This document shows, in pieces, positions 1 through 64,000 of a stretch of 64,000 nucleotides of DNA (position 1 is the stretch's first letter; the number at the start of each line of letters is the position of its first letter). Source of the DNA: Klebsiella sp. BIGb0407 (lineage in GTDB: Bacteria; Pseudomonadota; Gammaproteobacteria; Enterobacterales; Enterobacteriaceae); NCBI RefSeq assembly GCF_024807845.1, contig NZ_JANUEQ010000001.1, forward strand, positions 248,001-312,000, given 5' to 3'. The notes under the pieces are model-generated. The model worked only from the letters and a program-made list of their open reading frames with translations, was not told the origin of the DNA and did no database searches. Made by a program: the position numbers and the translations under genes.

Positions 1-333
1 AAAATAGCCTCCAGGTTTTTTAAATAAAGCATAGTCAGCAATTTTTATTGTCGAAGCCGATAAGATAAAATCAGACCAGGTGAAACCAATATCATTGGCT
101 ACCGGAAGGATATGATATTTACCCTGCGGATCGATCATAAATATAGTCGTGGTATTATTAGGGTGTGATGTATTATTCTCAAATCGAGAATAGACCACTA
201 AATCGTCCACCCCGTCACCGTTGATATCCAGCAGGTTACTGCCTTCTTTCAGAATCACTTTGCTGGTTTCATTCGCCAGAGCATGAAACGAGACCAGTAG
301 CAAAGCTAACATTAGCCCTTTTTTTATTTTCAC
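1..333 (-). CDS. CpmJ-like secreted protein, partial (cut by left window edge)
   Basis: Starts at a GTG at 333 with GAGGA about ten bases upstream and runs off the left edge after 111 codons. The first 20 residues form a signal peptide (MKIKKGLMLALLLVSFHALA). The mature part reads as a near copy of the protein encoded at 1133-1681: both have the pattern G.N.LDINGDG, then DLVVYS.FENNTSHPN and a block around GKYHILPVAND. The DxNxDG loop is the kind of calcium-binding-like turn seen in FG-GAP/VCBS-type beta proteins. From memory this resembles secreted proteins named CpmJ or CarG in carbapenem-associated loci; that link is unverified. It is the last gene of the minus-strand cluster starting near 2534, after a 257-base gap. 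Confidence 0.8.
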   Translation of the reverse strand, partial: MKIKKGLMLALLLVSFHALANETSKVILKEGSNLLDINGDGVDDLVVYSRFENNTSHPNNTTTIFMIDPQGKYHILPVANDIGFTWSDFILSASTIKIADYALFKKPGGYF

Positions 334-590
334 CCAGAGAAATCCTCAATAGTCTGATGCCCGGTACTAAAATCTCGCACAAGAACGACTTAGCTGGCTT
401 ACGCCTTATTATGATCTAAAAATAGCACATTGATTGACGGGTTGAAGTTTAAGTTAAGTGTGTCAGGTCGCAGAATATAACAATAGGCAGGCAAAAAAAT
501 GCCTGACTGCCTGAGTGTGCAACTCAAGCGGCTGAAACCACAGGCGCTGCCAGGTTTGCCTACCCTTGTTGCCTGTAAGCCCTCCAGATA
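334..590. other. Intergenic spacer with a short hairpin
   Basis: No gene is seen between the two minus-strand genes. It contains a perfect short inverted repeat at 488-505 (CAGGCA, six-base A loop, TGCCTG), too short to be a convincing terminator. A promoter for the leftmost gene may lie here, but no clear -10/-35 pair stands out. Confidence 0.4.
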
Positions 591-1136
591 TTAGTAGAAC
601 AAATCCAATTGATAAGGCTCGCCAATAATCGCCATCGCTCCGCTAGCCTGTCGGGCAAAATCTGCCTGATAGCGAGCATTCTTTATACCCGTTACCAGAT
701 TATCAACGTCGCTGTATGCCCCTCTGATTGCCGGTGCTGTAGCCCATTCTGGCAGGTTTTCTATCCGGTAATCGAAAATAACAGAGAGGGTGCCATCATC
801 ATTCTTAATGATTTTTTCAATTTGATTAACCCGTATAGTCCCGTAACAAAAATCATTTTTTTTGTTAAATTCTTTTTTCCCCTGCGGAGTTAATGACCAT
901 TGCTTAGTGGCTGATTGACCCTTGTCAGTAACCAAACCGACCTCCATTAGCGCTGCCATTCTGGCATATACCCAGGCAGATTCACCCTGCGCCATGGATA
1001 CCGGCCACTGCAGCTCGCCAAGGCATAAAGGGGGCTGTTTATCCAGGGCTTGTTGTATCAGTTTAGCGTATGGTTTTTGGTTGCTATAACTTAAGCCTGG
1101 TAACATCAGTAGTAAAATAAATAGAGCAGATTTCAT
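591..1136 (-). CDS. CpmK-like secreted protein
   Basis: A 181-residue protein with an N-terminal signal peptide (MKSALFILLLMLPGLSYS) and a soluble mature domain. Two cysteines (in PPLCLGEL and NDFCYGTI) could form a disulfide after export. The segment after the first cysteine (YARMAALMEVGLV, then W.LTPQGKKEF) looks like a winged-helix-type fold placed outside the cytoplasm. I recall similar proteins being annotated CpmK in enterobacteria with carbapenem-related genes, but no function is established here. Its ATG overlaps the stop of the upstream CpmJ-like gene by four bases, so the two are translationally coupled in one operon. Confidence 0.75.
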   Translation of the reverse strand: MKSALFILLLMLPGLSYSNQKPYAKLIQQALDKQPPLCLGELQWPVSMAQGESAWVYARMAALMEVGLVTDKGQSATKQWSLTPQGKKEFNKKNDFCYGTIRVNQIEKIIKNDDGTLSVIFDYRIENLPEWATAPAIRGAYSDVDNLVTGIKNARYQADFARQASGAMAIIGEPYQLDLFY

Positions 1137-1681
1137 TTTAGTTTCTCAATCTGAAAATGTTTAAATGCCTCATCGGTATCAGGATATTTTTCTGTAGTGA
1201 CATAAGAGCTCTTGTGCTCCCAGGAATAGAGGGGAACACCCGGTGCATTTTGATCAGTATTCATATCATAACGCGTAAATTTAACCGGTAGGGCATCGGA
1301 CATATCATCGCCATATTTTCCGCCGGCTTTTTTCTGTGCGCTGACTATAAAATAGCCTTTCTGTTTTTTATATAAGGCATAGTCGGCTATTTTTATTGTC
1401 GAAGCGGATAAAATAAAATCAGACCAGGTAAAGCCCGTATCATTGGCTACCGGAAGAATATGGTACTTTCCCTGTCGATCAACCACAAATATAGTCATGG
1501 TCTGATTAGGGTGTGATGTATTATTTTCAAATTTTGAATACACCACTAAATCTTTTATCCCATCACCATTGATATCCAGCATATTGACACCTTCTCTAAG
1601 TGTTACCTTACTGGTATTATTCGCACAGACGGTAAATGGTATCAGTAGTGATAATAAAAAAACCAAGCTATTTTTTTTCAT
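1133..1681 (-). CDS. CpmJ-like secreted protein
   Basis: A 182-residue exported protein with signal peptide MKKNSLVFLLSLLIPFTVCA. The N-terminal third carries the DINGDG loop of FG-GAP-like proteins; the rest is a beta-rich soluble domain with no recognised catalytic motif. It is a close paralogue of the truncated gene at 1-333 over the whole shared stretch. The start ATG lies inside the last 14 bases of the upstream SUMF1-fold gene, and its stop overlaps the CpmK-like start, so all three are one polycistronic unit. CarG/CpmJ-type proteins are reported as periplasmic factors in carbapenem producers; whether this copy does anything similar is inference only. Confidence 0.75.
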   Translation of the reverse strand: MKKNSLVFLLSLLIPFTVCANNTSKVTLREGVNMLDINGDGIKDLVVYSKFENNTSHPNQTMTIFVVDRQGKYHILPVANDTGFTWSDFILSASTIKIADYALYKKQKGYFIVSAQKKAGGKYGDDMSDALPVKFTRYDMNTDQNAPGVPLYSWEHKSSYVTTEKYPDTDEAFKHFQIEKLK

Positions 1682-2534
1682 GTATAGAACCCCTGACTAA
1701 TCGAAATCCAATATCTGACATAGTAATCCCAGAGCTATGACTATCGCAGCTGGCTAAGGTGGTTGCATGAGAAAGATAACTCCCTCCACAAAAGTAGTAC
1801 ATTATCGTATTATCTAGCTGATAACTTTCAAAAACCCATTCGGAAACATTACCGCTCATATCAAAAATACCCAGTGCGTTAGGAGACAACTTACCCACGA
1901 TCTGTGTGCCAAAATGAGGGCTATCAAATTCCGGATACCAGGCCACTTTTTTTGCATTGTTACTTCCAGAATGAAGGTCACCATAGGTATTAGATTTTAG
2001 CGCTGGCTTGCCTCCTCTGGCCGCGACCTGCCATTCATGTAAACCGGGTAAACGATAACCCGTGGCTTTGGGATTGACATAAATAGCACTATTTCTATCA
2101 CTAGCCCGTAGTGGCTCAGCATTTTTCATCAGGTATACAGGTTGCAGTTGCAGCATTTCACTCAGTGCATTGGCAAATATAATGGTATCTAACCATTCTA
2201 TATTGGTAACAGGATGGAGACCGCCATCAGTTTCTGGCGTGAGGCAGTCTTCCTCCCTGGCACCATTACAGCCGTTGTTTATTATATAGCCATGGTTATT
2301 TGCCCAGGCAGAAACTTGTTGATAGAGCGAGTAAGTGACCTCTTTCTTCATAATAAAAAATGATTCTAAATGTACATTAGTATGTTCTGCATAATTATGT
2401 CTGCCAAAAACATTACCAGTATAATAATTACCTTCCTCAACGAAGCTCTCAGGGATAATAGTATGAGCTTTTAAATAGAAGGGTAATGTAATCATAAAAA
2501 AACTTAGCCATATAAAATTGATTTTATTTCTCAT
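1668..2534 (-). CDS. Secreted SUMF1/formylglycine-generating-enzyme-fold protein
   Basis: Start set at the ATG at 2534 because it begins a clear signal peptide (MRNKINFIWLSFFMITLPF); an in-frame ATG at 2612 would put 26 polar residues ahead of it. The mature protein shows SUMF1-fold landmarks: an N-terminal block with VTNIEW, the GYRLPGLHEWQVAARGG segment, PNALGIFDMSGNVSEWVFE, and a C-terminal GGSYLSH...GFRLVRG. In true formylglycine-generating enzymes a catalytic cysteine follows GGSYM; here that position is serine, so sulfatase activation is unlikely. Related inactive folds act as ligand-binding or scaffold proteins. It heads the operon with the CpmJ- and CpmK-like genes, overlapping the next gene by 14 bases. 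Confidence 0.8.
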   Translation of the reverse strand: MRNKINFIWLSFFMITLPFYLKAHTIIPESFVEEGNYYTGNVFGRHNYAEHTNVHLESFFIMKKEVTYSLYQQVSAWANNHGYIINNGCNGAREEDCLTPETDGGLHPVTNIEWLDTIIFANALSEMLQLQPVYLMKNAEPLRASDRNSAIYVNPKATGYRLPGLHEWQVAARGGKPALKSNTYGDLHSGSNNAKKVAWYPEFDSPHFGTQIVGKLSPNALGIFDMSGNVSEWVFESYQLDNTIMYYFCGGSYLSHATTLASCDSHSSGITMSDIGFRLVRGSIHEKK

Positions 2535-2808
2535 TGAATTTTCACAGTCTTGTTTAAAACTCATCAAAAGGGTACATGAGGAGCCAGCATAATTATGCAA
2601 CAATAAATACAAAAAACTATTTTCTTATAGTTTATGTTAAACGTCATCTCAGGACGCAAAGCGTCATGGATTATCCCTGAGAGTGAGCAGGACGAAGACT
2701 CAATCCGACATTGTCAGCAACATCCAGCATCTCAATCGCAGAATATAACGATACCTGAGCAAAAAGCTGTACAATGCGCGCAGACAGCCCTATTTAGAGA
2801 ATCATACT
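2535..2808. other. Divergent intergenic region ahead of dbpA
   Basis: AT-rich spacer between the minus-strand secreted-protein operon and dbpA. It should hold promoters for both, but I see no confident boxes or operator repeats. A small open frame at 2634-2843 overlaps the dbpA start and shows no coding character. Confidence 0.4.
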
Positions 2809-4182
2809 GTGACCGCTTTTTCAGAACTGAATGCTTTACCTGATGCTCAACTGACTAACCTTAATGAGCTCGGATACCTTAATATGACGCCGGTACAGGC
2901 GGCAACCTTGCCAGCGATTCTGGCGGGCAAAGATGTACGTGCACAAGCCAAAACCGGCAGCGGTAAAACGGCTGCATTTGGTCTTGGATTACTACAACGT
3001 ATTGAGGCCGGACAATTTTCCACTCAGTCGCTGGTACTGTGCCCGACGCGTGAGCTGGCAGCCCAAGTCGCGGAAGAGCTACGTCGTCTGGCACGCTATA
3101 TGCCCAATATTAAAATTCTCACCCTGTGTGGTGGACAGTCCTTTGGCGTGCAGAAAGAATCCTTACAACATGCGCCGCATATTATTGTCGCCACGCCGGG
3201 TCGTTTGCTTGACCATCTGAAAAAAGAGACCGTAAACCTTGGCTCTGTGCGGGTAGTGGTGCTGGATGAAGCCGACCGTATGCTGGATATGGGCTTTGCA
3301 GACGCTATTGACGAAGTCATGGCCTATGCGCCACCAAAACGTCAAACCCTGTTGTTCTCTGCCACCTGGCCACCCGCTATTGCGGCAATTAGTGGCCGCA
3401 TTCAGCAGAACCCGGAAACGATTGAGATTGATACCGTTGATGAGCTCCCGGCGGTTGAACAGCATTTTTATGAAGTATCGCGTCATCAGAAAATTAAACA
3501 GCTACAGCAGCTATTAAGTCAGTATCAGCCCGCGTCTTGTGTGGTGTTCTGTAATACCAAGAAAGATTGTCAGGCGGTTTGTGACGAGCTGAATGCGGGT
3601 GGACAAAGTGCTCTGGCACTGCACGGTGATATGGAACAGCGTGACCGTGATCAGACGTTGATTCGTTTCGCTAACGGCAGTAGCCGGGTTCTGGTCGCAA
3701 CAGACGTAGCTGCCCGTGGTCTGGATATCAAAGCCCTGGAAATGGTCGTTAACTACGAACTGTCCTGGGATCCTGAAGTACATGTTCATCGTATCGGCCG
3801 TACCGCGCGTGCAGGGCAGGATGGGCTGGCGGTTAGTTTCTGCGCTCCTGAAGAAGCCCAGCGTGCCGCTGTTCTCGCCGATATGCTGAATATCTCACTG
3901 AACTGGAAACAGGCCCCGGCAGCCGGAACCATTAAACCACTGGCGGCAGAGATGGTAACCTTATGCGTTGATGGCGGTAAAAAAGCCAAAATGCGTCGCG
4001 GTGATGTGCTGGGTGCATTAACTGGTGAAATGGGGCTTGATGGCGCTGATATAGGCAAAATCGATGTGCATCCGATGCATGTTTATATTGCCGTGCGCCA
4101 GTCGGTGGCTCGCCATGCAGCTTCGCAATTACAGAAAGGTAAGATCAAAGGTAAGTCGGTTAAAGTGAGAATACTGCGCTAA
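2809..4182 (+). CDS. dbpA: ATP-dependent RNA helicase DbpA
   Basis: A 457-residue DEAD-box helicase, the same length as E. coli DbpA and collinear with it from MTAFSELNALP to the C-terminus. It remodels 23S rRNA hairpin 92 during 50S subunit assembly. Visible motifs: Q motif (MTPVQAATLPA), Walker A (AKTGSGKT), PTREL, DEAD box, SAT, ARGLD, HRIGRTAR. The C-terminal RNA-binding domain (from about residue 380, MRRGDVLGALTGE) is the RRM-like module that gives DbpA its rRNA specificity. The start is GTG at 2809, fixed by homology. The gene is monocistronic and divergent from the SUMF1-led operon across a 274-base gap. Confidence 0.97.
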   Translation: MTAFSELNALPDAQLTNLNELGYLNMTPVQAATLPAILAGKDVRAQAKTGSGKTAAFGLGLLQRIEAGQFSTQSLVLCPTRELAAQVAEELRRLARYMPNIKILTLCGGQSFGVQKESLQHAPHIIVATPGRLLDHLKKETVNLGSVRVVVLDEADRMLDMGFADAIDEVMAYAPPKRQTLLFSATWPPAIAAISGRIQQNPETIEIDTVDELPAVEQHFYEVSRHQKIKQLQQLLSQYQPASCVVFCNTKKDCQAVCDELNAGGQSALALHGDMEQRDRDQTLIRFANGSSRVLVATDVAARGLDIKALEMVVNYELSWDPEVHVHRIGRTARAGQDGLAVSFCAPEEAQRAAVLADMLNISLNWKQAPAAGTIKPLAAEMVTLCVDGGKKAKMRRGDVLGALTGEMGLDGADIGKIDVHPMHVYIAVRQSVARHAASQLQKGKIKGKSVKVRILR

Positions 4183-4200
4183 CTGCTTGTAAGAGTCTGT

Positions 4201-4229
4201 CATGGTACGTTTATCGCTAACGTACCATG
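4201..4229 (+). terminator. Stem-loop after dbpA
   Basis: Perfect 11-base inverted repeat: CATGGTACGTT at 4201-4211 and its complement at 4219-4229, seven-base loop. A T-rich stretch follows after a gap of about eight bases, so it is probably the dbpA terminator, though not a textbook one. Confidence 0.6.
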
Positions 4230-4518
4230 CTCCCATTCTTTTTCCTCCGCAATGTTCAAACCCATAGTTCTATCAGACATTGGCCAGAGGCAAGTGAATG
4301 AGCTCATCTGGCTATCTTGTGCATTGTAAAAAATTATTTTATTTATTGTCTTTATCCGGGGCGATATTTTCACTATTCCCGATGAACAAGATGTATGAGC
4401 TATGATTCAGCCAGAAACAAAGTATTACAGTCATCATTTCTCTCTTCATGAATAAATTCTGTCAGGCAGTATGATATCTGTTCGGATAAGAGAATCTCGG
4501 GCAGGAGTATTAAAGGTG
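4230..4518. other. Intergenic region before the zeta-like kinase gene
   Basis: With the dbpA stem-loop just to its left this makes a 336-base stretch without a gene. It is AT-rich and presumably contains the promoter of the kinase gene. No repeats, RNA gene or operator were recognised. Confidence 0.35.
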
Positions 4519-5265
4519 ATGGATTCACTAAAAAAGAGCGAATTTTTAAGTCAGATCGTCAGGGATTTTAAGGATGAAATTGCAGGTTTTTCTTTTGATG
4601 TAGCAAAAAAAATTAAAAATCAGATTTTCACCACAATGACCAGGAACATCAATGCAACTAGCGAACCGATAGTATTTTTTACTGCGGGAGCTCCTGCATG
4701 CGGTAAAAGCGAAACCGTAAAATATTTACTTGAAATATATCCTAATACGGTGCGTATCGATCCTGATGAGTTCAGAGAACTATTTCCTTATTATATTGGT
4801 AGTAATGCAGAGAATTATCAGAAACCTTGCACACATATTATATCTCACTGTTACAAAAACTCGGTGGCCAGGCGTTTTGATATTATTCACGACACTAATT
4901 TTGCTGATACGGATACCGCGATAAAAAACATAGCCGAAGCGTTTAAAAAAGGGTATTGGGTTCAGATAATTTATGTTTATCTGGATCCCATAAATGCCTG
5001 GAAACATGCTCAAAGGCGAGTGCGTAAAATACTTCCGGAGGTTTTTTGCCATAACTATTTTAAGGTCCGGTCAACGATAAAATCAGTTCTGACGCATCCT
5101 GGTTTTCAGGGGAAACCGCTGCGCTGTCGCGCTTATGTGTATGAGGAGATCCCTGGTAAACACGCATTTTCGGTAGCTATCCACGAAAATGTCACTGCTG
5201 AGACGCTTGATGTTTTTGTACCATTCAACTATTCAATTTCAGATCTTAAAAAGATTGCTGTATGA
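4519..5265 (+). CDS. Zeta-toxin-family kinase-like protein
   Basis: A P-loop protein of about 248 residues. The Walker A motif GAPACGKS near residue 57 is followed by IDPDEFRELFPYY, a conserved segment IIHDTNFADTDT and an arginine-rich HAQRRVRKILPE lid region: the order seen in zeta toxins, which phosphorylate UDP-N-acetylglucosamine and block peptidoglycan synthesis. The substrate of this one is not known. I prefer the ATG at 4519 (AGGAG 4503-4507); an in-frame ATG at 4471 would add 16 residues. No epsilon-type antitoxin lies upstream. The next ORF begins about 30 bases after its stop. Alternatives are a chromosomal housekeeping kinase or an effector-like kinase. Confidence 0.7.
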   Translation: MDSLKKSEFLSQIVRDFKDEIAGFSFDVAKKIKNQIFTTMTRNINATSEPIVFFTAGAPACGKSETVKYLLEIYPNTVRIDPDEFRELFPYYIGSNAENYQKPCTHIISHCYKNSVARRFDIIHDTNFADTDTAIKNIAEAFKKGYWVQIIYVYLDPINAWKHAQRRVRKILPEVFCHNYFKVRSTIKSVLTHPGFQGKPLRCRAYVYEEIPGKHAFSVAIHENVTAETLDVFVPFNYSISDLKKIAV

Positions 5266-5294
5266 TAAATGTTCACATAGAGGAGGGAAACACT

Positions 5295-5492
5295 ATGTTA
5301 CTGAAAGTCAATCAATCAACTCAAAGAAAAGAAGTTTCGTTGCGGGATTTGTTTGGAGACAATCTTACAGCAGCGGGTAAAGGCGTGCTTGAGAGGACGG
5401 CGGAAAAAACAGCGCATGATCTTGCTGTAATTATTTTTTCATCTAATGCCGGGTTATCAAGTGACGTGGAACTCTCGGTTCAGAATCGATGA
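5295..5492 (+). CDS. Small protein downstream of the zeta-like kinase
   Basis: A 65-residue ORF. The ATG at 5295 has a very strong ribosome site (GAGGAGGG ending about six bases before it). A longer frame from 5262 would overlap the kinase stop codon by four bases, but lacks such a site. The product is polar with a predicted amphipathic middle (GVLERTAEKTAHDLAVIIF) and no recognised domain. Position and size suggest a partner of the kinase, perhaps an antitoxin or chaperone; that is inference. The order would be toxin first, the reverse of epsilon-zeta operons. Confidence 0.55.
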   Translation: MLLKVNQSTQRKEVSLRDLFGDNLTAAGKGVLERTAEKTAHDLAVIIFSSNAGLSSDVELSVQNR

Positions 5493-5553
5493 GTACTGCC
5501 TCGGAATAAAACAGAACTTGAATAGAGGATTGTTGTATTCAAGTGTTTAAAAC

Positions 5554-5578
5554 GCCCGCATCCCAAAGGGATACGGGC
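5554..5578 (-). terminator. Rho-independent terminator of the afu operon
   Basis: GC-rich inverted repeat of 11 bases (GCCCGCATCCC / GGGATACGGGC, one mismatch) with an AAA loop. Read on the minus strand it is followed by GTTTTAAAC, fitting a terminator for afuC, which stops at 5588. It may also stop plus-strand transcription from the kinase gene pair. Confidence 0.75.
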
Positions 5579-5587
5579 ATCAGTCAA

Positions 5588-6637
5588 TCAGGGCGCATCA
5601 GCCAGAATAAACATCCCGTAAGGGTGGATTTCCAGGTAATAACTCTCGCCCGCATTCGGTTGTAAACGCGTAGCATTGACTTGCAGTAACAGCGTTTGCC
5701 CGTGCCATTCAACTGTCACTTCATATTGTGGTCCCATATAAGCAACATGGCGCACAATGCAACGCTGACACTCTTCGCCACGGTCACTCAGTGTGATGGC
5801 TTCCGGTCTGACGCCAACGGTACCTTCTGCCTCGGTAATCACTAACTGTGGCGGACGCGGCAGGGCGTAGCCATAGATCTCGACCACATCCTGAGTAAAG
5901 CGAGCCGGGAAGATGTTGGCATCACCCATAAAGTTCGCCATAAAGCGTGAGGCAGGGTGACGATAGAGCGTCTGCGGACTGCCCATTTGCATAATCACGC
6001 CTTTATTCATCACCAGCACCGTATCAGATACCGCAAAAGCTTCGCTCTGATCGTGGGTGACATACAGGGACGTGATATTAAATTGCTTCTGCAAATCGCG
6101 GATTTTATCGCGCATACTGCGGCGCAGGTTAGCATCCAGGTTACTCAACGGCTCATCAAACAACAAGACTTTAGGTTTCAGGATCAGAGCACGCGCCAGA
6201 GCAACACGTTGCTGTTGCCCACCGGAAATCTGGTCGACATAACGGTTTTCGAAACCGTCGAGATCGACCATCGCCAGCGCTTCTTTCACCCTGGTCTTGA
6301 TTTCTGCCTTAGCGACACCGAGCATCTTCAGACCATAGCCGACGTTTTCCCCGAGCGACATATGCGGAAACAGAGCATATGACTGAAATACCATACAAAT
6401 ATCGCGCTGCTGAATCGAACGCTCGGTAACGTCCTCACCATCAATAAAAATCTGTCCGCTGGTCGGTTTTTCCAGCCCGGCAACCAGACGAAGAATCGTC
6501 GTTTTACCGCAACCGCTCGGCCCCAGCAGGCTGACCATCTCCCCTTTAGGAATGGCTAAGTTAATGGTATCAATCACGGTATTGGTTCCAAACCGTTTTG
6601 TGATATTGCGTAATTCAACAAAATGAGCTTGCGTCAT
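5588..6637 (-). CDS. afuC: ABC transporter ATP-binding protein AfuC/FbpC-like
   Basis: A 349-residue importer ATPase that powers the AfuAB permease complex at the inner membrane. Visible motifs: Walker A (GPSGCGKT), Q-loop ([13 protein letters not shown]), signature [15 protein letters not shown], Walker B (LLFDEP), D-loop and H-loop (YVTHDQSEA). The C-terminal 110 residues form the TOBE-type regulatory domain typical of iron, spermidine and sugar importers ([11 protein letters not shown]). Last gene of the afuA-afuB-afuC order, 15 bases after afuB. Homologues are annotated as ferric transport proteins, but the context here (uhpABC next door) points to sugar phosphates. Confidence 0.9.
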
Positions 6638-6652
6638 AGTTATATTCCGTAA

Positions 6653-8731
6653 TCAGGCGTTGTTTTTGGCTTTGGAACGGGAAGTTCGGGACTCACCGAT
6701 CAGCCAGTCAAAGATGAAAATAATGGCCAGCATCACCACAATCAGAATCGATCCATAGGCGATAGCAATGCCGTACTCACCATCTTCCACTCGGTTCAGA
6801 ATATAGGCCGTGGCGACACGGGTATCCGGGGTAACAAGGAAAACAATGGCGCTGACGGTAGTAATGGCGCGAACGAAGCTGTAGATAAGGGCTGAAAGAA
6901 TCGCCGGGCGTAATAATGGCAACAGAATATTGATAATGGTGCGCATCGACCCGGCACGCAGGCTTAAAGACGCCTCGTCCAGTGATTTATCGATTTGTCC
7001 GAGTCCGGCAATACCAGCGCGAATACCGACGGGCACGTTACGCATCACCATAGAGATAATCACGATGGCTGCGGTACCGGTCAGGTACACCGGGGCGTCG
7101 TTAAAGGCGAGAATATAAGAAACACCTGCAACAGTACCAGGCACGGCGAAGCATAACATGGTGCTGAACTCGATGACTTTTTTGCCACGGAATTGCTGAC
7201 GAACCACAACCCAGGCAATCAACAGGCCAAAGAACGCGGTAATCGGTGCGGCAATACCTGCATACAACAGGGTATCGAGCAATGAAGGCCAGGCGCCGTC
7301 ATTCATACCTTGTCCGAACAGCTTGATAAAGTTATCGAGCGTCAGGGTGTAATCCACGCCCCAGTTCACGGTAAAGCTACCGTAGAAAATACTGCCATAC
7401 AGTAAGGTATTAAAGACCACCCAAAGGGTGAGTAAGGCAACGACTGCCCAAACCAATAAGGTTGGCAGCGGCTGGACATCGCCGCGAGACGATTTACCCG
7501 ATACGGTGACGTAGGAGCGCTTTCCAATCCACAGATACTGTACGCAGAATACCAGTAACGAGAAGATTAACAGGAAGGCTCCGAGGGTACTGGCAGCCTG
7601 ATAATCCAGTTGTGACCCGGTAATATAGAAGTAGATTTGCGTGGCCAGAACGTCAAAGTTCCCTCCCAGTACCAGGGGGTTACTAAAATCGGCCAGCGAC
7701 TGAACGATAACAATTAAGAATGCGTTAGCCAGGGCAGGTTTCAGCAATGGCATGAACACACCCATAAAGGTCTGCCAGCGATTCGCGCGTAAGGTATAGG
7801 AAGCTTCTTCCAGCGACGGATGAATAGTTTTAATGGCTCCGTCGAGGATCATAAATGCCATCGGGGTAAAGGCCAGAACTTGCGCCAGCCATATGCCGGT
7901 AAAACCATATAACCAGTTTGTGTTCACCAGGCCAAACCAGTCGACCATCAGTTCGGTAATATAACCCGAACGGCCCATCATCAGGGTGACGCCAAGCCCG
8001 ACAACAAAAGGCGGGGTAACGATCGGCAGTATAGAGAAAATACGTCCCAGCAGCGCACTGCGTTTAGCAATTCGCGTGGTATAAATGGCCAGTACCAGGC
8101 CAAAGAAAGTACAGCCAATACCCACGGCGACCGAAAGGACGATGGAGTTAATAATCACCTGGATAATATGTGATTTACTCAGCACCGCCATAAAGGCCAG
8201 AGGGGCAAACTCACCGCTGCTGTTAGTAAACATCGGGATGAAAATCGCGATGCTCGGCCAGATAATAAATACGCTAATCAGCGCAATAATGGCCACCAGC
8301 GCGCCGATAACAAAGCGGTCGCCTCCCAGCCATTCAAGACGCGTCAGAGCCAGCGTCAGTACTATCCCTAAGGCGACAAACAGCACAATAGTGGCATAGC
8401 CCATACCGCGCTCAGCGAACGTAGAGCTAATGACAATAAATGCCATACAGCCTAAAGCCCAGAGTGCGTCAAAACGATGACGACCCAGGTTTTCACCTTT
8501 AGCCAGGTGGAAAGGGCGTAACAGCAGAACGGTCGGCAGCAGATACCACAGTAAACTGATATTCAGCCCCGACCAGCTATAGGCTTCCAGCCACTCTTCC
8601 TGAGTGGATTCCAGCAGGCCATAGTCAAGGCTCCAGCTAGGCAGAAGAGCGAAAGCCAGCCAGCAAGCGATGACACACCAGACAATAGCGTCCCGCTTTC
8701 GCGGCGTACGCAAAAGTAATGTTTCAGACAT
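6653..8731 (-). CDS. afuB: ABC transporter fused permease AfuB/FbpB-like
   Basis: A 692-residue inner-membrane permease made of two fused halves, each with the EAA loop that docks the ATPase: SLEEASYTLRANRWQTF in the first half and SLDEASLSLRAGSMRTI in the second. About 12 or more hydrophobic segments are visible, with an N-terminal extension of extra helices (residues 1-170). This layout is typical of the FbpB/AfuB branch. It sits between the binding protein gene (62 bases away, with a stem-loop between) and the ATPase gene. Substrate is inferred from afuA and uhpABC, not from this sequence. Confidence 0.92.
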   Translation of the reverse strand: MSETLLLRTPRKRDAIVWCVIACWLAFALLPSWSLDYGLLESTQEEWLEAYSWSGLNISLLWYLLPTVLLLRPFHLAKGENLGRHRFDALWALGCMAFIVISSTFAERGMGYATIVLFVALGIVLTLALTRLEWLGGDRFVIGALVAIIALISVFIIWPSIAIFIPMFTNSSGEFAPLAFMAVLSKSHIIQVIINSIVLSVAVGIGCTFFGLVLAIYTTRIAKRSALLGRIFSILPIVTPPFVVGLGVTLMMGRSGYITELMVDWFGLVNTNWLYGFTGIWLAQVLAFTPMAFMILDGAIKTIHPSLEEASYTLRANRWQTFMGVFMPLLKPALANAFLIVIVQSLADFSNPLVLGGNFDVLATQIYFYITGSQLDYQAASTLGAFLLIFSLLVFCVQYLWIGKRSYVTVSGKSSRGDVQPLPTLLVWAVVALLTLWVVFNTLLYGSIFYGSFTVNWGVDYTLTLDNFIKLFGQGMNDGAWPSLLDTLLYAGIAAPITAFFGLLIAWVVVRQQFRGKKVIEFSTMLCFAVPGTVAGVSYILAFNDAPVYLTGTAAIVIISMVMRNVPVGIRAGIAGLGQIDKSLDEASLSLRAGSMRTIINILLPLLRPAILSALIYSFVRAITTVSAIVFLVTPDTRVATAYILNRVEDGEYGIAIAYGSILIVVMLAIIFIFDWLIGESRTSRSKAKNNA

Positions 8732-8763
8732 AAAGAGCCTTATCGGGCAGAGAAAAGAGAATT

Positions 8764-8785
8764 GGGTGACCTGAGGCGGTCACCC
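8764..8785 (-). other. Stem-loop between afuA and afuB
   Basis: Perfect eight-base inverted repeat (GGGTGACC / GGTCACCC, six-base loop) in the 62-base gap between the binding-protein gene and the permease gene. Such hairpins commonly protect the upstream message from 3' exonucleases, so the binding protein is made in excess over the membrane parts. There is no T run, so it is unlikely to be a full terminator. Confidence 0.5.
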
Positions 8786-8793
8786 TGATTTGG

Positions 8794-9825
8794 TTATTTG
8801 CCCATCTTCACTTCGTTAACCCATTTGTCGATCAGGGCTTTACGCGTATCGGATGCGCCATACTTGTCCATGTCGTAGTTGATAAGCTTCAGGTCATCAA
8901 GCTTCAGAGACAGTGGTGAGCTTTCAGCGGTGGTATTGGTCAGGATCTGGTAGGATTTACCTTTCTTCCATGAAAGCTCTTGTGCTTCTTTTGACAATGC
9001 CCAGTCCACGAACAACTTGGCATTGTCGACGTTACGAGCGCCTTTCAGAATACTGACACCACCCACTTCATAACCGGTGCCTTCGCATGGGGAAATCAGT
9101 TCAATCGGAGCGCCTTGCTCTTTTTCCAGCGAATAGTCGTGCAGGAAGCCGATACCAATCGCCGTTTCACCACGTGCGGTGTTACGGGCCGGGGCTACGC
9201 CTGACTTGGTGTATTGGGAGATGTTTTTATTCAGCTGTTTCAGGTAATCAAAGGACTGATCGTCACCCCATAACTGGGCAAAGGTTGCCAGAGCGGTATA
9301 CGCGGTGCCAGAACTTTGTGGATCGGCTATCTGAATCTCACCTTTGTACATCGGGTCAGTCAAATCTTTCCAGCATTTTGGTACTGGCAGATTTTTCTCT
9401 TTCAAGCGTTCTGTGTTAACCCCAAAACCTAAAATGCCGACATAGACCGCAGAGGAGTAGTTCCCTTTACGTTTAGCCGGGTCCTGGAATTGCGGCATGA
9501 TTTCAACCAGATTGGCAGACTTATACGGCATCAGTAAGTCCATTTCACCGGCTTGTGATTGTGGGTCCAGCGTACCGCCATACCAGACATCGGCCTGCGG
9601 GTTTTTCTTCTCAGCATCGACTTTCGCGAGAGTACTGCCTGAACCATTGCGAATAAATGAGGTTTTAACATCATATTTTTCGCCGAAAGCTTTAGTTTCG
9701 GTCTCACACATTTCGTTAGTGGCGCTACAGTAAACCACCAGACGACCTTTCGCTTGTGCGGCACCAGACAGGGTTGCGAGGGCAACACCCGCGGCGATAA
9801 GGGTAGACAGAGCAGTCAGTTTCAT
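8794..9825 (-). CDS. afuA: Periplasmic substrate-binding protein AfuA (hexose-phosphate/iron family)
   Basis: A 343-residue exported binding protein. The signal peptide is MKLTALSTLIAAGVALATLSGAAQA; the mature start is KGRLVVYCSATNE, typical of the family 1 iron-binding fold. AfuA from Actinobacillus and enteric pathogens has been shown to bind hexose-6-phosphates rather than iron. Consistent with this, I see no tandem tyrosine pair of the kind that ligates iron in FbpA, whereas phosphate-friendly serine/asparagine segments (RNGSGSTLAK, DPQSSGTAYTAL) are present. First gene of the ABC set, downstream of uhpC. A Shine-Dalgarno (AGGAT) lies about seven bases before the ATG and the surrounding 11 bases are repeated just upstream. 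Confidence 0.88.
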   Translation of the reverse strand: MKLTALSTLIAAGVALATLSGAAQAKGRLVVYCSATNEMCETETKAFGEKYDVKTSFIRNGSGSTLAKVDAEKKNPQADVWYGGTLDPQSQAGEMDLLMPYKSANLVEIMPQFQDPAKRKGNYSSAVYVGILGFGVNTERLKEKNLPVPKCWKDLTDPMYKGEIQIADPQSSGTAYTALATFAQLWGDDQSFDYLKQLNKNISQYTKSGVAPARNTARGETAIGIGFLHDYSLEKEQGAPIELISPCEGTGYEVGGVSILKGARNVDNAKLFVDWALSKEAQELSWKKGKSYQILTNTTAESSPLSLKLDDLKLINYDMDKYGASDTRKALIDKWVNEVKMGK

Positions 9826-9829
9826 CGTT

Positions 9830-9859
9830 ATTATCCTGAGTTATATTAATTATCCTGAG
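9830..9859 (-). repeat. Short direct repeat carrying the afuA ribosome site
   Basis: ATTATCCTGAG occurs at 9830-9840 and again at 9849-9859 (19-base period). Read on the minus strand both copies contain CAGGAT; the copy nearer the ATG is the likely ribosome binding site. The second may be a remnant of slippage or a standby site. Confidence 0.4.
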
Positions 9860-9866
9860 GTAAGGT

Positions 9867-9992
9867 ATTACCCGTCATACTTCAAGTTGCTTGGGTGTTG
9901 CTCGAGTGAGTCTTGCCGAATCACATAGTTTATCTATGCTCATCGGCGAGCCTCACTCGGCGCCTACAAGCCACTCGAATTATTTAGGGTAT
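9867..9992. repeat. ERIC-like intergenic repeat, overlapping the uhpC 3' end
   Basis: About 126 bases, the canonical ERIC length. The ends match the ERIC termini as I recall them: CGTCATACTTCAAGTTGC on the left and, on the other strand, ATACCCTAAATAATTCGAGT on the right. The centre is a nested palindrome (GAGTGAG at 9904-9910 pairing with CTCACTC near 9951-9957, plus GCCGA/TCGGC and CATAG/CTATG) but differs from the classic ERIC core. The element spans the stop codon of uhpC and fills most of the gap to afuA, so transcripts reading from uhpC into afuA would carry its hairpin. Confidence 0.75.
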
Positions 9993-11298
9993 TTGCCGTT
10001 TCCGTGGCATTGTGACTCCGGTCCTGCCAGCTGAGCCCCGCGATTAACAGGGGCATCAGCAAAAATCCAATCAACGCTGCGGCAATGGTGAGCAGTACAA
10101 ACATGCCGGACCAGCCATAATCAGTAATCACTTGTGAGAGTGGCCAGCCTGCCAGCGCTGCGCCCAAATAGGCGAACAGTCCTAAGAAACCGGTCACCGT
10201 TCCCGCCGCTTGTTTATGGCTGCACTCGACCGCTGCCAGCCCAATCAACATTTGCGGGCCAAAAACAAAAAAACCGGTGGTGAAAAAACACATTGCCAGT
10301 AAGGCGTAATGATGAACTGGCGATAACCATAACGCTGCGACAGAAACAAACAGTCCAAGCGCAAATAACAAAATCATCGGTGCACGCTGGCCACGGAACA
10401 GTAAATCTGAACCCCAGCCAGCAAATAACGCCCCGCATAAGCCCCCGAGCTCAAACAGCATCACCGTCGCATTCGCGCTAAGCAGGTTGACGCCGTGGCT
10501 CTCGGCTAACCAGATATTGCCCCAGTCATTGAGGGCGATACGAATCAGGTAAACCAGGACATAACTCACCGCCAGTAGCCAAATCATGCGATTTTTCAGG
10601 ATGGTTCTGGAAAACATTTCCCAGAGCAGCATCACGGGGCTTTGCTGTAACTGGCGGATCTCCAGCGGATCCTGGCGCCAGTAACCTACCGCCGGTAAAC
10701 CTTGTTCTTCCGGGGTGCCACGTAATCGTCTGCACAACCATAATCCAATCACAATACCGATAACGCCGGGGACTAAGAGAGCCGCCTGCCAGCCATACCA
10801 CAACGCCATTAAGGCTGATAGTAACGGCACCGCTGCTCCCCCCAGGTTGATGGAGGTATTCCAGCATCCCCACCAGAAACCGCGCTCATTTCTGGAGTAC
10901 CAGTGTGTTAAAATCCGCGCACAAGGTGGCCAGCCAAAACCCTGGAAAAAGCCATTCAGGGTCCAGATAATGACCAAGGTTGTTAAGCTGCCGCCAAAAG
11001 CGAACAAAATATTCAGTATCCCGGTCGCCAGCAGGCCCACGCCCATAAACCAGTTCTCGCCCCGTCTGTCATGCCAGATCCCGGCGGCAAATTTTGACAC
11101 GCCATACGAGAGATAAAACAAGGTACCCAGTAACCCGATATCTCCCTTGTCCAGCCCAAGATCGGTTTGCATCGCGGGCAAGACAAAATTAAAACTTTTA
11201 CGCGTCAGATAGAAAGCGGCGTATCCGACAATCATCGACAGCAATAAACGGGGTCGCCAGTACTGGTATTCGCGGCTTATGTCATTGTTAGCGAGCAT
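9964..11298 (-). CDS. uhpC: Sugar-phosphate sensor UhpC-like (MFS)
   Basis: A 444-residue major facilitator protein of the organophosphate:phosphate antiporter family, collinear with E. coli UhpC (YRYWR...GYALFYFTRKSFN there, YQYWR...GYAAFYLTRKSFN here; shared FFQG.G.P.CAR and FGPQMLIG). UhpC acts mainly as the glucose-6-phosphate receptor that activates UhpB. Twelve hydrophobic segments are evident. The last ten residues (ANTLNNSSGL) are encoded by the end of the ERIC-like repeat, so the native C-terminus appears to have been replaced. Transcribed after uhpB with a 100-base gap; the ABC genes follow. No uhpT transporter gene is present. Confidence 0.9.
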   Translation of the reverse strand: MLANNDISREYQYWRPRLLLSMIVGYAAFYLTRKSFNFVLPAMQTDLGLDKGDIGLLGTLFYLSYGVSKFAAGIWHDRRGENWFMGVGLLATGILNILFAFGGSLTTLVIIWTLNGFFQGFGWPPCARILTHWYSRNERGFWWGCWNTSINLGGAAVPLLSALMALWYGWQAALLVPGVIGIVIGLWLCRRLRGTPEEQGLPAVGYWRQDPLEIRQLQQSPVMLLWEMFSRTILKNRMIWLLAVSYVLVYLIRIALNDWGNIWLAESHGVNLLSANATVMLFELGGLCGALFAGWGSDLLFRGQRAPMILLFALGLFVSVAALWLSPVHHYALLAMCFFTTGFFVFGPQMLIGLAAVECSHKQAAGTVTGFLGLFAYLGAALAGWPLSQVITDYGWSGMFVLLTIAAALIGFLLMPLLIAGLSWQDRSHNATETANTLNNSSGL

Positions 11299-11398
11299 GG
11301 CGCCTCCGGTGTAAAGCGACTATAGAAACAAATATCGGAAAGAGGATGAGACCAGGTTGTAGTCGACTAAGACTTATTCCTGGATTAGCCTGACTTTG

Positions 11399-12925
11399 TT
11401 AAAAAAGTGCGGGCAAGTTAACAATTATGCGCGTGCCATTTCGGCTTTCGAGCTGAAAAGTTCCACCCAGTGCCTGGATGCGTTCGCTCATGCCTTGTAA
11501 ACCAAAACCAGGGCGGTGCTCAGCAGGTAAGCCCACTCCATCGTCATTAACCTCGAGGCAGACTGCGTTATTCCGGTGGGAAAGGGTTATCTCAATCCGG
11601 TGTGCACTGGCGTGTTTACTGATGTTATTCAGTAATTCCTGCAGTAGACGATAGAGGGTAAATACTACGGTCTCACTGGCCGGCTGTCCTGGCAGGGCAT
11701 AGTGAAACCGACAGTCAATGCCCTGTTCTTCAAAAGCAAACTCTTGCACCAGATGATAGAGCGCTTTTTCTAACGACATCTCATCCAGAACCGGAGGACG
11801 CAGTTGACGTAATAACTGACGGGTTGAGTGATGAATACGCTGGGCCAGCTGATCTATTTGCTCGGCGGCCAGTCTGGCCGGGGGAGAGTCTTGCGTGCGT
11901 TTAATTAACATCGACTGGATTTGAATCGCGGTAATATTCTGGCCGATTTCATCGTGCAGCTCCCGCGCCAGGCTTTTGCGGGCACCTTCTTCAGCATGCA
12001 CAAGTTGCTCCATCAGGCTACGTCGGGCATGTAACTCTTGCTCCAGCCGCTGGCGATAGCGCAGCATATTATTCGCCAGATGCTGCTGGCGGCTAATGGC
12101 GATCCCTAAGCCAATACCTAGCAAGGCTTGGGTAGAGAGAAACAACTCCATTTCCAGCAGATTACTAAAACCGCCGCTGATCTGGCGCGCGATGGTGATC
12201 ATCATGCTGCCCAGCAGGGCCGCCAGTACGCCACCCTGCCAGCCAAATTTATACGCCATCACCACATTGGGCAGAAACACCACTATCAATAACAGGCGGG
12301 CTATTTCAGGTGAAAAAACCAGTTGAGTACCGGTGCCTATAATAAAAAACAGGCTGCACCAGATTAACAGCGAAGTCCGTAGCGGCGGATTAGGGGTCTC
12401 CAGAGCCAGTAAATCTTCCAGTCGTTGCTGGCGCAGATACTCATAAATTAAATAGACAAAAGGCGTCAGCAGAATACCGCCAGTAAAGGCGGCCAGCAGA
12501 ATAAGCGTGGCCGGGCTTTGCAGAAAAGGCGCCAGAATCAAAGTGTGTAGCAGGGCGTCCGCAGTGACAGCTGCCATTAACAAAGATAGTCGCTGCCAGT
12601 AGAGGGTAAATCGAGGCCAGAAATGCCGCACGCCAATCACAGTGACCAGACTGATAAACGGCGAGATCAACATCAGGGACTCGCTCATCAGTTGCTGTTG
12701 TAACAACCAGCCAGTCAGGAGTAACTCGGGCAGAATCAACGCGGGCCAGAAACGGCGACTGAGCAGGATTAGCATTGCCAGGTGCACGCCCTGAGGCAGT
12801 AACAAGGCGGCCTGCTGGCCGTTATGGGTCAGGTAAAAGCTGATAGTCCAGAGGGCAAACCAGCCCAGCCCCCAGGCCATAAAGATAAACAGCGACATCA
12901 GAATATGTCGCAACTCCCGGCGCAT
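11399..12925 (-). CDS. uhpB: Sensor histidine kinase UhpB-like
   Basis: A 508-residue kinase. The N-terminal half (about 1-290) holds 8-10 membrane segments of MASE1 type. The cytoplasmic part carries a HisKA_3 dimerisation/phosphoacceptor helix with the histidine in RELHDEIGQN and a HATPase domain with N box (LLQELLNNISKHA), G1 (EVNDDGVGL) and G2 (GFGLQGMSERI). This matches UhpB, which phosphorylates UhpA when UhpC senses external hexose phosphate. The start ATG overlaps the uhpA stop by one base (TAATG), indicating translational coupling. Confidence 0.9.
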   Translation of the reverse strand: MRRELRHILMSLFIFMAWGLGWFALWTISFYLTHNGQQAALLLPQGVHLAMLILLSRRFWPALILPELLLTGWLLQQQLMSESLMLISPFISLVTVIGVRHFWPRFTLYWQRLSLLMAAVTADALLHTLILAPFLQSPATLILLAAFTGGILLTPFVYLIYEYLRQQRLEDLLALETPNPPLRTSLLIWCSLFFIIGTGTQLVFSPEIARLLLIVVFLPNVVMAYKFGWQGGVLAALLGSMMITIARQISGGFSNLLEMELFLSTQALLGIGLGIAISRQQHLANNMLRYRQRLEQELHARRSLMEQLVHAEEGARKSLARELHDEIGQNITAIQIQSMLIKRTQDSPPARLAAEQIDQLAQRIHHSTRQLLRQLRPPVLDEMSLEKALYHLVQEFAFEEQGIDCRFHYALPGQPASETVVFTLYRLLQELLNNISKHASAHRIEITLSHRNNAVCLEVNDDGVGLPAEHRPGFGLQGMSERIQALGGTFQLESRNGTRIIVNLPALF

Positions 12926-13554
12926 TACTGGCCTGCCAGTAATTTATTTTCCAGGGCAAAATGCACTAAATCAACGGTGGTTTCGCATTGCAGTTTGCCG
13001 AGAATATTCGCCCGATGCACATGGACAGTTTTATGGCTTAACTGCAATAAATCCGCGATATGCCTGACACTTTCCCCTTTGACCAGCAGATTAAAAATTT
13101 CGCATTCGCGCGGCGTTAAGCTTACAAGCGCTTTAGAGGGTTGTCCGGCATGGCGCAGCGCTCTCAGGGCATCGGTACATAAATAATTTCCCCCCAAGCC
13201 GACAGTACGTACTGCCTGGACCAGTTCCTCAGGGCCACAGCGTTTAGTGAGATAGCCACAGGCTCCGGCATCAAGCGCGCTTTGCACAAAGGCGGTGGTG
13301 TCATAAATACTGAGAATAATGGCGCGAAACTTGGGGTTATGCTGGCGCAGACGTTTGAGCAGACTCAGGCCGCTTTCATCCGGCATGGCGACATCCAGCA
13401 CCGTAACATCCGGGACTGATTTGGTCAGCGCCGTCCAGGCTGGAGCCGCAGCGCTGTACTGACCCACAACTTCAATATCAGGTTCCAGATTTAGCAGTTG
13501 AGCAAAACCAGAACGGACCACAACGTGGTCATCAACCAGGGCAACAGCAATCAT
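12925..13554 (-). CDS. uhpA: Response regulator UhpA-like (NarL/FixJ family)
   Basis: A 209-residue regulator with a receiver domain (acidic pocket VDDH, phosphoacceptor aspartate in VTVLDVAMP, threonine/serine in ILSIYD, lysine in LTKRC) and a C-terminal LuxR-type helix-turn-helix (LTPRECEIFNLLVKGESVRHIADLL...KTVHVHRANI). UhpA activates the hexose-phosphate uptake gene in E. coli (uhpT); in this cluster the likely target is the afu operon or the whole uhp-afu unit. First gene of the block; the promoter should be in the 177-base gap to the next minus-strand gene. Confidence 0.92.
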   Translation of the reverse strand: MIAVALVDDHVVVRSGFAQLLNLEPDIEVVGQYSAAAPAWTALTKSVPDVTVLDVAMPDESGLSLLKRLRQHNPKFRAIILSIYDTTAFVQSALDAGACGYLTKRCGPEELVQAVRTVGLGGNYLCTDALRALRHAGQPSKALVSLTPRECEIFNLLVKGESVRHIADLLQLSHKTVHVHRANILGKLQCETTVDLVHFALENKLLAGQ

Positions 13555-13731
13555 AAGATGTCATTTAGCAAAACAAGGTATCGCTATGATGCGGGTGAAA
13601 GAATTTATGGCAATGATATTATGACAAATATGTTACGAGGGTAACAAAATGTTATCAGACTGCCACAGTTGCACATCTGCACCGACGATACCCTTTTTAC
13701 CTGGCCAGTTGTGCCCGCTCTCCGGAGCGAT

Positions 13732-14196
13732 TCAGAGTTTAGACCTTGCGGTTTTGGGCCCGCTGCTGGAATAGATGAAAAACAGCGCGATCCCCAGACA
13801 GATGATAGCGGCGAGACGGCTCAGCGAAAATGGAATCGACGCATTGCCCAGCCAGCCGAAGTTGTCGATTAACATGCTCATTGTCAACTGACCAAAGATC
13901 ACGGCGACAGTGGCGATTGCCGCACCGATACGCTGTACCGCCAGTACCATGATAATGATGTAGGGTACGCCAAACATGGCACCAAGCAGCTGCCATTTAG
14001 GTACGTCCATCAGGGTCAGTGCATGTTCAGGTTCAAAAAAGAAAATCAGCAGCCCTGTAACCAGCGCACCAATAGAAAACGTCAGGAACGCACTTTTAAA
14101 TACGCCGACTTTACTGCCCAGTTGCCCGTTAATTGCAGCCTGGATACTCAACATGGCACCGCCAACAACGGCGAGAAGAATCATGAAAATTGTCAT
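13732..14196 (-). CDS. YdcZ/DUF606 family half-size membrane transporter subunit (1)
   Basis: A 154-residue integral membrane protein with five hydrophobic helices, a drug/metabolite-superfamily half repeat (DUF606/YdcZ). It shows the family pattern of a first helix with GG.....QA..N..LG (GGAMLSIQAAINGQLGSKV) and F.FGQL.MSMLIDNFG in the fourth. The next gene upstream encodes a second copy, separated by nine bases, so the pair probably assembles as an antiparallel heterodimer. The substrate is unknown. Divergent LysR gene nearby is the likely regulator. Confidence 0.8.
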   Translation of the reverse strand: MTIFMILLAVVGGAMLSIQAAINGQLGSKVGVFKSAFLTFSIGALVTGLLIFFFEPEHALTLMDVPKWQLLGAMFGVPYIIIMVLAVQRIGAAIATVAVIFGQLTMSMLIDNFGWLGNASIPFSLSRLAAIICLGIALFFIYSSSGPKTARSKL

Positions 14197-14205
14197 AACG
14201 TTACC

Positions 14206-14640
14206 TTATCCCTGTGCAACCATCACCAGCGCTGCAATGATGAATATCAGCGCGATAATACGTTTTTTATCGATGGGTCTGTGCGGTGTACCGAGCAGGC
14301 CGAAGTGGTCAATAATCAGGCTTTTGAATACCTGACCGGCCAGAATACCGATCATAGTCATGGCGATGCCGATAGCGGGTGTTGTTACCGTCAGGATGAT
14401 GACATAAATCGGCCCCAGCAGGCCACCCAGAAGCTGCCAGGGGGGCTGAGCAAAGAAAGACGGGCTGTTACGAGGGCTGAAAAATAACATCAGCAGAAAG
14501 GTCAGTGCGGCGCCTACACCAAATACACTGAAAGTGGCCCATAAGTCACCGACCTCACCACCTAATGGCCCGAGCAATCCTGCCTCTATGGACAGTCCCA
14601 TTCCTCCGGCAATTACGATTAAAATCAGTATTAGTTGCAT
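14206..14640 (-). CDS. YdcZ/DUF606 family half-size membrane transporter subunit (2)
   Basis: A 144-residue five-helix membrane protein related to the adjacent one. The start ATG at 14640 begins the first helix (MQLILILIVIAGGMG); a longer in-frame start at 14709 would add a polar stretch unlike the family. Shared pattern: GLS.EAGLLGPLG in helix 1 and GQVFKSLIIDHFGL in helix 4. The two genes form an operon divergent from the LysR gene at 14743. Compared with its partner it lacks the conserved NG after the first helix, as expected for specialised heterodimer halves. Confidence 0.78.
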   Translation of the reverse strand: MQLILILIVIAGGMGLSIEAGLLGPLGGEVGDLWATFSVFGVGAALTFLLMLFFSPRNSPSFFAQPPWQLLGGLLGPIYVIILTVTTPAIGIAMTMIGILAGQVFKSLIIDHFGLLGTPHRPIDKKRIIALIFIIAALVMVAQG

Positions 14641-14742
14641 ATCAATAATCAGTTTCCAGTTGTTCAGGCGGAAAAGATTACTTGTTGTGGTGAAGAAGAA
14701 AAATGCCATAATCAGGTAAACACCTGTGCAGGATATGCATCA

Positions 14743-15693
14743 ATGAGTGAGCCCGGGAACATCAGCATTCGCTCTCTGCTGATTTTTATAGATGTTTATG
14801 AAACGCAAAACTTCTCTGTCGTGGCGCGCAGGGAAGGGATTTCCGCGTCTCAGGTCTCTCGCGTCATCCAGCAGATTGAGGATGCGCTAGGGCAGCAGCT
14901 TTTTTACCGTAATACACGTGCCATTATCCCGACGGAAAACGGTCATCTCTTTATCCGTTATGCGAGGACTATGACAGAAAGCCTGGAGGAGGCGCGGCGT
15001 GAGCTAAATGAGAGGACGCTTGAGCCCACTGGGATGGTACGCATTAACGCGCCTGTATTTTTCGGACAGAGGCATGTAGCGCCCGGACTACCGGGCCTGG
15101 CTGAGAAGTATCCGAAACTGAGCATTGAACTTACACTGACCGATGATTACATCGATCCGCATCGGGATCCGGCTGACGTAATTTTTCGTATAGGTACGCT
15201 GACGGACTCTTCTTTTCACGCCCGGGTTTTTGGTCAGCAGTTTTACCATCTTGCTGCCTCACCGGCGTATATAAGCCGGTATGGTGCCCCCGAATCGCCT
15301 GAAGATCTGGTCCGGCATAAATGTCTGGTCTACCGTGGATCTTCCGGGCCCAACCGCTGGTTGCTGCGACAATTCGGAGGGGAATGGGTGCACTATCAAG
15401 TTTCACCCCTGATGTCTTCTAATAATGCAGAAACGCTGCTTGTTGCCGCGATCGGTGGAATGGGGATCGTATTATTCCCTGACTGGCTAATTGGGGAAAG
15501 GCTGAAAAGCGGGGAGCTTGTTGGACTGCTGCCAGAGCTGGATATGTCCATTAAAACTGAGCCACAGCACATTGCGGCCATCTATCCAAACGCTCGCCAT
15601 CCTCCGCTGAATGTCAGAGCCATTATCGATTATTATCTTGATGCGTTCGGCTCACCACTTTACTGGCAGTCAAAGATCGATACTCAACCTTAA
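14743..15693 (+). CDS. LysR-family transcriptional regulator
   Basis: A 316-residue LysR regulator. Start ATG at 14743 is chosen because AGGA lies nine bases upstream and the N-terminus then aligns with the family (winged helix-turn-helix around residues 17-67, SVVARREGISASQVSRVIQQIEDALGQQLF). Residues 90-300 form the effector domain. It is divergent from the two DUF606 genes, with about 100 bases between, the usual arrangement for a LysR regulator controlling a transporter. The effector is unknown. Confidence 0.88.
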   Translation: MSEPGNISIRSLLIFIDVYETQNFSVVARREGISASQVSRVIQQIEDALGQQLFYRNTRAIIPTENGHLFIRYARTMTESLEEARRELNERTLEPTGMVRINAPVFFGQRHVAPGLPGLAEKYPKLSIELTLTDDYIDPHRDPADVIFRIGTLTDSSFHARVFGQQFYHLAASPAYISRYGAPESPEDLVRHKCLVYRGSSGPNRWLLRQFGGEWVHYQVSPLMSSNNAETLLVAAIGGMGIVLFPDWLIGERLKSGELVGLLPELDMSIKTEPQHIAAIYPNARHPPLNVRAIIDYYLDAFGSPLYWQSKIDTQP

Positions 15694-15745
15694 GACCGTG
15701 AAAACGAGCTCCAGCATTGATATCCAGTCAGACATTGCCTGAATA

Positions 15746-15771
15746 CAACGCCTGGCGTCACCCAGGCGTTG
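15746..15771. terminator. Hairpin between convergent lysR-type gene and nifJ
   Basis: Perfect ten-base stem (CAACGCCTGG / CCAGGCGTTG, six-base loop) between two converging genes. It probably terminates both, although neither strand shows a strong T tract. Confidence 0.65.
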
Positions 15772-15791
15772 CGGCACTTAACAGAAGAAGA

Positions 15792-18700
15792 TTACTCGGT
15801 TGTTTTTTCCGCTTTTCCTGCCATATTCGCCAGGAAGTCATAGCGTTTTTGTAAATCAGTTGCCGCTTCTTTCCATAACTGTTTTGCCACTTCCGGCTGC
15901 TGATTATTCAGGCGGCGGAAACGCTGCTCGTTCATCAGTGTTTCAGCTAATGCATCTGACGGTGGACGGGAGTCCAGCGCCAGCGGCAGTTTACCTTCAT
16001 CAGCCCGACGCGGGTCGAAGCGATATAGCGGCCAGAAACCAGTGGCTGTCAGCTGGCGCATCTGGTCATGACTCAGGGCCAGGTCGTAACCATGCTCTTC
16101 GCAAGGGCTGTAGGCAATAATCAGTGACGGCCCAGGGTAGGCTTCCGCTTCCTGAATCGCTTTAATCGTCTGGTTAAGCTGTGCCCCCAGCGAAATTTGC
16201 GCCACATAGACATGACCGTACATCATCATGCTGACGCCCAAATCCTTACGCGCCTTACGTTTACCGTGCTCACCAAATTTAGTGACCGCGCCAAGAGGCG
16301 TAGCTTTTGAGGCCTGGCCTCCGGTGTTGGAATAGCACTGGGTATCGAGCACCAGAATATTGACGTTTTCGGTCAGACTCAGCACGTGATCAAGCCCGCC
16401 AAAGCCAATATCATAGGCCCAGCCATCGCCGCCAATCAGCCAGATAGACTTATCCACCAGGGCATCGGCATCGGTCACTAACTGACGGGCATCGGCCTCG
16501 TCAACGGCTGCAAGCTGCTGACGCAAGGCAACCACCTGGAGGCGACGTTGCTCAGGGGTGGCATCAGCATGCAGCTCCTGATAGAGCTCCGGCGTCAGAT
16601 TATCGGCAAATTTTTCCAGCAGACGCATGACGCGCGCCCGATGCTGATCGACAGTTAAGCGGAAACCTAAACCAAACTCGGCGTTATCTTCGAACAGCGA
16701 GTTGGCCCAGGCCGGGCCGCGACCGTTGGTATCCGTGGTATACGGCGTGGAGGGCAGGTTACCGCCATAGATAGAGGAACAGCCGGTGGCATTGGCTATC
16801 AGCATCCGATCACCGTATAACTGGGTGAGGATTTTGATATAAGGGGTTTCGCCGCAACCGGAACAGGCACCCGAGTATTCAAATAACGGCGTAATCAATT
16901 GTGAGGTCCGGATATCAATACGCTCAATCTGGCTGCGGTCTATCTCTGGCAGATTCAGGAAGAAGTCATAATGCTCTTTTTCCTCTTCCAGATGTTCAAG
17001 TCTGTCCAGCATATTGATGGCTTTAATTTCCGGGTTCTGGCGGTCTTTAGCCGGGCAGACTTCGACGCATAAATTACAGCCAGTACAGTCTTCTGGTGCG
17101 ACTTGCAAAACGTATTTCTGACCGCGCATATCCCGCGCTTTAACATCGAGGGCTTGCAGGCTCTCTGGTGCATTTTCCATGGCATCAGGCTGAACGACTT
17201 TGGCCCGAATAGCGGCATGCGGACAGGCGGCAACGCAGTGGTTACATTGGGTACAGAGGTCAGCTTTCCAGACCGGGATCGCTTCGGCAATATTACGTTT
17301 TTCCCAGCGGGTTGTGCCAACCGGCCAGGTGCCGTCTGGCGGCAGGGCTGAAACCGGCAGGGCATCACCGAGACCTGCCAGCATAGCGGCAGTCACGGTT
17401 TTCACAAAGTCTGGCGCACTGTCGGAAACGATAGGCGGGCGCATGGCGCTGTCAGGGTCGACAGGCTGCAGTTCAACGGCAAACAGCGACTGTCGGGCAA
17501 GCGCCAGGGCCTGCCAGTTACGGTTGACTAACTCCTCGCCCTTACTGCTGTAGCTGCGGGCAATGGCGTTTTGTAGCTCGGTGAGTGCCGAATCGCCAGG
17601 AAGAATCGCGGTGAGGTGGAAAAAGCCCATCTGCATGACGGTGTTAATGCGTGCGCCCAACTGGCAGTCACGGGCAATCTTCGCGGCGTTGATAACATAG
17701 AAACGCGCTTGTTTCTGATTCAGTACCGCCTGCACATCCTGGGGTAAACGGTGCCAGACCTCTTCGGCACTGTAAGGGGTATTTAACAGGAAAATACCGC
17801 CAGGCTTCAGACGTTCGGCCATCAGATATTTATCTACGAATTGCAGCTGGTGGCAGCCAACAAAATCCGCCTGCTCAATTAAGTAGGTCGAATTGATTGG
17901 CCGCTCACTGACGCGCAGATGGGATACAGTCAGGCCACCGGCTTTTTTCGAGTCATAGACAAAATAACCCTGGGTATACCAGTTCGTCGCATTGCCGATG
18001 ATTTTAATATTATTTTTGGTGGCAGAAACACTGCCATCGCTTCCCAGTCCATAGAACAGGGCTTCCAGTTTGGCATGATTCGGCAGGGTGTTGACCGGAA
18101 GGGGTAGTGACAGATGCGTCACATCATCGTAAATACCAACGGTAAAGCGTGGGCGCGGTTTAGCTTCGCGTAGTTCATTAAATACCGCCAGCACACATTC
18201 CGGGCCAAACTCTTTAGAAGATAACCCGTAGCGGCCGCCAATAACCCGTGGCAGGGTGGCACGACCGCCGCGACTAAAGGATTCCGCCAGCGAAGTCATC
18301 ACATCCAGATATAAAGGTTCGGCATGAGCGCCTGGCTCTTTGGTACGATCGAGGACGGCGATTTGACTGACGCTGTCGGGTAACACAGACAGTAAATGCT
18401 CTGCGCTGAACGGACGGAAAAGACGGACTTTCAGCACGCCGACTTTTTCCCCGCGGGTTAGCAGCTCATCGATCACTTCTTCGCAGGTGCCAATCGCAGA
18501 ACCCATAACGATAATCACGCGTTCGGCCTGCGGATGACCATAATACTCGAAAGGCTGATACTGGCGACCGGTTGCGGCGGCAAAATCGTTCATTGCCTGC
18601 TCAACATGGGCATAGGTCGCGTTATACCATGGGTTGGTGGCCTCGCGAGACTGGAAGTAGGTATCCGGATTCGCCGAAGTACCCCGAATCACCGGATGGT

Positions 18701-19319
18701 CGGGATTTAACGCCCGGCTGCGATGCTCATCAATCTCTTTCTGCGGCATCAGGCTGAGCAGGGTATCATCTGCCAGGGGGACGATTTTATTGATTTCGTG
18801 CGAGGTGCGGAAACCATCAAAAAAATGAATAAACGGCACGCGACTTTTTAGCGTTGCAATATGGGAGATCAGGGCGAAATCTTGCGCTTCCTGAACGCTG
18901 CTGGCGCATAACATGGCGCAGCCAGTCTGGCGTATTGCCATCACATCAGAGTGATCGCCGAAGATGGATAAGGCATGCGTTGCGACAGTACGGGCAGCAA
19001 CGTGCAGCACAAAAGGCGTGAGTTGCCCGGCCAGCTTATACAGCGTCGGGATCATCAGCAGTAAGCCCTGCGATGAGGTAAAGGAGGTCGACAGCGCGCC
19101 TGTCTGTAATGCGCCATGGACCGCCGCAATCGCCCCGGCTTCAGACTGCATTTCTACCACACGCGGCACATCACCCCAGATATTCTTCCGCCCGTCTCCT
19201 GACCAGGCGTCAGCTTGCTCCGCCATCGTGGAGCTCGGCGTGATGGGATAGATGGCGATAACCTCACTGGTACGAAACGCCACGGAGGCTGCTGCACCAT
19301 TACCGTCGATAGTTTGCAT
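15792..19319 (-). CDS. nifJ: Pyruvate:flavodoxin/ferredoxin oxidoreductase
   Basis: A 1175-residue homodimeric enzyme (YdbK in E. coli) that oxidises pyruvate with CoA to acetyl-CoA and CO2 and reduces flavodoxin or ferredoxin. Domains in order: pyrimidine-binding domain (AIYPITPSSTMAEQAD, residues 20-40), the gamma-type domain, a two-[4Fe-4S] ferredoxin domain (CTQCNHCVAACP and CTGCNLCVEVCP near 690-760), and the TPP-binding domain (SGACSGCGETPY; GGDGWAYDIGFGG). The ATG at 19319 is used: AAGGG lies upstream and it matches the E. coli N-terminus; an ATG seven codons earlier is possible. Monocistronic and divergent from ydbJ. Confidence 0.96.
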   Translation of the reverse strand: MQTIDGNGAAASVAFRTSEVIAIYPITPSSTMAEQADAWSGDGRKNIWGDVPRVVEMQSEAGAIAAVHGALQTGALSTSFTSSQGLLLMIPTLYKLAGQLTPFVLHVAARTVATHALSIFGDHSDVMAIRQTGCAMLCASSVQEAQDFALISHIATLKSRVPFIHFFDGFRTSHEINKIVPLADDTLLSLMPQKEIDEHRSRALNPDHPVIRGTSANPDTYFQSREATNPWYNATYAHVEQAMNDFAAATGRQYQPFEYYGHPQAERVIIVMGSAIGTCEEVIDELLTRGEKVGVLKVRLFRPFSAEHLLSVLPDSVSQIAVLDRTKEPGAHAEPLYLDVMTSLAESFSRGGRATLPRVIGGRYGLSSKEFGPECVLAVFNELREAKPRPRFTVGIYDDVTHLSLPLPVNTLPNHAKLEALFYGLGSDGSVSATKNNIKIIGNATNWYTQGYFVYDSKKAGGLTVSHLRVSERPINSTYLIEQADFVGCHQLQFVDKYLMAERLKPGGIFLLNTPYSAEEVWHRLPQDVQAVLNQKQARFYVINAAKIARDCQLGARINTVMQMGFFHLTAILPGDSALTELQNAIARSYSSKGEELVNRNWQALALARQSLFAVELQPVDPDSAMRPPIVSDSAPDFVKTVTAAMLAGLGDALPVSALPPDGTWPVGTTRWEKRNIAEAIPVWKADLCTQCNHCVAACPHAAIRAKVVQPDAMENAPESLQALDVKARDMRGQKYVLQVAPEDCTGCNLCVEVCPAKDRQNPEIKAINMLDRLEHLEEEKEHYDFFLNLPEIDRSQIERIDIRTSQLITPLFEYSGACSGCGETPYIKILTQLYGDRMLIANATGCSSIYGGNLPSTPYTTDTNGRGPAWANSLFEDNAEFGLGFRLTVDQHRARVMRLLEKFADNLTPELYQELHADATPEQRRLQVVALRQQLAAVDEADARQLVTDADALVDKSIWLIGGDGWAYDIGFGGLDHVLSLTENVNILVLDTQCYSNTGGQASKATPLGAVTKFGEHGKRKARKDLGVSMMMYGHVYVAQISLGAQLNQTIKAIQEAEAYPGPSLIIAYSPCEEHGYDLALSHDQMRQLTATGFWPLYRFDPRRADEGKLPLALDSRPPSDALAETLMNEQRFRRLNNQQPEVAKQLWKEAATDLQKRYDFLANMAGKAEKTTE

Positions 19320-19582
19320 AAAAAAGCCCTTACATTGCAAAAAAGTAAAGTGGCCCGTTCGGCCATTATTTCTCTAATAGTCTTGTTATTTTAGTCAAAT
19401 ATAAAAAAGACATTTTCGCTTTTGTGTCTTAGGCACAAATTATATCAGGGCATTAGGACAATATTTTTGATTCAGGATGGGATCAAAAACAGATAAGTGG
19501 CCAGATTTATCTCTTTTTCATCTCGACGTTGCGCAATCCATAGTTCATGATGGCAAAGTTTTGCACTTCACTGGAGAAAATC

Positions 19583-19849
19583 ATGCGCTCGCTTTTATTG
19601 GTCGGTTTTGCCGCACTCTTTTTATCTGCATGCAGTAGTGAACCCCCTCAGCAGGCAACAGCGGCACATGTGCAGCCTGGTCTGCGGGCAGCAATGTCAA
19701 ATCAAGGGCAGGCGAATTGTGCGATGGTGGGAGGGGCGCTTAGCGTGGCTCATCAGCTGGACGGCAGTGCCGTTGGTATGTGTGCGATGCCAAACGGCAA
19801 GCGATGCAGTGAAGATGCGCTTGCCGCCGGGACCTGCGGAAGTTACTGA
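19583..19849 (+). CDS. ydbJ: DUF333 lipoprotein YdbJ
   Basis: An 88-residue lipoprotein. The signal peptide ends in a lipobox (LFLSACSS), giving a lipidated cysteine. The mature part has the DUF333 core (NPG-like NQGQANCAMVGGALSVAHQLDGSAVGMCAMPNGKRCSEDAL) with four conserved cysteines. The ATG at 19583 is preceded by GGAG at six bases; an upstream in-frame ATG at 19547 would break the signal peptide. Same position as in E. coli, between ydbK and hslJ. The function is unknown. Its last seven bases overlap the convergent hslJ. Confidence 0.9.
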   Translation: MRSLLLVGFAALFLSACSSEPPQQATAAHVQPGLRAAMSNQGQANCAMVGGALSVAHQLDGSAVGMCAMPNGKRCSEDALAAGTCGSY

Positions 19850-20271
19850 GGTTTTGCCAGCGTATAAGTCAGAGTGTGCTGGTCATTTTTCAGCGTTAAC
19901 TGCTGACCGTTAAGGCTCACCTGTGCGCCGTTGCTCAGCATTTGCCCGAACTGATTATCCAGCTCGTTCAGTTGCTGCTCGCCGCACATCATGCGGGTCA
20001 TCGCTAAACCTTCAGCTTTAAGCTGGTCGCCACTCAGGGTGGCCTGGCCAAAGAAACGGTTACACATGGAACCGGATATCTGCAGTTTTTCACCAAAACT
20101 CAGTTCCGGCACGTTGGTGCTTTCCCCGGCGACGAATGGCGTACCGTTGACACTTTGCAGCACGAAACGATGATTTTCTAAATCTTGTGCTGAAAGTGAT
20201 TTTTGCGCTGATGGCTGGGCGCAACCGGCCAGTGCCAGCGTCGTCAGTATCAATAAGGCCGTTCTTTTCAT
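19843..20271 (-). CDS. hslJ: Heat-inducible lipoprotein HslJ
   Basis: A 142-residue lipoprotein with lipobox LALAGCAQ and one META domain (NGTPF...GSMCNRFFG...MTRMMCGEQQLNELDNQFGQML). E. coli HslJ is heat-induced and linked to novobiocin resistance. Two cysteines in the META domain (MCNRF, MMCGE) are conserved and probably disulfide-bonded. The gene converges on ydbJ with a seven-base overlap of coding ends and follows ldhA on the same strand. Confidence 0.93.
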   Translation of the reverse strand: MKRTALLILTTLALAGCAQPSAQKSLSAQDLENHRFVLQSVNGTPFVAGESTNVPELSFGEKLQISGSMCNRFFGQATLSGDQLKAEGLAMTRMMCGEQQLNELDNQFGQMLSNGAQVSLNGQQLTLKNDQHTLTYTLAKPQ

Positions 20272-20292
20272 AACTTCTCCCTCATTTGCAGG

Positions 20293-20323
20293 TCATCAAC
20301 GGGCACACTTTGCCCGTTGATGA
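20293..20323 (-). terminator. Strong stem-loop between ldhA and hslJ
   Basis: Perfect 13-base inverted repeat (TCATCAACGGGCA and its complement) with a five-base loop. It sits 33 bases after the ldhA stop and 21 bases before hslJ, so it probably ends ldhA transcripts. The T-rich flank (TTTAATA) is on the plus-strand side, so it is not canonical for the minus strand. Confidence 0.6.
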
Positions 20324-20356
20324 TTTAATACTCCTGATATCTACAGGAGCCTGTGA

Positions 20357-21346
20357 CTAGCTTAGTTGATTTGCGCACGTCTCGCCGCTATCAAGCTGGC
20401 GTAAATTCTCAAGTGTAGTCTGGGCAATACTGGTGAGCGCCTCAGCGGTTAAAAACGCCTGATGTCCGGTAAAGAGTACGTTATGACATGCGGACAGGCG
20501 ACGGAATACATCATCCTGAATCACGTCATTTGACTTATCTTCAAAGAACAAATCACGTTCGTTTTCGTAAACATCCATACCCAGAGCACCGATTTTTTGG
20601 TGTTTCAGAGCGTCAATGGCTGCCTGGGAGTCAATTAACCCGCCGCGGCTGGTGTTGATAATCATCACACCGTTTTTCATTTGGGCAAATGCAGAGCTAT
20701 TGATCAAATGGTAATTCTCTGGCGTCAGCGGGCAGTGCAGAGAAATAATATCGGATTGTTCAAACAATGTGCTCAGCGACACATATTCGACACCCAGATC
20801 CAGCGCGGCCTGGCTTGGATAGGGATCAAATGCCAGCAGGCGTAAGCCAAATCCTTTGAGAATACGCAGGGCAGCGATACCAATTTTACCGGTACCAATC
20901 ACGCCTGCTGTCTTACCGTACATAGTAAAACCAGTAAGGCCTTCAAGTGAGAAGTTAGCATCACGAGTACGCTGGTAAGCACGGTGGATACGACGGTTAA
21001 GGCACATCATCATGCCGATAGCATGCTCGGCCACCGCTTCCGGAGAATAGGCCGGGACGCGAACAACCGGCATATCGAGTTCTTTTGCCGCTTCAAGATC
21101 GATGTTATTGAACCCGGCGCAGCGCAGGGCAATAAACTTAACCCCTTCACTTTTAAGCTCTTCAAGCACGGCACGATTACCGATATCATTTACAAACAGA
21201 CAGACCCCATCGTAGCCTTTGGCCGTCTTTGCCGTTTTTTCAGTCAGAAGGAAGTCAAAAAATTCAACATCAAAGCCATATTCGAGATTAACTTGCTCAA
21301 AATACTTCCTGTCATACTGTTTTGTGCTGTAAATAGCGAGTTTCAT
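20357..21346 (-). CDS. ldhA: D-lactate dehydrogenase, fermentative
   Basis: A 329-residue NADH-dependent enzyme reducing pyruvate to D-lactate, identical in length to E. coli LdhA. It has the Rossmann motif GVIGTGKIG near residue 150, the catalytic arginine in INTSRGGLID, the glutamate in MDVYENE and the catalytic histidine in FTGHQAFLT. The ATG at 21346 is supported by GGAG nine bases upstream and by the N-terminus MKLAIYSTKQYDRKYF; a longer frame to 21400 has no such support. It belongs to mixed-acid fermentation, next to the pyruvate oxidoreductase gene region. Confidence 0.96.
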   Translation of the reverse strand: MKLAIYSTKQYDRKYFEQVNLEYGFDVEFFDFLLTEKTAKTAKGYDGVCLFVNDIGNRAVLEELKSEGVKFIALRCAGFNNIDLEAAKELDMPVVRVPAYSPEAVAEHAIGMMMCLNRRIHRAYQRTRDANFSLEGLTGFTMYGKTAGVIGTGKIGIAALRILKGFGLRLLAFDPYPSQAALDLGVEYVSLSTLFEQSDIISLHCPLTPENYHLINSSAFAQMKNGVMIINTSRGGLIDSQAAIDALKHQKIGALGMDVYENERDLFFEDKSNDVIQDDVFRRLSACHNVLFTGHQAFLTAEALTSIAQTTLENLRQLDSGETCANQLS

Positions 21347-21556
21347 AACTGTGCTCTCCGGGAAGGTATCGCTTAAAATTATCATGCTTAAATTCAGCAT
21401 ACAAATCAGGATAGTGAATCATTGCCTGTCAGGACGTTTTTCTTATGTTATGCGCGTTAAACTTAATCATCAGACTACTTTTTTCTTAGGCTCAGGCATG
21501 CCAGAATAACAAGGTATCGGACGAAAATTATGCGAAATCAGGAAGATGAACCTCCC

Positions 21557-24205
21557 ATGAAGGGTAAGTATAAGACGCTTGTTGCGCTAGCACTGGTATT
21601 GATTTTAATACCGTTATCACTGTTTTTCACGCTGACCTCCTGGTTACCGGCGGTGGTGGGCTGGTGGCTGCCTGCGGGAAGTCATATCACTCTTAACGCC
21701 ACTCCCCGAATCCATCGCAGTGCTATCACTCTCGCCGATGTGCGCTACTGGGTAGGTTCCTGTGAAATGGCGGTGGTAAAAGATGCCCGGCTCAGCCACC
21801 CCGACCGCTGGCAACTGACGATGGCAGAACTTCGCGTTAACCCGGATTGCCTGTCTGAATTTCCCGCAAGCCACGAAAGTACCGACGACCCGCTACTGCT
21901 CAGTGCCTTACAAAATCTGTTGCCTGAGAGCCGGGTGAATATTGACAACCTGGTGGTGACCCCCTGGCCACAATACCATGGGGCGTTACGGCTGGTACTC
22001 GACTCCGATAGGCAAGAACTGCACTATCAAGGGCCGTCAGTCTCCACTCATCTCACTCTCACTCAACAAGCGCTGGATATCTATCAACTGGAGCTGCGTC
22101 TTGGCGAAGACCAGCCGCCGATTGAACTGGTCGGAAAGCTGACGCTGGCCCTGCATCCCGATGGCATTCCCCCACAAGGCTATCTGACCACTCAGTTTAT
22201 TGCTCCTGATGTCATCGGAAAGCTCGATGCGACGCTGCGCTGGCAGGAAAACGAAGGCGTGTTAATCATTGCCGAAGAGAAGAGCGGAACGCCGTTGCTG
22301 ACTCTTCCCTGGTCTGTTGAAGGGAACCTGTTAGAGGTTAACGGCGGTCAGTGGCACTGGCCTTATGCGGGATTGCCGCTGCAAGGTGGGCTGGCATTAC
22401 GCATTGATGACTGGCAGCAGGGCCTGGAAAAAATGACCGTCAGCGGGCGTATGAATATGGTGACAGAAGGGCGAGCCGGGAAGGGCAACGTGGTGCTGAA
22501 TATCGGCCCCGGAAAGCTGAGTTTGCTCGATAGTGCGTTACCGCTGCGACTCACCGGTGAGATTAAACGCGAACAGCTAATTTTTTATGCGCGGTTACAA
22601 GGTTTATTAACCGGGTCGTTGATTGATCCCACGCTGGCCTTTCAGCCCGGATCTCTGCTTGCCTCTCGAGGCAAGGTGAATGAGGCCCTGAATATCGATG
22701 ATGTGCGCTGGCCCCTGGCGGGGGTGCGTATTTCCAGCCAGGGTATTGAGGGGCGGTTACAGGCAATTTTACGCGCCAGACAAAATTCTCTTGGTCAGAT
22801 GACCTTGCATCTCGATGGTAAAGCACAACATTTTATTCCCGGTCAGAGCGGCGCATGGCAATGGAATTACTGGGGTAACGGATTATTTGCGCCGGTACAG
22901 GCAAAATGGGATGTAAAAGGAGACGGAGAATGGCAGGGGGATCGCCTGCAATTCACGAGCTTATCAACGGGTTTTGATAAGCTCGGATACGGAATGATGC
23001 ATGTCAGCAAACCCCGGTTGCAGCTTACCCGGCCGCTGATTTGGGACCGCACGGAAGATGAACCGCAGTTATCCGGAAGTTTTGTGCTGGAAACAGGCGA
23101 AACAACATTTGGCGCAGGCGGGAGCCGCCTGCCGCCTGCGGCACTCTCATTCGACGTCGATGGCAGGACGCCCGCTGACTTCCGCTTTAAAGGTGCCCTT
23201 CAGGCCGAGGCTATTGGCCCGGTTCGCCTGTCCGGGCGCTGGGATGCGGAACGCTTACGAGGGAATGCCTGGTGGCCAAAGCAATCATTAATGGTTTTCC
23301 AGCCCCTGGTGCCGGCTGACTGGAAAATGGATCTGAAGGACGGCAATCTCTATGCCCAGGTTGCCTTTTCGGCGGCAGCAGGGCAAGGCTTTGAGGCCGG
23401 AGGCCACGGAGTCGTTAAACAAGGCAGCGTCTGGCTACCGGATAACCAGGTGAATGGCGTCGACTTTATCTTGCCGTTTCGCTATCAGGATTCTCGCTGG
23501 CATTTAGGGACGCGTGGCCCGGTCAGTCTGCGAATTGCTGAAGTACGTAACCAGTTTACCGTAAAAAATATTACCGCTGATTTGCAAGGATGGTATCCCT
23601 GGGATGAGCAAAAGCCGCTGAATTTAAGCGATGTCAGTGCTGACCTGCTGGGCGGTAAAGTGGTGATGCAGCAATTACGAATGCCGCAGAAAGACGCGGC
23701 GTTAATTCGTCTGCAAAATCTCTCTTCCAGCGAGCTGGTGAACGCAATTAATCCCAAACAGTTTACTTTTTCAGGCCGCTTTGATGGGGGGCTGCCGTTA
23801 TGGCTGAATCACCCCAAATGGATAGTAAAAGATGGCTGGCTCAGGAGTCCGGGATCGATGACTTTTCGGATGGATAACGATATGGCCGATGCGATTGTTG
23901 CGAATAATCTGGTTGCGGGAATGGCAATTGACTGGATACGCTATCTGGAAATTACCCACTCCTGGGCGAGTGTGAGTCTGGATAACCTGGGAGAAATGGA
24001 CATGTCAGCAAGCGTTACCGGGGTCAGTCGTAATAACGGAAAAACCAGCACCGTTAAGCTGAACTACCGCCATCAGGAAAATTTGTTTTCCCTGTGGCGC
24101 AGTTTGCGTTTTGGTGAGAACTTACAAACCTGGCTTCAGGAAAATGCCGCATTACCCTCAGGAGTCTGTACTGCTCCGGGTAATGTCTGTGAGGAAAAAC
24201 AATGA
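21557..24205 (+). CDS. ydbH: AsmA/TamB-like intermembrane protein YdbH
   Basis: An 882-residue envelope protein collinear with E. coli YdbH. One N-terminal membrane anchor (about residues 5-27) is followed by a very long beta-rich periplasmic domain, the layout of bridge proteins that carry phospholipid from inner to outer membrane. The C-terminal segment (RYLEITHSWASVSLDNLGEMDMSASVTG) matches the conserved YdbH tail. Start set at ATG 21557, which aligns with the E. coli start (MKGKYK here, MLGKYK there); an in-frame ATG at 21530 would add nine residues. Overlaps ynbE by four bases. Confidence 0.93.
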   Translation: MKGKYKTLVALALVLILIPLSLFFTLTSWLPAVVGWWLPAGSHITLNATPRIHRSAITLADVRYWVGSCEMAVVKDARLSHPDRWQLTMAELRVNPDCLSEFPASHESTDDPLLLSALQNLLPESRVNIDNLVVTPWPQYHGALRLVLDSDRQELHYQGPSVSTHLTLTQQALDIYQLELRLGEDQPPIELVGKLTLALHPDGIPPQGYLTTQFIAPDVIGKLDATLRWQENEGVLIIAEEKSGTPLLTLPWSVEGNLLEVNGGQWHWPYAGLPLQGGLALRIDDWQQGLEKMTVSGRMNMVTEGRAGKGNVVLNIGPGKLSLLDSALPLRLTGEIKREQLIFYARLQGLLTGSLIDPTLAFQPGSLLASRGKVNEALNIDDVRWPLAGVRISSQGIEGRLQAILRARQNSLGQMTLHLDGKAQHFIPGQSGAWQWNYWGNGLFAPVQAKWDVKGDGEWQGDRLQFTSLSTGFDKLGYGMMHVSKPRLQLTRPLIWDRTEDEPQLSGSFVLETGETTFGAGGSRLPPAALSFDVDGRTPADFRFKGALQAEAIGPVRLSGRWDAERLRGNAWWPKQSLMVFQPLVPADWKMDLKDGNLYAQVAFSAAAGQGFEAGGHGVVKQGSVWLPDNQVNGVDFILPFRYQDSRWHLGTRGPVSLRIAEVRNQFTVKNITADLQGWYPWDEQKPLNLSDVSADLLGGKVVMQQLRMPQKDAALIRLQNLSSSELVNAINPKQFTFSGRFDGGLPLWLNHPKWIVKDGWLRSPGSMTFRMDNDMADAIVANNLVAGMAIDWIRYLEITHSWASVSLDNLGEMDMSASVTGVSRNNGKTSTVKLNYRHQENLFSLWRSLRFGENLQTWLQENAALPSGVCTAPGNVCEEKQ

Positions 24206-24393
24206 AAATGACACTGGTTTTACTACTGTCTGTCGGTACCTTAACGCTCGGTGGCTGCGTACCGCGTATTGAAGTAGCCGCGCCAAAAGAACCGATAACC
24301 ATCAATATGAATGTCAAAATTGAGCATGAGATTCTGATTAAAGCTGATAAAGATGTTGAGTCTTTGCTCAAAAGTCGTAGTGACGTATTCTGA
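24202..24393 (+). CDS. ynbE: Lipoprotein YnbE
   Basis: A 63-residue outer-membrane lipoprotein (lipobox LTLGGCVP). The short mature part (PITINMNVKIEHEILIKADKDVESLL) is a beta strand plus helix, conserved in the family. In E. coli YnbE oligomers bind the C-terminus of YdbH and complete the bridge to the outer membrane. ATGA overlap with ydbH confirms coupled translation. Confidence 0.93.
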   Translation: MKMTLVLLLSVGTLTLGGCVPRIEVAAPKEPITINMNVKIEHEILIKADKDVESLLKSRSDVF

Positions 24394-24410
24394 TAACGGG
24401 ACATAATCCT

Positions 24411-24737
24411 ATGAAAATACTCATTAAAGGCGCGCTGTTACTGACCCTGATATTAAGCCTGCCCGCACAGGCGTTGACGCTGAATGAGGCGCGTGAGCAA
24501 GGCCGTGTCGGCGAAACGTTAAATGGTTATCTGGGGGCGGTAAAGCAAGATCCTGAGACGCTGGAGCTGGTGGCAAAAATTAATGCTGCCCGGGTACAGG
24601 TTTATCAGCAACTGGCAGATAAAAATCAGATAACACGTGAAGATGTCGCCAGACTGGCTGGACAGAAGCTCGTGAATAAAGCGGGGCGTGGGGAGTATGT
24701 TCGCGGGCTGAATGGTCAGTGGCTGAAAAAAGAGTAA
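24411..24737 (+). CDS. ydbL: DUF1318 periplasmic protein YdbL
   Basis: A 108-residue secreted protein with signal peptide MKILIKGALLLTLILSLPAQA and a DUF1318 domain (LNEAREQGRVGETLNGYLGAV...INAARVQVYQQLADKN). In E. coli YdbL is a periplasmic modulator of YdbH-YnbE assembly. It follows ynbE by 17 bases and closes the operon. Confidence 0.93.
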   Translation: MKILIKGALLLTLILSLPAQALTLNEAREQGRVGETLNGYLGAVKQDPETLELVAKINAARVQVYQQLADKNQITREDVARLAGQKLVNKAGRGEYVRGLNGQWLKKE

Positions 24738-24755
24738 CGGGCGGAAATTCATTAA

Positions 24756-24779
24756 CCCGGGGTGACAATACACCCCGGG
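24756..24779. terminator. Hairpin between convergent ydbL and azoR
   Basis: Perfect nine-base GC-rich stem (CCCGGGGTG / CACCCCGGG, six-base loop) 19 bases after ydbL and 12 bases after the azoR stop. Probably a bidirectional terminator, with weak T content on both sides. Confidence 0.7.
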
Positions 24780-24790
24780 ATCACCGCTAA

Positions 24791-25417
<627 letters not shown>

Positions 25418-25602
25418 TTACTGGGCGAATTGCCAGGGTATGCTGATAATGTATTGGCAATGGTGCCAGATAGATAGCGTAATAAATCGAACCCTCTGTT
25501 CAAATTTATTGAACAACACAGGGTGCGGTGAGGTGTGGTAAAATACCGATTAATAAAAAAGACATTTATACATGCGTGCTCTGGAGCGTTTTAACGACAG
25601 CA

Positions 25603-28600
25603 ATGATGGAAATAACTACACACTCTCTGTCTTCTCTTTTTGCCCGTCTTGACGGCTTAATGTTGCGCGACAAACAGAATTTCACCCGCCGCCTGCATGG
25701 GGTGAAGAAGGTCAAGAACCCACAATCTCAGCAGAACTTACTGGATACTTTAGCCGGTGAAATCGCGATTGCCGAGGAACGCGTGCAGCGTCGCAAGCAA
25801 TCCCGTCCGGCAATCAGCTATCCGGAAAATTTACCGGTCAGTCAAAAGAAAGACGATATCCTGGCGGCCATCCGTGATAACCAGGTGGTGATTGTCGCCG
25901 GTGAAACCGGTTCCGGTAAAACCACCCAGTTGCCAAAAATCTGTATGGAGCTGGGGCGGGGTATTAAAGGGCTGATCGGCCATACTCAGCCTCGTCGACT
26001 GGCAGCCCGTACCGTTGCTGACCGTATTGCACAAGAGTTAGAGAGCGAACCGGGAAGTACGGTTGGCTATAAAGTGCGCTTTACCGACAGTGTCAGTGAA
26101 AACACTCTGGTGAAGTTAATGACTGACGGGATCTTGCTGGCTGAAATTCAGCAAGACCGACTGCTGTTACAGTACGACACCATTATTATCGATGAGGCTC
26201 ACGAACGCAGTTTAAATATCGATTTCTTACTCGGTTATCTGCGGGAACTGCTGCCGAAGCGTCCTGATTTAAAAATCATTATTACGTCTGCGACTATCGA
26301 TCCCCAGCGTTTTTCACGTCATTTCAATAATGCGCCCATTATTGAAGTCTCCGGCCGTACCTACCCGGTAGAGGTGCGCTATCGCCCGCTGGTTGAAGAT
26401 AATGACGATACCGACAGGGATCAGCTGCAGGCGATTTTTGACGCGGTGGATGAACTTGGCCGGGAAAGTCGCGGCGATATTCTGATCTTTATGAGCGGCG
26501 AGCGTGAAATTCGTGATACCGCCGATGCGCTCAATAAACTTGCCTTACCTCATACTGAAGTATTGCCGTTATATGCCCGTCTCTCGAACAGCGAACAGAA
26601 CCGCGTATTCCAGAGCCATGTCGGGCGGCGTATCGTGCTGGCCACTAACGTAGCGGAAACCTCACTGACGGTACCGGGTATTAAGTATGTTATTGACCCC
26701 GGAACCGCGCGTATCAGTCGCTACAGCTATCGCACTAAAGTTCAGCGCTTACCGATAGAGCCGGTTTCTCAGGCTTCAGCCAACCAGCGTAAAGGCCGCT
26801 GCGGGCGCGTTTCAGAAGGGATCTGTATTCGTCTCTATGCGGAGGCGGATTTCCTGTCGCGCCCCGAGTTTACCGATCCGGAAATATTACGTACCAACCT
26901 GGCCTCGGTTATCTTGCAGATGACCGCGTTAGGGCTAGGGGATATTCAGGCTTTCCCGTTTGTGGAAGCGCCCGATAAGCGCAATATTCAGGATGGTGTC
27001 AGGCTGCTGGAAGAGCTGGGCGCTATCACTATTGATGAACAGCAAACGGCCTATAAACTGACTTCATCAGGTAAGCTATTAGCGCAGTTACCGGTTGACC
27101 CGCGGCTGGCAAAAATGGTGCTGGAAGCCCAGAAGTTTGGCTGTGTCAGGGAAGTGATGATTATTGTCTCGGCGCTGTCGATTCAAGACCCACGCGAACG
27201 ACCGATGGACAAACAGCAGGCTTCGGCAGAAAAACATCAGCGTTTTCAGGATAAAGAGTCTGATTTCCTAGCCTATGTGAATCTGTGGAACTATCTGAGC
27301 GAGCAGCAAAAAGCGCTGTCGACCAATCAGTTTCGTCGTCAGTGTAAACAGGAATACCTCAATTATCTGCGGGTGCGTGAATGGCAGGATATCTACACCC
27401 AGCTTCGCCAGGTCGTCAAAGAGCAGCGCTTACCGATTAACAGTGAACCGGCCGATTTCCGCGGGCTCCATTGCGCTTTACTGACAGGCTTGCTTTCTCA
27501 TATTGGCCAGAAAGATACCGATAAGCAGGAATATACCGGCGCACGTAATGCCCGTTTTTCCATTTTCCCGGGCTCCGGATTATTCAAAAAGCCGCCTAAA
27601 TGGACCATTGTCGCTGAACTTGTCGAAACCAGCCGTTTATGGGGGCGTATTGCTGCCCGTATCGATCCGGAATGGATAGAACCGCTGGCCCAGCATTTAA
27701 TTAAACGCAGCTACAGCGAACCCCACTGGGAAAAAGCCCAGGGTGCGGTCATGGCGGTCGAAAAGGTCACGCTCTATGGCCTGGCGATTGTCACCGCCCG
27801 TAAAGTGAATTACAGCCAGATAGACGCCGTCCTGAGTCGTGAGTTGTTTATTCGTCATGCTCTGGTGGAAGGTGACTGGCAGACCCGTCATGCCTTCTTA
27901 CGGGATAACCTCAAACTGCGTGCTGAAGTTGAGGATCTGGAACATAAATCACGTCGCCGCGATATTCTGGTGGACGACGAAACGCTGTTTGAGTTTTACG
28001 ACAAACGTATTGCTCAGGATGTGGTTTCTGCCGCGCATTTCGATCACTGGTGGAAAAAGACCAGCTTGCGTGAACCAGACTTGCTCAATTTTGAAAAGAG
28101 CATGCTGATTAAAGAGGGCGCAGAGCAGGTCAGTAAATTGGACTATCCGAACGTATGGGTTCAGGATTCGCTGAAACTTCGTCTTAGCTATCAGTTTGAA
28201 CCCGGCGCCGATGCGGATGGTGTCACCGTTCATATCCCGCTGCCCGTACTGAATCAGGTTGAGGAAAGTGCTTTTGAATGGCAAATTCCGGGCGTGCGGC
28301 GTGAGCTGATTATCGCATTGATAAAATCACTGCCAAAACCGATACGCCGTGGTCTGGTGCCAGCGCCAAACTATGCTGAAGCATTTTTAAGTCGTGCAAC
28401 ACCCTTTACCTTACCCTTGCTTGATAGTCTGGAACGTGAATTCCGTCGAATGACCGGCACCACGATTGACCGGGAAGAGTGGGCTTGGGATAAGGTGCCC
28501 GATCATCTGAAAGTCACCTTCAGAGTGGTGGACGAGCATAATAAGAAACTTGCTGAAGGCAAAAATCTTGCTGAGCTGAAAGCCTCTCTGAAAGATAAGA

Positions 28601-29508
28601 TTCAGCATACCTTATCGGCGGTTGCGGATGATGGAATTGAGCAGTCCGGGCTGCATATCTGGAGTTTCGGGCAGTTACCGGAAAGTTATGAGCAGAAGCG
28701 GGGCGGCTATAAGATGAAAGCCTTCCCGGCGCTGGTAGACGAAAAAGACAGCGTGGCGATTAAACTGTTCGATAACCCGCTGGAACAGCAACAGGCCATG
28801 TGGCAGGGGCTGCGCCGCCTGTTGTTACTGAATATTCCTTCCCCGGTGAAGTATCTGCATGAAAAACTGCCGAATAAAGCCAAGCTGGGGCTCTATTTTA
28901 ACCCTTATGGCAAAGTGCTGGATCTGATTGATGACTGCATTGCCTGCGGTATCGATAAACTCATCGCTGACGCAGGGGGGCCGGTCTGGACTGAGGAAGG
29001 ATTTGCGCAACTTCATGAACGGGTGCGGGCGGAATTAAACGAAACCGTCGTGGAGATAGCGAAGCAAGTCGAGCAGATACTCACCTGCGTGTTTAATATC
29101 AATAAACGTCTGAAAGGGCGGGTTGATATGACCATGGCCCTGGGACTATCGGATGTTAAAGCGCAAATGACGGGACTGGTCTATCGTGGTTTTGTGACCC
29201 GAAACGGTTACCGTCATCTCGGTGACACGTTACGCTATTTACAGGCTATCGAAAAACGGCTGGAAAAAATGGCTATCGATCCGCACCGGGATCGGGCGCA
29301 AATGCTGAAAGTGGAAAGCGTGCAAAAAGCCTGGCAGCAGTGGCTGAATAAGTTACCGCCGACCCGTCGGGAACAAGATGATGTCACAGAGATCCGCTGG
29401 ATGATTGAAGAGCTCAGAGTCAGTTATTTCGCCCAGCAGCTTGGCACCCCTTATCCGATATCCGATAAGCGTATTTTGCAGGCCATGGAGCAGATCAGTA
29501 GTGAGTAA
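25603..29508 (+). CDS. hrpA: ATP-dependent RNA helicase HrpA
   Basis: A 1301-residue DEAH-box helicase, one residue longer than E. coli HrpA. Motifs: Walker A (GETGSGKT, near residue 100), DEAH, SAT, the HA2/winged-helix region, the OB-fold region and the long C-terminal DUF3418 domain. HrpA is implicated in rescue of stalled ribosomes and in processing of the daa fimbrial mRNA in E. coli. Start placed at the ATG pair 25603/25606 by alignment of the N-terminus (SLFARLDGLMLRD); a frame opening at 25528 would add 25 residues. The ribosome site is weak. Confidence 0.95.
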   Translation: MMEITTHSLSSLFARLDGLMLRDKQNFTRRLHGVKKVKNPQSQQNLLDTLAGEIAIAEERVQRRKQSRPAISYPENLPVSQKKDDILAAIRDNQVVIVAGETGSGKTTQLPKICMELGRGIKGLIGHTQPRRLAARTVADRIAQELESEPGSTVGYKVRFTDSVSENTLVKLMTDGILLAEIQQDRLLLQYDTIIIDEAHERSLNIDFLLGYLRELLPKRPDLKIIITSATIDPQRFSRHFNNAPIIEVSGRTYPVEVRYRPLVEDNDDTDRDQLQAIFDAVDELGRESRGDILIFMSGEREIRDTADALNKLALPHTEVLPLYARLSNSEQNRVFQSHVGRRIVLATNVAETSLTVPGIKYVIDPGTARISRYSYRTKVQRLPIEPVSQASANQRKGRCGRVSEGICIRLYAEADFLSRPEFTDPEILRTNLASVILQMTALGLGDIQAFPFVEAPDKRNIQDGVRLLEELGAITIDEQQTAYKLTSSGKLLAQLPVDPRLAKMVLEAQKFGCVREVMIIVSALSIQDPRERPMDKQQASAEKHQRFQDKESDFLAYVNLWNYLSEQQKALSTNQFRRQCKQEYLNYLRVREWQDIYTQLRQVVKEQRLPINSEPADFRGLHCALLTGLLSHIGQKDTDKQEYTGARNARFSIFPGSGLFKKPPKWTIVAELVETSRLWGRIAARIDPEWIEPLAQHLIKRSYSEPHWEKAQGAVMAVEKVTLYGLAIVTARKVNYSQIDAVLSRELFIRHALVEGDWQTRHAFLRDNLKLRAEVEDLEHKSRRRDILVDDETLFEFYDKRIAQDVVSAAHFDHWWKKTSLREPDLLNFEKSMLIKEGAEQVSKLDYPNVWVQDSLKLRLSYQFEPGADADGVTVHIPLPVLNQVEESAFEWQIPGVRRELIIALIKSLPKPIRRGLVPAPNYAEAFLSRATPFTLPLLDSLEREFRRMTGTTIDREEWAWDKVPDHLKVTFRVVDEHNKKLAEGKNLAELKASLKDKIQHTLSAVADDGIEQSGLHIWSFGQLPESYEQKRGGYKMKAFPALVDEKDSVAIKLFDNPLEQQQAMWQGLRRLLLLNIPSPVKYLHEKLPNKAKLGLYFNPYGKVLDLIDDCIACGIDKLIADAGGPVWTEEGFAQLHERVRAELNETVVEIAKQVEQILTCVFNINKRLKGRVDMTMALGLSDVKAQMTGLVYRGFVTRNGYRHLGDTLRYLQAIEKRLEKMAIDPHRDRAQMLKVESVQKAWQQWLNKLPPTRREQDDVTEIRWMIEELRVSYFAQQLGTPYPISDKRILQAMEQISSE

Positions 29509-29521
29509 AGCGTAGAGAATA

Positions 29522-29553
29522 CCCCGCCGTATTATACCGGCGGGGCAATTTTT
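29522..29553 (+). terminator. Rho-independent terminator of hrpA
   Basis: Eight-base GC stem (CCCCGCCG / CGGCGGGG) with an eight-base loop, followed by CAATTTTT. It lies 14 bases after the hrpA stop and directly abuts the end of the convergent molybdoenzyme gene, so it may serve both. Confidence 0.88.
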
Positions 29554-31850
29554 CAGGCGATGCGTTCTTTATCCACCGCGTCACTGCGAGTGAGTATCAC
29601 GGGAACGGATTTTGATGCTGGTGTTCCGGTGTCTTTACCGATATTTGTTAAGGGGACGAGTGGGTTTGCTTCCGGATAATAGGCCGCCAGATTACCGCGC
29701 GGAATATTGTAGGCAACCAGTTTAAAGTGGCTCACTTTACGGTGAATATCATCATTCCAGACGGTTTCAATATCCACATAGTCCCCGTCGCTGAATCCCA
29801 ACTGCTGAATATCATCAGGGTGGATAAATAATACCTCCCGTTGCCCGTAAACCCCACGATAGCGATCGTCAAGCCCATAAATGGTGGTGTTATACTGATC
29901 GTGAGAACGCAGGGTTTGCAGGGTGAAAATATCGCTATTCTCGCTCGAGTGTAACTGCGGGAGCGCCTCGCTACTGAACTCCGCTTTACCACTGGCAGTA
30001 TTAAACCGTCGTTCAGCCGCCGCATTGCCCAGATAGAAACCACCAGGAATTTCACAGCGCTGATTAAAGTCAGTGAATCCAGGGATAGTGGCTGCGATAT
30101 GGTCGCGAATTAAATTATAGTCCCCGGCGAGTGCTAACCAGTTGAGGTATTTATCGCCTAATACTGCATCAGCAATACCCGCCACGATTGCTGTTTCTGA
30201 ACGTTGCGTACTGGCAATCGGTTTGCCCACGCCCTCAGAGGCATGCACCATACTGAAGGAGTCTTCCACGGTAATAAACTGCCTGCCGCTAGCCTGAATA
30301 TCTTCCTCTGTACGGCCAAGCGTGGGCAGGATCAGCGATGCTTTACCCGGCACTAAATGGCTCCGATTAAGTTTGGTGCTGATATGAACGGTTAAACCGC
30401 AGCGTTGTAGCGCTTGTTCACTGCGCGGGCTGTCTGGTGCCGCCGCCGCGAGATTGCCGCCCAGGGCAATAAAGACCTTAACCTTATCATTGAGCATGGC
30501 TTCAAGAGCCGCGACCGCGTGATAGCCTGGTGTACGTGAAGGCGTAAAATTAAAGTGGCGTGACAGGCTATCCAGCAGAGCGGCAGGGGCTTTCTCATCA
30601 ATGCCCATGGTGCGGTTACCCTGCACATTACTGTGTCCACGCACCGGACAAATACCCGCGCCAGGACGACCAAGATGCCCGCCCAATAATTGCAAATTAG
30701 TGATTTCACGTACGGTATGCAGGGCGTGCTGGTGCTGAGTGATCCCCATGGCCCAGGTGACAATCACCGCTTTGGCGTGCTGCCAGATTTTCGCGGCATC
30801 CCGTAACTGCTGTTCGCTCAGACCGGACTGCTGCGTGATGGCTGACCATGGCGTGGCGTCTATTTGCGCAAACCATGACTCGATACCCTGCGTATTCTGT
30901 TCTATAAACGTCAGGTCAAAGATACCCGGCTTACCCTCCGTAATCAGGCCTCGCTGGGTTTCCAGTAATGCTTTTGCCATGCCGCGAACGGCCGCCATAT
31001 CGCCCCCGAGATTGGGCTGATAGTAATTAGTACTGATGGTGCCGGAGAGCGGAGTAATAACTTCCAGCGGCTTTTGCGGATCGGCAAAACGCTCAAGGCC
31101 TCGCTCATGCAGGGTATTAAAGGTAACAATTTTTGCCCCATTCTCAGCGGCATGGCGCAGGCTATGTAGCATGCGTGGGTGGTTAGTTCCTGGATTCTGG
31201 CCAAACACAAATACGGCGTCGGTTTTTTCAAAATCACTGAGGTTGATAGTCCCTTTCCCGACTCCAAGACTGAGTTTTAAACCACTGCCACTGGCTTCAT
31301 GACATAAATTGGAGCAATCAGGAAAGTGGCTGGTACCCGCCATACGGCCAAACAGCTGGTATAGATAGGAGGCTTCATTGCTGGCCCGGCCTGAAGTGTA
31401 GAGAACCAGGTCTTCGGGTTTATCCATATCAGCGATATGTTGCGCAATTAACGTAAACGCATTTTCCCAGCTAATCGCTTCATAGCTGTCGGTCTGGGGG
31501 TTATAACTGAGCGGTTCAGTAAGACGGCCCTGATACTCAAGGAAATAGTCGCTCTGCTGATAGAGTTTACTGACGCTATGCTGAGCAAAGAAATCGGCTC
31601 CAATCGCGCGGCGGGTTGCTTCCCAGGCGACTGCCTTGGCGCCGTTTTCGCAGAAACTGAAGGTGCTTTTATTATCATCGCCCCAGGCGCATCCCGGGCA
31701 GTCAAAACCTTTGGCTTTGTTCATGCGCATCAGATTGCGCATATTTTTCAGTGCGTGTTTACTGTCAAAAACGTAACGCGTGGTGGACTCTAAAGAACCC
31801 CAGCCACCAGCAGCTGCTTCATAAGGTTTAATTTCTGATTTGAATTTCAT
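29553..31850 (-). CDS. ydeP: YdeP-type formate dehydrogenase-like molybdoenzyme
   Basis: A 765-residue oxidoreductase of the FdhF/YdeP family with a molybdopterin guanine dinucleotide site. It aligns well with E. coli YdeP: AAGGWGS, GFDCPGCAWGDD, FPDCSNLCHE, NPGTNHPRML, RGHSNVQGNRT, SHDQYNTTIYG. The N-terminal CPGC pair is retained, but the full four-cysteine cluster motif of FdhF is not obvious. YdeP in E. coli contributes to acid resistance; substrate unknown. ATG at 31850 with AGGA upstream is preferred to a frame opening at 31895. Divergent from the GNAT gene, 92 bases apart. It could be a YdeP paralogue rather than the orthologue. Confidence 0.88.
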   Translation of the reverse strand: MKFKSEIKPYEAAAGGWGSLESTTRYVFDSKHALKNMRNLMRMNKAKGFDCPGCAWGDDNKSTFSFCENGAKAVAWEATRRAIGADFFAQHSVSKLYQQSDYFLEYQGRLTEPLSYNPQTDSYEAISWENAFTLIAQHIADMDKPEDLVLYTSGRASNEASYLYQLFGRMAGTSHFPDCSNLCHEASGSGLKLSLGVGKGTINLSDFEKTDAVFVFGQNPGTNHPRMLHSLRHAAENGAKIVTFNTLHERGLERFADPQKPLEVITPLSGTISTNYYQPNLGGDMAAVRGMAKALLETQRGLITEGKPGIFDLTFIEQNTQGIESWFAQIDATPWSAITQQSGLSEQQLRDAAKIWQHAKAVIVTWAMGITQHQHALHTVREITNLQLLGGHLGRPGAGICPVRGHSNVQGNRTMGIDEKAPAALLDSLSRHFNFTPSRTPGYHAVAALEAMLNDKVKVFIALGGNLAAAAPDSPRSEQALQRCGLTVHISTKLNRSHLVPGKASLILPTLGRTEEDIQASGRQFITVEDSFSMVHASEGVGKPIASTQRSETAIVAGIADAVLGDKYLNWLALAGDYNLIRDHIAATIPGFTDFNQRCEIPGGFYLGNAAAERRFNTASGKAEFSSEALPQLHSSENSDIFTLQTLRSHDQYNTTIYGLDDRYRGVYGQREVLFIHPDDIQQLGFSDGDYVDIETVWNDDIHRKVSHFKLVAYNIPRGNLAAYYPEANPLVPLTNIGKDTGTPASKSVPVILTRSDAVDKERIA

Positions 31851-31942
31851 CCGGCAGCTTCCTGTCTTATTATCAGTGACACAACTATTTAACATTTATT
31901 AATACAGTTTACCGTAAATTGATAATAAACGAGGCGTAAAGC

Positions 31943-32491
31943 GTGCTTAACTTGCGCAACACAACACTAAAGGATATTCCTCTACTCCAGACTCTGGAGG
32001 CAGCAGCTGCGCAACGGTTTCTTGCTATTCCTGAACTGGCGATTCTTGCTGACTCAAATGTTACTGATAGTCAGACCCATGAGCTGAGTATTACACAGGA
32101 ATTAGCCTGGCTGGTTGAAGATGCCCGCGGAAGTATTCTCGGTTTTTGCTATACGCAAGAATTAGCAGGGAGTCTGTATCTGGCAGAAATATCTTCTCAT
32201 CCCGCAGCCCGGGGACTGGGTGTGGGGCGTATGCTGGTGGCGCATGTCCGTCAGGTTGCGGCCAGGCGTGGGTTGTCGGGGGTGACGTTAACCACTTACA
32301 CCGATATTCCCTGGAATGCTCCCTGGTATGAACGGGAGGGATTCATTATCCTCGAACCTTCATCATATTGCCCTGAACTGAAGAATATTGTTCAGAGTCA
32401 GGTGACAGAATTAATGTTACTGCCACGTTGTGTCATGTGGTCAGCTCCCCTGAAAAAAGATAACGATTACAGCCGCATAAAAGATAAATAA
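31943..32491 (+). CDS. GNAT family N-acetyltransferase
   Basis: A 182-residue acetyltransferase starting at GTG 31943 with GAGG eight bases upstream. Motif A is clear (AEISSHPAARGLGVGRMLVAHV), the acetyl-CoA pyrophosphate loop being RGLGVGR; motif B carries WYEREGF. Substrate unknown. The short shared promoter region with the ydeP-like gene suggests joint control but proves nothing. Confidence 0.87.
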   Translation: MLNLRNTTLKDIPLLQTLEAAAAQRFLAIPELAILADSNVTDSQTHELSITQELAWLVEDARGSILGFCYTQELAGSLYLAEISSHPAARGLGVGRMLVAHVRQVAARRGLSGVTLTTYTDIPWNAPWYEREGFIILEPSSYCPELKNIVQSQVTELMLLPRCVMWSAPLKKDNDYSRIKDK

Positions 32492-32662
32492 TTATTCGTT
32501 AAGTTTGGCTTTAAAAGAGGTCAGAATACGAGAATTCAGGAGTTTAGTGCGTAACTTGCTGCCAAGTTCGCAATTCCCCATAAAAACGCATCATGGCGAG
32601 CAGGGGGGAAATGCGCTAAATTACGTTCCTCGCTATTATTTTTGACACTCTATGTGGGTCTG

Positions 32663-34312
32663 ATGAGCACTGAAAATTTAACAGATATTGCCTATCGCCA
32701 TTTTATCGAAAGCGTTAAAGATTACGCTATTTATATGCTGAATGTTGATGGTTGTGTGGCGACGTGGAACGAAGGTGCACGTCGGGCAAAAGGTTATGTT
32801 CGTGATGAAGTGGTTGGGAAGTATTACGGCCTTTTCTATAGCCAGTCTGAACAGATTAGCGGGCTTCCTGCTCGTAATCTGGAAATCGCCGCAAAAAATG
32901 GCAAGTTCGAAGGTGAGGGTTGGCGTTTTCGTAAAGACGGCAGGCGTTTCTGGGCCCATGTCATCATTGATGCTATCTATGATGACAATAATACCCTTTT
33001 AGGTTTTGCAAAAATCACTCGTGATATCAGCGAACAAAAAGAAGTTATCGATAAAATTTCCTGGATGGCACGTTTTGATACCTTAACCGGGCTACCAAAC
33101 CGGGTTGAATTTTTTACCTTTGTAGAAAAAATCTTTCTTGAGTCTGATTATAGTCGGGTGGCTATCTGCACTATTGACCTGGATAAGTTTAAAGAGATTA
33201 ACGACAGCGAAGGGCACTTGGTTGGCGATCAGCTCCTGCAGCGGGTCTCCACCTCGGTACAAAAAGTGCTGGGTCCCGATGAGATTGTGGCGCGCTTTGG
33301 CGGGGATGAATTTGTCGCGGCCAAGCCCTATAACCATGAAAGCGAGCTGACTGATTTTACCGACAGGCTCTACGCGTGTTTTAGCGGCCGACAGTCATTT
33401 GCCCAGACAGAAATTAACGTGAATGCCAGTATCGGGGTGGCTATCTATCCCGATGATGCCACCGAAATTAATAAGCTTATCAGTAATTCAGATCTCGCGA
33501 TGTACCGTGCCAAAGAGAATCTGGAAACCAAGATTTGCTGGTATGAGAAGGATATGGATGAAAAAACGCGTCAGCGCAATATGCTGGCTGCGGATATTCG
33601 TCGCGGAATTAAAGAGGGCGAGTTTTATATTCATTACCAGGAAAAACGCGCCATGAAAGATAAATCCATTACCGGATATGAAGCGTTACTGCGCTGGAAT
33701 CATCCGACCAAAGGATTTATCCCACCGGATGAATTTATTCCCATCGCCGAGGAAAGCGGTGCCATAGTCCCACTCGGCTATTGGGTTATTGAAGCCGTGT
33801 GTAATGAATCACTGGCCAATAAACTCGATAAAAAAATCTCCATTAATATTTCACCGGTACAGCTTCGTAACAGAAACTTTATCGATAAAGTGCGGGAGAT
33901 TTTAATGCGCACCGCCTGGCCTATTACCTTGCTGGAATTTGAGGTGACAGAAACGGCATTTATTATTAATAAAAAACTGACCTTCAATATTCTCCATCAG
34001 TTCCAGAAAATGGGGATCAGTATTGCGCTGGATGATTTCGGGACCGGCTATTCCTCTCTGAGCACTTTACGTGAGTTTCAGTTCGACGTTATCAAACTCG
34101 ACCGTAGTTTTTTGACCAATGTTGAACATAATCAACAGGCGCGTTCTTTTGTGCGGGCAATTATTTCTCTGGGCAACTCGATTAATACCCCACTGATAGC
34201 TGAAGGGGTCGAAACCAGCGAGCAGCTACGCATCCTGGAAGAAGAAGGTTGTACCGAAATTCAAGGTTTCCTGTTTGGAAAGCCGGTTGATATAAAAAAT
34301 ATTCATCGTTAG
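32663..34312 (+). CDS. PAS-GGDEF-EAL cyclic-di-GMP protein
   Basis: A 549-residue cytoplasmic signalling protein. Order: PAS domain (about 8-125, with VDGCVATWNEGARRAKGY and GFAKITRDISEQ), GGDEF cyclase domain (RFGGDEF intact near 220), and EAL phosphodiesterase domain (YEALLRW, SINISPVQL, DDFGTGYSS, KLDRSF and AEGVET all present). Both catalytic sites look complete, so it could make and degrade cyclic-di-GMP. No RxxD inhibition site precedes GGDEF. The PAS may bind a ligand or cofactor. ATG 32663 is preferred; an in-frame TTG at 32642 is less likely. Stands alone. Confidence 0.9.
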   Translation: MSTENLTDIAYRHFIESVKDYAIYMLNVDGCVATWNEGARRAKGYVRDEVVGKYYGLFYSQSEQISGLPARNLEIAAKNGKFEGEGWRFRKDGRRFWAHVIIDAIYDDNNTLLGFAKITRDISEQKEVIDKISWMARFDTLTGLPNRVEFFTFVEKIFLESDYSRVAICTIDLDKFKEINDSEGHLVGDQLLQRVSTSVQKVLGPDEIVARFGGDEFVAAKPYNHESELTDFTDRLYACFSGRQSFAQTEINVNASIGVAIYPDDATEINKLISNSDLAMYRAKENLETKICWYEKDMDEKTRQRNMLAADIRRGIKEGEFYIHYQEKRAMKDKSITGYEALLRWNHPTKGFIPPDEFIPIAEESGAIVPLGYWVIEAVCNESLANKLDKKISINISPVQLRNRNFIDKVREILMRTAWPITLLEFEVTETAFIINKKLTFNILHQFQKMGISIALDDFGTGYSSLSTLREFQFDVIKLDRSFLTNVEHNQQARSFVRAIISLGNSINTPLIAEGVETSEQLRILEEEGCTEIQGFLFGKPVDIKNIHR

Positions 34313-34474
34313 ATGATGGGCATGGCAGACTTCAGCATAGGATCCTGCCATCTCACCTTTCACCTGAACTCCCACACCCTCGGTAAAATCCCCTTAATGT
34401 CTGCAACACCAGTTGCATAATGCTTTTAGCATCAGTAAGGTGTGAAAAATTTACCACAAAATCCAGGGTTAACG

Positions 34475-34759
34475 ATGTCAACTCAACATGCTAAAGATCC
34501 CTTACATGGGGTAACGCTCGAGGCTTTATTAAACGCGCTGGTGGCAAATTATGGTTGGGACAAACTGGCTAAGGAAGTTAACATTAACTGCTTTAAAAGT
34601 GACCCCAGTATTAAGTCGAGCCTGAAATTTCTCCGCCGGACGCAATGGGCGCGTACAGAAGTGGAAACCCTCTACCTTAATATGCTGGAAGAGAAACAAG
34701 AACGTCTTGCCGATGGGGATGAGAGTCCCTGGGCTAACTGGCTTCAGCCCGATCGTTAA
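34475..34759 (+). CDS. VF530 (DUF2132) family DNA-binding-like protein
   Basis: A 94-residue protein with the VF530 family core ([25 protein letters not shown], then [29 protein letters not shown]). The structure of the family is a small helical fold with similarity to DNA-binding proteins; its biological role is unknown. ATG at 34475 has AGGG seven bases upstream. Its stop is two bases before the fosA start, so the two are almost certainly cotranscribed. Confidence 0.88.
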
Positions 34760-34761
34760 TT

Positions 34762-35199
34762 ATGCTGACGGGTCTGAACCATCTGACATTAGCGGTCAGT
34801 TCTCTGGAACGAAGCCTGGTCTTCTATCAGCAATATCTTGGGATGCAGTGCCATGCATCCTGGGAGGCAGGGGCTTATCTTTCCTGCGGCGAGTTCTGGT
34901 TATGCCTCTCTCATGATAACCAGGCGGGAATAAGGCGCCGCGATTATACCCACTATGCCTTTAGTATCAGTGAGGGGGATTTTAGCCTGATGGTCGAGCG
35001 GCTGAAAATGGCAGGAGTGGCATGCTGGAAAGATAACCGCAGTGAAGGACAGTCATTCTATTTTCTTGATCCGGATAACCATCAGCTGGAGCTGCATGTC
35101 GGAACCCTTGCATCCAGACTGGAAGCCTGTCGTGAAAAGCCGTATCACCAAATGGTTTTTTATTCTGATAACAATGCGGCTAATGACGAAATCTTGTAG
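34762..35199 (+). CDS. fosA: Fosfomycin resistance glutathione transferase FosA
   Basis: A 145-residue glyoxalase-fold metalloenzyme that opens the epoxide of fosfomycin with glutathione, using Mn2+ and K+. The metal ligands fall at exactly the positions of the Pseudomonas enzyme: His7, His64, Glu110. Other substrate residues are also there: Thr9, Trp46, Tyr65, Lys90, the Arg93-Ser94-Glu95 K+ loop, Ser98, Tyr100, Arg119. An active enzyme is therefore expected. It directly follows the VF530 gene. There is no insertion sequence nearby, so this is a resident chromosomal copy, as in several Enterobacterales genera. Confidence 0.95.
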   Translation: MLTGLNHLTLAVSSLERSLVFYQQYLGMQCHASWEAGAYLSCGEFWLCLSHDNQAGIRRRDYTHYAFSISEGDFSLMVERLKMAGVACWKDNRSEGQSFYFLDPDNHQLELHVGTLASRLEACREKPYHQMVFYSDNNAANDEIL

Positions 35200-35358
35200 C
35201 AATTGCCCTTTAAGTTACCGTAGCACGATAAAAAATAATAACACCCCAAATGATGGGGATGTTTATTGCAGTGAAGATACTGCAAAATAATACAGACCTG
35301 TTTGAGCGCCGATCTTCGTCGGTATGAGTAATGTTGCTGTTTACCCCAAAGGCCTAAT

Positions 35359-35895
35359 ATGCGTAGCAAATACACCGCATTACAAATCTCACTGCACTGG
35401 CTGGTATTTATACTGGTAGTCGTCGCTTATTGCGCTATGGAGCTACGCGGCTTTGCGCCACGCAGCTACCGGCCACTGATTAATAGCCTTCATTTTTTCT
35501 GCGGCATTTCTGTTCTGGTGCTGATGGTTGCCCGTCTTCTGGTCAGAATCGTTTATCGTGCGCCGGCTATTGTACCGAAACCTCATCCGGCGATGATTGG
35601 TCTGTCTCACCTGGCCCATACGCTGATTTATTTGCTCTTTATCTGCCTGCCGATAATTGGCTTCCTGGCGGTTTATAACCGCGGAAGTGAATGGCAGGTT
35701 TTTGGAATATCGATGCCGTTCCGGGCTGAACCGGACGAGGATTTTGAATATACCCTTAAATCCTGGCATGGACTGCTGGCTAATACCGGCTACTTTTTAG
35801 TCGCGATACATGCCGCGGGCGCGCTATTCCATCACTACTTCATCAAAGACAACACGTTACTGAGGATGATGCCGGGTAAAAATAAGCGTCAATAA
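35359..35895 (+). CDS. cybB: Cytochrome b561
   Basis: A 178-residue diheme membrane protein with four helices. Haem-ligand histidines are in LQISLHWLVF, LHFFCGIS, KSWHGLLAN and HAAGALFHHYFIKDNTLLRMM. Closely matches E. coli CybB, a superoxide:ubiquinone oxidoreductase of the inner membrane. It follows fosA by about 160 bases and appears to have its own promoter region. Confidence 0.93.
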   Translation: MRSKYTALQISLHWLVFILVVVAYCAMELRGFAPRSYRPLINSLHFFCGISVLVLMVARLLVRIVYRAPAIVPKPHPAMIGLSHLAHTLIYLLFICLPIIGFLAVYNRGSEWQVFGISMPFRAEPDEDFEYTLKSWHGLLANTGYFLVAIHAAGALFHHYFIKDNTLLRMMPGKNKRQ

Positions 35896-35901
35896 CAGTA
35901 A

Positions 35902-35930
35902 AGGCACTACCGTTATCAACGGTGGTGCCT
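35902..35930. terminator. Bidirectional terminator between cybB and the GlxA-type gene
   Basis: 13-base inverted repeat with one mismatch (AGGCACTACCGTT / AACGGTGGTGCCT) around a three-base loop. It overlaps the 3' end of the convergent regulator gene, so its right arm is also coding. Confidence 0.6.
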
Positions 35931-36890
35931 GACGTTTGATGCCGGACCACGAAATCTTCGTCGCCATTCGCTCGGGCTGACATTAAATCGTGCCTTAAAA
36001 CTCTGACGAAAAGATACCGGGGACTGAAATCCTGATATCCCCGACACAACCTCAATACTTTGGTCTGTTGTTTCCAATAATTCCTGGCTACGCTGAAGAC
36101 GCTCGGCATTCAGCCAGTCGCCCAGTGAAATCCCCGTGGCGTTGAGGAAATGACGGGTGAGCGTACGGCGGCTCATACTGACTAACCTGGCCAGGGAATC
36201 AAGATCGTGCTGTTTTTCCAGGTTGCGGCGCAGGTACTCCATCAGTTCATTCATTTTCCCATCTCGCGTTGAAACCGGAACCGGGCGTTCAATAAATTGT
36301 GCCTGGTCACCTTCCCTGTAAGGGGAGACCACCATTCTTCTGGCAACCCGGTTAGCAATCGCTGAGCCATAATGCTCACGAATAATATTCAGACAGCAGT
36401 CAATACCGGCTGCGGTACCTGCCGAAGTAATCAGACGTTCATCACTGATATACAGAGCGTTATTATTCAAATGAACGTCGGGAAAGCGTTCAGTGAAATC
36501 CTGTTCATACTCCCAGTGAGTGGTGGCGTGGTGTCCTGTCAGTAAACCAGAATAGGCCAGAACATAAGTCCCAAGACAAAGCCCGACGACGGTCGCTCCC
36601 CGCTGCCAGCAACCGTTCAGTTTATCCAGAAGGACCTGGGAGGGGCTTTCGGCGGGATTATGCCAGTAGGGTACAATCACAATATCCGCACTATCCAGCA
36701 GCGTAAGATCCTGCTCCACATTTATCGACAGTCCCAGGCTGGTATGTACGGTGCCGGGTATCTCAGTACAAACCTCCAGATGAAACAAATCTGGCTGCGG
36801 CATTGCTGCCCCGAAGAGAATACAGGGCACTGAAAAATGAAACGGGCTAAATCCGGTGGTGGCTATTACGGCGACCCTCAGTGCAGACAT
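35916..36890 (-). CDS. GlxA-family transcriptional regulator (DJ-1/PfpI plus AraC)
   Basis: A 324-residue regulator. Residues 1-190 form a DJ-1/PfpI-like amidotransferase fold (nucleophile-elbow region VVGLCLGTYVLAYSGLL, TTHWEYEQDF). Residues 215-320 form an AraC HTH domain with two helix-turn-helices (DLDSLARLVSMSRRTLTRHF and QSIEVVSGISGFQSPVSFRQSFKARFNVSPSEWR). This is the FtrA/GlxA class; ligands are usually small nitrogenous compounds, but the one here is unknown. It lies 90 bases downstream of the metallo-hydrolase gene on the same strand, a likely functional pair. Confidence 0.9.
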   Translation of the reverse strand: MSALRVAVIATTGFSPFHFSVPCILFGAAMPQPDLFHLEVCTEIPGTVHTSLGLSINVEQDLTLLDSADIVIVPYWHNPAESPSQVLLDKLNGCWQRGATVVGLCLGTYVLAYSGLLTGHHATTHWEYEQDFTERFPDVHLNNNALYISDERLITSAGTAAGIDCCLNIIREHYGSAIANRVARRMVVSPYREGDQAQFIERPVPVSTRDGKMNELMEYLRRNLEKQHDLDSLARLVSMSRRTLTRHFLNATGISLGDWLNAERLQRSQELLETTDQSIEVVSGISGFQSPVSFRQSFKARFNVSPSEWRRRFRGPASNVRHHR

Positions 36891-36980
36891 AGTTTTAACC
36901 TTAGGTGTAATGACTTTTCTGAGGATAACAGCTGGTCCGCCTGAGTGTCTGTCTCTGGTTATTCAAAAAGAAAAGTACTT

Positions 36981-37760
36981 TCAGAAAAACATACTTTCAC
37001 CATCAGCCGGGATCAGCACTTTATCTTCAATACCCTGTTCCAGGGTGAATTCACGTAGCTCAGCGCGGGTCAGCAGACAGTGGTTAATGGCTTCCATATG
37101 TGAGGTTACGATGGTTGCCGTCGGTAAAAATTGAAGAGTACGCAGCGTGTCTTCTTTCCCCATGATAATTGGACCGTAGAGGTCGTTTACAGCATTGCCT
37201 GCATTCAGCACCACAATTTCTGGCTGGAAACGCTGGAGATTTCTCACATAAGGTTTAACCCAGACGGTATCGCCGGCGATATAGAGCGTTTTTTCGTCCG
37301 GGTGGGTGAATACCAGCCCACAGGCATCACCCAGTAAGCTTCCCAGCAGGGTATCGGCATATAAGTCATTACTTCCATGCTGGCCATCTGTTTTATAAAT
37401 AGTCAGGTCATCTCCAAAGCAATTTTCATCTTTGAGTACCCGGACATTAACAAATCCCTGAGAGCTAACCAGTGCGGCATCACTTTCATTCTGGGTATAA
37501 ATCATCATCTCTTTAGGGATTAATTGCTGGGCGGCTTCATCCCAGTGGTCAGTATGGGTGTGGGTCAGAATAATGATATCGACGGCGAGTAACTCAGCGA
37601 CTTCAACAGGCAAATCAACCATAGGGTTACGCAGGTGTGGTCGGGCATTTCCTACAAAACCCGGCCAGGCTTCCTTTTCAGCAAGCATAGGGTCGATAAG
37701 GAATTTTTTATCTGCGTATTCCAGCGTCAGTGTTGCATTGCGAATTTGAGTTAATTTCAT
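36981..37760 (-). CDS. Metallo-beta-lactamase-fold hydrolase
   Basis: A 259-residue MBL-fold protein of the UlaG/L-ascorbate lactonase-like type. Metal motif HTHTDHWD near residue 75, then DGQHG, IAGDTVW and SHMEAINHC supply the further ligands. ATG at 37760 is supported by GGAG eight bases upstream; an alternative at 37796 adds 12 residues. Substrate unknown. Probable target of, or cotranscribed with, the GlxA-type regulator that follows. Confidence 0.87.
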   Translation of the reverse strand: MKLTQIRNATLTLEYADKKFLIDPMLAEKEAWPGFVGNARPHLRNPMVDLPVEVAELLAVDIIILTHTHTDHWDEAAQQLIPKEMMIYTQNESDAALVSSQGFVNVRVLKDENCFGDDLTIYKTDGQHGSNDLYADTLLGSLLGDACGLVFTHPDEKTLYIAGDTVWVKPYVRNLQRFQPEIVVLNAGNAVNDLYGPIIMGKEDTLRTLQFLPTATIVTSHMEAINHCLLTRAELREFTLEQGIEDKVLIPADGESMFF

Positions 37761-37890
37761 TGAGAGCTCCAGTGATAAATCCGTATTTTGCTGCAACCAC
37801 CCCGTTGTCAGAACAAGGTGGCTGCGAATGGACTCACTGTAACGGCGGGAGGGTATTAATGGTGACAGGCTCTCAGGTCAATTGTCGATG

Positions 37891-37920
37891 AAATCAGGCC
37901 AATCGGCAGTGGCCTGATTT
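37891..37920 (-). terminator. Terminator of the FUSC gene
   Basis: Perfect 11-base inverted repeat (AAATCAGGCCA and its complement, eight-base loop) just after the stop of the minus-strand FUSC-type gene at 37943. The stem begins and ends with A/T triplets, giving a short T run on the transcript. Confidence 0.75.
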
Positions 37921-37942
37921 TAACGGACAGCGTAGCTGTTGC

Positions 37943-38926
37943 TCAGACCTTGGCAGGCGCTTCTTCAGGTCGTAATTTACCTAACACAATACTGGCGACG
38001 ATGGCGACACAACCGCCAATAAAGGTTTCATAGACCCGTGAGAATGGCAGTAAATAGGTAGGATCATGCAGAAACTCTGTCTGTTCCAGTAACAACAGAA
38101 CAAATACGGTAATCGCAAAGGTTTTCGCCGTATAGTTCATTTTTAAAAAACTGGGCAGTAAAAAAACCACCACGCCGAGGATGCCGAAATAGAGATAAAT
38201 ATGGGTGAAGCTAATGAGGTTGAAAAGCGCAATAATAAATAAGGCGCCCAGCAGACTCCCGGCAAACCTTAAACAGGTTGTCTTTAAGATATTCAGTTCT
38301 TTTGGCCTTAATAACACAATAAAGGTCAGTGGCGCCCAGTAGGCACGATACAGGTCAAGATAGTCTGGCAGAGCAAGGCTTGCGAACAGGAAAGCGCTAT
38401 AGATTAAGGCGCGCAGTGGAATGTTTTTTTCACCGGTATAGGTTTGTCTGGCAAAGAGGCCGTTTCTGAAGGCATTATTGTCAAAGTGTTTATGCTTAAG
38501 CAATGCGAGGCAGAAGAGGCTGATAGTGATACCGGTAATATAGGCCAGGGGTAATTCAATCTTCACGGCCGGTAGCGTTGTGCCAAGGCTTGAGAAAATA
38601 ATTAAAAAAGGAATGGTACGATCGATATAAAGATCTTTGTTATAGGCGACGTAGTAGAAGCAAGAAACACAGAACAGATAGAAATAGAATCCAACCGACA
38701 GCTTTAGCAGAAAGCCGAGTCCCGCCCCTGCCAGTACGAGTAGCAGTAAAAACCAGATATACAGGACATTGCCTTCCTCCGGCTTGGCTTCATAGATGAT
38801 ATGGGTGAAGAGGACGGTGATAACCCCAAATACGGCGCCGATGACGCCAAAAAGGCTAAAACAAACAAGGCTGTTCAGCAACGCGATAAAAAAGAACACA
38901 CCATTATTTCGAAAACTAACCTGCAT
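37943..38926 (-). CDS. FUSC-family inner membrane protein
   Basis: A 327-residue membrane protein with about ten hydrophobic helices in two sets separated by a cytoplasmic segment (residues 145-180, LLKHKHFDNNAFRNGLFARQTYTGEKN). It resembles the fusaric-acid-resistance-like (FUSC_2) membrane module but lacks the large soluble domains of YccS or AaeB. The second set with YRAYWAPLTFIVLLRP is the most family-like piece. ATG at 38926 is preferred to a start six codons earlier. No operon partners; substrate unknown. Confidence 0.78.
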   Translation of the reverse strand: MQVSFRNNGVFFFIALLNSLVCFSLFGVIGAVFGVITVLFTHIIYEAKPEEGNVLYIWFLLLLVLAGAGLGFLLKLSVGFYFYLFCVSCFYYVAYNKDLYIDRTIPFLIIFSSLGTTLPAVKIELPLAYITGITISLFCLALLKHKHFDNNAFRNGLFARQTYTGEKNIPLRALIYSAFLFASLALPDYLDLYRAYWAPLTFIVLLRPKELNILKTTCLRFAGSLLGALFIIALFNLISFTHIYLYFGILGVVVFLLPSFLKMNYTAKTFAITVFVLLLLEQTEFLHDPTYLLPFSRVYETFIGGCVAIVASIVLGKLRPEEAPAKV

Positions 38927-39108
38927 TTTACCCCCACAACTCAACGTTTATCATCGTACAGATACCTTAGTATAAGACTGACGAAAAAAATGGGTTTATT
39001 TTTTAGTTTAGCGGGGCGGTGTGCCAGTCAGATGTCATTTGGGTATGATGCCATCGCGACGATAAACGGTCGCGATGAAAATGCCTAAAAAATTACAGAC
39101 CACGTCAA

Positions 39109-39474
39109 TTAAGCTATTTCGTTCTCTACCGGAATATCATCAAGATGCGTATAGATTTTTAACCCCAGCTCTTTACCGATACGCACATCATTATCCGCAC
39201 CCTTTGATGCACCCGGAATTCGTAATATCGCGTTACAGCAGTGGATCAGTCGATGTGCGACTGGGTAGAGATAGGTTTCACTGATCTCATCACCAATCTC
39301 TTGTGACCCGGCAGCCCGGGCAATCGGTAATGCCAGCCATTCACCGACCACCGGAGTATGGCCTTTATGGTAGATTTCCAGGGCGGTACGTTCAAACGCT
39401 TGCAGATTAGCGTGGACCAAGGCCTGGTTTCCTTCAGTGCCACTGCGCACCGGACCGGCAATCAGAATTAACAT
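39109..39474 (-). CDS. DUF4406 / nucleoside 2-deoxyribosyltransferase-like protein
   Basis: A 121-residue protein starting [16 protein letters not shown], a Rossmann-like first strand seen in the DUF4406/nucleoside deoxyribosyltransferase group. A later segment ([30 protein letters not shown]) resembles the catalytic-end pattern of that fold (cDa.lr.pG.S.Gtd.E...A). Catalytic function cannot be confirmed. It overlaps the upstream Nudix gene by seven bases and so is made with it, suggesting joint action on a nucleotide or nucleotide sugar. Confidence 0.75.
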
Positions 39475-40061
39475 GGGGCTTTTTCCTCAGAATATAGTTT
39501 TAATGCCAGGTGCTGGAGTAACATGATGGTTTTGCCATCCATAATTTCTCCGCTGGCTATCGCCGACATAGCCCGTTCAAGCGGCCACTCCAGGACTTCG
39601 ATATCCTCTCCTTCCTCTGCCAGCCCGCCGCCAGAGTTTTGACGATTTTTTTCCTGGTATTCGGCAATAAAAAAGTACAGTTTTTCGGTAACTGAGCCGG
39701 GACTCATATAGGCTTCCATCACTTTATGAACCTGACTAACGCGATACCCGGTTTCTTCTTCCGCTTCAGCGACAATGCGCGTTTCAGGGGAGGCGTTATC
39801 CAGCAAACCTGCTGCTGCCTCAATCAGAAAACCATCATGGCCGTTGATAAAAGCGGGTAAGCGGAATTGCCTGGTCAGTACTACGGTGCGTTTTTGGCGA
39901 TTATAGAGCAGGATCACTGCACCATTACCCCGGTCATAGGCCTCGCGCTGCTGTTCCTGCCATTGACCGTCGCTACGTTGTAGTTCGAAGGTGTATTTTT
40001 TCAGTATGTACCAGTTATCGGATAACAACTGTTCACGAATATTGCGTATTTTTTGCTGCAT
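39468..40061 (-). CDS. NudK-like Nudix hydrolase
   Basis: A 197-residue protein collinear with E. coli NudK, a GDP-mannose pyrophosphatase ([66 protein letters not shown]). The Nudix box is [22 protein letters not shown]. Compared with GX5EX7REUXEEXGU the first glutamate is serine and the arginine of RE is alanine, although the three metal-binding glutamates remain. ATG at 40061 has GAGGGA upstream. Divergent from the DeoR gene at 40142. It looks like a NudK paralogue with altered specificity. Confidence 0.85.
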
Positions 40062-40141
40062 GGTATTCCCTCGGCGGATGACAAGGTCGACATTATCATG
40101 CATAATCGTGCAAGATCAAGACCAGACACGAATGAGGTTTT

Positions 40142-40897
40142 ATGCTCTCCAGTCAACGTAAAAAACAGATTCTGGCCCTTCTTGCCAGTGAAAATCAGGT
40201 GATGTCTCGCGAGCTAAGCGTGCATTTTGGCGTCTCTGAAGATTCAATAAGGCGTGATTTACGTGAATTAGCTGCTGAAGGACTATTGCAGCGAGTGTAT
40301 GGCGGGGCATTGCCGGTTTCTGCCGCTATTGCACCTTTTGAAACGCGCAAAACCGTGCAAATTGGATCCAAGCAGCGTATTGCCCGAACCGCTGTTCAGC
40401 TTATTCAGCCAGGCCAGGTAGTAATGATTGATGGTGGCACCACCACGGCGGAAATGGTGAAATTACTACCTACAGATCTCGCCTTTACGGCCATTACCCA
40501 CAGCCCAAGCATTGCCCTCGCACTTGTCGATTTTCCCCTGGTGGAAGTGATTATGCTGGGAGGCCAGCTGTATCGGCATTCACTGGTTTCAGTCGGTTCG
40601 GCGGTGCTGGAGTCGATAGCCAGGATCAATGCTGACTTATTCTTTATGGGGGTCACCGGTGTGCATAAAACCGCGGGACTGACAACGGGAAATTATGAAG
40701 AGGCTGGCGTTAAACGGGCACTGGCAGCTCGCGCCGCTGAAACTGTGGTGATGGTTTCAGCGGAAAAACTCAATTCGGCCTCGGCCTTTGTTATTGGTGA
40801 ACTGACGCTGGCCAGCACGTTTATCTTTGACGGTGAGCCGGATAAGGATATGCGCAGGGTTCTGGAGCAAAAACAGATAACCCTGCTAACCTGTTAA
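40142..40897 (+). CDS. DeoR/GlpR-family regulator
   Basis: A 251-residue DeoR-type repressor. The helix-turn-helix is at residues 18-45 (MSRELSVHFGVSEDSIRRDLREL) followed by YGGALP. The effector domain carries the sugar-phosphate-binding pattern IDGGTTTAEMVKLL, TVVTHSP-like TAITHSPSIA, LGGQLYRHSLVSVG and FMGVTGVHKTAGLTTGNYEEA. It is divergent from the Nudix-DUF4406 operon with an 80-base gap and probably represses it in response to a phosphorylated sugar. Confidence 0.9.
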   Translation: MLSSQRKKQILALLASENQVMSRELSVHFGVSEDSIRRDLRELAAEGLLQRVYGGALPVSAAIAPFETRKTVQIGSKQRIARTAVQLIQPGQVVMIDGGTTTAEMVKLLPTDLAFTAITHSPSIALALVDFPLVEVIMLGGQLYRHSLVSVGSAVLESIARINADLFFMGVTGVHKTAGLTTGNYEEAGVKRALAARAAETVVMVSAEKLNSASAFVIGELTLASTFIFDGEPDKDMRRVLEQKQITLLTC

Positions 40898-40905
40898 TCT
40901 ATTCT

Positions 40906-40939
40906 GCCTGCCAGAGCGAGTATATTTTATACGGCAGGC
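40906..40939. terminator. Hairpin between convergent deoR-type and nitroreductase genes
   Basis: Seven-base GC stem (GCCTGCC / GGCAGGC) with a 20-base AT-rich loop in an 81-base convergent gap. Weak candidate. Confidence 0.35.
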
Positions 40940-40978
40940 TACAGTAGTCAGGTATGAAACAAGAATAGCCTTATGTTG

Positions 40979-41830
40979 TTATTTCAGGCCAAAACCACGA
41001 GACTGCACGGTTGCGCGTAAGTGTTCTCTGCCACCCATATAATCCATGCTGGTGGCGGATTCGCGGACTGCTTCCTGCCAGGTTTTTGGCTTCATATTCT
41101 GTGAGGTTCTGAAATCCAGAAAGGCAGTTTCAAAATCTTGCAGATAATCGCGATAGCCCTCTCTGTCATATTGATTGTAATGCAACACCACCGGCTGGGC
41201 AGGGCGAGGACGAATCTTAGCGATCTGCTTATTGTCTGGTTTGCCGACTACCATGCCGAAGGTGACGAAACTCTGCTGCGGAAGATTTATTATCTCAGCA
41301 ACTTCTTTGGCTGCATTTCGCATCAATCCCATATAAACAATACCCAGCCCCATAGACTCAGCGGCTAATGCCGCATTTTGCGCTGCCAGAGAGGCATCAA
41401 TAGCAGCCATTAAAAATGAATCGAGATAATCAAAAACCACCGGATCTCCGCCTTGCTCTCTGGTGATTTCAGCACTGCGAGATAAATCAGCAATCCAAAG
41501 AAGGAGTAACGGTGCTTCTTCCACGTAGGGGATTCTATCTGTTGGTACTGTCGCGGCAACGGTATCTGCCAGTTTTTGTTTAAGGCATTTATCCGTCACG
41601 GCCACGACGCTCCACTGATGAAGGCCTGATGAATTAGATGCTGATTGCGCGGCAGCAACCATGGTTTCAATTGTCCCATCAGGAAGCGCATCGGGTGAAA
41701 AATTACGAACCGATTTATGGCTTAGCATCATTTCAATCTGAGGGGTCCGGATGATATTTTCTGGTTTGCTCTGGGCGGCACCGTAGCGTTGTTCCAGCAG
41801 TGAGGCTAATTTATGTTGTGATGAGTGCAT
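40979..41830 (-). CDS. NADPH-dependent nitroreductase-family flavoprotein (NfsA-like)
   Basis: A 283-residue FMN oxidoreductase of the NfsA/FRP group. It shows the FMN-contact segments HKSVRNFSPDALPDG, AAQSASNSSGLHQWSVV and the family segment AAQNAALAAESMGLGIVYMGLMRN, with VGKPD in the active-site loop. Length is larger than NfsA (240) because of extensions at both ends. It probably reduces quinones, nitro compounds or flavin. Divergent from a LysR gene 131 bases away, which probably controls it. Confidence 0.87.
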   Translation of the reverse strand: MHSSQHKLASLLEQRYGAAQSKPENIIRTPQIEMMLSHKSVRNFSPDALPDGTIETMVAAAQSASNSSGLHQWSVVAVTDKCLKQKLADTVAATVPTDRIPYVEEAPLLLLWIADLSRSAEITREQGGDPVVFDYLDSFLMAAIDASLAAQNAALAAESMGLGIVYMGLMRNAAKEVAEIINLPQQSFVTFGMVVGKPDNKQIAKIRPRPAQPVVLHYNQYDREGYRDYLQDFETAFLDFRTSQNMKPKTWQEAVRESATSMDYMGGREHLRATVQSRGFGLK

Positions 41831-41961
41831 AGTGGATTTAATCTCCTGATTTATGACTTAATAATCACAGGATATCGGGATTATTTTGTCAGATAATCTC
41901 CTTTTTTTCGTCTTCTGTTTCTACAACCGTGCACAATAATCGGCTAAAAGGTAGGACTGCT

Positions 41962-42861
41962 ATGGATCATCTCGAAGCTATACGTACATTTCAGCGCATT
42001 GTTGAGACACGGTCATTCACCAAGGCTGCTGCGCATCTCGATACCCCGCGTTCGACGGTGAGTAAATTATTACGAGAACTGGAATCTCACCTTGGGGTAA
42101 AGCTGATTCACCGGACTACCCGAACGGTGAATTTAACGACCGAGGGGGCAGAGTATTACCGGCGGATGAGCAAAATCATCACCAAAATTGATGAAACTGA
42201 GACGGATCTGCGTGATATGGGCACCGCTGCAAGAGGGCGATTGCGGATTGACTTGCATTCCTCGCTCGCGGGCTTTGTGCTTATACCCAAGTTGAAAGAA
42301 TTTCAGGCGCGTTATCCTGACATACAGCTGGCATTGGGCGTGGGTGACAGACCGGTAAATTTGATTGAAGAGGGTGTTGACTGCGTGATCCGTGCAGGTG
42401 AGCTGGCTGACTCTTCTCTGCAGGCTAAAATATTATATAAAGACCGGCTAATAACTTGTGCGAGTCCGGATTATCTTGAACGTTATGGTATTCCAGCTAG
42501 TCCCGAAGAGCTGGAGAAAAATCATAAAATTGTTGGTTATTTTAGCGCAGGAACCGGGGAGGTCTGGCCGCTTCGTTTTCGTCATCGTGGAGTGGAAAAG
42601 CAAATAGCGCGTTTCGATATTGCGGCAAATGACAGTGTCTCACAGATCAATATGATGGTTAACGGGCTCGGAGTCGGACAAACTCACACTTCGGTTGTCG
42701 CTCAATTTATCCAGTCCGGACAGCTAGTGGCGTTGATGGAAGATATCACCCATCTGCGCATTCCGGTTTCCATTATTTATCCTCCAGCCAAACAGCTTAA
42801 TGCTCGGGTGAGACTATTTATCGACTGGCTGGTTGAGCATTTATCGGATAGTCCTCAATAG
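41962..42861 (+). CDS. LysR-family transcriptional regulator
   Basis: A 299-residue LysR protein. The winged HTH is at 18-65 (RSFTKAAAHLDTPRSTVSKLLRELESHLGVKLIHRTTR); the sensor domain follows. ATG at 41962 is chosen because AGG sits nine bases upstream and MDHLEAIRTFQRIV matches the family N-terminus; a frame from 41929 is less likely. Divergent from the nitroreductase gene. Confidence 0.9.
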   Translation: MDHLEAIRTFQRIVETRSFTKAAAHLDTPRSTVSKLLRELESHLGVKLIHRTTRTVNLTTEGAEYYRRMSKIITKIDETETDLRDMGTAARGRLRIDLHSSLAGFVLIPKLKEFQARYPDIQLALGVGDRPVNLIEEGVDCVIRAGELADSSLQAKILYKDRLITCASPDYLERYGIPASPEELEKNHKIVGYFSAGTGEVWPLRFRHRGVEKQIARFDIAANDSVSQINMMVNGLGVGQTHTSVVAQFIQSGQLVALMEDITHLRIPVSIIYPPAKQLNARVRLFIDWLVEHLSDSPQ

Positions 42862-42879
42862 AGCTATTGGGGCACTAAT

Positions 42880-42907
42880 CGCTGCTCCTGGGGGCCGATA
42901 AGCAGCG
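42880..42907. terminator. Hairpin between convergent LysR and cupin genes
   Basis: Seven-base stem (CGCTGCT / AGCAGCG) around a 14-base G-rich loop, between the LysR stop and the cupin stop. Possible bidirectional terminator; T content is low. Confidence 0.4.
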
Positions 42908-42922
42908 TTATGGCACTGAAAA

Positions 42923-43264
42923 TCAGTCAACAATAAAGAGTCTGGCACCCTGTTTTGTGCTGGATTGATGGGGTTCTGCATTATCGCCCACCTGATAACT
43001 CATTCCCGGGGTTAAAACAAATTTACGCCCGTCTTCAAGCACGGTTTCCAGTTCACCTTCCAGGCAAAAAAGAACATGTCCTTTCTTGCACCAGTGATCG
43101 GCGAGGTAGCCCGGAGTATATTCAACCATTCTTACCCGAATTTGATTCGGTTTCTCACCAAAGAACTGGGTACGCCAGTAAGCCATGCCGGTTTCTCCTG
43201 CATGCTCAGTTTTTTCTATTTCATTCCAGTTGGTGGTGCCAAAAGCAAATGCATCAAGTTTCAT
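42923..43264 (-). CDS. DHCW-motif cupin protein
   Basis: A 113-residue single-domain cupin. The metal-binding first motif is YLADHWCKKGHVLFCLEGELE, the second is GMSYQVGDNAEPHQSS. An ATG at 43264 gives the family length; the open frame extends 80 codons further upstream through the divergent regulator start and is not coding there. Function unknown. Divergent from the DeoR gene at 43415, sharing a 150-base control region with it. Confidence 0.85.
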   Translation of the reverse strand: MKLDAFAFGTTNWNEIEKTEHAGETGMAYWRTQFFGEKPNQIRVRMVEYTPGYLADHWCKKGHVLFCLEGELETVLEDGRKFVLTPGMSYQVGDNAEPHQSSTKQGARLFIVD

Positions 43265-43365
43265 TCTGCCGTTCTCATTGTCAGTAAAGTCTTCTACGCT
43301 CAGATGAGTCTGTTCTAACGTTATACATAAATGATTAATTCCACAACATAGCGTTAACTTATTGT

Positions 43366-43399
43366 TTGCGGTATTATGCTGTTTATTGCAGTATTTTGC
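43366..43399. promoter_or_regulatory. Direct-repeat operator candidate before the DeoR gene
   Basis: TTGCGGTATTATGC at 43366-43379 is repeated as TTGCAGTATTTTGC at 43386-43399: 12 of 14 bases identical with a 20-base period, two helical turns, so both copies face the same side of DNA. It sits in the shared region of the cupin and DeoR genes, immediately before the regulator's ribosome site, fitting autoregulation. Inference from repeat structure only. Confidence 0.55.
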
Positions 43400-43414
43400 G
43401 GTGAGGAGGTCATA

Positions 43415-44161
43415 ATGCATAAAACAGCCAGACAGCAGTTTCTGATGGAACTGCTGATGAAAGAAGGGCAGGCGGACATCCACTCTCTGGTCGAAAAATT
43501 GCAAGTTTCAGCGGATACCGTTCGTCGGGATCTGGCAGAGCTAGAAAAAAAGGGTCTTGCCCAGAAAAACCATGGTGGTGCCGTTGCGCTTAATCTCTCG
43601 GTAATGAGTCGTACTGAAAGAAGTGTGCTGATCCCAGAGATTAAATTAAACATTGGACGCTTAGTTGCAGACAAAATCCCCCGTTGTTCAACGATTTTCC
43701 TTGATGCTGGCAGTACGCTGTTAGGCGTTGCAACTCTGTTGAACGGGCCAATGACGGTGATCACTTCTTCACTGGATATTGCCTATCAGCTCAGTGATAA
43801 ACCTGAAATAGAACTGATTCTGCTCGGGGGGAGATGGGATATGCAGCAGCGTCTTTTTTCTGGTAGTGCAACCTTGATGCTACTGGAAAAATACCGGGCA
43901 GATATAGCCATACTCGGTGCCTGTGCACTCCACGCAAAATTTGGACTCACCGCAGGGCAAGAGGCTGATGCTGAGGTTAAACGTGCCATGCTGGCTTCCA
44001 GTAACGAACACTGGCTGGTGGCCGATCATATGAAGCTGAATCGCTGTGAACCTTATCAGGTTGCACCGTTATCAGAAATAAATCAGCTGTTCCTGAATTC
44101 ACCCTGGAGTGAGTTTGAAGATACTGGCTCGACACATATAAATTTAACCCATTCCCTATAG
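43415..44161 (+). CDS. DeoR/GlpR-family regulator
   Basis: A 248-residue DeoR-type regulator. Helix-turn-helix at 18-43 (DIHSLVEKLQVSADTVRRDLAELEKKGLAQKNHGGAV), effector domain with IFLDAGSTLLGVA, TSSLDIAYQL, LILLGGRWD and ILGACALHAKFGLTAGQEADAEVK. ATG at 43415 has a near-perfect ribosome site GAGGAGGT. Downstream, 13 bases away, is a YdgJ-like dehydrogenase gene, so the regulator probably controls its own operon. Confidence 0.9.
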   Translation: MHKTARQQFLMELLMKEGQADIHSLVEKLQVSADTVRRDLAELEKKGLAQKNHGGAVALNLSVMSRTERSVLIPEIKLNIGRLVADKIPRCSTIFLDAGSTLLGVATLLNGPMTVITSSLDIAYQLSDKPEIELILLGGRWDMQQRLFSGSATLMLLEKYRADIAILGACALHAKFGLTAGQEADAEVKRAMLASSNEHWLVADHMKLNRCEPYQVAPLSEINQLFLNSPWSEFEDTGSTHINLTHSL

Positions 44162-44174
44162 TCTGGAGATAACG

Positions 44175-45251
44175 ATGAGTAACACTAAAGATATCAACGT
44201 GGCGTTAATCGGTTATGGATTTGTCGGTAAAACCTTTCACGCGCCATTAATCCTTTCTGTACCCGGATTGAAGCTTACCGTCGTTTCATCCAGCAATGCA
44301 GATAAAGTTAACAAAGACTTGCCTGATGTCAGGGTTGTCGCTTCTCCTGAGATAGCGATTAATGATCCTGATATTGATCTGATTGTTATCGCGTCGCCTA
44401 ACGAGACCCATGCGCCATTAGCCAAAATGGCACTGAACGCAGGTAAACATGTCGTTGTCGATAAACCCTTCACGCTCAATATTGATGAGGCGAGAGAGTT
44501 AGCTATTCTGGCCGAAGAGAAGAAACGCCTGTTATCTGTGTTTCAAAATCGACGCTGGGACTCAGATTATTTAGGCGTTAAGAAGGTGATTGAGTCGGGC
44601 GTTCTTGGTGAGGTCAAACATTTCGAGTCCCATATTGACCGTTTTCGCCCTGAGGTTCGCGATCGCTGGAGAGAGCATAATATCCCGGGCAGTGGATTAT
44701 GGTTCGATATTGGACCCCATATTATTGATCAGACTTTACAGCTTTTTGGTCTGCCGGAAAGCGTTTATGGCAATATCGCTGTTCTGCGTAAAGGGGCTGA
44801 GATTAATGACTGGGCCCATGTGATCCTGAATTATCCCGGCCATAAAGTTATTCTGCACGCAAGTATGCTGGTGGCGGGTGGTGTAATGCGTTTCTCAGTT
44901 CATGGGGATAAAGGCAGTCTCATCAAGAAAAATGCCGATCAGCAGGAAAGTCAGTTACTTGCTGGCATCTTGCCTGGCTCCGAAACCTGGGGGGATGATA
45001 ATGATGACTTGGTTTTATTCGACGGTCAGCAGCAGTCCACCAGGATTAAAGCCCCGAAAGGTGACCAGCGTCAGTACTATATGCAAACTCGTGATGCCAT
45101 AAATGGTGATGGCGCTAACCCAGTGACTCCGGTTCAGGCGATTGCGGTAATGGCCGTTCTTGAAGCTGCCGTTCTGTCATCTGAATCCGGGCAAGTTCAG
45201 AAAGTGGCACTCAGTCAGTCTGAAACGGAAAGTTATAATCATACCCTTTAG
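44175..45251 (+). CDS. YdgJ-like Gfo/Idh/MocA oxidoreductase
   Basis: A 358-residue NAD(P)-dependent dehydrogenase. N-terminal Rossmann motif is ALIGYGFVGKTFHAPL; the signature VVVDKPFT carries the catalytic lysine; the C-terminal domain has FQNRRWDSDYLGVKK and FDIGPHIIDQTLQLFGLP. It aligns with E. coli YdgJ (shared KTFHAPLI, NRRWDSD, FRP.VRDRWRE) but is likely a paralogue. Cotranscribed with the DeoR gene, so a sugar or polyol substrate is plausible but not proven. Confidence 0.9.
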   Translation: MSNTKDINVALIGYGFVGKTFHAPLILSVPGLKLTVVSSSNADKVNKDLPDVRVVASPEIAINDPDIDLIVIASPNETHAPLAKMALNAGKHVVVDKPFTLNIDEARELAILAEEKKRLLSVFQNRRWDSDYLGVKKVIESGVLGEVKHFESHIDRFRPEVRDRWREHNIPGSGLWFDIGPHIIDQTLQLFGLPESVYGNIAVLRKGAEINDWAHVILNYPGHKVILHASMLVAGGVMRFSVHGDKGSLIKKNADQQESQLLAGILPGSETWGDDNDDLVLFDGQQQSTRIKAPKGDQRQYYMQTRDAINGDGANPVTPVQAIAVMAVLEAAVLSSESGQVQKVALSQSETESYNHTL

Positions 45252-45370
45252 TCTGGGTTAAGCATTGAGGTTATGGCACGGAACACAACCGTGGTTCGTG
45301 CCATACATCTGTAACTGGGGATTGATACTGTCACCGGATATGACGTTTTTGTCTCGGTCTCTGTTGCTTG

Positions 45371-45583
45371 CTAGCCTATTTTTCTGCACAGGTACTTATT
45401 TTTAATCACACCGTCAAAAAAACGACCTTTAGACACTACGCCTAAAAAGGTTTCATAAGTATGTGCAGGTACGTCGACATACTGATAAATGCCAAGTTCG
45501 AAGAATTCGATTTCAAGAACTTTTGTTTCTTTGTTGTAACCAATTGATTTTATTCTTGATGATTTAACTTCATTACGTCGCAT
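45371..45583 (-). CDS. KTSC-domain small protein
   Basis: A 70-residue protein. The KTSC domain pattern (SSRIKSIGYNKETKVLEIEFFELGIYQYVDVPAHTYETFL....KGRFF...I) fills the whole length. Such domains occur singly or fused to nucleic-acid enzymes; the function is unknown. No neighbours on the strand. First gene of the accessory stretch. Confidence 0.82.
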   Translation of the reverse strand: MRRNEVKSSRIKSIGYNKETKVLEIEFFELGIYQYVDVPAHTYETFLGVVSKGRFFDGVIKNKYLCRKIG

Positions 45584-46008
45584 TTTTATCTTAAAGCCCC
45601 ACTAACCGTTTAAACTTGATGGATAATCTCACCAGTGCACTGACTCTCGTATCACGGAGTTCAGGATATCATACCGCATTGTTCGTTAAGGATATTTAAC
45701 ATCCTGGGTCAATGTTACCCTTATTACTGACTTGATGGCTGATATTTATCACTAAAGGATACCTCATCAGGGACTACGGCACCCATCTATCCTTCTTATT
45801 ATTCATTTTGCTGAGCATGAAGGATGCTTGGGTTGACTGTCTGCATGGCAGTGCAACGACGGATGGAAATGTGACTTATGGTGGTGGGAGAACTCATAGT
45901 TTTAGGAAATAGCGAAATCTAATAATGATAGTTCTGGTTGTTTTTTGAACAAGAATGTATCTTCTATTCGGAAACATTGAAGCATGATGTTATTAATAGA
46001 GGTGGAAG
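45584..46008. other. Gene-poor spacer upstream of lipoprotein copy 1
   Basis: 425 bases with no supported ORF. The last 60 bases resemble the corresponding stretch before the second lipoprotein gene at 51639 (a T run, then AAACAT...ATGTTA, then a G-rich ribosome site), so the promoter region appears duplicated with the gene. No other structure recognised. Confidence 0.4.
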
Positions 46009-46476
46009 GTGAAAAAAACATTATTAATTGCGGCTGCAGTGATGGTGATCACTGGATGTGATGGTAAATCTCAGGCGTTAAAACCTCTGCAACCTCAAGA
46101 GCCTGTGTCAATTGCAGAAATGATTGCTACAGGTAAACCGGTAATGGCTTCCGAGTGCAGGAAGGGAGAGGGGTCGTTTAACTGTGAATTCATTACCGGT
46201 GACTTAACTAAACCCGGTAAGTGGCACCATACCAGGTTAAATCTCTATAAGGGAAGAGAAGCTGAAATGGTTATCGACGGGAACCCTTATAACGTGACCG
46301 ATTTTGCAAACAATGCCACTGCCAGGCAGGAAACGACCTTGTTCGTCATGAAAAGTGCGCGAGGCGACAGAGGAGAAATAAAAATAGTGAAGTCTAGCGA
46401 AGGGAAGTCATTGAGCTTTAACGCTTATAGTTCGGATAACATACCTTATACTAAGGGCTTAGTTAAATTGAATTAA
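46009..46476 (+). CDS. Lipoprotein, paralogue 1 of 2
   Basis: A 155-residue lipoprotein starting at GTG with AGAGGTGGAAG just upstream. Lipobox VITGCDGK. The mature part has no known domain; it shares with the protein at 51639-52106 the blocks GCDGKSQ, IAEMI..GK, SEC.K....NCEF, GKWHHT, LYKG.EA.MVIDG, and RG.IKIV.S.EGK.LSFNAY. The two cysteines (SECRK, FNCEF) are conserved and probably bonded. Both copies are 155 residues with GTG starts. Function unknown; envelope-located by the signal. Confidence 0.8.
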   Translation: MKKTLLIAAAVMVITGCDGKSQALKPLQPQEPVSIAEMIATGKPVMASECRKGEGSFNCEFITGDLTKPGKWHHTRLNLYKGREAEMVIDGNPYNVTDFANNATARQETTLFVMKSARGDRGEIKIVKSSEGKSLSFNAYSSDNIPYTKGLVKLN

Positions 46477-46814
46477 TCCGCCTGGAGGGGGGCTCGGCTG
46501 TCAGCTATAAATCTATTAGGTCAATATACTCTCTAATCCTCAGCTATTTAGTGAAGCTTTTATATCAAAATGACATCTATTTATATTTCCTAAAAAAGTC
46601 TCCATTAATCTGTGATCCTCGAAATTTATCAGTAACTTACTCCAGCAATACCGAGGGCTGCGTAATATCCTGCAGTGACTCTTGGTTTTCACACCCCTCG
46701 CAGAATTTTTATTATTACTTTCCACAAACAAACACCACGATGATTGCCAAACAAACACAATCGTGCAAAAATGCCAATAATCGATCGAAATCGTCAGGTT
46801 AATGGTAGGTGTTT
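46477..46814. promoter_or_regulatory. AT-rich spacer with repeats before the second DeoR gene
   Basis: 338 bases without a gene. Near its right end AAACAAACAC occurs at 46726-46735 and 46749-46758 (23-base spacing), and CACGAT at 46736-46741 pairs with ATCGTG at 46760-46765. These nested direct and inverted repeats lie 50-90 bases before the regulator start and could be its operator. Confidence 0.45.
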
Positions 46815-47573
46815 ATGCTCAATCAAGAACGGCAGGATTTGATTTTAAGAAAACTTGAGGCCAAGGGCCGTGTTGTAGCCACTGAGCTCGCGAAAGAATT
46901 TGGCGTGTCTGAAAATGCAATCAGGCGAGATCTTCGTCAAATGGCCAGTCAAGGACTTTGCCGCAAAGTTTATGGTGGGGCCTTACTTCCCGCTCCAGAT
47001 GCAGGAAACATTAGAATAAGAGCTGAGAATTTTGTTGAAAATAAACAATTACTTTCAAACTGTGTTTCTAAATATATAAAAAGTGGACAAACAATATTTA
47101 TTGATGCCAGTTCTACCAATATAACCGTTGCTGCTGGTTTGCCTCGGGATCGTCCTTTTACGGTTGTAACAAATGCACCTGCAGTAGCAATAGCATTATC
47201 TGAGCATAATCTTTGTACAACTATGGTGCTAGGTGGCATTTTCAATACAGTAAAGGGGGCTTGCTTAGGGAGTAAAACCGTAGAGGAAGCAAAGCAAATT
47301 TACCCTGATGTGCTTATTTTGGGTGCCTGTGGAGTAGATAAAAATATAGGTATTACCTCACTAGAACCTGAAGAAGCAGAATTAAAGCGATGCCTGATTC
47401 AGCAAAGTTCAAGAGTCATAGTACCAGTTACGCTTAATAAAATAGGCACAGCAGCGCCTTTCAGATTAGCTGAAATAAATGATATTGATGTACTTATTGT
47501 TCCGGCCGGTCTTAGTGATGAAGTTATTGAAGAGTTTATTGACGCGGGGATAAATGTAGAGATTGCGGAATAG
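46815..47573 (+). CDS. DeoR/GlpR-family regulator
   Basis: A 252-residue DeoR-type protein, similar in layout to the one at 40142. HTH at residues 18-45 (VVATELAKEFGVSENAIRRDLRQM) then KVYGGALLP; effector domain with IFIDASSTNITVAAGL, TVVTNAPAVA, LGGIFNTVKGACLG and ILGACGVDKNIGITSLEPEEAELK. ATG at 46815 is preferred; a GTG two codons earlier is possible (GGTAGGTG precedes). Base composition is more AT-rich than the core genes. It leads the MFS and DUF1349 genes on the same strand. Confidence 0.88.
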   Translation: MLNQERQDLILRKLEAKGRVVATELAKEFGVSENAIRRDLRQMASQGLCRKVYGGALLPAPDAGNIRIRAENFVENKQLLSNCVSKYIKSGQTIFIDASSTNITVAAGLPRDRPFTVVTNAPAVAIALSEHNLCTTMVLGGIFNTVKGACLGSKTVEEAKQIYPDVLILGACGVDKNIGITSLEPEEAELKRCLIQQSSRVIVPVTLNKIGTAAPFRLAEINDIDVLIVPAGLSDEVIEEFIDAGINVEIAE

Positions 47574-47615
47574 GATGGTTTTTTTATTGTATCAATTTTG
47601 TCGGATATATAATGA

Positions 47616-48818
47616 ATGAAATTTAAAAGTGCCTATTCAGGAACGTCTGGAAAAAGAGAAAGCATTGCGATATTGATCTTATCATTGGCTGCATTTGTCA
47701 TTGTGACGACAGAATTTATCATTATCGGCTTAATGCCATCAATAGCTCTTGATCTTAATATCACAATACCTGTTGCGGGACAGTTGGTGACAGCATTTGC
47801 TATCATTGTTGTCTTTGCAGGACCTCCGTTAACCGTCTATCTTTCTCGTTTTGAAAAACGTGCATTATTTACCTGGATTTTGGTAGCTTTTTCATTTAGC
47901 AATATAGTTGTTGCTTTAGCTCCTGGATATTGGACGGTTATGGCTGCCAGAGTTTTACCTGCTGCTCTGCTCCCCGTATTCTGGGGAGTGGGTAGTGACG
48001 TAGCAGGTAAAATTGTCGCGAAGGATAAAGCTGGTAAGGCAATCTCACAAGTTTATCTGGGCGTGACTGCCGCACTCTTATTCGGACTACCTCTGGGAAC
48101 ATTAATGGGGGATGCTATTGGGTGGCGGGGCGCATTCTGGTTTTTAGCTGTTCTGTCCGCTGTAATGGCTTATTTGATCAATGGATTTATGCCTGTTATT
48201 CCTAAAGAAGAGCAGGTTAGTATCAAATCACAGATCGGTATGCTTAATAATCGCTTCTTTATCGCAAATCTTTTGTTATCTCTCGCTGTTTTTACCGCAA
48301 TGTTTGGTGCCTACACTTATCTGGCTGATATGTTACAAAGCTATGCAGGAATAAAACCTGCATATATCGGTTGGTGGTTGATGGGTTTTGGCACGGTTGG
48401 ACTGATAGGAAATTATCTGGCTGGGCGATTTGTTGACAGCCACGCGAATAAAGCCGGAATCGTCTTCTGTGTTATGCTGGGAACCGGTGCCGCATCATCG
48501 GTATTACTGACACACTCACTTATTATATTTGTTATGGCTCTTATTGTATGGGGTATAGCACATACAGCACTTTTTCCATTAGGGCAAATAAGAGTCATGA
48601 AAGCGGCACAAGGAGGTAAAGCTCTGGCGGGTACATTAAATATATCTGCTTGTAATAGCGGTATTGCGTTGGGAGCTATATTGGGAGGATGGGCTATCGA
48701 TTTAGGTGGCGTTAGCGCAGCGATAACAGGGGCAAGTCTACTTATGATATTGTGCGCTGCTGCATATCCTTATGTAGAGAGTCTGAAGTCGAAAAAAAAT
48801 AAATGTGAGCAATTCTGA
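47616..48818 (+). CDS. MFS transporter, DHA1-type
   Basis: A 400-residue 12-helix major facilitator protein. Visible family marks: TEFIIIGLMPSIALDLN in helix 1 (DHA1/SotB-AraJ type), the loop 2-3 region LSRFEKR, and helix 5 GLPLGTLMGDAIGWRGAFWF. AraJ, SotB and NepI-type proteins export sugars, arabinose derivatives or nucleosides. Located 42 bases after the DeoR gene. Likely exports or imports the ligand of that regulator, but the substrate is unknown. Confidence 0.87.
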   Translation: MKFKSAYSGTSGKRESIAILILSLAAFVIVTTEFIIIGLMPSIALDLNITIPVAGQLVTAFAIIVVFAGPPLTVYLSRFEKRALFTWILVAFSFSNIVVALAPGYWTVMAARVLPAALLPVFWGVGSDVAGKIVAKDKAGKAISQVYLGVTAALLFGLPLGTLMGDAIGWRGAFWFLAVLSAVMAYLINGFMPVIPKEEQVSIKSQIGMLNNRFFIANLLLSLAVFTAMFGAYTYLADMLQSYAGIKPAYIGWWLMGFGTVGLIGNYLAGRFVDSHANKAGIVFCVMLGTGAASSVLLTHSLIIFVMALIVWGIAHTALFPLGQIRVMKAAQGGKALAGTLNISACNSGIALGAILGGWAIDLGGVSAAITGASLLMILCAAAYPYVESLKSKKNKCEQF

Positions 48819-48877
48819 CAGGGGATAAACATATCCTCACACTGTTAACTAAAATGTATCTTGAAAGGAATAATTGA

Positions 48878-49507
48878 ATGTATTCTAATTTACCTGAAGA
48901 TTTTCATGCTTCGAAGGGGGCTGAGTGGTCCTTCGATAGAAATTCTGGAACACTTACAGTGTTTGCTCACCCGCAAAGTGATATTTATATTGATCCCTCT
49001 TGCAGCGTGCCCGATTCGGGAACTGTACCCCGACACGACGCAGTAACGATAATGACAAAAATTCCTGATAATGACTTTCAACTACAAGCAACCGTAAACG
49101 TTGATTTCAAAGATACATTTGATGCCGGGGTCTTACTGTTAAGAGCAAATGAAAAAACCTGGGCAAAATTATGTTTTGAATACTCTCCAGATAGAGAACC
49201 GATGGTAGTCTCGGTCGTGAATAAAGGACATACTTCAGATGATGCAAATGCCTTTATCGTTCCCGATGCTCCGGTTGCATTACGTATATCTCGGAATAGA
49301 AATATTTATTCGTTTCATGCGTCACTTGAAAAAAACAAATGGATCTTTATTCGGGCATTCTCATTCGATGAGGCCGTATATGGAGACACTGAAGAAATAG
49401 AAGTGGGTTTTGAAGCTCAATCCCCGAACGGGAAAGGTTGTAAAGTTGAATTTAGTCAGATTTCATTGGAAAATAAATCTCTGGAACAACTTCGGGATGG
49501 GAGTTAA
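48878..49507 (+). CDS. DUF1349 domain protein (concanavalin-like fold)
   Basis: A 209-residue cytoplasmic protein covering the DUF1349 fold: W.FD...G.L.V.A.P.SDIYIDP, DF.L.A.V.VDF...FDAGVLLLRANE.TWAKLCFEYSPD, and VGFEAQSPNGKGCKVEFSQISL. The family has the beta-sandwich shape of sugar-binding lectins and glycosidases; its catalytic role is not known. ATG at 48878 has AGGA seven to ten bases upstream. Third gene after the DeoR regulator and MFS transporter, suggesting a small carbohydrate-related operon. Confidence 0.85.
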   Translation: MYSNLPEDFHASKGAEWSFDRNSGTLTVFAHPQSDIYIDPSCSVPDSGTVPRHDAVTIMTKIPDNDFQLQATVNVDFKDTFDAGVLLLRANEKTWAKLCFEYSPDREPMVVSVVNKGHTSDDANAFIVPDAPVALRISRNRNIYSFHASLEKNKWIFIRAFSFDEAVYGDTEEIEVGFEAQSPNGKGCKVEFSQISLENKSLEQLRDGS

Positions 49508-49693
49508 GATTAAAGAATATACCTCTGGCTCCTCCGGAGCGATGTTCCTGGCTGCTTACAATATATTTGTTTAATTTAATCTCACTGTGTAGCTTATCTA
49601 TATAGAAATATGGATTGTTAATTTCTCCTCATCCTATGCAATAGAAATTTGTGTATGGGGAATTTAATGAGTGTAATTATATAAAGATTTACT

Positions 49694-49725
49694 ATAGAGA
49701 GGTACATGATCCCTCTCTATTTTTT
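49694..49725 (+). terminator. Rho-independent terminator of the DeoR-MFS-DUF1349 operon
   Basis: Perfect nine-base stem (ATAGAGAGG / CCTCTCTAT, nine-base loop) followed immediately by TTTTTCTATT. It lies 187 bases after the DUF1349 stop. Confidence 0.85.
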
Positions 49726-49776
49726 CTATTAATAACGATGAGGCTTTGTTATTTGTTTAACTAAGGAGAGTTTGTA

Positions 49777-50847
49777 ATGAGTTTTTTTAATAATCATCTA
49801 ATTCAAGTGGATGCGCAATATTATCGTGAATGGCAGTTAAAAAATACTCATTATGATTTTTATTATCCTTTTACAAATCATTTAGCTCATTATTTGACTG
49901 GCGATTTTTCTCATGACTGTATAATAAATAATACTGGGGTATCTCTAAATATTTTAAGCTTTAAAGACTTTGTACTCAAACATCAGGATGATGAGCTTTT
50001 CGGAGATATTGTTTTTATAATATTAAAGTCCTGTTTTATAGCTTATTATAATAATGACGCTATAATAAAAACAGACCGTTTCCGTACTCTTCTGGAGATC
50101 GTTATTGAGTTGTATGATTATTTTTTTACTCATGATTTTGATATTGATGAAAGAGATTATCTGCGTTGTTTTCAGTTGAGTTCTATTGATGATATAAATC
50201 AAGCAAGAAAAAAAACCAGAGAAATATCACTTTATTTAAATGCTTCTCAACTCAGGAATCTGCTTCCCCCCTTAGTTTCATGCTTTCCTTTTATTAAGGA
50301 GGTATCCTATGAGGAGTTAAAAAATATCGTAACAACGAATAGAATTGAAATATTAATGCCTGTCATTTCCTGTGCGATGGGGTATAAAATTGGAGATTAT
50401 GCAAATATAACTAATGGCATATCTAAGTCAAAGGCAACACAATATTTTTTTAAATTTAATGATATTTCTATTGAAATAGATACAGAGTGTTTTTCATTTG
50501 GAAATAGTAATGGTTTGTCATATATATCCGATGTTAAATCTTTTGTTCATGTTGGCGATTGTAGTTTTTCTCTTAATTGGAATTTGTTACGGGACCTTGT
50601 GATTGCGATCGGTTTTTTTCATGATGGTAACTACATGTCAACTTATGGTTTAAGTCGTGGTGAGAATATAAAAATAATATATTCAGAACATCCAGATGGA
50701 ATTTGTTATTTTTCGATCTCTTCCTTTAATATTGCATTCACCAGAAAGCACTTGCATGAATTTATTTTAAAATTAAATTTATTTTTTGAAAGTGATGATA
50801 TGGTCAGAGTTTTTTCGAGATTAAATTATTACTTGGGTAATCTGTAA
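49777..50847 (+). CDS. Orphan AT-rich protein of unknown function
   Basis: A 356-residue protein I do not recognise. The ribosome site is strong (AAGGAGAG, ten bases before the ATG). There is no signal peptide or membrane helix; the chain is rich in Asn, Ile, Phe, Tyr and Asp, as is common in horizontally acquired genes. A possible turn-rich motif near the middle (ITNGISKSKATQYFFKFNDISIEID) gives no family hint. Base composition is markedly AT-rich compared with neighbouring core genes. It stands alone between terminators. It could be an effector, an immunity protein or phage-derived; nothing visible decides. Confidence 0.75.
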   Translation: MSFFNNHLIQVDAQYYREWQLKNTHYDFYYPFTNHLAHYLTGDFSHDCIINNTGVSLNILSFKDFVLKHQDDELFGDIVFIILKSCFIAYYNNDAIIKTDRFRTLLEIVIELYDYFFTHDFDIDERDYLRCFQLSSIDDINQARKKTREISLYLNASQLRNLLPPLVSCFPFIKEVSYEELKNIVTTNRIEILMPVISCAMGYKIGDYANITNGISKSKATQYFFKFNDISIEIDTECFSFGNSNGLSYISDVKSFVHVGDCSFSLNWNLLRDLVIAIGFFHDGNYMSTYGLSRGENIKIIYSEHPDGICYFSISSFNIAFTRKHLHEFILKLNLFFESDDMVRVFSRLNYYLGNL

Positions 50848-51094
50848 TTATAAAGACAAAATCGAGTGATTATATATCAGATGTTTGATTTTTTTAAGTC
50901 AGGATCTGATTCTCTGGAGGATAATGTTGTATTTGATTTTTAACATATTATCTTAATACAGAACTATTGGTGTTTTCTCCGGATATCCGGCAGACATATC
51001 AACGTAAGTTATGGTTATTTGGGGATTTTCTTATAGAAGAATGCTATCCAGTACAATAGAATCCAGATACCTTTATTCACTGGATCGTATTTAT

Positions 51095-51331
51095 ATGAAA
51101 TGGATTATTTCGGCGATTATCGCTATTGTTGCTGTAATGCTTCTTTATGGTGTGTTTTCAGCAAAATATCAACTGAGTAGTGGGGCATCAGTTATAGAAG
51201 TATCGAGTACATATCGGGCAATGAACCCTGTAAGTCGTTACGGATATGAATGGGTAATGAAAAATGATTCCATCATTAATTATTCCGTTATTAAAACGAA
51301 TCAGGTTCTTGATGATTTGAAATCTCAGTAG
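51095..51331 (+). CDS. Small membrane-anchored protein
   Basis: A 78-residue product with one N-terminal hydrophobic helix (WIISAIIAIVAVMLLYGVF) followed by a short periplasmic or cytoplasmic tail. The frame is open from an ATG at 51011, but the ATG at 51095 starts right at the helix, so I prefer it; neither has a good ribosome site. No family recognised. It is followed by a clear terminator, which supports expression. Confidence 0.5.
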   Translation: MKWIISAIIAIVAVMLLYGVFSAKYQLSSGASVIEVSSTYRAMNPVSRYGYEWVMKNDSIINYSVIKTNQVLDDLKSQ

Positions 51332-51350
51332 TCATGATGCATGAATATCT

Positions 51351-51374
51351 AAGGTCGTCATGTGCGGCCTTTTT
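51351..51374 (+). terminator. Terminator after the small membrane protein
   Basis: Seven-base stem with one G-T pair (AAGGTCG / CGGCCTT, seven-base loop) running into TTTTTAC. Confidence 0.75.
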
Positions 51375-51638
51375 ACTTTCTATAGCGCTACGGTAATACC
51401 TGAAGCCGTGACGAGTACGGGACGGTTATGTATAAGAATGACCACAAGTGTAATAAATGTCAGATAAATCATTTGGTTAATTAAAATCAAAGTGTTCGCG
51501 TTTTATTCTGTTAGTTTATTTCTGCATGCTGTATAAAAAATTCATATTACCAGAGCCCCCTTAAGCTAAATTTTTCGCGTTTTTTTGTAATAATTCTCTG
51601 CTAGCATAGAAACATAATGTTACATGTGAGGGTGAGAT
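51375..51638. other. Spacer upstream of lipoprotein copy 2
   Basis: No gene. The final 60 bases parallel the region before lipoprotein copy 1: T run, then a CATAGAAACATAATGTTACAT element, then a G-rich ribosome site before a GTG start. Together with the terminator to its left this is a 307-base gene-free stretch. Confidence 0.4.
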
Positions 51639-52106
51639 GTGAAAAAAATACTACTGATTACTGCGGGTGTAGTGCTGCTTGCCGGGTGTGATGGTAAATC
51701 TCAAGTGTCTACGACGACCCCATCTAAAAATTTACTCACTATTGCTGAAATGATTACAAAAGGTAAGGAAGATAGAATCTCTGAATGCAATAAGAGAGAG
51801 GCCTCCCTTAACTGCGAATTCCTGACCCCTGATCTTACGAACCAAGGTAAATGGCATCATACGAAGGTGGTGCTGTATAAGGGCAAGGAAGCAAATATGG
51901 TTATCGATGGCAAAGAATTTAACGTAACCACTTTTGATACCAATGCCTCAGCAGAGCACGAAACGACCACTTTCTCCATGAGAAATACCGATGGCGGCAG
52001 GGGGGATATCAAAATAGTTAGCTCTGATGAAGGCAAACTATTGAGTTTTAATGCTTACGGTGTGGATGATAAAAGTATTGTAGCGAGTAGTGTCAAATTG
52101 AAATAA
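51639..52106 (+). CDS. Lipoprotein, paralogue 2 of 2
   Basis: A 155-residue lipoprotein (lipobox LLAGCDGK, GTG start with GAGGGTGAG upstream), paralogous over its full length to the protein at 46009-46476. Divergence is highest just after the lipidated cysteine (residues 25-45) and lowest in the GKWHHT and MVIDG blocks, so the folded core is what is being kept. Function unknown. The two copies lie 5.6 kb apart and enclose the DeoR-MFS-DUF1349 operon and the two orphan genes. Confidence 0.8.
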   Translation: MKKILLITAGVVLLAGCDGKSQVSTTTPSKNLLTIAEMITKGKEDRISECNKREASLNCEFLTPDLTNQGKWHHTKVVLYKGKEANMVIDGKEFNVTTFDTNASAEHETTTFSMRNTDGGRGDIKIVSSDEGKLLSFNAYGVDDKSIVASSVKLK

Positions 52107-52133
52107 CTGTCCAGGCGCGTTTGAGGGTGCCCG

Positions 52134-52541
52134 TTACAAATCTGACAGCTCAATGTATTTACCGCATCCCCAGCCTTCAGACGCGACTTTGTTTGCTATA
52201 TATTCAGCCTGCATAATCTTGCCTTGTCGTTCAAAAAGAGTAATAAGTTTTTCGGCTGCCAGATGGTCTGGGTAATAAAATTTAGTACCCGGGTGTGGCA
52301 TGCCCATAATTCGTAGATACTCATCACAGTCATGCTTGTGCTTATTTATCATTGCAGCTATGACAAGAGAGGATATCTCAACCGCTCTTTCGCATAACCA
52401 GATGGCACTATCCAGGTTATTCTGATTGTATCCTAGCGCGTAATGAGCAAAAGCTTTGCTCTCGATCTTAAAATGAAGGAGCACGATTTCTTCTGGGGAC
52501 ATGTGGAATATACGGGCTATTGAATCAGTGGTCTGTTGCAT
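52134..52541 (-). CDS. Unknown protein, possibly helical repeat
   Basis: A 135-residue soluble protein with no signal peptide. It looks all-helical, with TPR-like spacing of Ala and aromatic residues (AHYALGYNQNNLDSAIWLCERAVEI, LAAEKLITLFERQGKIMQAEYIANKVA). No family recognised; small helical proteins like this can be immunity or adaptor proteins, but no toxin is adjacent. Convergent with lipoprotein copy 2, 27 bases between their stops. Confidence 0.65.
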   Translation of the reverse strand: MQQTTDSIARIFHMSPEEIVLLHFKIESKAFAHYALGYNQNNLDSAIWLCERAVEISSLVIAAMINKHKHDCDEYLRIMGMPHPGTKFYYPDHLAAEKLITLFERQGKIMQAEYIANKVASEGWGCGKYIELSDL

Positions 52542-52622
52542 GACTTATCCTTCCTGTTGATTAATTTTAGGATTTCAAAGCTTCTGGTGATTCACTCAGT
52601 CAGAGTATAGAGGTTTAATTAA

Positions 52623-53204
52623 CTATACTACTACATTAAGATACAGGCGGTGGGTAACTTTATCGGTATCTGTAATCTGAATAAAACCGGCACGTTTATA
52701 GAATGCGTGTGCTGATTCAGGTGCATTAGTATTGATAAAATTAAACCAGTCGTTAGAACCCTCAAGCAGAGCGCTGAGTAAAGCGCTGCCAATCTGCCTT
52801 TTTCTCCATTCGATTCCTACATACAGATGACGAAGCCGTCCAGCCCGAACCGAAGATGTATAGGGATCCTGGTTTAATCCACACACCGCAATAAGTGAGT
52901 CATCGGCATAAAAACCGAATAGTTTTTCCCCCGGCTTATCAAAGCGATTCTGCCCGTTCAGCCAGTTCTCTTCCAGCCTGCGTAGCAGGTTGAACCCGGA
53001 AGCCATGCTCTCCGTTTTTAACGCCAAAAAGCCTTTTTGGTCTGGGGTCATTTTCGCAATGGTACTGAACGAAGGGAAGAGATCAGAGATCAATGGCTCT
53101 ATGAGTTCGGTGATAAAGGGACTTGTTGACTGGATACACTTGAGTGAAGATGCGGTTCGTCCATCACAGAGTAAAACTCTCTTGAGTCCAACCTTTACAG
53201 GCAC
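52623..53204 (-). CDS. GNAT acetyltransferase with an abnormal 5' end
   Basis: An acetyltransferase of about 150 native residues: N-terminal segment TIAKMTPDQKGFLALKTESMASGFNLLRRLEENW, then GLNQDPY, motif A RLRHLYVGIEWRKRQIGSALLSAL and C-terminal AHAFYKRAGF. The annotated GTG at 53204 has no ribosome site, and the ATG at 53051 would cut the first strand of the fold. The 5' portion of the frame runs antisense through DNA that resembles a ColE1-type origin, so the original start was probably lost and the first 30-45 codons are foreign. It may be a pseudogene. Confidence 0.5.
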   Translation of the reverse strand: MPVKVGLKRVLLCDGRTASSLKCIQSTSPFITELIEPLISDLFPSFSTIAKMTPDQKGFLALKTESMASGFNLLRRLEENWLNGQNRFDKPGEKLFGFYADDSLIAVCGLNQDPYTSSVRAGRLRHLYVGIEWRKRQIGSALLSALLEGSNDWFNFINTNAPESAHAFYKRAGFIQITDTDKVTHRLYLNVVV

Positions 53205-53390
53205 GACAATTCAACAGTGGGGATAGACATTTGTAACTGTGTCCTCATAGCCAGCTATCTCAGTTTAAAGTGTTGGTAGCTCTGCGAACTTTAGAAAAAC
53301 CGCCTTGCAGGGCGGTTTTTTCATCGACAAGAAATTACTCGCAAAAATACAGGTTCTCAAAAGAGCTCTTTATTTATCCAGCGAAGACAT
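53140..53390 (+). other. Remnant of a ColE1/p15A-type plasmid replication origin
   Basis: Several landmarks of the RNA II and origin region appear in the correct order on the plus strand: CTTGAGTCCAACC then CACGAC (53180-53207), CAGTGG, GTAACTG, TAGCCAGCTA (53246 on), GTTGGTAGCTCTGCGAAC (about 53272-53289), AAAAACCGCC/GGCGGTTTTT (53295-53320), a degenerate form of GAGATTACGCGCAG (as GAAATTACTCGCAA), and a version of GATCTCAAGAAGATC (as GTTCTCAAAAGAGCTC). Compared with my memory of p15A and ColE1, spacing is shortened and many bases are changed, so it is probably not a working origin. No rop, mob or RNA I promoter could be confirmed. Confidence 0.72.
53295..53322 (+). terminator. Terminator-like hairpin within the origin remnant
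   Basis: Perfect ten-base stem (AAAAACCGCC / GGCGGTTTTT, six-base loop) followed by TT. In ColE1-type origins an equivalent GC hairpin with an A/T run lies near the end of RNA II. There is no plus-strand gene in front of it here, so its present role, if any, may be only to stop readthrough. Confidence 0.8.
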
Positions 53391-53447
53391 ATATTTACCG
53401 ATTACGTAATTGCTATAACGCTAAAAAAACTCATCATCTTTCAGCCA

Positions 53448-54560
53448 CTACCAGTAGCTTAAAGATACAATCATGGCTTCTGAATATTCACCAGGAGTGG
53501 TAACTGCCACAGCAGTAATTTGTGCAGTTATTTTAGTCATTGTCAATGCTGTATTATTCCGTATCTGATACGTCAGTTTGCCAGTGTTATTTTCGAATGT
53601 AACAGGTATGGTAAGCCCCCCTAAATGAATAACATTACTCATATCTTTCGTTGTTCGAATAGTCGCTATAACATCTGCATCGCCAGAACATATACTCTGT
53701 AATACAGTTGAGCCACTGGTTCCTAATGCCGTTGTTTTATCTACAGAACCTAAATTTATATCACCTGACACAGAGAAATTACATGATAAATCTGGTGTTT
53801 CAGGAACGAGCGGTTCGGAAGGGAGAGTAGTTCCCACTCCTAAAACAGCACCACAATTCAAACCATAAATATCAGTATAAGGAACTGAGTTAGGAGTCAT
53901 TCCTGCATTATGCACATAAACTCGTTTCCCTCCTGGCATCGTATATACACCTTGAGGTCCAGTGGAAACATAAACAAAGGAGTACAAACTAGAATTATTA
54001 AATGTGGCTATAAACTCAGGTTTACCATTCGGAACACCAACCCAGCGACTTTGAACACCTACACCGCCAGAAAATCCATCAAAATATAACGCGCCTGCAC
54101 TATTGTATACGTTACCCGTTATGCCCGGTTGCATTACAGTCCAGCCAACAAACACCTGAACATTACCATCAAAACTACAGTTACCAGCTGCAGAGTAAAA
54201 TGCAGGATCAATCGATAATGATATAACTCCCGTATAACTGTATCTATATGTAGTAACATCATATGAGTTACCATCTGGACCAACACCTTTCCATGGAGAA
54301 TTGGCATTCTCAATGATAAACCCGGCTCCATTTCCAGTTATACTTATTCCATTAACCAACCTTGCTTCACCAGTAACAAGGTTAAAAACTCGAGATTCAT
54401 TAGGGTAAGGTTCAGCATAAGTAAAAGGTACGAAAAATAGCAAAACACAAAATAAAAGACGCTTCCTCATATAGACAAATAGCCTACTTAGCGAATTAAT
54501 GGTCGTAAGCTTATACAGATTAGAAATCATTTTGCTTTGAAAAATACGAGTTCTATACAT
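53448..54560 (-). CDS. Orphan fimbrial-type adhesin with C-terminal pilin domain
   Basis: A 370-residue exported protein. The N-terminal lectin-like region (about 50-265, rich in Gly, Tyr, Asn) is followed by a pilin domain from about 270 (CNFSVSGDINLGSVDKTTALGTSGSTVLQSICSGDADVIATIR, ending ...EYSEAMIVSLSYW). The cysteine pair CNFS/QSICS and the final hydrophobic beta strand with penultimate tyrosine are the marks of donor-strand-accepting pilins, so this resembles a two-domain tip adhesin. ATG 54560 has a strong AGGAG site; the hydrophobic signal starts only at residue 31, giving an unusually long N-terminal extension. No chaperone, usher or major pilin is in the window. Confidence 0.75.
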   Translation of the reverse strand: MYRTRIFQSKMISNLYKLTTINSLSRLFVYMRKRLLFCVLLFFVPFTYAEPYPNESRVFNLVTGEARLVNGISITGNGAGFIIENANSPWKGVGPDGNSYDVTTYRYSYTGVISLSIDPAFYSAAGNCSFDGNVQVFVGWTVMQPGITGNVYNSAGALYFDGFSGGVGVQSRWVGVPNGKPEFIATFNNSSLYSFVYVSTGPQGVYTMPGGKRVYVHNAGMTPNSVPYTDIYGLNCGAVLGVGTTLPSEPLVPETPDLSCNFSVSGDINLGSVDKTTALGTSGSTVLQSICSGDADVIATIRTTKDMSNVIHLGGLTIPVTFENNTGKLTYQIRNNTALTMTKITAQITAVAVTTPGEYSEAMIVSLSYW

Positions 54561-55876
54561 TTGTTATCACTCCTAATAAAAAACGCAATGAACTCAATAT
54601 AGCTAACTTTTCATCTTGTGATGAATTATTTAAAGTGATTTTTTAGGTTGAGTGAAATACAACCGAATTTGAAAGAAGAGGTGGTAATGCTATAGGATAG
54701 TCAAAAATGGTTATCATGTTAAGGTAATATACCGCTAAGTCGAAAAGTCTACTTGGAGGTTTTTCTGCTCCCCCGGGCATTTACCATATCGTCGCATTGC
54801 ACGAACTACCAGGAAGGAGGGAGATGGCGTATCTGACGGAATCTTAGATAAAACTGATAACAAACCCCGAAAAAACCGCCAGAAATGCACCTGATAAATG
54901 TCACGTGAATACTTAGTCATGCAAGGAGGTCAATAAGTCTGAATTTCAGTCCTGATAGGTTAAAAGAACGGTGTTTATGGCGGTTTTATATCAGTAGCGA
55001 TACTTCCTGTTTCCTGGGCTTAGCGAGCGCTGGCTTCTGTTCCTGTCGGTTTTCAAGTTCATGACGCTGACAAATACCGCCTATTTCACGGGTTATTGGC
55101 GAAGCGGCTCTCCAGCTTGGCCAGGCAGTGAACAAAATAGATCCCCTTGTTACTGAAGGGAGCATTGAGTTTAGCTGTTTTAAAATGGTAAATCTTCTTA
55201 TCCGATTTTACCCAATCATCCTCAGGTCGGCTTTACGATGTCGTTTGTACTCGTCATAGAAATTCTCGTGCGTTCCCGGCTCAGAAATGACACGGGGAGT
55301 TTGAGTTCCGTGCTGAACTTAACTATGAGAAGGAAAAGCTTCCATGAACGGTCGCCTATCCCGCGCCACTTAACCAGCTCCCCATATGGCAAGCAGCATC
55401 AGAAAATACAATCGACGGTACTTTTCCGAACACTCCGCAGTATCAATCTATAAAACTAATTGCAAGATGCTCAATCCCCGCATCGATGTAATCGGCAATC
55501 TTTTTTAGTTTGCGTAATAGTTTTTCAGCCAAGCTGACGAGAAAGGCATATTGCTTAATCGGGGGGATTCTTTGATGGGCGTATCTGTTCGGTTTGCCAA
55601 ATTATCAAGCGATTTATTGAGAGGAAAATCCTTATAAGCGCAATCTCGATTGTAGAAAAGACGACGATTAACAGCCTGAAAGGCGCTATTTTTCATTAAG
55701 TTAGCCGCTAATTTCTGAGGGGCGTATTGGGGGCGTTTTAGGGACAAAACAGGGTTTGGGGGTGTATAAAGGGGCGTTAAATAGGCTCTATATGTCCCTG
55801 TATGTCTTTCCCGATTAATTACTAACTCCATGATTTTAAATTAATCTTATATTTTACATCAAGATATGATTTTTGT
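54561..55876. other. 1.3 kb decayed region with no intact gene
   Basis: No ORF here is convincing: the open frames are short, lack ribosome sites and show no family resemblance. The sequence shifts between AT-rich and moderate GC stretches, as in degraded mobile DNA. Its right end (55719-55779) carries a cluster of GGGG-type repeats described separately. Confidence 0.4.
55719..55779. repeat. Cluster of four G-rich repeats (integrase arm-site-like)
   Basis: The pattern GGGG(G)-C/T-GT-A/T occurs four times in the same orientation: 55719-55726, 55729-55737, 55758-55766 and 55771-55779. P4-type integrases bind repeated short G-rich arm sites of similar look beside attachment sites. No integrase gene or tRNA is nearby, so this would be a remnant. 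Confidence 0.45.
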
Positions 55877-55896
55877 TACTATACCCCCCTATAGTA
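55877..55896. promoter_or_regulatory. FrmR operator
   Basis: Perfect inverted repeat TACTATA-CCCCCC-TATAGTA, 14 bases before the frmR ATG. A GC tract flanked by AT-rich arms is the known site type for CsoR/RcnR-family repressors, including FrmR of E. coli. Formaldehyde releases the repressor. Confidence 0.88.
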
Positions 55897-55909
55897 TGCA
55901 GAGGCGCCT

Positions 55910-56185
55910 ATGCCACATTCAGAAAAAGATAAAAAACGTATTCTGACGCGGGTCAGGCGCATTCGCGGCCAGGCTGAAGCGTTAGAACGCGCTCTTGAAA
56001 AAGGAGACTCCTGCATCGAGATTTTGCAGCAGATAGCCGCGGTTCGCGGGGCTGCAAATGGTCTGATGGGGGAGATGATGGCGATTCATCTGAAAGACGA
56101 GCTGGTGACCGGGGAGACCACGGAACAGCAGCGGGCTTTACGAATGGCCGAAGTTGATAACCTAATTCGTTCTTACCTTAAATAG
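55910..56185 (+). CDS. frmR: Formaldehyde-sensing repressor FrmR
   Basis: A 91-residue four-helix repressor of the CsoR/RcnR family, collinear with E. coli FrmR. Formaldehyde forms a methylene bridge between the N-terminal Pro2 and Cys35; both are present (MPHSEK and DSCIEILQ). The RVRRIRGQAEALERAL helix is the DNA- and tetramer-contact region. It precedes frmA by 27 bases and has its operator just upstream. Confidence 0.95.
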   Translation: MPHSEKDKKRILTRVRRIRGQAEALERALEKGDSCIEILQQIAAVRGAANGLMGEMMAIHLKDELVTGETTEQQRALRMAEVDNLIRSYLK

Positions 56186-57331
<1,146 letters not shown>

Positions 57332-57339
57332 GCTGAATC

Positions 57340-57365
57340 ATTCCCCTCATTAGATGGGGGGAATT
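57340..57365 (+). terminator. Terminator after frmA
   Basis: Inverted repeat ATTCCCC / GGGGAAT (seven-base arms, partly paired interior) nine bases after the frmA stop, followed by TCTTAC. Confidence 0.55.
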
Positions 57366-57382
57366 CTTACCTGACGTTACTA

Positions 57383-57619
57383 TCAGCGAATAATATCCCT
57401 TTCAAAACCATGTGAATATTTACGGTGGCGCTCACGATACTCTTCTGCGGTATTGAGCGCAGTAACGCGTAACTCTTCGCTGTCGCCATTATGGCGTAAC
57501 TGCGAGTCTGCACTCGGTACATAGAAGTACTTATGCCCGGGTGTCCCCGCCATAGTCTGACCGGAAAATAGTGCGCACAGAATAACCAGCAACGTAGTGA
57601 TATGACGAATTTTTATCAT
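57383..57619 (-). CDS. Small secreted protein of unknown function
   Basis: A 78-residue product with signal peptide MIKIRHITTLLVILCALFSGQTMA (cleavage after TMA) and a short polar mature part (GTPGHKYFYVPSADSQLRHNGDSEELRV...). No family recognised. Convergent with frmA and alone on its strand. Confidence 0.6.
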   Translation of the reverse strand: MIKIRHITTLLVILCALFSGQTMAGTPGHKYFYVPSADSQLRHNGDSEELRVTALNTAEEYRERHRKYSHGFERDIIR

Positions 57620-57777
57620 GCTAACAGGCTCGTTAAAAAAGTGATGCTGCCAATCTAGCGAGTATCATCCCTGCAAACTAGCAGGGGAGTCAAAAGTGCT
57701 GCAAAGTTTCGTCAGCATTATGAAGATTCACCGCTGAAAATATTATGATATGCGTAGAAAATCCCCATTAATAAGCA

Positions 57778-58101
57778 TCATGGCACGTCCAGAAAGCGGA
57801 GCAGGGAGGTTACGGCCGCTGCGGCTAAAATGACAAAAATCAGCGGGACTTTACGCCAGGCAAGGACAACCGCAACTGTAACACCAGCCACTCGAGCCAT
57901 ACCGGCAAAATGTTCGGCCTCAAAAAAAGTGGTCGCGAGGGCAACAGAAAATAATAAGGTCGTTGCTGCATCGTTAAGCATTTTCCCGGCACGTTCAGAA
58001 AGCACCAGACGGCTTCCCAGTTTTGCTCCGGAAAAACGCATCAGATAAGTTCCTGCGCCGAGTACGGCAAGAGCGGCAAGAATAGTAAAGGTTCCCGGCA
58101 T
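57778..58101 (-). CDS. AzlD-family branched-chain amino acid transport subunit
   Basis: A 107-residue membrane protein with four helices (MPGTFTILAALAVLGAGTYLMR..., AGMARVAGVTVAVVLAWRKVPLIFVILAAAAVTSLLRFL), the size of AzlD/YgaH. Its ATG overlaps the stop of the azlC gene by one base (TAATG), so the two subunits are made in step and probably assemble as AzlCD, an exporter of branched-chain amino acids or analogues. Confidence 0.87.
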   Translation of the reverse strand: MPGTFTILAALAVLGAGTYLMRFSGAKLGSRLVLSERAGKMLNDAATTLLFSVALATTFFEAEHFAGMARVAGVTVAVVLAWRKVPLIFVILAAAAVTSLLRFLDVP

Positions 58102-58763
58102 TATTTCTTCCTCGTCAACAGACCCAGCATAGAGAGCAGGACTGGCAAACCAACAGGGGCAAATGGGGTGGCAACCAGCGAAATGACAGCACCCGCGGAG
58201 GCGCGAATACGCGTAGTACGATTTTTAAATGCCGGAATCACCAAAGCCAGTAAAATAGCCGGAAAGACAGCATCTAAACCTATCAGTTCCGGAGAGGGCA
58301 CCAGGCTACCGACGGCAGCACCGATTAATGTCCCGGCAGGCCAGATTATTGCCACACCGAGTCCGCATAACCAGTAAGCTGCCTTTCGTTTTTCTGGTGT
58401 GCTTTGAGCCAGGCCAAACACGACACTTTCATCATTCATAATATGACACCCCAGCAAGCTGGTGAGCCGGCTTCCCACCAGTTCGCGAACGGCAACACCA
58501 AACGGGATATGACGGGCGTTAACCAGTAACCCCGCCATAGCGGCAGCAAAAGGATTGCCGCCACTGGCAATAATACCGATAAACATAAATTCAGAAGCGC
58601 CCCCCAGCACAATAAAAGAGGACAGTACCGGTAGCCAAAGCGGGAAGCCATAAACCATCGCCAGAGAACCATAAGAGACACCGACGATGCCAACGGCGAT
58701 ACACACCAGCAAAATAGCTTTTTTAGTCTCACTATCCAGAGCAGATAAATAGGTGCGCAACAC
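58101..58763 (-). CDS. AzlC-family amino acid transport permease
   Basis: A 220-residue permease with five or six helices and the AzlC pattern: LVCIAVGIVGVSYGSLA near the start, GGASEFMFIGIIASGGNPFAAAMAGLLVNARHIPFG, then MNDESVVFG. It is the partner of the 107-residue AzlD subunit. Divergent from the XRE-cupin regulator at 58866 with a palindromic operator between them, so control by that regulator is likely. Confidence 0.9.
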   Translation of the reverse strand: MLRTYLSALDSETKKAILLVCIAVGIVGVSYGSLAMVYGFPLWLPVLSSFIVLGGASEFMFIGIIASGGNPFAAAMAGLLVNARHIPFGVAVRELVGSRLTSLLGCHIMNDESVVFGLAQSTPEKRKAAYWLCGLGVAIIWPAGTLIGAAVGSLVPSPELIGLDAVFPAILLALVIPAFKNRTTRIRASAGAVISLVATPFAPVGLPVLLSMLGLLTRKK

Positions 58764-58825
58764 GATTATTTTCCGTAACGAACAAATGTATCGTTATAAT
58801 GAACATAATCAGAGTGCAGATCAAG

Positions 58826-58840
58826 CGAACGAATCGTTCG
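58826..58840. promoter_or_regulatory. Palindromic operator between azlC and the XRE-cupin gene
   Basis: Perfect seven-base inverted repeat CGAACGA-A-TCGTTCG in the 102-base divergent region, 26 bases before the regulator ATG. Related half sites (ATCGTTA at 58791 on, ATGAACGG near 58847) flank it. Likely binding site of the adjacent regulator. Confidence 0.65.
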
Positions 58841-58865
58841 TTTTAATGAACGGCAGGTGGGGCGT

Positions 58866-59414
58866 ATGACACAGCCAATAGAAATTATCGCCAGGAGTCT
58901 GGTACGTGAACGAAACCGGGCGGGATTATCACTGGGAGAACTTGCCCGGCGCGCAAATATAGCCAAGTCGACACTGTCTCAGCTGGAAACAGGAAAGGGG
59001 AACCCTGGGCTGGAAACGCTTTGGGCTTTATGTGTGGCACTGAATATCCCCTTTGCTACCTTGCTGGAACCACAGCCAGTGCTGATGCAGGTGATTCGGC
59101 GAGGTGACGGGGTAAAAGTGACCGCCGGCCATGCAAATTATGATGCTATTTTACTGGCTACCTGTCCGCCAGGTGCCCGACGTGATATTTATTCACTCCA
59201 GGCTGAACCCGGAGCCGCGCGCTGCTCTGAGCCTCACGCTCCAGGCTCGGTTGAACATATCATCATTACCCGGGGGCGCGCTCTGGTCGGGCTGACCGAA
59301 ATGCCGGAAGAGCTCAATGTTGGAGACTATATTTGTTATCCCGGTGACCGTCCCCATATTTTTAAGGCACTGGACCCGGGAACCCTGGCGGTAATGATAG
59401 TGGAACAGAACTAA
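58866..59414 (+). CDS. XRE-family regulator with cupin sensor domain
   Basis: A 182-residue regulator. The N-terminal helix-turn-helix spans residues 10-62 (LVRERNRAGLSLGELARRANIAKSTLSQLETGKGNPGLETLWALCVALNIPF). The C-terminal cupin is at 105-180 (SEPHAPGSVEHIIITRGRALVGL, then GDYICYPGDRPHIFKAL), with histidines that could bind metal or ligand. Same architecture as E. coli YdcN/SutR and PuuR. ATG at 58866 has AGGTGGGG upstream; a start three codons earlier is possible. Divergent from azlCD. Confidence 0.88.
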   Translation: MTQPIEIIARSLVRERNRAGLSLGELARRANIAKSTLSQLETGKGNPGLETLWALCVALNIPFATLLEPQPVLMQVIRRGDGVKVTAGHANYDAILLATCPPGARRDIYSLQAEPGAARCSEPHAPGSVEHIIITRGRALVGLTEMPEELNVGDYICYPGDRPHIFKALDPGTLAVMIVEQN

Positions 59415-59425
59415 TATGCCGCGAG

Positions 59426-59448
59426 ACGCCACACGTGACGTGTGGCGT
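59426..59448. terminator. Hairpin between the XRE-cupin gene and cydX-like gene
   Basis: 11-base inverted repeat (ACGCCACACGT / ACGTGTGGCGT) around one base, in practice a nine-base stem with a five-base loop. It lies between two converging genes and is followed on the plus strand by TATTCTCTTG. Confidence 0.7.
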
Positions 59449-59458
59449 TATTCTCTTG

Positions 59459-59581
59459 TTAGCTGGTAAGCCCCGCTGAATTCATCAGCAGACGAAACAG
59501 GCTACTGATAGCGGTCAGGGTTAAAATACTGGCGGACCATATGCCTACCATCCATAACACTCTTTTTACTGTCTGATTCAT
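59459..59581 (-). CDS. Small bd-oxidase subunit (CydX-like, DUF2474)
   Basis: A 40-residue single-helix membrane protein, MNQTVKRVLWMVGIWSAS followed by ILTLTAISSLFRLLMNSAGL. Its ATG shares one base with the cydB stop codon (TGATG), so it is translationally coupled. Very short proteins with an RxxWxxxxW pattern follow CioAB-type genes (DUF2474) and correspond to CydX in E. coli, where the helix stabilises the haem groups of CydA. Confidence 0.85.
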   Translation of the reverse strand: MNQTVKRVLWMVGIWSASILTLTAISSLFRLLMNSAGLTS

Positions 59582-60594
59582 CAGTGATACCCCTCGCCAT
59601 GACGGACTTTTCCGCGGAAAACGTAGTAGCTCCAGAAGCTATACATCAGAATAAATGGCAGAATGAACAGGGCACCGACCAGCATAAAGCCCTGACTCTG
59701 CGGAGGAGCGGCCGCATCCCATAGGCTGATATTGGGTGGAATAATATTAGGCCAGATACTTATCCCTAAGCCACTGAACCCAAGAAACACCAGGCCCAGA
59801 GTAAAGATAAAAGGCAAAGCATGGGAAGATTCAGGCCTGGTAAGGGTACGCCAGAGCAATCCGCTGAACAGCAGCACACAAATTGGTACGGGCAGAAGAT
59901 AGTAGAGGTTAGGCGTATTAAACCAACGTTCTGCTATCTGCGGATGTTCCAGAGGTGTCCAGATACTGATAATGGCAAAGATAACCAGCAGTGCCAGCAG
60001 CAATACCGGCGTCAGAGCACGCATCTGTTTTTGTAGAGGATTTTCGCTTTTCATCACAAGCCAGGTTGCCCCCAGCAAAGCATAGGCGATAACCAGTCCC
60101 AATCCACAGAACAGGTTAAAGGATGTTAACCAGTCTAATTGGCCGCCGCTAAACTCGCGTCCGGTTACCTGAAAACCAGAAATAACCGCGCCGACCACCA
60201 CTCCCTGACAGAATGTCGCCAGAATTGAGCCGACTTGAAAAGCAACATCCCAGAAGGGACGATGAGCAGGCGTTGCCTGAAAACGAAACTCAAAAGCGAC
60301 GCCACGAAAAATCAGCCCTATCAGCATGAGGCTGAGCGGTAATGTCAGGGCATCAATAATAATGGCATAAGCTAAGGGGAAGGCACCAAATAGCGCAGCG
60401 CCACCGAGAACCAGCCAGGTTTCATTCCCGTCCCAGACCGGGGCAACACTGTTTACCATCACATCGCGGCAGGTTTTATCGCGAATAAACGGAAACAGGA
60501 TCCCTATTCCTAAGTCAAACCCATCCATCACGATATACATCAAGGTGGCGAAAACAATTATCACAAACCAAATAACGGATAAATCGATCCCCAT
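59581..60594 (-). CDS. cioB: Cytochrome bd-type quinol oxidase subunit II (CioB)
   Basis: A 337-residue membrane protein with eight to nine helices. It has the CydB pattern (WFVIIVFATLMYIVMDGFDLGIGILFPF, DGNETWLVLGGAALFGAFPLAYA). The subunit supports the haem-bearing subunit I. Start overlaps the subunit I stop (TAATG). Second gene of the operon, with the small subunit following. Confidence 0.92.
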   Translation of the reverse strand: MGIDLSVIWFVIIVFATLMYIVMDGFDLGIGILFPFIRDKTCRDVMVNSVAPVWDGNETWLVLGGAALFGAFPLAYAIIIDALTLPLSLMLIGLIFRGVAFEFRFQATPAHRPFWDVAFQVGSILATFCQGVVVGAVISGFQVTGREFSGGQLDWLTSFNLFCGLGLVIAYALLGATWLVMKSENPLQKQMRALTPVLLLALLVIFAIISIWTPLEHPQIAERWFNTPNLYYLLPVPICVLLFSGLLWRTLTRPESSHALPFIFTLGLVFLGFSGLGISIWPNIIPPNISLWDAAAPPQSQGFMLVGALFILPFILMYSFWSYYVFRGKVRHGEGYH

Positions 60595-61985
60595 TAGCGT
60601 GACTCCTCTTTTAGCGATGTATGCTTCAGCGGTTTTACCGAGACTGGATCGGGCAAAAACTGTTCCGGGGGGAGTGGACCTTTTTTAATTAACCGCACCA
60701 TATAGCTGTAACCGACACCGAATACCGACATATAAACGATAAAGAACGTCGCCAGACTGATGGTCATTTGCAAATCGCCGTGGGCAGAAACGGCATCTTT
60801 GGTCCGCATCAGATGATAAATCACCCAGGGTTGACGGCCTACTTCCGTGGTGACCCAGCCGGCAAGGATAGCAATCAGTCCGGAAGGCCCCATCCACAGG
60901 GTAAAACGCAGAAAACGACGGCTGGTATATAAACGGTTTTTATAACGCAGCCATAAACTGATAACACCCAATAACATCATCAGCATGCCCAGTCCGGCCA
61001 TAATACGGAATGACCAGAAAACAATAGCCGCCGGGGGACGGTCTTCTTTGGCGAAAGATTTCAGAGCCGGAACCTGCTTATCAAGGCTGTGTGTCAGGAT
61101 CAAACTTCCGAGGGCCGGAATACCGACAGCGTAACGGGTTCGCTCCTGTTCCATATCCGGCCAGCCAAACAGCAGCAGTGGCGTGGCTTCGCCAGGCTTA
61201 TTTTCCCAGTGGCCTTCAATAGCGGCGATTTTTGCCGGCTGATATTTTAAGGTATTCAAACCATGCAGATCGCCAATTAAGGCTTGAATCGGGGTGACAA
61301 TCACCGCCATCCACAGAGCCATGGAAAACATGGTGCGGATTGCCGGAGTATTATTCCCTTTAAGCAGATGCCAGGCCGCAGAGGCGCCAACAAAAAAGGC
61401 ACTGCTGAGAAAAGCGGCGATGGTCATATGCAGCAGTCGCCACGGGAAAGAAGGATTAAAAATAACGGCCAGCCAGTCCTCAGGCACTACCTGACCATTC
61501 TGAATACTGAAACCCTGTGGCGTCTGCATCCAGCTATTAGAGGCAAGTATCCAGAAAGTGGACATCAACGTACCGAGTGCGACCATGCAGGTAGCGAAAA
61601 AATGCAGTCCCGGACCGACGCGGTTCCAGCCGAATAACATGACACCCAGAAAGCCTGCCTCAAGGAAAAAGGCAGTCAGTACTTCGTAGGTCAGTAAGGG
61701 GCCGGTTATACTGCCGGCAAATTGCGAGAAGCCGCTCCAGTTGGTACCAAACTGATAGGCCATCACTAAACCTGAGACGACACCCATACCAAAATTAACG
61801 GCAAAAATTTTCGACCAGAACTGATAAAGGCTGCGGTAAACCGGGTTATTACTCTTGAGCCAGAGCCCTTCGAGCACGGCAAGATAACTGGCGAGTCCAA
61901 TCGTGATTGCCGGGAAAATAATATGGAAGGAAACGGTGAAAGCAAACTGGATCCTTGCCAGATGAAACGCGTCGAAAGCAAACAT
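60594..61985 (-). CDS. cioA: Cytochrome bd-type quinol oxidase subunit I (CioA, short Q-loop)
   Basis: A 463-residue quinol oxidase subunit with haem b558/b595/d ligands: N-terminal [18 protein letters not shown] (haem-ligand histidine), [11 protein letters not shown], and the GRQPW motif in [17 protein letters not shown]. The Q-loop after the sixth helix is short (no insertion between [11 protein letters not shown]-like [15 protein letters not shown] and the next helix), as in the cyanide-insensitive CioA group rather than long-loop E. coli CydA. ATG at 61985 is chosen: GAGG lies six bases upstream, and GTG at 61991 falls inside that site. Divergent from the MocR gene. Confidence 0.92.
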
Positions 61986-62134
61986 GCACACCTCTGAACC
62001 AAAAAAGACAGGGTCATAGTAATGTGATGTCGCAAGGTTTATCAGAAACAGAAATGTGATATTTATCTATAACAGTTTTCAAAAAAATTAGTTTTTTGAT
62101 AGCCTGATATAGGTGAGGGGAACGAGGGGCGCAA

Positions 62135-63544
62135 ATGAAAAAATATCAGCAACTGGCAGAGCAAATCCTTGAGCAGATAGCCCTTGGGATCTGGAAGTCA
62201 GGTGACCGTTTGCCTTCGTTACGTGAGCAAGTTCAGCATAGCGGTATGAGCTTTATGACTGTCGGCCATGCTTATCAGTTGCTGGAGAGTCGCGGAGCTA
62301 TCGTCGCGCGTCCCCAGTCAGGCTACTATGTTGCACCTCGGCCATTACCGACGAACACGCCCATTGCTCAACAAGTCACCCGAGATGAAGTGGTTGATGT
62401 TAATACCTATATTTTTGATGTATTACAGGCCAGCTGCAACGCTGCTGTAGTACCTTTTGGTTCCGCTTTCCCCGATCCGCGACTGTTTCCGTTGCAGCAA
62501 CTTAATCGTTCGCTGGTGACGGTCAGCAAAACCGCGACGGCGATGAGTGTGATTGAAAACCTGCCGCCGGGAAACGCCGCCTTACGTCATGCCATTGCCC
62601 GGCGTTATGCTCAGCAAGGGATTCCGGTTTCACCGGATGAAATAGTTATCACGGCGGGTGCGCTGGAAGCGCTAAACCTCAGCTTACAAGTGGTGACTGA
62701 ACCTGGCGACTGGGTTATTGTCGAAAACCCCTGTTTTTATGGTGCGCTTCAGGCGCTGGAACGGCTGGGATTGAAAGCACTCGCCATCGCGACCGATCCG
62801 GTAACCGGTATCGACCTTGATGCTCTGGCACTTGCGCTGGAGCAGAATTCGGTTAAAGCCTGCTGGCTGATGACCAACAGCCAGAATCCTCTCGGCGTGA
62901 CGCTCAGCGCCAGTAAAAAACAGGCACTGGTCAGTTTACTGGCGCACTACAATGTGGCCTTGATTGAGGATGATGTTTACTCTGAATTATATTACGGTCG
63001 TGAGCGGCCATTGCCGTTGCGTGCCTTCGATGAACAAGGCATTACCTTGCATTGCTCCTCGTATTCAAAATGTCTGGTTGCGGGTTTTCGTATTGGCTGG
63101 GTCGCTGCGGGTAAGCATGCCCGGCGAATTCAACAACTTCAGTTAATGAGTACGCTTTCAACCAGCTCACCCATGCAGCTTGCCTTGGTCGATTTTCTGG
63201 CAACCCGTCGGTTTGATACCCATTTACGTCGTTTACGCAGAACACTGGCTGAACGTAAGCAACAGGTTTTACTGGCTCTCACTGAGCATTTCCCGGCTGA
63301 GACCAAGATTCATCACAGCGAGAGTGGCTATTTTCTGTGGATTGAACTGCCGAAGGTTGTCGATACCCGACTGCTGTATCAGCAAGCACTGGTGCACAAT
63401 ATCAGTATTGCCCCTGGTAAAATGTTCAGTACCGGGAGTAACTGGGATAATTGTTTCCGTCTGAATGCATCCTGGGAGTGGGGAGAGCGAGAACAGCTGG
63501 CAATAGTGACACTGTCACGTTTGATTGTTCAACAGATGAACTGA
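62135..63544 (+). CDS. ydcR: MocR-type regulator YdcR
   Basis: A 469-residue fusion regulator closely matching E. coli YdcR. The N-terminal GntR winged helix (IALGIWKSGDRLPSLREQVQHSGMSFMTVGHAYQLLESRGAIVARPQSGYYV) is joined to an aminotransferase-like PLP domain (PPGNAALRHAIARRYA, ITAGALEALNLSLQ, ENPCFYGAL, NSQNPLGVTL, and SYSKCLVAGFRIGW, which holds the PLP lysine). Physiological ligand and target are unknown. Divergent from the cioAB operon across about 150 bases, which may be coincidental. Confidence 0.93.
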   Translation: MKKYQQLAEQILEQIALGIWKSGDRLPSLREQVQHSGMSFMTVGHAYQLLESRGAIVARPQSGYYVAPRPLPTNTPIAQQVTRDEVVDVNTYIFDVLQASCNAAVVPFGSAFPDPRLFPLQQLNRSLVTVSKTATAMSVIENLPPGNAALRHAIARRYAQQGIPVSPDEIVITAGALEALNLSLQVVTEPGDWVIVENPCFYGALQALERLGLKALAIATDPVTGIDLDALALALEQNSVKACWLMTNSQNPLGVTLSASKKQALVSLLAHYNVALIEDDVYSELYYGRERPLPLRAFDEQGITLHCSSYSKCLVAGFRIGWVAAGKHARRIQQLQLMSTLSTSSPMQLALVDFLATRRFDTHLRRLRRTLAERKQQVLLALTEHFPAETKIHHSESGYFLWIELPKVVDTRLLYQQALVHNISIAPGKMFSTGSNWDNCFRLNASWEWGEREQLAIVTLSRLIVQQMN

Positions 63545-64000
63545 CTATGGAAGGAGAGAACATTGTGGGGTCAGCCATAGACTTGTGTGGTTAGCGGACG
63601 AATTTTACCGGATAATTGTCTGATGATACCGTAACATTTTGGTGCTGATGGCTAAATATTTTATATTTACAGGTTATTTTTTTATATAGTCGAAATAATG
63701 TCATATTTAAATTAATCAACTTTTCGAATAAATAAATTATTTTTAGTCTTGATGTTTACGTAACTTTCTTAGTTCTGCTATTTACCTGTCTGCTAATGGT
63801 GACAGTATTTATATGCTTATCTTATATGTATATACTTTGCAAGATATTCAAGTGTCGAATAATCCATTTTTAGCTCTTGAACACCTGCGCCGACACCTCG
63901 CCCGGGAACTGCACAATTGCTGTACGTGGGGGGGGGCAGGACCAGTTTGTGTGTGTGCGGGGGCAAAAAACGTAAAATCATGCCAGTTATCAGGCTATCT
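63545..64000. other. Gene-free right end
   Basis: About 455 bases without a supported ORF. It is AT-rich to 63840, then turns abruptly to a run of nine G residues (63927-63935 region), a GTGTGTGTG stretch and a GGGGG run before ending. No RNA gene, repeat family or operator recognised. Confidence 0.4.

Follow-up and report, generated by a model that had tools for sequence, protein, structure and literature searches.

What is a ColE1-like sequence doing inside a 1.57-Mb contig of Klebsiella sp. BIGb0407, and how much of a plasmid came with it? The locus lies in a stretch of 64,000 nucleotides (the window, in the following the whole of this stretch), and a preliminary description had read it as the chromosomal relic of a ColE1/p15A-type plasmid origin, possibly linked to a neighboring orphan adhesin gene and a disrupted GNAT gene. 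The features on which the analysis turns are these:

52623–53204, minus strand: GNAT acetyltransferase ORF without its native start; the arsH fragment and the relic now supply the N-terminus
53084–53180, plus strand: arsH fragment, nonplasmid, abutting the left of the relic (80% over 97 nt to the arsH of the same genome, the ORF name being our reading)
53179–53375: ColE1/p15A-family replication-control relic (RNA I gene and 5' RNA II), plasmid homology stopping near both ends
53226–53324, plus strand: RNA I (Rfam RF00106, model positions 1–102)
53230–53240: scar of a deletion that removed about 70 bp lying between TTGGTAACTG and TTGGTATCTG in the plasmid relative
53295–53321, plus strand: RNA I terminator hairpin (SL3, ACCGCC/GGCGGT) with T run
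53332–53360, minus strand: predicted RNA II promoter, aligned to plasmid and chromosomal copies
53448–54560, minus strand: orphan gene for a 370-aa fimbrial adhesin-like protein, with cer and RNA II on either side
54700–55014: cer surroundings common to small ColE1-type plasmids (68% over 198 nt to Klebsiella p4; 65.8% over 146 nt to pJBIWA005_7, _6, and _4)
54779–54807, minus strand: cer-family XerC/XerD site, AGTTCGTGCAA-TGCGACG-ATATGGTAAAT
55136–55283, minus strand: fragment similar to a toxin region of the RelE/ParE family on Pantoea plasmids (77% over about 150 nt)
55387–55580: fragment colinear with sequence beside the ars locus of the same genome (69% over 208 nt)

Replication-Control Genes of a ColE1-Family Plasmid

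The Rfam RNAI model was matched over its full length at 53226–53324, with a score of 59.9 bits against a cut-off of 47 and an E value of 1.9e-8 over the window, where no other family match reached its cut-off; it was also the only RNAI match with E ≤ 0.001 in the 5.59-Mb genome. When 53000–53600 was compared with the PLSDB plasmids by blastn, 1463 records matched, the best single piece at E = 9e-24. A chance match is ruled out by these two E values. The best two-piece match covered 188 query bases, more than the 100 bases of alignment to an RNA II sequence that the preliminary description would have taken as support. Over 53182–53375, the Enterobacter cloacae ColE1-type plasmid pAVS0889-d (NZ_CP092046) had 156 identities in 192 aligned positions and a single long gap. 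The landmarks were located where the preliminary description had placed them, above chance expectation, namely CTTGAGTCCAACC at 53181–53193, TAGCCAGCTA at 53248–53257, GTTGGTAGCTCTGCGAAC at 53272–53289, and the hairpin with its T run at 53295–53321.

The direction first assigned to these landmarks was reversed. RNA I is on the plus strand and RNA II on the minus strand, running leftward, so the hairpin is the RNA I terminator, and the elements first read as degenerate versions of the final two origin blocks constitute the RNA II promoter, whose predicted boxes on the minus strand are TTGAGA (−35, 53360–53355) and TAATTT (−10, 53337–53332) with a 17-nt spacer. A generic promoter and terminator scan of 53000–53600 reported nothing, the RNA II promoter included. 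Its consensus is stricter on the −10 box than ColE1-family boxes are; the −10 of ColE1 itself, TAATCT, fits TATAAT at only three of six positions.

On the right, plasmid homology ends at +152 from the RNA I start, shortly past the RNA II −35 box. The promoter-side end fell at +149 to +156 in 22 of 24 other copies, and at +135 and +164 in the remaining two. On the left, homology stops near 53171–53181, where the arsH fragment takes over, leaving about 50 nt of RNA II sequence beyond RNA I. A ColE1-type origin lies about 445 nt from RNA I. Here it would be expected to the left, but plasmid homology gives out about 50 nt before RNA I, and most of the 24 other copies likewise stop short of the expected origin position. 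The homology is also too short for an RNA II primer that reaches the origin with its RNase H cleavage site. The relic identified at the outset is therefore one of a replicon, as the RNAI match and the plasmid alignment show, from which the origin itself is absent.

In many database records (e.g., L118, 7192–7338, and L098, 784–942; L, G, and C numbers are our labels for loci, genomes, and contigs), a small "replication initiation protein" is annotated on the RNA II region beside RNA I. This looks like a spurious ORF, and the annotation makes the plasmid link of such regions easy to overlook.

A cer-Like Site and an Adhesin in Colicin-Plasmid Order

The relic extends further than first described, to a cer-like site at 54779–54807 on the far side of the adhesin gene. 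Its XerC and XerD arms flank a 7-nt center, TGCGACG, which was identical in two Klebsiella plasmids typed ColRNAI and in a 3.5-kb contig of a same-genus genome (G001). Compared with ColE1 cer, the arms carry substitutions at 4 of 22 positions, and the site has probably decayed. Matches to the core with up to five substitutions arose by chance seven times in 20 shuffles of the window, so the case for cer rests on the flanks. By blastn, 54540–55910 matched 387 plasmid records, 360 of them from Klebsiella, with the chief matching stretch (54761–54899) found on mobilizable Klebsiella plasmids; the two that we examined were both typed ColRNAI and one carried a colicin-like operon. Further identities across the flanks reached 69% over 155 nt in a 10-kb Klebsiella plasmid and 63% over 172 nt in pJBIWA005_5, and the sequence next to the core, where an accessory region would lie, is homologous to that beside cer in plasmids.

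Read along the minus strand, the order is plasmid-like sequence with cer, adhesin, RNA II promoter, and RNA I. Plasmid pJBIWA005_7 has a like order (cer 364–391, muramidase 516–2768, LprI inhibitor 2765–3238, RNA I 3409–3310), as does ColE1 (NC_001371), in which cer (3909–3938) is followed by the exclusion genes, the lysis gene (448–585), and RNA I (749–645), the colicin gene presumably being placed between the exclusion genes and the lysis gene. Because cer, cargo, RNA II promoter, and RNA I follow one another as in colicin plasmids, the adhesin occupies the cargo slot. The tie between adhesin and plasmid event proposed in the preliminary description thus probably holds, and the adhesin is likely to be linked to the relic, its position suggesting that it arrived with the plasmid.

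The adhesin had no Pfam or NCBIfam match. Over 355 aa, it shared 53% identity with an adhesin-like gene of same-genus G003 that adjoins what we read as pilin, chaperone, and usher-like ORFs, and which we take for the last gene of a chaperone-usher operon; contig 9 of the genome that contains the window has a 40% paralog surrounded by pilin-like genes. No chaperone-usher operon accompanies the window copy. Matches were found in three of 149 family genomes, that of the window included, and in none of 72,556 plasmids at E ≤ 1e-5, and the adhesin was consequently rejected as a known plasmid gene. Identity with the "putative adhesin" of a Shigella ColE1-type plasmid was likewise rejected in one comparison (best E 0.65).

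Residual rop or mob pieces, which the preliminary description had proposed seeking at 53.4–55.9 kb, were not seen among the ORFs, in Pfam searches of three proteins, or by blastn of 54540–55910; for 53600–54540, the comparison with plasmids used the adhesin protein alone, and short decayed pieces would escape the search. In summary, the window shares with the ColE1/p15A replicon, as represented by ColE1 and pAVS0889-d, a three-stem-loop RNA I with terminator, an RNA II promoter, the CTTGAGTCCAACC block, and the cer–cargo–RNA II order. It differs in that origin, mob, and rop were not found, the RNA I promoter is deleted, the contig is chromosome-sized, and the cargo is an adhesin. With cer/XerCD resolution sites, it shares both arms, the center of the two Klebsiella ColRNAI plasmids, and flank homology.

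Probable Insertion into Mosaic Accessory DNA

The block is set in accessory, mosaic DNA between a lipoprotein gene and frmR. Same-genus G002 joins homologs of window positions 52196 and 55817 with about 417 bp between them, and G001 and G003 match on the frmR side only. The arsH fragment and the fragment at 55387–55580 occur in the same order as at the ars locus of the same genome. The GNAT gene, described earlier as disrupted, is not so in the simple sense. Its domain is intact by Pfam, but in relatives the starting methionine lies only a few residues ahead of the conserved portion, and the window copy lacks that start, which was replaced by the arsH fragment rather than by a plasmid gene. 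Separately, paralogous lipoprotein-like genes are found about 5 kb apart in the window (46009–46476 and 51639–52106), and G002 carries two lipoprotein-like copies side by side, adjoining frmR.

Taken together, we consider it highly probable that 53179–55014 is the chromosomal fossil of one ColE1-family plasmid arc carrying cer, the adhesin cargo, the RNA II promoter, and RNA I/RNA II. The likeliest course is that a small plasmid or a linear fragment of it entered the chromosome by recombination and then eroded, leaving cargo and scars. The block would have been inserted into, or fused with, a decayed piece of the ars region, with mobilization genes and origin lost and the adhesin kept where colicin plasmids have their toxin operon. 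Counting against a single arc, the relatives of the adhesin in G003 and in the same genome lie among pilin-like genes, and the gene may have arrived separately.

An unlikely alternative takes this further, with only the 190-bp RNA I/RNA II piece derived from a plasmid and the adhesin and cer-like site being unrelated neighbors brought by separate events. The region is certainly a mosaic of arsH, RelE/ParE-like, and ars-side fragments, the only relatives of the adhesin among the sequences searched were chromosome-like, and the sequence 3' of the XerD arm is present once more in the same genome, beside an aminotransferase-like ORF. However, the three parts stand in colicin-plasmid order and orientation within 1.8 kb, and separate stretches of 146 to 198 nt, jointly spanning 54700–55014, match small ColE1-type plasmids, which argues for the one-arc reading.

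The additional copy, comprising the XerD arm and downstream sequence like that of the window and the Klebsiella cer region, is on G000:C5 (L134, 3344–3444), after the aminotransferase-like ORF. It may represent a second plasmid scar or the place from which that plasmid flank was derived.

Decay of the Replicon

In pAVS0889-d, the direct repeats TTGGTAACTG and TTGGTATCTG are 70 bp apart with the RNA I promoter between them. The window copy has lost this promoter with the stretch between the repeats. By eye, most of the 24 other copies listed retain it as TTGAAG, 17 to 18 nt, and TACACT or TAAACT; it is missing in G166 and in the second copy of G241, and half of it is missing in G403. Standard pairs remain at 8 of 11 positions in SL1 of the window RNA I, 9 of 12 in SL2, and 12 of 13 in SL3.

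The relic itself is well supported, and we read it as a dead fragment of a ColE1-family replicon. It cannot be expected to replicate, given that homology to RNA II extends only about 150 nt from the RNA II start, far too little to reach an origin, and its RNA I, deprived of its own promoter by the deletion between the direct repeats, would probably be unable to repress other plasmids. As judged from sequence, the RNA II promoter may still be active, in which case transcription would run leftward through the GNAT ORF; the adhesin, which has an open frame, may also still be functional.

We accordingly give little credence to a working element, in which chromosomal RNA I would exert incompatibility in trans toward ColE1-type plasmids, or RNA I/RNA II would regulate GNAT. 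The RNA II promoter and RNA I terminator are kept, and both promoters are kept in most of the other copies compared, but the window copy has no RNA I promoter and seven of its 36 stem pairs are nonstandard. ColE1 incompatibility requires near-exact loop matches, whereas 1088 of the 1463 plasmid matches are 80 to 90% identical and only one exceeds 90%. A conserved chromosomal small RNA or terminator merely resembling RNA I can practically be dismissed: long contigs of other genomes also have RNAI matches, but the sequence is not at the same place in the relatives compared, which rules out a conserved RNA at this site, 0 of 14 control genomes had an RNAI match, plasmid homology extends past the hairpin into the promoter and RNA II, and megablast of 52500–56500 found 0 places on Escherichia coli chromosomes.

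Effector Cassettes on Small Plasmids

Small ColE1-type plasmids of Enterobacter and E. coli (L114, L115, L116, L117, L124, L125, and L126) were found to carry muramidase or lipase effectors in the colicin slot, mostly with a following gene, and the toxin end varied among otherwise near-identical plasmids. Among those of Enterobacter sp. JBIWA005, the slot holds a muramidase and LprI (pJBIWA005_7 and _5), a related effector (_6), or lipases (_4 and _3), with RNAI over the cut-off in _7, _5, and _6 but not in _4 and _3. Enterobacter asburiae pJBIWA002_4 and E. coli pRHB15-C23_4 are similar, the gap between lipase and RNA I in the latter being about 0.8 kb. Six of the 13 effectors listed have a WHGGIH stretch near the N-terminus, a candidate for the WHIX motif in the available text of PMC12135965.

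Plasmids pJBIWA005_6 and _7 share two blocks, the effector N-terminus at 99.2% identity and the sequence from just ahead of RNA I onward at 97.2%; between these blocks, they differ in toxin end and immunity gene. The G241 chromosome compares similarly with pJBIWA005_5, at 93.9% over the effector N-terminus and 83.7% over the RNA I block, with nothing matching between. Paired homology blocks with a differing middle would be the expected trace of exchange between them.

RNA I Loci in Related Genomes

RNAI matches occurred in 65 of 392 family genomes, over the cut-off in 45, and in 27 of a draw of 394 genomes from the order, over the cut-off in 10. For comparison with the window, 18 other loci were hand-picked from over-cut-off matches with a coordinate or contig of at least 50 kb; their contigs are all at least 77 kb. 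The count leaves aside matches at low coordinates on contigs of unspecified length, two on 15- and 26-kb contigs, and matches below the cut-off; some of these are nevertheless described (G317 C11 and C27, the second copies of G216 and G241, G247, and G002).

On the RNA II promoter side, a toxin- or immunity-type family (T6SS or bacteriocin) was present at 10 of the 18 loci (L020, where GH19 barely passes its cut-off at E 9e-6; L074; L075; L076; L084, where HNH barely does so at E 2.5e-4; L085; L086, counted via VasX_N in another repeat unit and the NCBIfam tally; L088; L091; and L123, with an Hcp fragment only) and absent from eight (L077, L078, L080, L081, L082, L083, L089, and L090). The nearest promoter-side ORF converged on RNA I, with its stop 47 to 74 bp away, at eight of the 18 (L020, L074, L075, L081, L082, L083, L085, and L088); the genes at L084 and L123 and one of the two at L091 were not convergent. 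The corresponding distance from the window adhesin to RNA I is 124 bp.

The two nearest promoter-side ORFs (35 proteins) gave 13 Pfam families, all readable as toxin, immunity, or T6SS part, namely a VgrG3-like toxin with TsiV3, Pesticin with LprI, GH19 with DUF4087 (a family without assigned function), Lipase_3, Tlde1, DUF3289, Hcp, HNH, and a pore-forming colicin with E1 immunity. DUF3289 was tested as a T6SS effector, according to the available text of PMC12135965. NCBIfam added five more promoter-side families, including YrhA in L084 and a plasmid relaxase fragment in L077; a relaxase fragment is also found at L082. On the origin side, 36 proteins gave 51 families; nearly all of the 41 listed are housekeeping proteins, regulators, or transposases, and at least three families on this side are possibly toxin-related (WHH, DUF6708, and a sub-cut-off PAAR in L020). 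Matches to cer lay beyond the cargo at three of the 18 loci (L081, L083, and L085) and elsewhere at two, with none at 13. E. coli GF75 also has a cer-like site beyond the cargo, and a DUF2931 gene lies ahead of the RNA I region in E. coli HH35 and HUSEC2011. The sample behind this wider pattern is modest and hand-picked, and the pattern is more interesting than the window relic itself.

Several individual loci merit description. At L086 (G145:C1:1538500–1558228), on a 4.9-Mb contig, seven tandem units are spaced 2.3 to 2.7 kb apart, each made of an immunity-like ORF and a ColE1-type RNA I, with VasX-like effector remnants between them (one remnant was checked). At L091 (G403:C1), on a 3.67-Mb contig, RNA I is accompanied by genes for a pore-forming colicin and an E1-type immunity protein, which probably represent a colicin plasmid arc that was captured. 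The ColE1 query matched 277 places on E. coli chromosomes, and at L119 (7001–7109 of the E. coli ATCC 25922 chromosome), a 109-bp piece of it is present at 93.6%.

Relation to Known Systems and Significance

ColE1 co-integrates in large plasmids (PMC8683028) resemble the window in having a replicon with cargo in a larger replicon, one with a truncated origin. The recipient here is a chromosome, and the main text of that study contains none of the terms "type VI," "T6SS," and "effector." Plasmid-borne T6SS orphan islands (PMC13098142) likewise show effector modules on plasmids, but that survey targeted hcp, vgrG, and PAAR, mostly on large plasmids, and "ColE1" and "ColRNAI" occur 0 times in its available text. 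Effector displacement and immunity arrays of the Vibrio cholerae T6SS (PMC5361080) are similar in module exchange and orphan immunity arrays, and the main text of that paper mentions neither "plasmid" nor "ColE1." In the literature covered, which left out most subscription journals, no report was found that ties ColE1 RNA I to T6SS effectors or chromosomal scars.

The toxin-side scars in related bacteria suggest that ColE1-type plasmids deliver competition genes to chromosomes. We propose, as an idea whose chances we judge evenly balanced, that shuttling swappable competition cassettes, T6SS effectors among them, is a general role of ColE1-family plasmids. The cer–RNA II slot would hold toxin and immunity genes, effector N-termini and the RNA II/RNA I block would supply the homology for swaps, and chromosomes that capture a cassette would retain an RNA I scar, of which the window would be an adhesin-bearing example. 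If true, the adhesin slot of the window broadens the cargo of this shuttle beyond killing genes.

Fossils like the block in the window reveal which cargo small plasmids brought to chromosomes. As a tag, the RNA I block is easy to search for; tracing it led to effector-immunity pairs in related genomes, which suggests a testable route by which weapons may pass between strains without the secretion machine.
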